Shown here piece by piece: positions 1 to 37,856 of a stretch of DNA of 37,856 nucleotides. Position 1 is the first letter of the stretch, and each line of letters begins with the position of its first letter. The notes below the pieces were generated by a model. That model was not told where the DNA came from. It was given only the letters and a program-made list of their open reading frames with translations, and searched no databases. The stretch spans positions 1 to 37,856 of the forward strand of contig SBGO01000708.1 in NCBI GenBank assembly GCA_006226565.1, read 5' to 3'. A program made the translations under genes and the position numbers. The DNA is from Deltaproteobacteria bacterium. Its GTDB lineage: Bacteria > Myxococcota_A > UBA9042 > PHBI01.

Positions 1-1012
1 GCTGACCGAGGTCCTGGAGCACCCGCAGGCCGCGGCGCGCGGCGGTGCTGGGCGCCGGACGGAGCGGCGTCACGAGCGCCCGGAGCACGTCCGCCACGCG
101 GCGCTCGAAGCCCTCCGCGGAGGTCGCGTAGTCGACGTCGGCCTGCAGGCAGTGTTCGCGATAGCGGGCGAAGGACGCGGACAGGAGGCGCGGCAGGTGG
201 ACCTTGGCGTAGTCACCGGCCTCTCCGAGCGAGAGGTACTTCTCGGTCGGCTCGACGAGCGTGCCGTCGTACATCCCGTGCCGGTAGGCGAACATCTCGT
301 AGTTCAGGATCTCGACCGCGTTCTCGCCGATGGCGCGCGCGGTCTCGCTGTCGAGCCGGCGCAGCCGCACCTCGGCGTCCCGGGCGTCGAGCTCGAGCTG
401 CCCGTAGATGAGGACGTCGGTCCCCTTGAGCTCGGCGAGGTCGAGCCCGACCCCGCTCGCGTCCGCCCGCCCGAGCTCGGCGAGCCAGTAGTAGTGGAGC
501 GACGCGAGGGCCTCGCTGAGGCGGGCCATGTGCATCAGCTCCCACTCGCTCAGCCGCGGCCACCACCCGAAGCCGACGAGCGCGTGGACGAGCCCGTGGC
601 TCCACCACTTCGGGGCCATGTTCAGCTGGAAATCGCCGACCGGCGCGTCCTGCGCGAAGGGCCAGAGCGCGGGCGTCTCGACCCGCTCGCCGCTCCGGAC
701 CACGGCCCCGTAGTCGCCGGGGACGTCCGGGTGGGCCCAGCTGGCGGCGCGGGGGAGCAGCCCACGCTCGAAGCGATCGAAGGTGAAGTACCCGCGCTCT
801 CGCGCGACCACCGCGGCCTGGTGCATGAACGGCGTCGTCGTCAGCCCTTCGATCGCCAGCCGGTGGTGCTCCGCGAGCAGCCGCGAGTCGTCGTCGCTCC
901 GGACGGACTCGATCGCGCGTGCTGCGGCGCAAAGCGCTTCACCGTCGAGGGCGGCGCCGAGGTCTTCGAGCGTGACCTCGCGGTCGGTGGGCAGGCCGAG
1001 ATCGGTGGACAT
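1..1012 (-). CDS. Hypothetical protein, partial (C-terminus runs off the left edge)
   Basis: Manual translation of the minus strand from ATG at 1012 gives an open frame to position 1: MSTDLGLPTDREVTLEDLGAALDGEALCAAARAIES...NMAPKWWSHGLVHALVGFGWW...RLDSETARAIGENAVEILNYEMFAYRHGMYDGTLVEPTEKYLSLGEAGDYAKVHLPRLL. No stop in the window, so it is absent from the ORF track. Composition is protein-like, unlike the R/A/P-rich overlapping ORFs. Confidence 0.75.
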   Translation of the reverse strand, partial: MSTDLGLPTDREVTLEDLGAALDGEALCAAARAIESVRSDDDSRLLAEHHRLAIEGLTTTPFMHQAAVVARERGYFTFDRFERGLLPRAASWAHPDVPGDYGAVVRSGERVETPALWPFAQDAPVGDFQLNMAPKWWSHGLVHALVGFGWWPRLSEWELMHMARLSEALASLHYYWLAELGRADASGVGLDLAELKGTDVLIYGQLELDARDAEVRLRRLDSETARAIGENAVEILNYEMFAYRHGMYDGTLVEPTEKYLSLGEAGDYAKVHLPRLLSASFARYREHCLQADVDYATSAEGFERRVADVLRALVTPLRPAPSTAARRGLRVLQDLGQ

Positions 1013-1182
1013 GTGGACCTTCCATGGGCGGCGCGGTGAACTTGAAAAGTCGCGCCGCGGGATGATACGTTAGGACGGCATCGGGGGGTAGGTGGTCACC
1101 CGTCACGCGTGCTCTTGACCGAGCCGGGCGGGAATCGCACGATGACGCCCAGTCAACCGCCCAGTTACGCTGCGGAGACACC

Positions 1183-2067
1183 ATGCCTGGCTTCACCCTG
1201 CCGCTCGACAAGCTGTGTGACATCTGGTTCCCGACCCTGAAGAAGACGCTTCCTATCGATTGGAAGCAGCCGATGGGGGATCCGGAGCGCAAGCACTTCC
1301 TCGACCAGTTCGGGCTCGGCCTCGCCGACAAGGTGAAGCTGATGTCGGGCGGTCCGTCGTCGCCGCGGCCCTACTTCTGGAACGCGACGCCGAACAAGCT
1401 CCACGCGGACACGGCCAAGGAGATCTCCAAGCCGTTCCAGAAGTTCGCCCACGACGCGGTGAACAAGTTCAAGCAGTGCATCGACATGTGGAAGCTTCAG
1501 GCCGAGTTCAAGAGCCTGAAGATCATGGCGGTGTCGGCCATCGGGACCCCGGGCTGCCTCAAGGGGCCGGAGCTCAAGACCCTGGCGCCGTTCAAGAGCT
1601 GGCAGGGCAAAGAGGACAACGAGAAGGCCTACATCAAGGCCGTCGTCGAGGGCCTGTCCGGCCAGTGGAAGAAGTGGCAGGACAAGGTCATGATCCCCGG
1701 CCTGCCCTTCTACCCGGCGTTTGCGGCCTTCCCGCTGGCCCAGGCGCCGCCGATGCCCAACGTGCCCTTCCCGCTCGTCACCTGCCCCTCGGCGACCATG
1801 GCCGAGATGACGCAGATGAAGCTGAAGGACGCGATGGTCAAGGCGCTCGACAAGAAGGTGAAGGACGAGGACTCGGACAAGCAGCACGAGGCGCTGTTCG
1901 ACACCATCGCCTTCCCCATCGCCCTCAACTTCCTGCTCTGGCAGGTCATGCAGATGGTGATGAACCTGCTCGGCAAGGGCCCGGTGCCGCCCTACGCGCC
2001 GCCGTACATCCCGGTCGGGCCGGTGGTCGGCGGGCAGGAGGCCCTCGGCAAGGCGCTCATGGCCTGA
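1183..2067 (+). CDS. Conserved hypothetical protein, possibly T6SS/contractile-system associated
   Basis: ORF MPGFTLPLDKLCDIWFPTLKKTLPIDWKQPM...MIPGLPFYPAFAAFPLAQAPPMPNVPFPLVTCPS...PVPPYAPPYIPVGPVVGGQEALGKALMA; natural amino-acid composition; convergent with an adjacent DUF2169 gene. The functional link is inferred from neighbourhood. Confidence 0.7.
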   Translation: MPGFTLPLDKLCDIWFPTLKKTLPIDWKQPMGDPERKHFLDQFGLGLADKVKLMSGGPSSPRPYFWNATPNKLHADTAKEISKPFQKFAHDAVNKFKQCIDMWKLQAEFKSLKIMAVSAIGTPGCLKGPELKTLAPFKSWQGKEDNEKAYIKAVVEGLSGQWKKWQDKVMIPGLPFYPAFAAFPLAQAPPMPNVPFPLVTCPSATMAEMTQMKLKDAMVKALDKKVKDEDSDKQHEALFDTIAFPIALNFLLWQVMQMVMNLLGKGPVPPYAPPYIPVGPVVGGQEALGKALMA

Positions 2068-2099
2068 ACCGAGCACGCGCTCGAGCCACACGCACGACG

Positions 2100-2130
2100 A
2101 AGGCCGCGCTCCCCGAGGGGGCGCGGCCTT
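2100..2130. terminator. GC-rich hairpin between convergent genes (copy 1)
   Basis: aaggccgcgc-tccccgagggg-gcgcggcctt; perfect 10-bp stem just after the stop at 2067. Confidence 0.75.
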
Positions 2131-2166
2131 CGCCGTCTCGGCGATAGCCCCATCGACCTCACGAAA

Positions 2167-2196
2167 AAGGCCGCGCTCCCGAGGGGGCGCGGCCTT
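2167..2196 (-). terminator. GC-rich hairpin with U-tract on the minus strand (copy 2)
   Basis: aaggccgcgc-tcccgagggg-gcgcggcctt; read on the minus strand it is followed by TTTCGT after CCTT, as expected for an intrinsic terminator of the gene ending at 2223. Confidence 0.8.
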
Positions 2197-2222
2197 CGCC
2201 GTCTCGGGAGGCGAGCGTCGGC

Positions 2223-4550
2223 CTACTTCTTCTTGCCCTTCGGGGGAGCGCCGTCGGCCATGTCCTCGTCGATGACCAGGATCTCACCGTCGTCGTCGCG
2301 GATGATGCCGAACTCCTCGTCGACCTGCTCGCGCGCCTTCTTCTTGATCTCCTTCTCGTGCTCCTTCTCGGCCGCCGCCGCGCGGGCGGCGGCGTCATCC
2401 TCGAAGCCCTGCTTCTCGGCGCGGATCTTCTCGTCCCAATCATCGCCGTAGAGGCGCCGGTCCTCGGTCTGGTTGAAGACGACGGCGTCCTCGACCCCGT
2501 CCATGCGCACGCCGAGGCGGTCGTCCTTGCGCCGGAACTGGTCGCGGTACTTCTGCTCGACGTCCTTCTCGAGATCCTCGTCGTCGATGGCCTCGATGAA
2601 GCCCGTCACGCCGCCCTTCTTGAGCCCGGCCTCCTCGGCCGCCTCGTCGCGCTTGACGTCCATCCAGTCGACCTGGTCGACCTCGATGATGTTGACCTTG
2701 CGGAAGGGCTTCTCGCCGAGCTCGTCGAAGTCGCGGATCTTGTGCCAGCCGCGCCAGAGCAGCTCGACCGCCGGCCTCGCCGGGTCGTCGAGGTCGAACA
2801 GCAGCTGGTCGAGGTTCATCGCGAGCGGGACCGGGCCCTCGCTCATGTCGATGGTCGCCGTCGGGTGGAGCCCCGGGAGGCGGAAGAAGAGGTGGCCCTC
2901 CGGCGTGAGGTTGGTGAAGTAGACCTCCTCGTCACCGCGGATGTGCTTCACCCACAGCTTCGGGTGGGCCTCCTGGTAGGCGAGCATGTTGAAGAGCGGG
3001 ATCTCGACGCCCTCGATGCTCTTGATGATGGGCTGGTCGTCCGGGTCCTCCGGGTCGTAGTTCTCCATGGCCATCTGCTTGCCAGCTTCGGCGAGCGCCT
3101 CGTCCCACGGGAAGATGCCGAAGTACTGCGCACGCGGGAACCAGGACATCGGATAGGGCGCCCAGCCGGCGGGCGGCCGCAGCTTCTTGAGGTCGAACTC
3201 CTCGTTGAGCTCGACGACGAAGTCCTCCTCGGTCAGCGGCGCGTCGGGATCCTCGATGTTCGGGAGCGGGAGGTCCGCGATGGCCTCCTCACGGTGGCTG
3301 CACGCGAAGCCCTTGCCCGACGGGTTGGCCGGGTACGGCATCTCCGGGTACTCGCTCTCCTCGCGCGTCTTCTTCTTCTTCTTCGGCCGCTGCCGCATGT
3401 ACTGCGCGGCCCAATCGTCGCCCGAGAGCTTGATGTCCCCGAACTCGGTCGCGCGGTCGCGGAGGGTCCCCTCCTCGTCCTTGAGCTGACGGGCGCGACG
3501 CTCGTCCTCCTCCTCGAGGAGCTCTCGCAGCTCGTCGCTCTGCTTGAGCGCCTCGAGGTCGAGGGACTGCGTCTTCTCGCTGCCGGAGAAGAAGTCCGCC
3601 ATGGGATCCTTCTCCTTGGGCGCCGCCTCTCCCTCGGCGTCCTCGTCCCCGTCGCCCTCCCCTTCGGCGGCCGCGTCCTCGGGCTCGACGTCCTCGGGAC
3701 GGTCGGGGAGATCGCGACCGAGTCGCAGCGCGCTGACGACCTTCATCTCGTCGTCGGCGTCCGCCTCGGCGTTGAGCCGCGCGACCAGGTCGGCGTCGAG
3801 CACGCGGGTGGTGCCGCTGTGCTCCTCTTCGTCACCAAAGGCCTTCTGGGCGAGCTTCTGCGCCTTCTCGTCCTTCGGCTTCGGCTCCTTCTTCTTGGCG
3901 GCGGCGTCCTTGTCGGCCTTCTCGGCGGCCTTGATCTCCTCTTCGATCTCTTTTTTGCGCTCGCGCCGCTTCTCCTGCACCTCGGCGACGCCCTGCGCCT
4001 CCTCCGCCATCTCCATCTCGTCATCGCTGAGGATGATCTTGCCCCAGCCGCCGTAGGCGTTCTCGTAGCGGAGCGGCAGCTTCTCGATGGGCTCGGGATC
4101 GGTGAAGTCCGGATCGAGCCACGCCCAGGTCTCGCCCTTGGCGAGGTCCTTGTAGGTGAGCTCCTTCATCGGCGGGTACCAGATGCACTTCCGGTCCCCG
4201 ATGATGCGGAGCCGCCGCGTGACGACCCCGGGGATGCGCATCTCGACGGCGAACTCCGGCACGGGCTTTCCGCCCGGCGCGTAGGCCGTGCCGCGCACCA
4301 TCACGTCGACGAAGCGCTTCTCCGGCGCGATCTCGCTCGGCTGGCGCACGCTGACGTTCGGCGGGTCGGCGTCGTCGTGGAACTCCGCCGCGAACGCCAC
4401 CGGCGGTGTCTCGTCGGAGGGCTCACAGATGGCCTCGACGGTGTTGACGTTGTACCGCCGCTTGATGACCACCACGACCCCGTGGTCGCCGTTGAGACGA
4501 CGCCCCGGGAGCCAGAACCCCTGGTAGCCATGTTGCTCGAACTCGGGCAT
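2223..4550 (-). CDS. DUF2169 domain-containing protein (T6SS-associated family) with large charged insertion
   Basis: MPEFEQHGYQGFWLPGRRLNGDHGVVVVIKRRYNV...VVRGTAYAPGGKPVPEFAVEMRI...LPLRYENAYGGWGK...YPANPSGKGFA matches the DUF2169 layout as I know it. 775 aa. Confidence 0.82.
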   Translation of the reverse strand: MPEFEQHGYQGFWLPGRRLNGDHGVVVVIKRRYNVNTVEAICEPSDETPPVAFAAEFHDDADPPNVSVRQPSEIAPEKRFVDVMVRGTAYAPGGKPVPEFAVEMRIPGVVTRRLRIIGDRKCIWYPPMKELTYKDLAKGETWAWLDPDFTDPEPIEKLPLRYENAYGGWGKIILSDDEMEMAEEAQGVAEVQEKRRERKKEIEEEIKAAEKADKDAAAKKKEPKPKDEKAQKLAQKAFGDEEEHSGTTRVLDADLVARLNAEADADDEMKVVSALRLGRDLPDRPEDVEPEDAAAEGEGDGDEDAEGEAAPKEKDPMADFFSGSEKTQSLDLEALKQSDELRELLEEEDERRARQLKDEEGTLRDRATEFGDIKLSGDDWAAQYMRQRPKKKKKTREESEYPEMPYPANPSGKGFACSHREEAIADLPLPNIEDPDAPLTEEDFVVELNEEFDLKKLRPPAGWAPYPMSWFPRAQYFGIFPWDEALAEAGKQMAMENYDPEDPDDQPIIKSIEGVEIPLFNMLAYQEAHPKLWVKHIRGDEEVYFTNLTPEGHLFFRLPGLHPTATIDMSEGPVPLAMNLDQLLFDLDDPARPAVELLWRGWHKIRDFDELGEKPFRKVNIIEVDQVDWMDVKRDEAAEEAGLKKGGVTGFIEAIDDEDLEKDVEQKYRDQFRRKDDRLGVRMDGVEDAVVFNQTEDRRLYGDDWDEKIRAEKQGFEDDAAARAAAAEKEHEKEIKKKAREQVDEEFGIIRDDDGEILVIDEDMADGAPPKGKKK

Positions 4551-4597
4551 CCCTGAACCACCCTGTCGTGCCGTGGGACATGCTGCGACACCGTGGT

Positions 4598-4624
4598 TCT
4601 ATAGCAGCGCACTAGGCCTGACAA
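4598..4624 (-). promoter_or_regulatory. Candidate sigma70-type promoter for the DUF2169 gene
   Basis: Minus strand: TTGTCA-15 nt-TATAGA about 50 bp upstream of the ATG at 4550; spacer is short. Confidence 0.4.
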
Positions 4625-4661
4625 GCCGGCCTCCGGCGCGTCCCCGCCCCCTCGAACGACA

Positions 4662-4687
4662 AACGCCGGGCGCTCGGGCCCGGCGTT
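4662..4687 (-). terminator. Hairpin terminator downstream of the lipoprotein gene
   Basis: aacgccgggc-gctcgg-gcccggcgtt, 10-bp perfect stem, 24 bp past the stop at 4711 (minus strand). Confidence 0.7.
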
Positions 4688-4710
4688 CGCCTTGGATCCG
4701 TGCGTACGGC

Positions 4711-6420
4711 TCAGTCGCCGCAGATGCTCAGGACGACCGACACGTGGCGGTCCACCGAGGCCCCGCAGGCCCGCGTCAGCGGCGCCTTGTTGGGATCGCG
4801 GAAGGTGATCTGCGTGTCCTTGCAGTTCGACAGGACGCGGCTGAGGAGCTCCATCGCGTCGTTGTAGGAGAACTTGGTGCTCAGGAAGATCTGGACCTGG
4901 CCCTCGGTCTTGTCGAGCCACTCCTCGAGCGCGTCGATGTTCGACGGCGAGCCGAGGTCGAGGGTCTCCCCGTCCTTCTTCCACTCCTTCGCCTCCTTGT
5001 CGTAGTGGACGGCGACGGCGCGGAAGCGGGTCGGGCTCAGCTCGAGGTAGAACTCCTTCTTGTTGCCGAGGAGCGCCTCACCCATGAAGCCCATCAGGGC
5101 GCAGGTGGTCTTCTGGGCGTCCTCCGGGAACTGGTAGGAGGAGTTCTTCGGGGCGTCGACGTGCATCATCTGGAGGTTCAGGACGCCCTTGCGGAGGCTG
5201 TCGTCGGCGTGGCGGCGGCCGACGAAGACCACGTTCTTGACGACGCCGTCCTCGAAGCGGAACGCCGAGACGATGTCGCGCATCGCGGCCGTCGACATCG
5301 AGCCGGGCGCCTCGACCACCGCGCGGGTGTAGTTGATGATGTTGCCGGGGGTGTTCTTGATCTTGTTGAGCACCTCGAGGGCCTTCGCGGAGAAGTCCTT
5401 CGGGATGGAGCCGTCGAAGCTCTCGGCGAGCTGCTCGTCGGCGAGGAAGATGCCCTTCTCCGGCAGGAAGTAGGAGATGAGCCCGCTGGTGCCGCCCGGC
5501 TTCGCGAAGGTCGCCGGCAGGACCGGGTTCTCGACGATCGCCAGCTCGTCCTTCGTCGCGGCGGTGAGATCGGCGACGAAGCGCGCCATCACGTCGCCGA
5601 AGACCTTGCCCTCCTCGGAGCCCGGCTTGAACTGCTCGGCCTGCTTCTTGATGAGCTCGAGGTAGGCGCGGTCGAGCACCGCGGCGCGGAACTCGTGGGG
5701 GATGCCCTTGCAGCGCTCCTTGATCGCCTCGTCGGCGTAGCAGATGCGGCTGATGTAGGCGTCGGGATCGTCGTCCTCGCCCGCGTGGGTCGGGAAGTCG
5801 AAGCCCAGCGACCAGTACGGGAGCAGCGCGCGGCGCTCCGCGAGGCGGGAGTCGACGAGGGTGAGCTGGTAGAAGCCAGCGGCGTGGACGAAGGTGCGGT
5901 CGAAGCTCGCCTCGTCCATCAGCGGCGGGGCGACGTAGGGGGCGCTCTCCTTCTGGGCTTCGACCTCGTGCTTCGCGGCGCTCTCGAGGAAGGCGTCGAT
6001 GGAGCCGAAGTACCGCTCGTGGGAGGAGTTGCCGTTCCAGTAGTCGTCGGACTCCTTCACGAAGGTGTCGGCGAGCTCGGCGGCGTTCTGCGCCGGCGTG
6101 CCCTTGGCGCCCACCTTGGTGGTCTCGTCCGCCTTGGTCCGGGTCGCGAGGTGCTCGAAGGTCTTGGCGTCGTCGCGCGCCAGGACCTGCTTGCGCCACG
6201 TGAGGATGGGATGCTCACGCCCCTCGACCTTCGCGTCCGCGGCGGGCACCGACTTCGCGAGGCCCTCGTAGCGCTCGGTCTGAACCGCATAGACCGCGGC
6301 CTTGGCTGCGGCGTAGCGACGCTCCTTGCTCTGGTCGAGCTTTTCCTGGAGGCCCATGTCGCACCCCGAGACGAGGAGCGCCAAGGCGACGGACGACGAG
6401 AGGAGGCGGGCAGGAGTCAT
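4711..6420 (-). CDS. Predicted lipoprotein of unknown function
   Basis: Start chosen at 6420: MTPARLLSSSVALALLVSGC|DMGLQEKLDQSKERRYAAAKAAVYAVQ..., with signal peptide and lipobox (LVSGC). The upstream ORF extension lacks a signal-like start. Confidence 0.8.
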   Translation of the reverse strand: MTPARLLSSSVALALLVSGCDMGLQEKLDQSKERRYAAAKAAVYAVQTERYEGLAKSVPAADAKVEGREHPILTWRKQVLARDDAKTFEHLATRTKADETTKVGAKGTPAQNAAELADTFVKESDDYWNGNSSHERYFGSIDAFLESAAKHEVEAQKESAPYVAPPLMDEASFDRTFVHAAGFYQLTLVDSRLAERRALLPYWSLGFDFPTHAGEDDDPDAYISRICYADEAIKERCKGIPHEFRAAVLDRAYLELIKKQAEQFKPGSEEGKVFGDVMARFVADLTAATKDELAIVENPVLPATFAKPGGTSGLISYFLPEKGIFLADEQLAESFDGSIPKDFSAKALEVLNKIKNTPGNIINYTRAVVEAPGSMSTAAMRDIVSAFRFEDGVVKNVVFVGRRHADDSLRKGVLNLQMMHVDAPKNSSYQFPEDAQKTTCALMGFMGEALLGNKKEFYLELSPTRFRAVAVHYDKEAKEWKKDGETLDLGSPSNIDALEEWLDKTEGQVQIFLSTKFSYNDAMELLSRVLSNCKDTQITFRDPNKAPLTRACGASVDRHVSVVLSICGD

Positions 6421-6621
6421 TCTGTACGGGTCTCCGTAACCATGCCCGAGCCGGGCGATGAGGCCGGGAGTATCGAGACGCGACCCTTGATTGTCAAGGC
6501 GTTGCCGCACTGCACCGACGTCGCCCCCCAGCGGAAAAACTCGCGTTCAGGCTGTCGAAACAAGTACAGATCACGTTTCAGTTCGGCGAGAGTAGGAGCT
6601 CCACGGACCGCTGGGTGGGCG

Positions 6622-9600
6622 TTGGGGCGCACCATCTCGGCCGGACCGCACGGCCCATCGACCGCACCGGCTCTGCACCCGCCGGCTGCCCGCCCGGAGG
6701 ACGCCCCGCTGACACAGGCCTCTCAGGTAGCACCGGAGTTCCTCTGCCCCGAGTGCGAACGGGTCTTCGGCAGCGGCTACGAGCGGTGCCCCTTCGACGG
6801 GGCGCGGCTGGTCAACCTCGGCGCGGGCCTCGCCCCCGGGACGGTCATCGACAACCGCTACACGATCAAGCGGCTGCTCGGGAAAGGCGGGATGGGCTCG
6901 GTCTACGTCGCGCGTCAGCACTCGATGGACCGCGACGTCGCGATGAAGATCATGCACCACCGGGCGGACGGCAACCACGCCTCGGTGCAGCGCTTCTTCT
7001 GGGAGGTCCGCGCCGCGCGCCGGCTCCAGAGCCCCCACACCATCACCGTCTTCGACTTCGGGCAGACAGAGCGCGGGAGCCTCTACCTCGCGATGGAGCT
7101 GCTCAAGGGGACGACCCTCGGGCACCTGCTCGGCGTCGAGCAGCGGATCTCGGCCCAGCTCGCGCTGCGCATCTCGATCCAGATCTGCCGCAGCCTCGAG
7201 GAGGCGCACGACAAGGGGATCATCCACCGCGACCTCAAGCCCGAGAACATCTTCCTGGTGCAGCGCAACGGGACCAACGACTACGTCAAGGTCCTCGACT
7301 TCGGGGTCGCGAAGTTCCTCGACCCGGATGGCCAGAGCCCGCTGACCCAGACCGGGACGGTCTTCGGCACCCCGCGCTACATGAGCCCGGAGCAGGCGAA
7401 CAGCGAGTCCGTCGACGCACGGAGCGACCTCTACGCCCTCGGCATCATCATGTACGAGATGGTCACCGGACGGGTGCCGTTCGCCGAGGACAACGCGCTC
7501 GAGCTCCTCTACAAGCAGGTCCACGCCAAGCCCACGCCGTTCTGTGAGGTCGAGCCGTGGTTGGCGCTCGACCCGCGGCTCGGCGAGGTGGTCGACGGCC
7601 TCCTCGAGAAGCGCCGTGAGGACCGGCCCCAGTCGGCGACCAAGGTGCGCGAGGCGCTCGAGGCGCTCGCCGAGGAGCTGCCGCTCGAGGACGACCAGAC
7701 CCCGCCGCCGCTCCCGGGGGTCGAAGCCCCACCGCCTCGGCCGGACAAGCCCCACGGGACCGCGGACACGCAACAGGCGCTCGACGCGCGCGAGCTGCTC
7801 CGGCGCGAGATGCAGACGCCCTCGCTGGGGCTCCAGACGGGGCACGACGGTCGGTCCAAGGTCCTCGTGGGGCGCCCCGACCAGAGCCGCTCGGCGCGCC
7901 GCGCCGTCGAGGAGGGGCTCCAGGGCCCGCACGGACGGCTGATCTTCATCACCGGCGAGCCCGGGCTCGGCAAGACCCGGCTCACGCGCTGGCTCGCCGT
8001 CGCGGCGCTCAAGGAGCAGGACGCGCTCGTCGCCTTGAGCCACGAGGCGACCCACGCGACCCACGACATGCCGGAGATCCGGGCCGCGCTCGAGCACCTC
8101 CTCGGCGTGACGCTGCTCGAGCGGACCGGGCTCAGCCAGGCGCTCGAGGATCACCCGGCCTTCTCCGACCACGTCGAGACGGATCTCATCGCGGCCCTCA
8201 CCGATTTCCTGCGGCCGCCGCTGGGAGGCGCCGCCCCGCGGGGCGAGGCCGGGGTCGAGCGGCTGTTCAGCGCGCTGTACCGGCTCTTCGTGCGGGTGAG
8301 CAAGATCCGCCCGGTGCTCCTCGACGTCGGGCTCCTGAACCGCGCGGCGCCGATGACGCTGCGCTTCCTCGAGTACGTCGCGGCGGCGCTCCCGATCACG
8401 CCGGCGCGGCTGGTGGTCATGGCGCGCATCGACACCTCGACACGACCGCGGCACACGGTGCTCCGCGGCGCGCTCGAGGCCGTGGACTGGCGAGGCGGGA
8501 CGAACCCGGCCGTGCGCCACGTCCCGATGCGTCGCCTCGACGGCGAGGAGTTCAAGGACCTCCTGCAGTCGCTGGGCAAGGTCTACATCCACCTCGTGGA
8601 CTACCTGCACTACCTCAGCGGCGGCGTGCCGCGGGTCGCGGCCGCGCTCGTGCGTCAGATCGAGTCGGAGCCCGAACGGCTGCACCTGGCGCGCATGTGG
8701 AACCCCATCGGGCACCGCACCGAGCTCTCGGAGCTGCCGCTCGAGCTCGTGGACGAGGCCGAGCGCCACTTCGAGCACGCCATGGCGCGCGCCAAGGACC
8801 CGCGCGTCGCCAAGCGCCTCGTCCGGCTCGCGGCCCTCGCGGGCAACACCTTCGAGATCGGCTTCCTCGAAGACTGCGTCGCGCGCGAGGACGACGCGGC
8901 GATGCAGGACGCGGTGGAGGAGGTCCTCGACCTGCTCGTGGCCGAGGGGTGCCTCCACGAGGTGACCGGCGCCGGGGACCGCCTGCGGTTCGACAACGGC
9001 ATCCTGCGTGAGCTGATCCTGAGCCGGGTCCGCAGCCGACGCACGCTCCAGCACCTCCATGGCGTCGTGGCCGCGACCATCGCGGCGCTCCCCCCGAGCA
9101 GCCGCGCGGAGCACTCGCTCGAGCTCGCGACCCACTACGCCTGCTCGGGGGACTACGAGCGGGCGCTGGAGCACCACCTCGTGCATGCGCGGGCCGCCCG
9201 CGCGGCCGGCACGACCGAGGCCGCGCTCCAGGCCTACACGGCGGCCTCCGAGATCGTCAGCGAGCTGGGCCGTAGCGCCGCCCCCACGGCCGCGGTCGGC
9301 CACGCCGAGCACGAGATCGTGGCCGAGCTCGCCCGGATCCACTTCGATCTCGGGCTCTACGAGCAGGCCGCCGAGAGCTTCCAGGGCCTCTGCGAGCGCG
9401 CGCGCCAGGCTGGCGACGAGGAGTCGTTGGCGCACGCCGAGCGCGGGCTGGGCGAGGTCCAGGACGCCCTCGCCGAGTACGGCGCCGCGACCGAGCGCTT
9501 CGAGTCGAGCCGCGACCGCTTCCGCGCCCTCGGCAAGAACCTCGACGCCGCCTGGTGCGAGCTGAAGCGGGCGGGCTCGCTGGAGCGGCGGGGCCTCACC

Positions 9601-10428
9601 GCGCAGGCCCGCACGGCGTACAACGACGCGCGCCAGGTCTTCGCGAAGGAGCGCGACGACCGTGGGCTGGCCGACGCGTTCAACGCGCTGGGCCTGCTCG
9701 CGCTCCGAGAGGGCGACGCCAGCGACGCGCTCCGCCACCTCCGGCGCGCGGCCGACCTCTTCCGGAAGCTCCACGCGTCCCTCGACCTGGGCAAGGCGCT
9801 CTACAGCCTCGCGCTCGCGGCGAACGCCCGACGCGATCTCTTGATGGCCCTCGACGCGGCCAACAAGGCGCTCGAGATCTTCGACCGGCAGGACTACCGG
9901 GTCGGCATCAGCCAGTGCCTCGGGACCATCGCCAAGGTGCTCGTCGCCCAGCGCCGCCCCGCGGAGGCGCGCCCCTTCTTCGAGCGAGCCCTGCGCATCC
10001 GGGAGAACCTCGGCGACCGCCGTGGGGTCGCCGAGGCGGTCTCGAGCCTGGCGGACATCGCGCTGGCGCTCGACCAGCACGAGCGGGCCCTCGAGCTCGC
10101 CTTCCGCGGACGCGACATCTACACGTCCATCGGCGAGTTCCTCGGCGCCGCCAACGCGCTCCGGACGATGGGCCTCGCGCAGTCCGCCCTCGGACGCTAC
10201 GAGGACGCCCTCGCCTACCTGCGCGAGGGGATCGCGACCTACGAGAGCCTGGCGGCCAAGGACGTGGGCCTCTGCGACATCCTGCAGAGCCTGGCCGAGT
10301 GCCAGGACCAGATGGGCCTGCGTTCGGACGCACGCGCGACCTTGGGCCGAGCGCTGGGCCTCGCGCGCGAGCTCAGCCTGAGCCACCACACGGGCCACCT
10401 CGAGGCGCGCCTGCGGGCGCTCGCGTGA
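6622..10428 (+). CDS. Ser/Thr protein kinase with N-terminal zinc-ribbon-like motif, AAA-type ATPase and TPR repeats
   Basis: FLCPECERVFGSGYERCPFDGARL; kinase motifs GKGGMGSVYVA, DVAMKIM, HRDLKPEN, DFGVAKF, GTPRYMSPEQ; P-loop GEPGLGKT; C-terminal TPR-like helices. Start uncertain: TTG 6622 (used here) or CTG 6709, which follows a GGAGG at 6696-6700. Confidence 0.9.
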   Translation: MGRTISAGPHGPSTAPALHPPAARPEDAPLTQASQVAPEFLCPECERVFGSGYERCPFDGARLVNLGAGLAPGTVIDNRYTIKRLLGKGGMGSVYVARQHSMDRDVAMKIMHHRADGNHASVQRFFWEVRAARRLQSPHTITVFDFGQTERGSLYLAMELLKGTTLGHLLGVEQRISAQLALRISIQICRSLEEAHDKGIIHRDLKPENIFLVQRNGTNDYVKVLDFGVAKFLDPDGQSPLTQTGTVFGTPRYMSPEQANSESVDARSDLYALGIIMYEMVTGRVPFAEDNALELLYKQVHAKPTPFCEVEPWLALDPRLGEVVDGLLEKRREDRPQSATKVREALEALAEELPLEDDQTPPPLPGVEAPPPRPDKPHGTADTQQALDARELLRREMQTPSLGLQTGHDGRSKVLVGRPDQSRSARRAVEEGLQGPHGRLIFITGEPGLGKTRLTRWLAVAALKEQDALVALSHEATHATHDMPEIRAALEHLLGVTLLERTGLSQALEDHPAFSDHVETDLIAALTDFLRPPLGGAAPRGEAGVERLFSALYRLFVRVSKIRPVLLDVGLLNRAAPMTLRFLEYVAAALPITPARLVVMARIDTSTRPRHTVLRGALEAVDWRGGTNPAVRHVPMRRLDGEEFKDLLQSLGKVYIHLVDYLHYLSGGVPRVAAALVRQIESEPERLHLARMWNPIGHRTELSELPLELVDEAERHFEHAMARAKDPRVAKRLVRLAALAGNTFEIGFLEDCVAREDDAAMQDAVEEVLDLLVAEGCLHEVTGAGDRLRFDNGILRELILSRVRSRRTLQHLHGVVAATIAALPPSSRAEHSLELATHYACSGDYERALEHHLVHARAARAAGTTEAALQAYTAASEIVSELGRSAAPTAAVGHAEHEIVAELARIHFDLGLYEQAAESFQGLCERARQAGDEESLAHAERGLGEVQDALAEYGAATERFESSRDRFRALGKNLDAAWCELKRAGSLERRGLTAQARTAYNDARQVFAKERDDRGLADAFNALGLLALREGDASDALRHLRRAADLFRKLHASLDLGKALYSLALAANARRDLLMALDAANKALEIFDRQDYRVGISQCLGTIAKVLVAQRRPAEARPFFERALRIRENLGDRRGVAEAVSSLADIALALDQHERALELAFRGRDIYTSIGEFLGAANALRTMGLAQSALGRYEDALAYLREGIATYESLAAKDVGLCDILQSLAECQDQMGLRSDARATLGRALGLARELSLSHHTGHLEARLRALA

Positions 10429-10436
10429 GACGCGAG

Positions 10437-10461
10437 GGTTCGTCGCGATCGCAGACGAACC
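10437..10461. terminator. Hairpin between convergent kinase and hydrolase genes
   Basis: ggttcgtc-gcgatcgca-gacgaacc, 8-bp perfect stem located 9 bp after the kinase stop. Confidence 0.5.
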
Positions 10462-10521
10462 ACCCTGGCCCTCCCCTCACGCGCGACGGGGCCCAAGCGC
10501 GTCGGAGACGACGCCTCGGCC

Positions 10522-11376
10522 TCAGTGCAGACGGCGAGAGATGCGGGTCAGGGCCGTGTCGAGGAGGGTCGCGAGGCCGGCCGGGTCGTCGACGTGGATC
10601 CAGTGCCCGGCGTCGGCCAGCGTGTGGAGATGGACACGTCCGCCCTCGCCGAGGCGCTCGAGCCTCGCCAGGGACGCGTCATCGATGCGGTCGCTCTGGC
10701 CCCCGCGGACCGCGTGGATGTCGAGGTGGTTCGGGGGCGACTCGAGGACGTCCCAGGCGTCGACAGTGTAGTAGTCGGCGAGCATCGCCTCGATGGCGGG
10801 CAGGTCGAACCGCCACTGATAGCCCCCGGGACCGAGGCGGAGGTTCGTGGTCATCCACTGGCCGATCGAGTCGCTCAGGCCGCGCGCGCTCAGCGCCTCC
10901 ACGAGCGCGCCGCGGGACGGGAGCGGGAGCCGCACGTCGCGGAGCGCGGCCATGACGCGCTCGATCTCGTGGACGCTCGGATGGTCGCTCCCCGTCGGGA
11001 TCGCGCTGATCGGCGCGTCGAGGAGCCAGAGCTCGTCGAGGTCCTGCGCGTGCTCGCGGGCGTAGACGGCGCCGACCTTGCCTCCGAAGGAGTGGCCGCA
11101 CACGAGGGAGGGCTCGAAGCCCCGGTGGTCGGCGAGCGCGGCGAGGTCCGCGGCGCACGCGGCGACGGTGTGCGGGGCCAGCGCGCCGACCGAGTCGCCA
11201 TGGTTGCGGAGGTCGACGAGCACGAAGAGCCACGTCGGGTGGTCGGCGACCAGGCGGCGGACGAAGCTCCGCCAGTTGGTCCCGGAGCCGAGGATGCCGT
11301 GCAGCAGGAACGCCACCTCGCGCGGCTCGGTGAGGCCAGGGGCGTGAACGTCGACGTGTGCAGGGACGTAGGGCAC
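10522..11376 (-). CDS. Alpha/beta hydrolase (esterase-like, YbfF/ABHD11-like)
   Basis: GTG start at 11376 preceded by GGAGGAGGA; VPYVPAHVDVHAPGLTEPREVAFLLHGILGSGTNWRSFVRRL...LVDLRNHGDS...VCGHSFGGKVGAVYA...ADAGHWIHVDDP: nucleophile elbow GHSFGG and late catalytic His. Confidence 0.85.
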   Translation of the reverse strand: MPYVPAHVDVHAPGLTEPREVAFLLHGILGSGTNWRSFVRRLVADHPTWLFVLVDLRNHGDSVGALAPHTVAACAADLAALADHRGFEPSLVCGHSFGGKVGAVYAREHAQDLDELWLLDAPISAIPTGSDHPSVHEIERVMAALRDVRLPLPSRGALVEALSARGLSDSIGQWMTTNLRLGPGGYQWRFDLPAIEAMLADYYTVDAWDVLESPPNHLDIHAVRGGQSDRIDDASLARLERLGEGGRVHLHTLADAGHWIHVDDPAGLATLLDTALTRISRRLH

Positions 11377-11424
11377 CCTCTCCTCCTCCGGTGTGTGCTC
11401 GCAGCACTCAGGTGGACGGCGTTT

Positions 11425-11453
11425 TCTATACGCCCGCGGACCGCCGAGGTCCA
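11425..11453 (-). promoter_or_regulatory. Candidate sigma70-type promoter for the hydrolase gene
   Basis: Minus strand TGGACC-17 nt-TATAGA upstream of GTG 11376. Confidence 0.4.
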
Positions 11454-11500
11454 CCCGCCCGCCGGTCCGGCCCCGTGACCGCGCTCGCGCTGACCGGGAC

Positions 11501-11529
11501 GCGTCGGTGCGGCGGCACCGCACCGACGC
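11501..11529 (-). terminator. Hairpin downstream of htpG
   Basis: gcgtcggtgcgg-cggca-ccgcaccgacgc, perfect 12-bp stem just past the htpG stop (11546). Confidence 0.7.
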
Positions 11530-11545
11530 GCCGGTGAACGTTCGC

Positions 11546-13507
11546 TCAGGCGCTGGCGCCCGACCCGCTCGGCGACTCGGGCGTCGCCTCCTCGGCGGGC
11601 GCGGGGCTCGCGGCGGCCGCATCGTGGGCGGCGCTCGCGAGGAGCCGGGTCACCTGCTCGACGAAGCGGCTCGGGTCGTCGAGGCGGCTCCCCTCGGACA
11701 GGAGCGCCTGGGTGTAGAGCACCTCGATCCACTCCGCGACCTGCGGCGAGTCCGGGGACGCGCCGTGGACCCGGTTCAGGTCCTCGACGAGCGGGTGGTC
11801 GCCGTTGATCTCGAAGATGCGCTTGCCGCCGACGTAGCCGGGCTGGGTCGCGCGGAAGAGGCGCTCGACGTGCGCGTGATGGCCGCCCTCCGGCACCACG
11901 AGGCACGCGGGCGAGGAGGTGAGGCGCTCCGAGAGGCGGACGTCCTGCACGCGCTCGCCGAGGATCTCCTTGGCGCGCTCGATGAGCGAGGCGACGCGCG
12001 TCTCGGCGGCGGCACGCTCCTCCTTGGCCTCGTCGTCGAGGTCGAAGGTCGCGCCCATCGCGTCCTCGAGCGGCAGCTCCTCGTAGGTCCCGAGGCCCTG
12101 CACCGCCCACTCGTCGATCGGGTCGGTCATGAAGAGGACCTCGTAGCCCTTCTTCGAGAGGGCCTCGAGGTGCGGGCTCGTCCGCGCGGCGCGATCGGAC
12201 TCGGCGATGACGTAGTAGATCGCCTTCTGCCCCTCGGGCATGCGCTCCTTGTACTCCGCGAGCGAGGTCAGCCCGTCCTCGCCGGTCACCGTCGAGCGGA
12301 AGCGCAGGAGCGGGACGATGCGGTCCTTGCTCTCCGGGTTGGTGTGCAGGCCCTCCTTGATGACCGCGCCGTAGCCCTTCCAGAAGGACACGTAGTCCTC
12401 GGCGCGGTCCTTGGCCAGCTCGTCGAGCATGTCGAAGACGCGCTTGGTGAGCTGCTTCTTGATGAAGCGAACGGTGGCCGAGTCCTGGAGGATCTCGCGC
12501 GACACGTTGAGCGGCAGGTCGTCGCTGTCGACCACGCCGCGGAGGAAGCGCAGGAACGACGGCAGCAGCTCCTTGCACTCGTCCATGATGAAGACGCGCT
12601 TCACGTGGAGGCGGACGCCGTGCTGGTGCTCGTGCGAGTAGAGGTCGAAGGGCGGCCGCTTGGGGACGAAGAGCACGCCGGTGAACATCTGGCGCCCCTC
12701 GACCTGGAAGTGGCTGTAGGCCAGCGGCGGATCCCAGTCGTGGGTCAGGTGCTTGTAGAACTCCTCGTACTCGTCGGTCGTGATGTCGGCGCGCGAGCGC
12801 TGCCAGAGCGCGACGCCGCGGTTCACCTGCTCGAAGACGAGCTCGGGCGTCGGCTCCTCCCCTTCCTCGCCGGCGTCGAACTTCTCGACCCGCACGTTGA
12901 TGGGGTAGCTGATGTAGTCCGAGTACCGCGTGACCAGCTGGCGGATCTTCCAGGACGACAGGTACTCGCGCTGGTCCTCCTTGAGGTGGAGGACGACGGC
13001 CGTCCCGTGCTGCTCGCGCTCCATCGGCTCGACGGTGAAGCTGTCCGAGGCCTCGGAAGACCAACGCCACCCGGCCTCGCTGCCGGCCGCGCGCGTCAGC
13101 ACGTCGACGCGATCGGCCACCAGGTAGGCGCTGTAGAAGCCGACGCCGAACTGGCCGATCAGCTGCATGTCGCCGCGCCCTTCGGCCAGCGCGTCGATGA
13201 AGGCCTTCGAGCCGCTGTGCGCGACCGTCCCGAGGTTCTTCACCAGCTCGTCGTGGGTCATGCCCACGCCGGTGTCCTCGATGGTCAGCGTGCCCGCGTC
13301 CTCATCCGCGTAGACGCGGATCTCGAGGGCGTCCTTGGCGAGCGAGTGCTCGGTGAGCCCCCGGTACTTCAGCTTGTCGAGGGCGTCGGAGGCGTTGGAA
13401 ATCAGCTCTCGCAGGAAGATCTCCTTGTTGGAGTACAAGGAGTTGATCACCAGGCGCAGAACCTGGCTCACCTCGGCTTCGAAGCGATGGGTCTCCGTCG
13501 TCGTCAT
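11546..13507 (-). CDS. htpG: Molecular chaperone HtpG (Hsp90 family)
   Basis: MTTTETHRFEAEVSQVLRLVINSLYSNKEIFLRELISNASDALDKLKYRGL...IEDTGVGMTHDELVKNLGTVAHSGSKAFIDAL...IGQFGVGFYSAYLVADRV: diagnostic Hsp90 motifs. Confidence 0.98.
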   Translation of the reverse strand: MTTTETHRFEAEVSQVLRLVINSLYSNKEIFLRELISNASDALDKLKYRGLTEHSLAKDALEIRVYADEDAGTLTIEDTGVGMTHDELVKNLGTVAHSGSKAFIDALAEGRGDMQLIGQFGVGFYSAYLVADRVDVLTRAAGSEAGWRWSSEASDSFTVEPMEREQHGTAVVLHLKEDQREYLSSWKIRQLVTRYSDYISYPINVRVEKFDAGEEGEEPTPELVFEQVNRGVALWQRSRADITTDEYEEFYKHLTHDWDPPLAYSHFQVEGRQMFTGVLFVPKRPPFDLYSHEHQHGVRLHVKRVFIMDECKELLPSFLRFLRGVVDSDDLPLNVSREILQDSATVRFIKKQLTKRVFDMLDELAKDRAEDYVSFWKGYGAVIKEGLHTNPESKDRIVPLLRFRSTVTGEDGLTSLAEYKERMPEGQKAIYYVIAESDRAARTSPHLEALSKKGYEVLFMTDPIDEWAVQGLGTYEELPLEDAMGATFDLDDEAKEERAAAETRVASLIERAKEILGERVQDVRLSERLTSSPACLVVPEGGHHAHVERLFRATQPGYVGGKRIFEINGDHPLVEDLNRVHGASPDSPQVAEWIEVLYTQALLSEGSRLDDPSRFVEQVTRLLASAAHDAAAASPAPAEEATPESPSGSGASA

Positions 13508-13606
13508 TTCGGGCTCTCGTGGGGTGAGCGGTCGAACAATTGAACCGTGTCTGGGCTCGGCCGGTCCGGCCGGAGCGCCAAACGCGTACGCACCCGCCCG
13601 GGTCGG

Positions 13607-16600
13607 TCAACTCGGGTCGACGCCAACACCGCCGGGGGCCGCCCCCGTGCCTTCGCAGGCGAGGCAGCCGATGCGCCCCGTGCCGCTGCAGAGCTCGCAC
13701 GCCACGCGGCCGCCGGTCGTCGCGCAGCCACACGGCACCGAGACGTGCCCCGTCCCGCGGCAGGTCTGGCAGCGCCGGCTGTCGATGCGCCGCATGGTCT
13801 GACGCGCCGTGCAGTCGGGCTCCGGGCACGGCACGGAGACGAGGGTCTGCCCACCGCAGCGGAGGCACGGCCGGTCTCCGGCGCCACCGCACTCGGGGCA
13901 GCGGGCCACGCCTTCCCCGTGACACACGGTGCAGTGGCGGCGGACGAGCGCCCGCAGCGCGTCGGCGGCCGCGAGCCGGATGCCGACGTGCCGGGTGGAG
14001 CGGCCGAGGGCGGCCTCCTCGAGCCAGATGGCGAGGTGCTCGGCGCGGAAGAGCGGGATGAGCCCGAGGCGCTGCGGCAGGGCGTCGGGTGAGGTGGTCT
14101 CGACCATGCTGTCGAGCCACTCGGCGAGCTCGGGGTCCGGGTCGGCGGCGACGCGAACGCCGACCCAGTGCTCGATCCCCTCGACGGTCATCACGAGCGA
14201 CTGCTCCACCGCCTCGCGGATGGCCGCGCGGCTCGGCATGAACCCGTGAGCGTCGAGCCCGTCCCGCGCCGGCTGGCTGACGCGGTACTCGCCGTCGGTC
14301 GCCAGCACGATCAGGAGATCAGCGGCCTCCTGCCGGTCGCCACGCCACGCGCGGAGCGTCATCGCCGTGCCCTGTCGTCCCTCCCACCACGGGTCGGTCG
14401 CGAGCCGACGCAGGACCGGCCAGGCCGGATCGCCGATCGCGGCGAGGGTCAGCGCGATGAGCTCGCGATACTCCTGAAAGGGGCTCTCGAAGCCGCGGGC
14501 CGCGACCTCGGCGGCGGCCTCGGTACCGATCGTCGCCAGCGAGGACAGCGCGGCCCTGCGGACGTCGTCGTCGTCGTCGAGGATGCAGGTCCCGAGGGCC
14601 TCGACGCCGGCGTCGTCACCGGGCCGTCCGAGCGCCTGGCACAGCGCCTCCCGCGCGCGCCAGTCCCAGCCGCCCGACACCAGCTCCTGAGCGAGCAGCG
14701 CTGGCGCGACCGCGAACAAGCCACGGGTCAGCCGGGCGCGGTGGGGGTTCGCCTGCCATGTGTGCTCGAGCGCCCACAGGAGCGCCTCGACGCCCCCCTC
14801 GTAGCGCAACGCGCCTTCGGACTGGAGACGCACCGCCGCGATCGTCGCGCTGCAGCTCGCCGTCGGGCGCCAGCCCGGGAACCGATCCATCGCCGCGAGC
14901 AGCTCGCTCCGGAACGCGTAGCCGCCCAGGCGCAGCGCCTGCTCGACCGTCGCGAGGTCCACCGAGCGCGGATCGTCGAGGAGCTGCCCCGGCCGCCGCG
15001 CGGCGATCGTCACGAGCGTGCGCTCACGCGCGGTGCTGGGGGACCAACCGCGCTCGAGGAGCGACTCCATCGCCGTCATGCGGACGTCCTCGTCGGCGTC
15101 GACGAGGGTCTCGATCAGGGTCCCCTCGGCCTCGCGCCCGGGAATCATCGCGAGCACGTCACAGGCCGCGCGGCGTCGCTTCCAGCTGCCCTTGGCGAGC
15201 ACCCGCCGAAGCCCAGGGAGCGCCGCCTTTCCCGCCTGCCGGGCGCGCTCGACGGCGTCGCCCAGCTCGTCGGTCGGGCGGAAGAGGAGCGCGTAGCCGG
15301 CCAGCTCGTCGGGGGACGGGGCCGAGCCGGTCAGCTCCTGGAGCGCCTGGAGCGCGGCGACCCGGGCGGCCTCCTGCGGGTCGCTGAGGCCGCGGTTCTT
15401 CAGCGCGAAGACCACCTCGTGCGCGCCGGTCCGCGCGATGGCGCGCGCAGCGCCGGCGCGAGCGCCGGGATAGAAGCGCGTCTCGAGCGCGTCTCGGAGG
15501 AACATCACGCGCTCGCTGCCCGCGAGCGCGCAGTAGTCGTCGACGGCGTCGTCGTCCGCCCACTTGAGGCGGCGCTGATAGAGCTCCGCCAGCTCGGGGG
15601 CCTGTCCGCGCGCGTTCAGGCGCCGCAGCGCCGCGGCGACCATCCCCTCGAGGGCGCGGTAGGCCCGCGCGACTGCCATCAGCCGCGGTCCGTCGCCGGC
15701 CGCGCCGATGTAGCCGATCGCCTCGACGCAAGCGCGACGGAGCGCCGCGTTGGGGACCTCGAGGGCGTCGAAGAGCGCCTCCCGGGCGACGATGCGGTCC
15801 TCCCCCGGGATATTGCGCGCCAGCTCCACCAGGTCGTCGCTCTCTCCGGTCCAGAGCGCGGCGCGGAGCTGATCGAGGGCGTTCCTGACGAGCGCCGCCG
15901 GCGGGAGCGCGACCAGCTCGCCGATGTCGTCGTGGCTCGCGGGCTGCGGCTCGAGCTGGCCGCTGACCAGCAGCCGCCGCGCGACGACGCGGCGCACCTC
16001 AGCGTCGGTGTGGTCGGCCCACGACCGGAGGAGGCGTCGCTCGACCGACGGCTCGAGCACCAGGGCGCCGCCCTCGATGTTGCGGAGGACGGCCGCGATG
16101 ACGACCGCGCTCCGCTCGCCGACCCAGCAATCGGGCGTCATGAGATCGCCGCCGGCCTCGGCGGTCACGATGGCGGCCCGCACGGGGGCCGTCCAGCGGC
16201 TCCACCGCTCGCCGAGGACCACCCGGAGGCGTCGCCGCGACTCCGGGCTCGCGGCGACGAGCGTCGTCCGCAGGAAGTCGACGGCGTCGTCCTTGTCGGC
16301 GCAGCCCGCGAGCCCGTGGACGAGCGCCGGGACCGCGTCGTCCGGGGTCTCGGCGACGGCGGCCACGGTCGCCGCGCGGCAGGCGCGGCTCCACCCGTCG
16401 GCGTCGAACACGGCGTGCGCCGCCGTCTCGCCGAGCCACGCCAGCCCGTCGCGCCAGATCCCGCCGCCGAGCCCCTTCAGGATGCCGACCGCGAGGTCGG
16501 CCGACGACACGTCGCCCACGGCGTCGCGGACCAGGAGCCGGGCCGCGGCGTCACCGCGCCGTGCACTGCGCCCGATGGCGTAGCCGACCAGGGCGAGGCG

Positions 16601-17065
16601 CGTCGGATCGGAGAGCTTGTGGAGCGCCTCCAGCGACTCGAGGGAGAGCGGGAGGACGCCCGTGACCGCCAGGCCAACCGCCCCGAGCCAGGCAGGCGCG
16701 CCGCTCGCGCCGACGCAGTCGTTCCAGAAGTGCTCGAGGGAGGCCGCGTCGTCGAGATCCCCGTGGAGGGCGCGCGCGACGACGATGGCGCCGGCCTCGA
16801 TGACCTCCGAGCGGACCGAGACGAAGGCGGATCCCGCGTCGCGGCCGTGGCTCCCCGACGCGCCCACGAGCCCGAAAAAGAGCCCGCGCCCCGCCGGGCC
16901 GAGCGGCCCGAGGAGCGACGCCTCGAGCGCGATCAGCTCGCCGGTGTCCGCGTCGCGGTCCGCCGCCGCGGCCCACGCCGCCGCCGCTTCGACCACCTCG
17001 CGGAGCGTCGTGCGCTCATCGCGCCCGGTATCAGCCCCCGACTCGACCATGCGAACATTGGCCAC
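13607..17065 (-). CDS. Giant HEAT-repeat protein with C-terminal DnaJ-type cysteine-rich zinc cluster
   Basis: 1152 aa; repeated helical HEAT-like units (e.g. DADEDVRMTAMESLLERG, LDDDDDVRRAALSSLATIG); C-terminus HCTVCHGEGVARCPECGGAGDRPCLRCGG...CQTCRGTGHVSVPCGC...CELCSGTGRIGCLACEGTG. Confidence 0.85.
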   Translation of the reverse strand: MANVRMVESGADTGRDERTTLREVVEAAAAWAAAADRDADTGELIALEASLLGPLGPAGRGLFFGLVGASGSHGRDAGSAFVSVRSEVIEAGAIVVARALHGDLDDAASLEHFWNDCVGASGAPAWLGAVGLAVTGVLPLSLESLEALHKLSDPTRLALVGYAIGRSARRGDAAARLLVRDAVGDVSSADLAVGILKGLGGGIWRDGLAWLGETAAHAVFDADGWSRACRAATVAAVAETPDDAVPALVHGLAGCADKDDAVDFLRTTLVAASPESRRRLRVVLGERWSRWTAPVRAAIVTAEAGGDLMTPDCWVGERSAVVIAAVLRNIEGGALVLEPSVERRLLRSWADHTDAEVRRVVARRLLVSGQLEPQPASHDDIGELVALPPAALVRNALDQLRAALWTGESDDLVELARNIPGEDRIVAREALFDALEVPNAALRRACVEAIGYIGAAGDGPRLMAVARAYRALEGMVAAALRRLNARGQAPELAELYQRRLKWADDDAVDDYCALAGSERVMFLRDALETRFYPGARAGAARAIARTGAHEVVFALKNRGLSDPQEAARVAALQALQELTGSAPSPDELAGYALLFRPTDELGDAVERARQAGKAALPGLRRVLAKGSWKRRRAACDVLAMIPGREAEGTLIETLVDADEDVRMTAMESLLERGWSPSTARERTLVTIAARRPGQLLDDPRSVDLATVEQALRLGGYAFRSELLAAMDRFPGWRPTASCSATIAAVRLQSEGALRYEGGVEALLWALEHTWQANPHRARLTRGLFAVAPALLAQELVSGGWDWRAREALCQALGRPGDDAGVEALGTCILDDDDDVRRAALSSLATIGTEAAAEVAARGFESPFQEYRELIALTLAAIGDPAWPVLRRLATDPWWEGRQGTAMTLRAWRGDRQEAADLLIVLATDGEYRVSQPARDGLDAHGFMPSRAAIREAVEQSLVMTVEGIEHWVGVRVAADPDPELAEWLDSMVETTSPDALPQRLGLIPLFRAEHLAIWLEEAALGRSTRHVGIRLAAADALRALVRRHCTVCHGEGVARCPECGGAGDRPCLRCGGQTLVSVPCPEPDCTARQTMRRIDSRRCQTCRGTGHVSVPCGCATTGGRVACELCSGTGRIGCLACEGTGAAPGGVGVDPS

Positions 17066-17162
17066 GGAAGCCGCCGTTACGTCAATCCGCCCGGCCCGGC
17101 CCGGGCGGCGGCAGCGTCAGCTCGACGCGCCGCCACCGGTCGCCGGAGCGACCGCCTGACGC

Positions 17163-17702
17163 TCAGGCGTCGCTGGCGGCCGGCTCCTCGGCAGGGGCCT
17201 CCGCAGCGGGGGCCTCTTCGGCAGCCGCGGTCCCCTCGGGACGAGGCTCGCCGCGGACGAGCCGCGACTCGGTCAGCGCCTCGTCGAAGCGGACGCCGTT
17301 GAGGCGAACGCAGAGGAGAATGTCACGGACATCGTGGCGGAGCAGGAGATCGTCGATGATCGCGTGCGCCTTGTCGTCCTCGATGCGCTCGATGGCCTCG
17401 ACGTCCTCGTTGATCGTCCGGACGTGGGTGACCATCTCCTCGTAGAGCTTCGCGTGGGCCTCGTTCCAGTGGATGATCAGCAGGTTGGCGAAGAGCTCGT
17501 GCCCGGGATCGGTGAGGATCTCCTTGTTGATGATCTTGCGGATCAGGGCACGACCGATCTTCTCCGGCCGCAGGCCCTTGAAGTGACGGAAGTGGAACGC
17601 CTTGTCGGCGCGCGCCACCTCGGCGGCGAGGCGCTTGGCCTTCACGTGGTGGACGATCTCGTCCATGTGATCCGAGATGGAGCGGAGCGCGGCGATCGGC
17701 AT
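17163..17702 (-). CDS. Conserved hypothetical protein with Ala/Glu/Pro-rich tail
   Basis: MPIAALRSISDHMDEIVHHVKAKRLAAEVARADKAFHFRHFKGLRPEKIGRALIRKIINKEILTDPGHELFANLLIIHWNEAHAKLYEEMVTHVRTI...; protein-like composition. Confidence 0.75.
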   Translation of the reverse strand: MPIAALRSISDHMDEIVHHVKAKRLAAEVARADKAFHFRHFKGLRPEKIGRALIRKIINKEILTDPGHELFANLLIIHWNEAHAKLYEEMVTHVRTINEDVEAIERIEDDKAHAIIDDLLLRHDVRDILLCVRLNGVRFDEALTESRLVRGEPRPEGTAAAEEAPAAEAPAEEPAASDA

Positions 17703-17756
17703 GGCAACCTCTTGACCTGGTTCGGGCCGCGCTCAGGTGGGTGGCGCGGCGGGGGG

Positions 17757-17785
17757 TCGGTCCACTCGAACGAGCGGTGGACCGA
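17757..17785 (-). terminator. Hairpin downstream of the mevalonate/prenyl operon
   Basis: tcggtccac-tcgaacgagcg-gtggaccga, 9-bp perfect stem between the polyprenyl synthase stop (17909) and the next start (17702). Confidence 0.45.
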
Positions 17786-17908
17786 GCCGACGGCGGCGTA
17801 ACGTCGCGCGAAGCGCGTGCCGTTGCAACCCGTATCCGCCGACCTGCCTCGCCGGCCCACGCTGAACCGGACGACCGCATCGCCGCGCGGCCGCGGCCCG
17901 CAGATCGC

Positions 17909-18889
17909 TCAGAGGACGTGCCGAATCGGGTCCAGGATGCGCTCGACGAAGCCGGGGACCGCACCGAAGAGCGGGTTCGCCTCGGCCTCGGCGGTCGCCG
18001 AGCGGATCCAGTCGATGGTCGCGGCGATGGCGCCGGTCTGCTCGAGCAGGTCGAGCGCCTCGTCCATCATCGCCCGTGAGGTCTCCCCGCGGGGGGTGCG
18101 AACGATCTCGAGGAGCCGGGCGGTGCGCCCGGCTTCACCGTGCTCGGCGGCCCAGGCGACGGGGAACGAGATCTTGCCCTCGGCGATGTCGGTCGCGCGC
18201 TCGCCGCGTCCCTTGTCGCCGACGAGATCGAGCAGGTCGTCCTGCACCTGGAAGAGGAGGCCGACGTGCCGACCGAACGCGGCCGCAGAGGCCTCGGCCG
18301 CCGCGTCGCCGCCCGCCGCGAAGACGCCGGCGCGCATGCAGATCGCGAAGAGCGCGGCGGTCTTGCCGGCAGCCATCCGCTCCCAGCTCGCCAGGGTCGC
18401 GGCGAGGTGGCTCGGATCGTTCGCGGGGAGCTGGAGCTGGAACTCCAGCGCCTGCCCGCAGATCACGGCCGCCATCGCGTCGAGCGCGGCCGGTACGAGG
18501 CTCGCGCCGCGCGGCGCCGACGTGATCCGCGAGAGCGCCCGGAAGAAGAGCGCGTCGCCCACGTTGATCGCCTGCGGGACGCCCCAACGGACCCAGACCA
18601 CGTCCTGTCCGCGCCGATGCGTGTCCCCGTCCTGCAGGTCGTCGTGCACCAGGGTCGCGTTGTGGAAGAGCTCGAACCCCACGCCGAAGTCGAGGGCGTC
18701 CTCGCTCCGTCCGCCGAGGTTGCCGCAGATCCAGACCGGGAGCAGCGCGCGCAGACGCTTGCCTCCGGTTGCCAGGTGGTAGCGCGCCGCGACGTCGATG
18801 AGCTCATCGCTCGCGACGCTCGCCACCAATCGACGTTCGATCTCCGCGAGGTAGCGTTCGCGAACCTCGGAGAGTTCCAGCACGGTCAT
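17909..18889 (-). CDS. Polyprenyl (isoprenyl) diphosphate synthase
   Basis: First Asp-rich motif in LVHDDLQDGDTHRRG and second in VQDDLLDLVGD; TGGKRLRALLPV near the N-terminus; typical trans-prenyltransferase layout. Confidence 0.93.
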   Translation of the reverse strand: MTVLELSEVRERYLAEIERRLVASVASDELIDVAARYHLATGGKRLRALLPVWICGNLGGRSEDALDFGVGFELFHNATLVHDDLQDGDTHRRGQDVVWVRWGVPQAINVGDALFFRALSRITSAPRGASLVPAALDAMAAVICGQALEFQLQLPANDPSHLAATLASWERMAAGKTAALFAICMRAGVFAAGGDAAAEASAAAFGRHVGLLFQVQDDLLDLVGDKGRGERATDIAEGKISFPVAWAAEHGEAGRTARLLEIVRTPRGETSRAMMDEALDLLEQTGAIAATIDWIRSATAEAEANPLFGAVPGFVERILDPIRHVL

Positions 18890-18890
18890 G

Positions 18891-19850
18891 TCACTCGACC
18901 TCGTCGACCGCCAGGCCCGACGCCGGGAAGCTCACGTCGACCCGCTCGAAGCCGAGCGCCGCGGCGGCCTCGGTCGCGCGCTCGATGACCTCGGCGCGAT
19001 CCGAGAACGCCCACAGGCAATCGCCACCGCCAGCCCCCGCCGTGCGGCCGATCGCGCCGGCATCCTCGACGGCGGCGAGGAGCTGCATCTGGCCCCCGGC
19101 GTAGATTCCGATCTCACCGGCGCGGTCGAAGGTGTCGAGCTCCTCCTGCACCTGCGCCGCAGCGGTCAGGATCCGCGCGACGTCGCCGGCCATCCAGGCG
19201 TCCACCAGCTCCCGGGTCTCCTCGCCGAGGGGCGCGAGGTAGGCGCGCATGTCCTCGGGATCCTCGGCCTTCCAGCACGCGACCCGATCGAGGAGCGCCA
19301 CCGTCGAGGCCCCTACGCCGGTGAAGAACACCGCCGCGTGGAGCCCCTCGGGCCAGGCCACCTCGCGGCACAGGAGGCGCCCGCTCTGGTTGTCGAAGAG
19401 GGTGACCCCGCCGGTCATCACGGTCGCGACGTCGTAGCCGCTGCCTCGGCCGCCCTGGATCGCGCGGTGGAGCGCGATCGCGTCCTTGACGTTCGGCGTC
19501 ACCTGCCCGGCCAGCCGCTGGAGCGCCGTGAGGGACGCCGCAGCCAGCGCGGCCGAGCTCCCGAAGCCGGGCTTGGTCGGCCCGACGCCGAGGTCCCCCA
19601 GGATGTGGATCTGTCCCCCCGACGGAAGCCCGTCCACGCGCTCGAGGGCGTGGGCGACGATCGGAACCGCGACGGGCGCGACGTCGACCAACCCGAGGGC
19701 CTCCGAGCTGACCTTCCACGACGTGCCCCCCGGGCGGACCTCGACGGTCAGGCGCCGGTCGACCGCGACGGCGAGCGCGACGCCGCCTGGGCCGGAGACC
19801 GTGTACTCACCGGCCACCATCAGCTTGCCGGGTGCGCTTGCGCGGATCAC
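18891..19850 (-). CDS. Phosphomevalonate kinase (GHMP family)
   Basis: GTG start at 19850: VIRASAPGKLMVAGEYTVSGPGGVALAVAVDRR...GPTKPGFGSSAALAAASL...GGRGSGYDVATVMTGG...GRTAGAGGGDCLWAF: GHMP and PMK-type motifs. Overlaps the upstream gene by 4 nt. Confidence 0.88.
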   Translation of the reverse strand: MIRASAPGKLMVAGEYTVSGPGGVALAVAVDRRLTVEVRPGGTSWKVSSEALGLVDVAPVAVPIVAHALERVDGLPSGGQIHILGDLGVGPTKPGFGSSAALAAASLTALQRLAGQVTPNVKDAIALHRAIQGGRGSGYDVATVMTGGVTLFDNQSGRLLCREVAWPEGLHAAVFFTGVGASTVALLDRVACWKAEDPEDMRAYLAPLGEETRELVDAWMAGDVARILTAAAQVQEELDTFDRAGEIGIYAGGQMQLLAAVEDAGAIGRTAGAGGGDCLWAFSDRAEVIERATEAAAALGFERVDVSFPASGLAVDEVE

Positions 19851-20851
19851 GGGCGCTCCTGATTCACGAGGCGAACGCTGACACCCTCCCCGGGGCGCGC
19901 CACGAACGTATGCGCCACGCCGGGGATCGGCGTCAATCGTCGCGACACGGCCTCGACGTCCGCACCGGCACAGAAGACCTTTACGTTGGGGCCAGCGTCC
20001 ATGGTGAACCCACACGCTAACCCGTCAGCCCGCATCCGCTCAACCTCCCGGAGCACGGCGACGGACGCCGCCTGCCAATAGAGGACCGGCGGATCGGCGC
20101 CGAGCGCCGAGGCGTGCATCCGCATCGTCGAGCGCTCCATCGCGCCGACGAGCGCCTCGAAGTCCCGCCGCTCGAGCGCCGAGAGCGCGTCGGTGAAGGT
20201 CTCGTGCGCCTGCGCGACCCAGCCCGGGTAGAGGGGCGAGGTCCGCGCCGTGCGCTCCATCGCCGCGCGCGAGCCGATCGCCTTGGGCCCCGTCCCGATG
20301 ACGGCGATGACCACGGCCAGATCCCAGTGATCGATCGGCGCTACGGGGTGGGCACGACGCCCCTCCCAGGCGACCCAGCCGCCGAAGACGCTGCGGCTCG
20401 CGCTGCCCGATCCGAGGCGCGCCAGCTCGCTCAGCTCGCCGGCGTCGAGGTCCAGGCCCGCGCAGCGCGCCGACGCCGCGGCCAACGCGGCCATCGACGA
20501 GGCCGACGAGGCGAGCCCGGCGGCGGTCGGGACGTGGTTGACGCTGTCGACGCGGAACGGCGCCGCGACATCCGCGAGCGCGCGCACACGGTCGAGGATG
20601 ACGCGGGCTCGCGCGGTGCCCGCGGCGTCGAGCTCGACACCGCCGAGGAAGACGCGATCGGTGTCGGCCTCGGGATCGAAAGCGACCTGGGTGACGGTGT
20701 AGAGGCCGTCGAGGGTGAGCGAGAGGCTCGGGACCGCCGGGAGGTTCTTGTCCTCGGGACGATCCGCGGGGGCCTTGCCCCAGTACTTGATGAGGGCGAT
20801 GTTGACGTTGGCGCGCGCCTCGACGGCGCCGTCGATGACGAGGTCGCTCAT
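19847..20851 (-). CDS. Diphosphomevalonate decarboxylase
   Basis: MSDLVIDGAVEARANVNIALIKYWGK...NLPAVPSLSLTLDGL...NHVPTAAGLASSASSMAALAAA...FTMDAGPNVKVFC: hallmark MVD motifs. Confidence 0.95.
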   Translation of the reverse strand: MSDLVIDGAVEARANVNIALIKYWGKAPADRPEDKNLPAVPSLSLTLDGLYTVTQVAFDPEADTDRVFLGGVELDAAGTARARVILDRVRALADVAAPFRVDSVNHVPTAAGLASSASSMAALAAASARCAGLDLDAGELSELARLGSGSASRSVFGGWVAWEGRRAHPVAPIDHWDLAVVIAVIGTGPKAIGSRAAMERTARTSPLYPGWVAQAHETFTDALSALERRDFEALVGAMERSTMRMHASALGADPPVLYWQAASVAVLREVERMRADGLACGFTMDAGPNVKVFCAGADVEAVSRRLTPIPGVAHTFVARPGEGVSVRLVNQERP

Positions 20852-20903
20852 CGGGCCTCGCGACCGGTGGCGTGGGGGGTCGACAGGCACGTCACGGTGA
20901 GGT

Positions 20904-21767
20904 TCATGCGGCAAAGACCTCCTGCGCTCCAGCCTGCACAAGCGCGGCGCGGAGGTCCAGGTCGTTCGGCGCGAGGACGAGCGCCGCGCCGCCCATCCCG
21001 GCCCCCGTGAGCTTCGCTCCCCACGCGCCGGCCTCGCGCGCCGCCGCACAGACGGCGTCGAGGGTCGGCGTGCTGACACCGACCTCGCTCAGCCGCACGT
21101 GCGCGTCGTCGAGGAGCGCTCCGAGGCGCTCCCAGGCGCCGGCCGCGAGCAGCTCTCGGCCACGCTCGGTGTCCGCGCGGGAGGCGTCGAGCAGGCGACC
21201 GAAGCGCTCGGGGTGGGCCTCTCCCCACCGTGCGACCGAGGCGACCGCGACCTTGGTCGAGGGCCCCGGCGGCGTGGTCGCGATCCAGAGCGGGAGCGCC
21301 GCGGGCGCCTCGATGGGCGTGACGACGCCGCCCTCGAACCAGACGGGCCGCCCGTAGGCCGCCACCGCGTCGTCGACCCCGGAGGGACGCCCGTGGGCGA
21401 GCCGCTCGAGGCCGTGGGCGAGGCGACGGACCTCTTCCGTGTCACGGACGCCGAGCGCGCGGACGAGGGCGACGGCCAACGCCGCCGAGCTGCCGAGGCC
21501 GCTCCCGATGGGCAGGGTCCCGCCCACGGTGAGCGCGAGCCCGTCGGGATCGAGCCCGAGGTGCTCGACCATCGTCCGCACGTAGGCGAGCGCATTGCCC
21601 TGGACGCGCCACTCGCCGGGACCGGGGCTCACCCTCACCTCGACCTCGCGGCCGCGGACGGGCACCGCCAACGCCGGAGCGCCGTGAACGACGAAGTGCT
21701 CGCCGAGGAGGATGGCCTTTCCTGGGGCGACGCCGACGCCTGGCTCGCTCGGAGGGCTCAGGGTCAT
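20904..21767 (-). CDS. Mevalonate kinase (GHMP family)
   Basis: MTLSPPSEPGVGVAPGKAILLGEHFVVHGAPALAVPVRG...LPIGSGLGSSAALAVALVRALG...HGRPSGVDDAVAAYG...GAWGAKLTGAGMGGAALVL. An alternative upstream ATG lies at 21827. Confidence 0.92.
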   Translation of the reverse strand: MTLSPPSEPGVGVAPGKAILLGEHFVVHGAPALAVPVRGREVEVRVSPGPGEWRVQGNALAYVRTMVEHLGLDPDGLALTVGGTLPIGSGLGSSAALAVALVRALGVRDTEEVRRLAHGLERLAHGRPSGVDDAVAAYGRPVWFEGGVVTPIEAPAALPLWIATTPPGPSTKVAVASVARWGEAHPERFGRLLDASRADTERGRELLAAGAWERLGALLDDAHVRLSEVGVSTPTLDAVCAAAREAGAWGAKLTGAGMGGAALVLAPNDLDLRAALVQAGAQEVFAA

Positions 21768-21905
21768 GGAGCTCCTGGTGACGGAGGCGAGATCTCGGTC
21801 CGCCGCTGCGTTCGCGACGGCCTTCACCTGCTACCCCCGTGGTCGCCCCCTGTCGAGCCCTATCGTGCACGGTCCTGGCCGCGCTGCCGCTCCGTAGAAG
21901 CGGCG

Positions 21906-21934
21906 CGGCCCCGCCTCGGCTCGAGGCGGGGCCG
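21906..21934 (-). terminator. Strong hairpin terminator downstream of nrdJ
   Basis: cggccccgcctcg-gct-cgaggcggggccg, perfect 13-bp stem with 3-nt loop, ~30 bp after the nrdJ stop. Confidence 0.75.
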
Positions 21935-21963
21935 CAGCTCCGTCGATGGTCCGCGGCGTGCGC

Positions 21964-24900
21964 TCAGCTGCAGCCGGTCGTCCCCCCGCAGGTCAGGCAC
22001 TTCAGACAGGTGCCGTTGCGGACGAGGGTCATGTGCCCGCACTCGGGGCAGGCGTCGCCCTCGTAGCCCTTCATCCGGGCGATGTCGGCGGCCGAGCCCC
22101 CGCCGCCGGAGGTGACGATCTGGAGGCCGCCGCCGGAGCTGACGGTCGTCGTCGCGGCCGGCGCCGCCATGACCTTGGCCGGCGCCTCGCGCTTGGACGC
22201 GGAGAGGTCGATGTGGCCGGACCGCGGGACCAGCGGACGCGGCTCCGACACCTCGTCGACCCCCGGGCCGTTCAGGTCGTCGGGCTTGACCTGCGCGAGC
22301 TCGTGCCGGCCGAGGTAGGTCACGGCCAGCTCGCGGAAGATGTAGTCGATGATCGAGGTCGAGAGCTTGATGTAGGGGTTGCCCTGCACCATGCCGTTGG
22401 GCTCGAAGCGCGTGAAGAGGAAGGCGTCCACGTACTCCTCGAGCGGCACGCCGTGCTGGAGCCCGAGGGACACGGCGATCGCGAAGCAGTTCATCATGCT
22501 CCGGAAGGCCGCGCCCTCCTTGTGCATGTCGAGGAAGATCTCGCCCAGCGAGCCGTCCTCGTACTCGCCCGTCCGCAGGTACACGTTGTGGCCACCGATG
22601 GAGGCCTTCTGCGTGTAGCCGGCGCGGCGGAACGGGAGCTTGCGGCGCTTGGCGCCCCAGCGCTCGACGGCGCGCTCGGCCTGCTCGATCGGCGACGGCA
22701 GCGCGGCCGGCGCCTCGTCCTCGACGGTCAGGTCGTCCGACGACGAGGTCGACAGCGGCTGGCTCAGCTTCGAGCCGTCCCGGTAGAGGGCGTTCGCCTT
22801 GAGCCCGAGCTTCCAGCTGAGCGAGTAGGCGTGCTTGACCGAGTCGATCGACGCCTCGTTCGGCAGGTTGATCGTCTTGGAGATGGCGCCCGAGAGGAAC
22901 GGCTGGGCCGCCGCCATCATCCGGATGTGGGCCTCGGGGGCGATGAAGCGCGTCCCGTAGCGCCCGCACTTGTTCGCGCAGTCGAAGACCGGCAGGTGGT
23001 GGGCCTTGAGGCCGGGCGCCCCCTCGACGGTCATGCGGCCGCAGATCACGTCGTTCGCCGCCTGGATCTCGGCGCGCGTGAAGCCGAGCTCGGCCAGCAG
23101 ATCGAAGCCGGGCGTCGCGAGCTTCTCGGCGGCTATGCCGAGGTTCGTCGTGATGAAGTCGGCGCCGATGATCCACTGGTTGAAGGCGAAGCCGATCTCG
23201 AAGGCGCGACCGAGCTCGTCGTCGAGGCGGTCGAGGACCTCGTTGGTGAAGCCCTTGGCGCGGAGCGACTCGCGGTTGATGTGCGGCGCGCGATCGAGCT
23301 TCCCGGTGCCCTTGCAGAAGGAGACGATGCGGTCGGCCGCGTCCTGGCTGTAGCCGAGGCGGACGAGCGACTCCGGGACCGACTGGTTGATGATGCGGAA
23401 GTAGCCGCCGCCGGCGAGCTTCTTGAACTTCACGAGGGCGAAGTCCGGCTCGATGCCGGTCGTGTCGCAGTCCATGACCAGGCCGATGGTGCCGGTCGGC
23501 GCGATGACCGTGGTCTGGGCGTTGCGATAGCCGTGGGCCTCACCGAGGGCGAGGGCGTTGTCCCAAGCGTTCTTCGCCGCGGCGAGGAGCGGCTTCGAGC
23601 AGTAGCGCGGGTCGATGCCGACCGGGGTGATCGAGAGCCCCTCGTAGGCGTCGTCGCGCGCGTTGTAGGCGGCCCGCCGGTGGTTGCGGATGACCCGCAG
23701 CATGTCGGCCTTGTTGACCTCGTAGGCCGGGAACGGGCCCAGCTCCTTGGCCATCTCCGCGCTGGTCGCGTACGCGACGCCGGTCATCAGCGCCGTGATC
23801 GCGCCGCCCATCGCCCGCGCCTCTTCCGAGTCGTAGGGGATGCCGCTGACCATCAGGAGGGTCCCGATGTTGGCGTAGCCGAGGCCGAGGGTCCGGTACT
23901 CGTAGGAGAGCTCGGCGATGCGGCGCGACGGGAACTGCGCCATGAGCACCGAGATCTCGAGCACGATCGTCCACAGCCGCACCGAGTGGGTGTAGCTGTC
24001 GATGTCGAAGCTCCCGTCCACGCGGCGGAACTTCATGAGGTTCGCGCTCGCCAGGTTGCACGCCGTGTCATCGAGGAACATGTACTCGGAGCACGGGTTG
24101 GAGGCGTTGATGCGCCCCCCCTTCGGACAGGTGTGCCACTCGTTGATGGTGGTGTCGTACTGGAGCCCCGGGTCGGCGCAGCTCCACGCGGCGTGGGCGA
24201 TCTGGTCCCACAGCTCCTCGGCGCGGACGGTCTTGGCGACCTTGCCGTCGGTCCGGCGCACGAGATCCCAGTCGCCACCGGTCTCGACCGCGCGCATGAA
24301 GCTGTTCGTCACGCGCACGGAGTTGTTCGAGTTCTGCCCGCTGACCGTGTAGTAGGCCTCGGAGTCCCAGTTGGTGTCGTACTCCGGGAAGTAGATCTCC
24401 TTGATGCCCTGCTCACCGAGCTGGGCGACCCGCCGGATGTAGTTCTCGCTGATGCCGACCTCGCGCGCCTCGCGCACGGCCTTGGCAAACTCCGGGTTCT
24501 TCTTGGCCTTCGCGCTCTCGCCGTTGAGGCCCTTGCGCTTGCCGTCGGCCACGGCGGTCAGGATGGCGTTGAGGTAGCGGTTGTAGTTGCGCGCGCCCAG
24601 GACGAGGCTCGCGACCTTCTGCTCCTCGAGGACCTTCCAGTTGACGTAGGCCTCGATGTCCGGGTGATCGACGTCGAGGGTCACCATCTTGGCGGCGCGG
24701 CGCGTGGTCCCGCCGGACTTGATGGCACCGGCGGCGCGATCGCCGATCTTCAGGAAGCTCATGAGCCCGCTCGAGCGCCCTCCCCCACTGAGCGGCTCCC
24801 CCTCGCCGCGCAGCGCCGAGAAGTTCGTCCCGGTGCCCGAACCGTACTTGAAGAGCCGCGCCTCACGGACCCAGAGGTCCATGATGCCACCCTCGTTGAC

Positions 24901-25524
24901 GAGGTCGTCGTCGACGGACTGGATGAAGCAGGCGTGCGGCTGCGGCCGCTCGTAGGCCGACTCACTGGGGTGCGCCTCGCCGGTGGCGGCGTCGACGTAC
25001 CAGTGCCCCTGCGCCGGGCCGTTGATGCCGTAGGCCCAGTGGAGACCGGTGTTGAACCACTGCGGCGAGTTCGGCGCGACCATCTGCGACGCGAGCATGA
25101 AGCAGTGCTCGTCGTAGAACGCGCGGGCGTCATCCTCGCCGTCGAAGTAGCCGTGCTTGAAGCCCCAGTAGGTCCAGCAGCCGGCGAGGCGGCGGAACAC
25201 CTGGCGCGCATCCGTCTCACCGACGTACCGCTCCTCCTCCGGGAGCTTCGCCAGCTTCTTCTCGTCCGGCTCGGAGCGACGGAGCCACGCCGGGACACCG
25301 GGCTCGTCCACCGGACGCAGCGCCGCCGGCACGCCGGCCTTGCGGAAGTACTTCTGCGCGATGACGTCGAGCGCCACCTGCGACCACGAGGTGGGCACCT
25401 CGATCGCCGGCGCCTCGAAGACGACGGTGCCGTCGGGGTTCGCGATGCGGGAGGCGCGGGTCGCGAAGGGGATGGCGTGGAACGGATCCTGGCCAAGCTG
25501 CGTATAGCGACGTGAAATCTTCAT
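21964..25524 (-). CDS. nrdJ: Vitamin B12-dependent (class II) ribonucleoside-diphosphate reductase
   Basis: [32 protein letters not shown]...[22 protein letters not shown]...[25 protein letters not shown]...C-terminal zinc ribbon [30 protein letters not shown]. Confidence 0.96.
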
Positions 25525-25680
25525 GACTTTGCTCGACGGGTGGGGGGCCGCGATTTCGTGCGCAAAGCTGCGTGAGGCGTGGCGCATAGCGCAACGCAAC
25601 ACGGCAAGGCGGTTCGACAGTGAATTGCGCTAGCGCGTCGTGACCTACGCCGGACGTGCTCGCGAGAATCGTAGGCCTCT

Positions 25681-25699
25681 CCAGGTGTCGGACACCTGG
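25681..25699. repeat. 19-bp perfect palindrome upstream of nrdJ
   Basis: CCAGGTGTC-G-GACACCTGG, 9-bp arms around one nucleotide. Confidence 0.85.
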
Positions 25700-25917
25700 T
25701 CGCCGTGGCGGGGCCGGGGGGCGTTGAGGCGGGACTCATTCATGGAACAAGCCTGGGCGATCGTCAAACGGAAAGCCCTGCGCCGAGTCCAACATCTTGC
25801 GTAGGGAGCGTCAAAAAAACCCTCTATGTTGGGCCATATATGGCAGAGGCCCAGGGTCAGAGTTCTGTCACCGCGCTGTCGCGACGTTGTTGCTCAGTCA
25901 TCCCACAAGACGGGCGG

Positions 25918-25951
25918 AGTTGCGGAATCGAAACCAGCCAAAACCGCAACT
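25918..25951. repeat. Inverted repeat in the nrdJ-smpB intergenic region
   Basis: agttgcgg-(18 nt)-ccgcaact. Confidence 0.6.
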
Positions 25952-26069
25952 GCCCAGAAAAGGGAGCGATCCGTATCCACAGCCGCCTCGGAGGCCTGTA
26001 GAAGGCCTGTGGAAGGCGGTCGGCAACCCGCCGGATCCACGCCACGATCGCGCATTCTGGGTGACCTCT

Positions 26070-26094
26070 GGGGAGGCGGACCGTCGGCCTCCCC
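26070..26094. repeat. Inverted repeat in the nrdJ-smpB intergenic region
   Basis: ggggaggc-ggaccgtcg-gcctcccc, 8-bp perfect stem. Confidence 0.6.
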
Positions 26095-26233
26095 GCGGCT
26101 CTGGCCGGGTTACATCCGAGGCGCCCACCCCGTGACCGCGCCGCCGCCGCCCCTTCTGTTGCGCCGACCGCGGGACAGCGCTATTGGGGGCTCCCCTGGC
26201 GCCGCGAAGGCGTGAGACCCGCAGGAGGACGAC

Positions 26234-26707
26234 GTGGCGCGGCCCGCCCAAGACGGCAACGAGAAGAACGCAGCGGTCAACCGCCGTGCGCGTCACGAGT
26301 ACGAGATCGAGGAGCACTTCGAGGCCGGCATCGTCCTCGTCGGCAGCGAGGTGAAGTCCCTCCGGGAGGGCGCGGTCACCCTCGGCGACGGCTACATCGT
26401 GCACGAGGACGGGGCGCTGATCCTCGTCAACGTGCACATCAGCGAGTACGCCAACGCCAACCGCCACAACCACGAGCCGACGCGCCCGCGCAAGCTCCTG
26501 CTCCACCGCCGCGAGATCGAGCAGATCGCCGAGGCGATCGAGAGCAAGGGGCGGACCTGCGTCCCGCTCCGGATCTACTTCAAGCACGGCCTGGCCAAGG
26601 TGGAGATCGGGATCGGGCGCGGCAAGAAGACCTACGACAAGCGGCACGACCTCAAGGAGCGCGACGCCAAGCGGGAGATGGACCGCGCTCGCTCCGAGCG
26701 CGACTGA
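26234..26707 (+). CDS. smpB: SsrA-binding protein SmpB
   Basis: NRRARHEYEIEEHFEAGIVLVGSEVKSLREGAVTLGDGYIVHEDGALILVNVHISEYANANRHNHEPTRPRKLLLHRREI...GLAKVEIGIGRGKKTYDKRHDLKERDAKREMDRA. GTG start. Confidence 0.98.
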   Translation: MARPAQDGNEKNAAVNRRARHEYEIEEHFEAGIVLVGSEVKSLREGAVTLGDGYIVHEDGALILVNVHISEYANANRHNHEPTRPRKLLLHRREIEQIAEAIESKGRTCVPLRIYFKHGLAKVEIGIGRGKKTYDKRHDLKERDAKREMDRARSERD

Positions 26708-26870
26708 CCGCACGCGATCCCCGGCGCGAGACCGCGCGGGCCTCGTTCGTCGCCGGGTCCCGCGTCGCTGGCGGGGGCCCCACGCCGGGTCGATGTTGCC
26801 GCGGCGCTCGGGCTGTTGCTACGGTTCGCACATCGACGAGCGGCCATCCGCGCGCGCTCGAGGAGATGGG

Positions 26871-27497
26871 ATGCGACCTCACCGACACGTGATGCCCCTG
26901 CTCGTCGCGCTGCTCATCGCGTCGCTGGCGCCGTCGCCCGCCCGTGCCACCACGGTGCTGTTCGTGGGCGTCGGCGAGATGACGACGCTGTCGGACTGGA
27001 TCGTCCAGGTCCGGGTCACCGACGTCGCGTTCATCGACCTCCGCGCCGAGGGCAAGGGGCTCTTCACCGACATCACGATGGACGTGATCGACGTCTTCAA
27101 GGGGCAAGACGTCCCGAAACGCTACGTGATGCGCCTCGTGGGCGGTCGCGGGGCGGACGGCATGGCGCTGATGGTCCCGGGGATGCCGGTCTTCTCGGTC
27201 GGTCAGCGGGCGGTGCTCTTCCTCGAGAAGACCAACATCGGGCACGTACCGTGCGGCCTCGGGCAAGGGGTGTGGCGGATCCACGACTCCAACGCCAGCC
27301 GTCCGTGGGTCGAGCAGTCGATCCACGACCTCCATATGATGCGGCGCAACGAGCACGGGAACCTCGAAGAGGTGGAGCTCGAGCCCGCGAGCTGGGGACT
27401 TCCGATGATCAGGCTGATCGAGGAGATCTACGCGACCCTCGACCGCCCGCCGACGCCCGAGCAGACCCCGATCGAGTCGACGCCGCTGGCGCCGTAG
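26871..27497 (+). CDS. Secreted hypothetical protein
   Basis: ATG 26871 preceded by GAGGAG: MRPHRHVMPLLVALLIASLAPSPARATTVLFVGVGEMTTLSDWIVQVRVTDVAFID..., with signal peptide; rest is protein-like. Confidence 0.75.
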   Translation: MRPHRHVMPLLVALLIASLAPSPARATTVLFVGVGEMTTLSDWIVQVRVTDVAFIDLRAEGKGLFTDITMDVIDVFKGQDVPKRYVMRLVGGRGADGMALMVPGMPVFSVGQRAVLFLEKTNIGHVPCGLGQGVWRIHDSNASRPWVEQSIHDLHMMRRNEHGNLEEVELEPASWGLPMIRLIEEIYATLDRPPTPEQTPIESTPLAP

Positions 27498-27524
27498 CCG
27501 ACGCACCTTCCACGGACGGTATTC

Positions 27525-27568
27525 CGGACCGCGCTCGTCCCCGTAGAAGCCGAGGACGAGCGCGTCCG
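27525..27568. terminator. Bidirectional terminator between convergent genes
   Basis: cggac-c-gcgctcgtcc-(13 nt)-ggacgagcgc-gtccg: 15 bp of pairing with one bulge. Confidence 0.7.
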
Positions 27569-27627
27569 TGCTTGTCAAAGAGCCCCCGTCCGCGCGGCCC
27601 ATCACCGGGCACGGCGCCCAGCCGACC

Positions 27628-28014
27628 TCAGAACGGGATGTCCTCGTCGTTGACGGGCGCCATCGCCACGTCCAGAGCCCCCGCGCTCGATCGCTCGTTC
27701 TTGCTCAGGAACGTGATCCGACGGGCGATGATCTCGGTCCAGTAGCGGGGCTTGCCGTCCTGCCCGTCGAAGCGGCGGGTGCGGATGCTGCCCTCGACCG
27801 CGACCTGGCTGCCCTTGTCGAGGTACTTCAGACAGTTCTCGGCCTGCTGATCCCACGCCACGACGTTGTGCCACTCGGCGACTTTGGCCTGCTGCTGCTT
27901 GTCCCAGAAGTCCGTCGCCACGCTCATCTTGCAGAGGTTCTTGCCGCTCGACGTCACACGACGCTCGGGGTGCGCCCCGAGGCGGCCGACCAGGGTCACG
28001 CTGTTGATCGACAT
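27628..28014 (-). CDS. ssb: Single-stranded DNA-binding protein
   Basis: MSINSVTLVGRLGAHPERRVTSSGKNLCKMSVATDFWDKQQQAKVAEWHNVVAWDQQAENCLKYLDKGSQVAVEGSIRTRRF...VNDEDIPF, with the acidic C-terminal tip. Confidence 0.97.
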   Translation of the reverse strand: MSINSVTLVGRLGAHPERRVTSSGKNLCKMSVATDFWDKQQQAKVAEWHNVVAWDQQAENCLKYLDKGSQVAVEGSIRTRRFDGQDGKPRYWTEIIARRITFLSKNERSSAGALDVAMAPVNDEDIPF

Positions 28015-28025
28015 GGCCCCCTCCC

Positions 28026-29075
<1,050 letters not shown>

Positions 29076-29175
29076 CGCTCACTCCTTCATCCGGGGGCGC
29101 ACGCCCCGCTCTCCCGCGAGCCCGTGGGCCCGCCCATCGAGGCGGCGGCCGCACCGCGCGGCGCCGCCGTCGTCT

Positions 29176-30714
29176 TCACGCGACCGCCCTCCGCGGGCCG
29201 CCCGCGGCGACCGGTCGGTAGGTCAGCGCCTCCCCCAGGTGGGCCCGGGAGATCCGCTCGGAGCCGGCGAGATCCGCCACCGTCCTCGCCACCCGGACGA
29301 GCCGGTGCCACGAGCGCGCGCTGATCCCGAGCGCCCGCCCGGCGCGCGCAAGGTAGAGGTTCTCCTCGCGCCCGAGCGGCGCATGCCGTTCCAGGCCCTC
29401 GAGATCGAGCGCCGCGTTGGTCACCGCGCGCCCGCCGACGCGGTTGCGTCCGGCCTGCACCCGACGTGCCGCGATGACCCGGTCGCGCACGGCCGCCGAC
29501 GGCTCGCCCTCCGGTCGCCGCGCGAGCTCTTCCGGGGGAACGCCGGTCAGCGTCACGTGGATGTCGACCCGGTCGAGGAGCGGACCGCTGAGGCGCTGCC
29601 GGTAGGCGTCGATCCGACTCTGCGTGCACCGGCACGCCCGCGTCGGATCCCCAGCGTGACCGCAGGGACACGGATTCATCGCCATCAAGAGCGCGAACGA
29701 GGACGGAAAAAGCACGCTCCGCTGGCTCCGCGAGATGCGCACGACCCGATCCTCGAGCGGAGCGCGCAGCGCCTCGAGCGCGGGGCGGCCGAACTCCGCC
29801 GCCTCGTCGAGGAAGAGGACCCCCTCGTGGGCGAGGCTCACCTCACCAGGGCGTGGGCTGCTCCCTCCGCCGACCAGCGCCGCGTAGCTCGCGGTCGCGT
29901 GCGGCGCCCTGAAGGGTCGCGTCCGATACAGCGGCGCGCCCGGGTCGACGAGCCCGGCCACGCTGTGGATCCGGGTCACCTCGAGCGCCTCGTCGAGGGT
30001 CAGCGGCGGCAGGATCCCCGGCATCGCCCGCGCGAGGAGGGTCTTGCCGCAGCCCGGTGGGCCGACCATCAGGAGGTTGTGGCCGCCGGCCGCGGCGACC
30101 TCGAGGGCGCGACGCGCGCGCAGCTGCCCCCGGACGTGGCGCAGGTCGGGCCCCGCGCCCGAGATGCCGTCGTCGCCCCGATGCACCGCCGGGGTGAGGG
30201 TCGCCTCGCCCCGCAGCGCCTCCACGACCTCGACGACGCTCGTGACCGGATACACCGCGACGTCCGGCACGAGCGCGGCCTCCGCGGCGTTGCGCGCCGA
30301 CACGAAGAGGACCGCTGGAGCGCGCTCACGGGCGGCGAGCGCGGCGTTGATCGCGCCGGGTACGGCCCGGACCGCCCCGTCGAGCCCGAGCTCGCCGAAG
30401 AAGACCGCGTTCGCGGCGGCCTCCCGCGGGACGAGGCCCTCGTTCGCGAGCACGGCGACGGCCAGCGGCAGATCGAAGGCCGTCCCCCCCTTCGGCACGT
30501 CCGCCGGCGCGAAGTTGGCGACGAGGCGCTCCCGCGGCCAGTCGTAGCCCGACGCGCGGAGCGCCGCCCGCACCCGATGACGCGCCTCGCGCAGGCTCGC
30601 CGTGGGCAGCCCGGTGATGTCGAGGCCGGGCATCCCCTCGGTGTGCCCGACCTGGACCTCGACGAGGCACCCCTCGATCCCAATCAGCCCTACTCCGCGT
30701 GCCGTGGCGGTCAT
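29176..30714 (-). CDS. comM: YifB/ComM family Mg-chelatase-like AAA ATPase
   Basis: MTATARGVGLIGIEGCLVEVQVGHTEGMPGLDITGLPTASLREARHRVRAALRASGYDWP...NFAPADVPKGGTAFDLPLAVAVLA...GPPGCGKTLLARAMPGILPPL...FLDEAAEF...AMNPCPCGHAGD. ATG at 30714. Confidence 0.95.
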   Translation of the reverse strand: MTATARGVGLIGIEGCLVEVQVGHTEGMPGLDITGLPTASLREARHRVRAALRASGYDWPRERLVANFAPADVPKGGTAFDLPLAVAVLANEGLVPREAAANAVFFGELGLDGAVRAVPGAINAALAARERAPAVLFVSARNAAEAALVPDVAVYPVTSVVEVVEALRGEATLTPAVHRGDDGISGAGPDLRHVRGQLRARRALEVAAAGGHNLLMVGPPGCGKTLLARAMPGILPPLTLDEALEVTRIHSVAGLVDPGAPLYRTRPFRAPHATASYAALVGGGSSPRPGEVSLAHEGVLFLDEAAEFGRPALEALRAPLEDRVVRISRSQRSVLFPSSFALLMAMNPCPCGHAGDPTRACRCTQSRIDAYRQRLSGPLLDRVDIHVTLTGVPPEELARRPEGEPSAAVRDRVIAARRVQAGRNRVGGRAVTNAALDLEGLERHAPLGREENLYLARAGRALGISARSWHRLVRVARTVADLAGSERISRAHLGEALTYRPVAAGGPRRAVA

Positions 30715-30927
30715 CGCTCCCTCCGGTCCGTCTCGCGGCCCTCGGTAGAGCAATCTCCTTGCCAGGCTTCCGGGCTTGTCTTTTCAGATAGTTAGACGCC
30801 GACCGACTGTCCCACTGTCCCGCCTTCTGATACACCGGGTGTCGCACGGGCTCGCAGGGCCGCCAAACACGCGGCCTCGCGCCCGAACCGCGGGACACCC
30901 CTGACACACCTCGCTCGGAGACGCGCG

Positions 30928-31698
30928 ATGGCCAAGACCGACCTCCCCCTCAAGACCCTGACGACCTGGCTCGAGGAGCTGCTCGAGCCCACGCCGATCG
31001 AGGACTACGGCCCCAACGGGCTCCAGGTGGAGGCCTGCGACCGGGTCTCACGCGTCGTCACCGGGGTGACCGCCAACCTCGACCTCATCGAGGCCGCGCG
31101 TGACTTCGGCGCCGACCTGCTCGTCGTCCACCACGGCCTCTACTGGACCGGCGCGCCCTACACGGTGACCGGCGCCCTCGGCCGGCGCATCCGGACGCTC
31201 ATCGACGCCCGCATGTCGCTCGTCGGCTACCACCTGCCCCTCGACGGCCACCCCGAGGTCGGCAACGCGGTCAACCTCGCCCGTACGCTCGGCCTCGTGG
31301 ACCTCGAGCCCGCCTTCGAGCACCACCGCCTCGCCGTCGGCTGCATCGGCCACTTCCCCGAGCCCGTCGCCGCCGACGAGGTCGGCCGCCGCCTCGGGGC
31401 CCTCTCCGACCGGCTCCTCTACTTCCCGCACGGGCCGGACCCGATCCGATCCGTCGGCGTCGTCACCGGCGGCGCCCCGCGCGACGTCCGCGAGGCCATC
31501 GACCAGGGGCTCGACCTCTACATCACCGGGGAAGCCGGCGAATACTCCCAGGCCACGGCGCGCGAGGAGCGCATCAACTTCGCCGCGCTCGGGCACCACC
31601 GCTCCGAGCGCTTCGGCCCCGAGGCGCTCGCGGAGCGCATGGCGGAGGCCTTCCCGGAGCTCACCGTGCGCTTCATCGACGTCGACAACCCGGCCTGA
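30928..31698 (+). CDS. Nif3-like dinuclear metal center hexameric protein
   Basis: EDYGPNGLQVEACDRVSRVVTGVTANLDLIEAARDFGADLLVVHHGLYWTG...VGYHLPLDGHPEVGNAVNLARTLGL...YITGEAGEYSQATAREERINFAALGHHRSERFGPEALAERM. Confidence 0.95.
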   Translation: MAKTDLPLKTLTTWLEELLEPTPIEDYGPNGLQVEACDRVSRVVTGVTANLDLIEAARDFGADLLVVHHGLYWTGAPYTVTGALGRRIRTLIDARMSLVGYHLPLDGHPEVGNAVNLARTLGLVDLEPAFEHHRLAVGCIGHFPEPVAADEVGRRLGALSDRLLYFPHGPDPIRSVGVVTGGAPRDVREAIDQGLDLYITGEAGEYSQATAREERINFAALGHHRSERFGPEALAERMAEAFPELTVRFIDVDNPA

Positions 31699-31736
31699 GG
31701 CGCTCGCCCCGGCCCGCAGACGCCACACACGACCGC

Positions 31737-31762
31737 GCCGCGGGCCCGACGGGACCCGCGGC
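31737..31762. terminator. Hairpin between convergent nif3-like and lipoprotein genes
   Basis: gccgcggg-(10 nt)-cccgcggc, 8-bp perfect stem. Confidence 0.5.
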
Positions 31763-31782
31763 CGCGTCGCGCGCCGCGTCGC

Positions 31783-34497
31783 CTACTTGAACTTGATGGC
31801 GTCGATCAGGATGGCCGTGTCGAAGACCGAGTCGCCCTTGTCGGTGGCGAAGAGCCGCAGGGTGACCGGCCCGGTCCCGGCCAGCGCCTGGACGTTCTTC
31901 ACGGTGTGCTGCCAGAGCGTGTTGTAGACGCCCTGCTGGTCGAAGTCGATGTCCGCCGGGTCCACGCCGACGTAGTAGCGACCGCACTCGCAGTTGTAGG
32001 TCCCGGTGCAGGCGCCGCCGCTCGCCGGCTCGTAGCAGCCGGTCTGCCCCATGCACGTCAGATCGCACGGCGCCGGGCTGGCGCACGACGCGCAGCTCCC
32101 GGCGCCGCTGTAGGGACAGAGGTCGTCGACCCGGACGTCCACGACGGTCAGCTGCCCGTCCGCCCCGACCAGCACCGCCTGGAAGGTGTCCTGATACTGC
32201 GAGCCGCAGAACTCGAGGAACTCCTCGCTGAAGAACTTCCAGTAGAACTCGATCTGGACCTTGTCCGCCGGGATGCAGAAGGTCTGCTCCATCGTGCCGG
32301 TCTCGACCGTGAAGCCGAGCCCCGTCGAGATGAGCCCCATGAACTTGCCGCTGACCGGCGAGGAGCTGCCGAGCTGCGTCATCACGCGCCCGTCGCCGAC
32401 GATGGTCCAGCCGGTCGTGTTGCCGGTCTCGAAGTCGCCGTTGATGATCTCGGCGTTCGAGAGGTTGAGGTTGGTCGCGCCGACGAAGCGCCACCACGTC
32501 CCCGGGTTGTCCGGGTCCTCGTCCGCCGTGAAGCGCTCGCCGATCACGCCCTCGGCCCCGAAGTCGTCGAAGAGCTCGAGCACCTTGTCGCGCGCCCAGG
32601 CGCTCTCGACGTAGCCCGAGAAGCCCGTGATGGCCTTCGCCCCCGAGGCGTAGAGCGACGCCGCCAGCGTGCCGTTGTACATGGTGCGGCACGCGCCGAG
32701 GTTGACGAGGCTGCTCGGGTAGCCGCGCCCGCTGTGCGCGGAGAAGAACGACGGCGTGACCGCGTAGCCCTTGTTCGTGATGACGGCCCGGCCGAGCCGG
32801 AGGTCGATCTGCGTCTCATCGACGCACACGCCCTTGCCCGAGGCCCCGTCCCCCGAAGACGTGCCCTCGGTGACGAGGCAGCGGGTCCCCGTCGGGCAGC
32901 CCCCGGTCGGGGAGATGCTCGACACCGTGCAGGCCTGCTGGTTCTGGATGAGCTGCGCGCAGGTCACCGGGCTCCCGGTCCACAGGACCTCCTGCGCGCC
33001 GTGGTGGCGCCAGCGGTACAGGTCGCGCATGTCGGCCTCGGAGATGCCCCCGAAGAGGGCCTCGCCGTGGCTGCTGATCGAGGCCACGCCGTAGCTCCAC
33101 AGGTTGCGGAAGCGGGCGATGGAGGCGTTGGCCCCCTGAAGCACCGTGCCGCTCTCGAGCTCGTAGGTCGGGCACTCGGTGGCGACGATGGCGTTGGCGA
33201 CGTCGACGCCGTCGTCGGTCGCCGCGAACTCCGAAGAGAACGGCGCCAGCACGATGGCGCGCTTGGACCCGACGTCGATGCCGTTGGCCGTGGTGAGCGC
33301 GTTCGCGCCGAAGCCCGCGCCGGGCGGGTTGGATCCCGCCGCGCGCTTGCCCGCGCCGGTCCCCAGCACCGCCCCGAGGACGCCATCGTTGAACTGCACC
33401 CAGATGCTCTCGCCGTCGGCCTCGGCGCGCCCCGCCGCCTTGACGGAAGCGTTGGCGGTGAGCGTGGCGACGACCGCGTCCACGCTGCTCCCGCCGGCGA
33501 GGTCCTGGGAGGCCCCGTCGATCACGGCCTTGTGCGAGTTGCAGTCGCTCGTCAGCACGTGGGTGAGGCAGTCGATCCGGACGGTCGGCGAGATGGCGGT
33601 GTAGCTCGGCGAGCCGCTGATCTGGATGCTGGCGCGGAAGTACATCGGCTCGGCGCTCGCGCAGGTCAGCTTGCCGCGATAGGTGTAGACCGCGTCGGCC
33701 TCGATCTCGTCGCCCGAGCCGTTGAGCTCGCCGTCGTCCTTCATGCTGGCGACGTCCGAGACGAGGTTGCCGTTGGCGTCGACCCGCAGGAGCCGCAGCG
33801 TGTTGATGTCGGCGTTGCTGTAGAGCGAGGTCGGGATGGAGAAGACGACGTCGGTCTGCTGCCCGACCCACAGCACCGCGGGGCGCGCGTCGAGCCCGGC
33901 GTCGAAGCGGTAGGCGGGGTTGTACGTGACCACGATGGTGTCGGTCACGAAGCGCTCGCCGGCGCTCGCGGTGACCGTGATGGTGTTGTCCCCCGGCTTG
34001 AGCTGAATCGGACCCGACTGCCAGAACGAGCCGAGGGCGATGGCCCCGTTCTGGTCGGCGGACTGCCACACGATGGTGTCGGCGTCGCCGAAGAGGATAC
34101 CGGCGAGGCGCACGACGGAGCCGACCGAGGCCGCGGTGCCGTGGCCGCTCGGGTCGATGATGCGGATGACGAGGTCCTCGCCCGGGAAGCCCTTCGGCGG
34201 CTCCGAGGTGTCCGACGCCGTCGTGTCGACCGGCGTCGCGGTGTCCTGCGCGACCGCGGTGTCCTCGGGGGGCGTGGTGTCGGCGACGTCGTCGTCGCCG
34301 GTGTCGCCGAGCGAGTCCTCGTCCACGTCGTCGACCCCATCGGGGGCGCTCGTGTCGTCAACGACCTGCGTGTCCTCGGCGAGCGCGGTGTCCTCGCCGC
34401 CGGTGGTCTCGCCGCCGCACGCCGCCACGGCCATCCACCCCGCGACGAGCAGGGCCGCGAGCGCCGCGCGTGCGGCTCCAGAGCTGGTGTCGATCAC
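31783..34497 (-). CDS. Predicted surface lipoprotein with Asp/Thr-rich stalk, putative clan-CD (caspase/CHAT-like) core and choice-of-anchor-L-like C-terminal domain
   Basis: GTG start at 34497 with AGGAG upstream; signal and lipobox AVAACGG; DT-rich linker; core motifs GVASISSHGEALFGG and LVNLGACRTMYNGTLAASLYASGAKAITGFSGYV; C-terminal NGDFETGNTTGW...FFSEEFLEFCGSQYQDTFQAVLV. Confidence 0.75.
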   Translation of the reverse strand: MIDTSSGAARAALAALLVAGWMAVAACGGETTGGEDTALAEDTQVVDDTSAPDGVDDVDEDSLGDTGDDDVADTTPPEDTAVAQDTATPVDTTASDTSEPPKGFPGEDLVIRIIDPSGHGTAASVGSVVRLAGILFGDADTIVWQSADQNGAIALGSFWQSGPIQLKPGDNTITVTASAGERFVTDTIVVTYNPAYRFDAGLDARPAVLWVGQQTDVVFSIPTSLYSNADINTLRLLRVDANGNLVSDVASMKDDGELNGSGDEIEADAVYTYRGKLTCASAEPMYFRASIQISGSPSYTAISPTVRIDCLTHVLTSDCNSHKAVIDGASQDLAGGSSVDAVVATLTANASVKAAGRAEADGESIWVQFNDGVLGAVLGTGAGKRAAGSNPPGAGFGANALTTANGIDVGSKRAIVLAPFSSEFAATDDGVDVANAIVATECPTYELESGTVLQGANASIARFRNLWSYGVASISSHGEALFGGISEADMRDLYRWRHHGAQEVLWTGSPVTCAQLIQNQQACTVSSISPTGGCPTGTRCLVTEGTSSGDGASGKGVCVDETQIDLRLGRAVITNKGYAVTPSFFSAHSGRGYPSSLVNLGACRTMYNGTLAASLYASGAKAITGFSGYVESAWARDKVLELFDDFGAEGVIGERFTADEDPDNPGTWWRFVGATNLNLSNAEIINGDFETGNTTGWTIVGDGRVMTQLGSSSPVSGKFMGLISTGLGFTVETGTMEQTFCIPADKVQIEFYWKFFSEEFLEFCGSQYQDTFQAVLVGADGQLTVVDVRVDDLCPYSGAGSCASCASPAPCDLTCMGQTGCYEPASGGACTGTYNCECGRYYVGVDPADIDFDQQGVYNTLWQHTVKNVQALAGTGPVTLRLFATDKGDSVFDTAILIDAIKFK

Positions 34498-34540
34498 GGT
34501 GGGCTCTCCTGGGGGTCGCACGGGATGCACCGGGAGGCCG

Positions 34541-34570
34541 ACTATATCGATTCGGCCATTCCGGGGTCAA
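34541..34570 (-). promoter_or_regulatory. Sigma70-type promoter for the caspase-like lipoprotein gene
   Basis: Minus strand TTGACC-18 nt-TATAGT, ~45 bp upstream of GTG 34497. Confidence 0.6.
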
Positions 34571-34597
34571 CGGCGCTCCGGGCGCGCCCGGCGCCCC

Positions 34598-35869
34598 TCA
34601 GCGGCGCTCGAACGTCGCCTCGTCGCCGGTGAGCGACCGCCCGTCGGGGGTCAGCGTCAGCGTCATCCGACGACGCTTCGGCGTCAGGCACTTCGACGGG
34701 CAGGTGCAGGTCATCACGCGCCCCTTCTTGACCGAGAGCGTCAGCCCGGACCCGCTCCGCTCGCCGGCCACCTCGAAGGCGTCGACGTGGGAGAAGCGGT
34801 CGGCGCCGCCGCAGAAGCGGTCGGCCCAGCTGTTCAGCGGAAGCGCCTGGTCGCTGCTGACCGTGAGCGTCCCCTCGACGCGCCGCCCATCCTCGCGAAG
34901 CAGCAGGTGCAGCACGAGGCGCTCGCCGCGCCGCTCGAAGGTCGGCGTCTCCCACTCGCCGGCGAAGCTGTCCCCCGCGGCGCCGAGCGCGCCGCCCGCC
35001 GCACCGACCGGCGGCGCGCCCTCGCGCACGAAGACCCCGGTGTCGTCGCTGAGCTGCATCCCGGACGGCGACAGCATGAGCGACAACCCACGCCGCCGCT
35101 GCTCCACCCGGCACCGCGACGGGCACGTGCACGCGAGGACCCGCGGGATGTCGCGGCGGAGCTCGACCTCGCCGCGCACGACGTCGCCGGCGACGCGCGC
35201 CGTCGTCACCATACGGAAGGTCCCGTTGCCCCCGCAGCTCGTGTCGACCCACGACGCAGGGGCGTCGTACCAGACCTCCTCGTACAGCTCGCCCTGGACG
35301 GTCCGGCCCTCCTGGAAGAGGTCGAGGGTCCGCTTGACGTGCCGATCGAGGACGACACGCGGCGCCTGGAACCACGTGCCGGACACGGCGCCACGCACGT
35401 GGGCCGTATCGAATTGTTCACGGCGCGGCGTATCGCCCGGTGGCGCCACCGAGCCCACCGGATCCGCCGCGGGGGGCGTCACCACCGCGGGATCCGTCAC
35501 GGGGGGCGGCACCGCGACCGGGTCGCCCGAAGGCGCCACCACCGGCGCGTCGGGCGTCGTCGCGGGGGTGGGCATCGGCGCGTCCACGATCGCGGAGCGC
35601 AGGTCGTTGAGCTCCTTGACCAGCGCCGTGATGGTCTCGTCCGTGACGCTGCCGTCGCCGCGCCCGATCCCCTCGAGCGTGCCCTGACACTTCGGGCGCA
35701 TGGCGCGCATGAACATGCCGAAGGCGTCGTCGCGCTCGGGGCTCGCGGCCACCGCGGCGTCGAGCCAGCCGCACGCCGCGCCCAGCTCGGCGACGTCCGT
35801 CGCCATCGCGCGACCGCCGCCGGTGACGAGCAGCAGCGCGAGCGCCGACGCGATCCAACGAGAGCTCAT
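34598..35869 (-). CDS. Secreted protein with two copies of a CTCPxxC-containing domain
   Basis: ATG at 35869: MSSRWIASALALLLVTGGGRAMATDVAELGAACG..., Pro/Thr/Val-rich linker, then two homologous ~120 aa segments carrying CTCPSRC and CTCPSKC. Overlaps the upstream stop by 4 nt. Confidence 0.8.
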   Translation of the reverse strand: MSSRWIASALALLLVTGGGRAMATDVAELGAACGWLDAAVAASPERDDAFGMFMRAMRPKCQGTLEGIGRGDGSVTDETITALVKELNDLRSAIVDAPMPTPATTPDAPVVAPSGDPVAVPPPVTDPAVVTPPAADPVGSVAPPGDTPRREQFDTAHVRGAVSGTWFQAPRVVLDRHVKRTLDLFQEGRTVQGELYEEVWYDAPASWVDTSCGGNGTFRMVTTARVAGDVVRGEVELRRDIPRVLACTCPSRCRVEQRRRGLSLMLSPSGMQLSDDTGVFVREGAPPVGAAGGALGAAGDSFAGEWETPTFERRGERLVLHLLLREDGRRVEGTLTVSSDQALPLNSWADRFCGGADRFSHVDAFEVAGERSGSGLTLSVKKGRVMTCTCPSKCLTPKRRRMTLTLTPDGRSLTGDEATFERR

Positions 35870-36417
35870 TCGGGACCTCCATCGAGGGCGTCCCCCGCGC
35901 CCGGCCGAGCAGCGGGGGGAGGCGTCGCCGCGCCCGGCACGGCGTCGAGGGGCCAGACGGGGATGGGCGGCCCCCACGGCGTCGCGACCCGCATCGCGTC
36001 GTCGATCCGCGAGAGCAGCTCCTGGTGGGCCGATCGCAGGAGGATCGCCGGCGGCTCTGCGGCGCTCGTCCAGAGGTAGAAGCGATCGTCGGGGCCGTAG
36101 CCGAGGATAGGTTCGGCGACCTCGCGCTCCTCGCCCGCGGAGAGCCGCACGACGAGCGCGGTCGCGGTGAAGCGCATGCCGTGGACGAAGCGCGCGACGC
36201 CCTCGCAGGCGACGTAGCACCAGCGCGCGCCGACCGTCAGCACGACGTCGTCGCCGCGCACCGCGATCCCGCGGTGGAACAGGTCCTCGACGCGCGGGTT
36301 CGGGAGCGGCTGCCCGTGAAGCGTGAAGCGCCCCTCCAGGGTGAGGCCGATGCCGCTGTTGCGGCGCAGCGCCTCGAGCACCTCCGGGGGGATCCGAGCT
36401 TCCACCTCGCGATTCAC
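35866..36417 (-). CDS. Hypothetical protein, possibly DUF1285-like
   Basis: GTG 36417: VNREVEARIPPEVLEALRRNSGIGLTLEGRFTLHGQPLPNPRVEDLFHRGIAVRGDDVVLTVGARWCYVACEGVARFV...; family resemblance from memory only. Confidence 0.6.
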   Translation of the reverse strand: MNREVEARIPPEVLEALRRNSGIGLTLEGRFTLHGQPLPNPRVEDLFHRGIAVRGDDVVLTVGARWCYVACEGVARFVHGMRFTATALVVRLSAGEEREVAEPILGYGPDDRFYLWTSAAEPPAILLRSAHQELLSRIDDAMRVATPWGPPIPVWPLDAVPGAATPPPAARPGAGDALDGGPE

Positions 36418-36438
36418 GGCGACTCCTTCTCGAGACGT

Positions 36439-36467
36439 TTGCGCTTCTGCGGGAAAACCCCTATACC
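36439..36467 (+). promoter_or_regulatory. Candidate sigma70-type promoter directly abutting the pcnB-like start
   Basis: TTGCGC-17 nt-TATACC; -10 ends 7 nt before GTG 36475. Confidence 0.5.
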
Positions 36468-36474
36468 GCAGCGC

Positions 36475-37818
36475 GTGACTGCGGTGTCGTTCCCTATCAC
36501 GTTCCCCTCCGGATCGCTCGACCCAGACGCCCTCGATGTCGTGCTGCGGCTCCAGGGCTCCGGGTACACGACCTACTTCGTGGGTGGCTGTGTTCGCGAC
36601 CTGATCCTCGGCCGCGAGCCCAAAGACTTCGACGTCGCCACCGACGCCCGGCCGGAGGAGCTCAAACGCGTCTTCGGCCGGCGCTGCCGGATCATCGGGC
36701 GGCGCTTCAAGCTCGGGCACGTCCACGCCGGCTCGAAGGTGATCGAGGTCGCGACCTTCCGCGGCCTCCCCGACGACCAGGAGGTCGCCCCGGACGACTC
36801 CGGCTTCGTCGTCCGGGCGAACACCTTCGGCCCGCCGGAGCAGGACGCCCTCAGCCGAGACTTCACGGTCAACGGGCTCTTCTACGACCCGTCGGCCGGC
36901 CTGCTCCTCGACTGGGTCGGCGGCCGCCGCGATCTCGAGCAGCGCGTGATGCGCTCGATTGGCGACGCCGATCAGCGGATGCGCGAGGATCCCGTGCGGC
37001 TCCTGCGCGCCATCAAGCTCGCGGCGCGGCTCGGCTTCGACATCGACCCCGACATCACCGCCATCGCGCGCGACATCGCGCCGCTGGTCGCGACGTGCCC
37101 GATGCCTCGCGTCAGCGAGGAGATCTTCCGCATCTGCGAGTCCGGCCACGCGCGCCGGGCCTTCGAGTGGATGGCGGAGCTCGGCGTCCTCGAGGCGCTC
37201 CTGCCCGAGATCGCGGAGCACTTCGAGGACGGCTCGCCGACCCGCGCCCGCCTCTACGACTGGCTCGACCAGCTCGACCGCCAGACGCGCGCCCACGGCA
37301 CGCTCCCGCGGCCGTCGACCTTCACCCTGCTGGCGTGGCCGTTCATCCGCCTCGCCCTCGAGGCGCGCAACGAGCGCTGCCACGAGTGGGGGAAGTTCGC
37401 GCGCGCCGCGACGCACGACTTCGTGATGCGGCTCGGGGTGCCCGTCAAGCACCGCCAGATGCTGCAGTACACCTGCGACCTCCTGCGCCGGATGGAGGTC
37501 GGGCACCGCCGCCCGACCCGCGGGCAGCTGCGGTCGCGGGCGCTGCCGGTCGCGCTGACCGTCGCCCGGATGGAGTTCCTCCTCGGCGCCGACCCGCACG
37601 CCTACGAGGTGTGGGCCGCGGACGCCGAGGCCCAGGGCGTCTGGCCCGCCCCCTTCGAGCCCCGCGAGGAGGAGCTCGACGGAGCGCACGAAGAGGCCGT
37701 CCCCGAGGCCCCCACGCATCACCACGCCCACGCGCCGAAGAAGCGCCCGCGGCGGCGGCGGCGGCGCTCGGGACGCGGACACGACGACGGGCAGCGCGGG
37801 GGCGAGTCCGCGGACTGA
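36475..37818 (+). CDS. pcnB: Poly(A) polymerase / tRNA CCA-adding nucleotidyltransferase family protein (PcnB-like)
   Basis: GYTTYFVGGCVRDLILGREPKDFDVATDARPEELKRVFGRRCRIIGRRFKLGHV...DALSRDFTVNGLFYD...MREDPVRLLRAIKLAARLGFDI; basic tail PKKRPRRRRRRSGRGH. PcnB versus CCA enzyme not resolvable by eye. Confidence 0.88.
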   Translation: MTAVSFPITFPSGSLDPDALDVVLRLQGSGYTTYFVGGCVRDLILGREPKDFDVATDARPEELKRVFGRRCRIIGRRFKLGHVHAGSKVIEVATFRGLPDDQEVAPDDSGFVVRANTFGPPEQDALSRDFTVNGLFYDPSAGLLLDWVGGRRDLEQRVMRSIGDADQRMREDPVRLLRAIKLAARLGFDIDPDITAIARDIAPLVATCPMPRVSEEIFRICESGHARRAFEWMAELGVLEALLPEIAEHFEDGSPTRARLYDWLDQLDRQTRAHGTLPRPSTFTLLAWPFIRLALEARNERCHEWGKFARAATHDFVMRLGVPVKHRQMLQYTCDLLRRMEVGHRRPTRGQLRSRALPVALTVARMEFLLGADPHAYEVWAADAEAQGVWPAPFEPREEELDGAHEEAVPEAPTHHHAHAPKKRPRRRRRRSGRGHDDGQRGGESAD

Positions 37819-37856
37819 GCCGCGGCGGATCCTTCCGCACGCGCAATCCGACGCAC

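Follow-up and report, generated by a model that had tools for sequence, protein, structure and literature searches.

The gene at 31783..34497 on the minus strand of the window (the whole 37,856-nucleotide stretch of DNA analysed here) probably encodes a cysteine endopeptidase that is exported, carries a lipid anchor, and adopts a CHAT-like clan CD fold. Its fold and its His477/Cys603 dyad are well supported, and peptidase activity, which we infer from them, is likely. The initial annotation had proposed an exported caspase-like peptidase; the fold and the dyad agree with that proposal, CHAT proteins emerge as the nearest relatives, and proteolysis remains the presumed activity.

Domain architecture and export signals

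The features of the gene, listed from the N-terminus of its product after the entry for the whole gene, are as follows.

31783..34497, minus strand: whole gene, predicted exported lipoprotein with a CHAT-like core (904 aa; open reading frame and translation)
34417..34497, minus strand: signal peptide and lipobox VAAC with the putatively lipidated Cys27 (sequence)
34192..34410, minus strand: Asp/Thr-rich linker, residues 30–102 (73 aa; composition)
33565..34191, minus strand: two beta-sandwich (Ig-like) domains, residues 103–311 (all-strand prediction, high confidence)
32452..33564, minus strand: catalytic domain, modelled alone, residues 312–682 (AlphaFold, Foldseek, hhalign)
33067..33069, minus strand: predicted catalytic His477 codon, in SISSHGE (motif [ST/G]-H-G-[DE])
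32824..32961, minus strand: Cys-rich insert between His and Cys, residues 513–558 (alignment)
32689..32691, minus strand: predicted catalytic Cys603 codon, in LVNLGACRT (motif LG-x-C-[RK])
31786..32451, minus strand: C-terminal beta-rich domain, residues 683–904, choice-of-anchor L-like (NF038133)

The open reading frame starts with GTG at 34497 and is preceded by a ribosome-binding-like site, AGGAGA. The lipobox, V-A-A-C, ends in Cys27, a residue kept in 26 of 28 relatives. A crude pattern test, restricted to family sequences with enough N-terminal sequence, finds a lipobox in 51 of 68, while the seven most distant relatives comprise four with a lipobox and others with N-terminal hydrophobic stretches, as judged by eye. 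Judging from sequence, the signal peptide or lipobox thus persists in distant relatives of the family. The lipobox and the Asp/Thr-rich stalk described in the initial annotation are both borne out, the former by the signal sequence ending at Cys27 and the latter by 18 Asp and 14 Thr among 73 residues, and its view of the protein as exported and membrane-anchored is consistent with the predicted lipobox and signal peptide of the window protein and its relatives.

The Ig-like region yields Foldseek matches to Ig tandems and bears a weak likeness to Glucodextran_B and choice-of-anchor X, with PF09136 matching 7 of 55 members and NF041940 matching 13 of 55. The catalytic domain consists of a helical lead-in (312–400) and a caspase-like core (about 412–675). 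At the C-terminus, the model for choice-of-anchor L proteins (NF038133) matches 55/55 members, the window protein scoring 25.2 bits, under the curated cut-off of 27. This likeness lies in the C-terminal domain that all members have in common and is uninformative on the catalytic core.

Predicted structure of the catalytic domain

An AlphaFold model of 802 residues has a mean pLDDT of 90.0 and a pTM of 0.89. Its Foldseek search is swamped by the Ig domains, and the catalytic domain (371 residues) was therefore modelled alone, with a mean pLDDT of 92.1 and a pTM of 0.90. The predicted elements are, in order, a strand, a helix, a short strand, a second helix, strand-His, the insert region, strand-Cys, and then a helix, a strand, a helix, and a last strand, an order compatible with the six-stranded, caspase-type sheet of clan CD. 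In clan CD the two catalytic residues are placed at the C-terminal end of the third and of the fourth core strand (PMC4357240), and in the domain model the His (position 166) lies just past strand 3 (160–163) and the Cys (position 292) just past strand 4 (286–289).

Among solved structures, the catalytic domain matches the CHAT protein DdvA with Foldseek probabilities of 0.99 and 0.91, SAVED-CHAT with 0.97, TPR-CHAT of Craspase with 0.80–0.89 for the best, and the Candida glabrata metacaspase with 0.33. The DdvA, Craspase, and SAVED-CHAT chains are recognised as CHAT by an independent same-class CHAT profile, and 8rot/8rw5 are confirmed as CHAT. The E-values of the CHAT matches are just 0.008–0.06 and the TM-scores, by query length, are near 0.3; both count against the endopeptidase reading, as does the failure of the window protein itself to match Pfam CHAT (PF12770), whose gathering score it does not reach. 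Lumazine synthase matches to the catalytic domain (probability ≤0.3) were set aside. The caspase-type fold anticipated in the initial annotation is thus supported by prediction and fold search alike, through the clan CD element order and the best credible solved matches, which are CHAT proteins and a metacaspase.

Conserved residues and alternative functions

His477 and Cys603 are invariant in two family alignments, 31/31 in one and 76/76 in the larger, so the two residues proposed earlier, whose codons had been placed correctly to the base, are also conserved across orthologs. An alignment of the catalytic domain (55 sequences) has six invariant columns, G61, G159, H166, C292, G308, and G362, of which H166 (His477) and C292 (Cys603) are the sole non-glycine ones. 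In the 76-sequence alignment, Asp565 is also invariant, and two further positions are acidic: residue 429, which opens the first core helix, in 76/76, and residue 479 in 72. The residue after His477 is Gly in 67 of the 76, the window protein included, and Ala, Ser, or Ile in the other nine, which are counted against the endopeptidase reading; a Gly beside the catalytic His is structurally conserved in all clan CD families (PMC4357240).

This pattern of invariance bears on the possibility that the protein has a CHAT fold but serves in binding or adhesion, proteolysis having been lost and the core being kept for its structure, with its Ig-like and choice-of-anchor domains doing the work at the surface. 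The remaining structured regions are adhesion-like beta domains, and the C-terminal domain is conserved to the same degree as the core and resembles stretches that are also present in other proteins (search of 53 related genomes). However, a structural role alone leaves unexplained why, across phyla, only His and Cys join the glycines as invariant columns of the catalytic domain, and we consider this possibility unlikely. Roughly half as probable is a Cys/His hydrolase or acyl-transfer enzyme built on a CHAT-like fold but lacking endopeptidase function, for example a cell-surface transpeptidase or amidase. The dyad predicts nucleophilic Cys chemistry and is silent on the substrate, but the solved Craspase and metacaspase structures among the Foldseek matches are those of proteases, which favors an endopeptidase.

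Relationship to the CHAT, C14, and C25 families

The peptidase core is missed when Pfam, NCBIfam, and PDB sequences are searched with a single sequence, a profile search of the PDB with the core returns nothing credible, and no Pfam, NCBIfam, or PADLOC model assigns the window protein as a peptidase. Within the family, Pfam CHAT matches 13 of 55 members, and one distant relative (L106) passes the gathering score with 25.2 versus 24 bits.

For profile–profile comparison by hhalign, domain alignments of CHAT, Peptidase_C14, and Peptidase_C25 were made from genomes of the class or phylum of the window. Against a 17-sequence CHAT alignment the family scores 85.5% (E 5.8e-6), its His and its Cys each aligned with the CHAT counterpart. 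A 25-sequence CHAT alignment gives 19.5% with the Cys-rich insert and 78–84% without it, and the seven insert-free relatives reach 91.6%, about on par with the known pairs CHAT–C14 (91.2%) and CHAT–C25 (93.7%); the C14–C25 pair scores 45.5%. Profile homology of the family to Peptidase_C14 (0.5–1.9%) or Peptidase_C25 (0.1–0.15%, control level) was not found by hhalign, four unrelated control families scoring 0.06–0.28%. With CHAT at 85.5% (91.6% for the insert-free relatives) and C14, C25, and controls at ≤2%, the family is nearest to CHAT rather than to caspases proper or gingipains. The broad clan CD placement made earlier (caspase, CHAT, or gingipain type) therefore stands for CHAT (85.5%), aligned at both catalytic residues, and is disfavored for C14 and C25 (<2%).

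The likeness to CHAT proteins (PF12770, including Csx29/TPR-CHAT of Craspase, SAVED-CHAT, and DdvA) extends over the predicted fold, the His and Cys positions, the [ST]HG and LxxC motifs, and, past the Cys, a helix followed by an AGA strand. Unlike these systems, the window protein is a predicted exported lipoprotein whose core lies between Ig-like and choice-of-anchor domains and carries a Cys-rich insert, and it lacks both Pfam CHAT and PADLOC matches. Peptidase_C14 (caspase, metacaspase, orthocaspase) shares the His and then Cys after successive core strands and supplies the metacaspase among the fold matches, and Peptidase_C25, the classic bacterial example of exported clan CD peptidases, shares the clan CD order and exported location; nevertheless, although both families are present in these genomes, membership in either is highly improbable, since hhalign places them at 0.1–1.9%, control level or slightly higher, versus 78–92% for CHAT when the insert is absent or removed.

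The Cys-rich insert

Four cysteines of the insert, Cys523, Cys534, Cys540, and Cys558, are present in 69–70 of 76 sequences and Cys513 in 64, and in some members the insert has a weak likeness to Dickkopf, lustrin, or Myxo_Cys_RPT. It is absent from the seven distant relatives, which still hold the dyad. The His–Cys spacing is 126 in the window protein, 112–135 in close relatives, and 68–91 in the insert-free seven, compared with 42 in caspase-7 (His144/Cys186) and 46 in PmC11 (His133/Cys179) (PMC4357240). The spacing is thus as unusual as the initial annotation had held, and its length is counted against the endopeptidase reading. As far as the alignments indicate, the insert is a conserved, class-specific module that leaves the predicted fold intact, and it probably forms a disulfide-held cap or a substrate-guiding module.

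Family distribution and genomic context

At the protein level, 49 of 53 related genomes contain a match, a few of these matches being weak (e.g., in G002). Profile searching across the phylum (284 genomes) places the family in 48 of 52 genomes from the class of the window versus 2 of 232 others, and in both of the latter the match is confined to the N-terminal part of the profile. The genome of the window encodes one full-length paralog (51%) with the same His and Cys. It also has five recognised CHAT matches, all of them other genes, and six Peptidase_C14 matches, and is therefore rich in caspase-fold genes.

A scan of GTDB genomes yields 79 loci, mostly in metagenome-assembled genomes (MAGs) titled Myxococcales, Myxococcota, Proteobacteria, or Deltaproteobacteria. 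Distant relatives (26–29% identity) come from Brocadia, Schekmanbacteria, Zixiibacteriota, Alteromonadaceae, Planctomycetota, Hydrogenedentes, and one proteobacterial MAG; relatives with predicted export signals are found in other phyla. Genes of the family also occur in MAG records under the title Klebsiella pneumoniae (L071, L087) or Anaeromyxobacter dehalogenans (L061); the former title, at any rate, seems to be a mislabel.

The neighbors of the gene in the window, RecA, ComM, NIF3, PcnB, and the upstream ORF, each recur in at most three of the fetched loci, so gene context does not indicate a function. That upstream ORF (34598-36220, minus strand) has two similar Cys-containing halves and a homolog in a locus of the same family (L035), with no match in Pfam or NCBIfam. 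In six other loci (L046, L060, L062, L064, L089, and L103) a same-strand gene ends just upstream, the longest copy of its cluster reading as a serine/threonine kinase. An antiphage role was considered and has no PADLOC support.

Downstream, a second lipoprotein-like gene lies on the same strand in 17 of the 72 loci with downstream sequence (including L034:2772-5075, L045, L047, L050, and L054), with a gap of <600 bp in 15 and an overlapping ORF start in two; a TIG domain is present in all three of the products tested. Downstream of the window gene itself lies a NIF3 gene in convergent orientation; within the genome of the window, the nearest copy of the downstream partner is on another contig. 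The downstream lipoprotein is a candidate substrate only in those relatives that have it.

Proposed mechanism and implications

In the proposed mechanism, Cys603 would attack the peptide bond with His477 acting as the base, and the neighboring backbone would make the oxyanion site. More tentatively, the acidic residues 429 and 479 might favor a basic residue at P1. The probable substrate is another protein of the envelope or a secreted one.

CHAT proteases such as Csx29 of Craspase and SAVED-CHAT, whose roles are known, are intracellular defence components, and literature searches at the title and abstract level found no published description of an exported CHAT lipoprotein. It is possible, though doubtful in its entirety, that the family is an unnamed, near-universal branch of exported CHAT-like proteases in this class, tethered to the surface for extracytoplasmic processing, with a disulfide-rich cap over the active site and, in part of the class, the downstream lipoprotein as the protein it processes. 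The core of the family has no model of its own in Pfam, NCBIfam, or PADLOC, so one new model could define the family. An exported family that is CHAT-like, class-wide, and intact in its dyad would bring the CHAT fold to the cell envelope and would provide an envelope protease amenable to testing in a group that is known here mainly from metagenome-assembled genomes.
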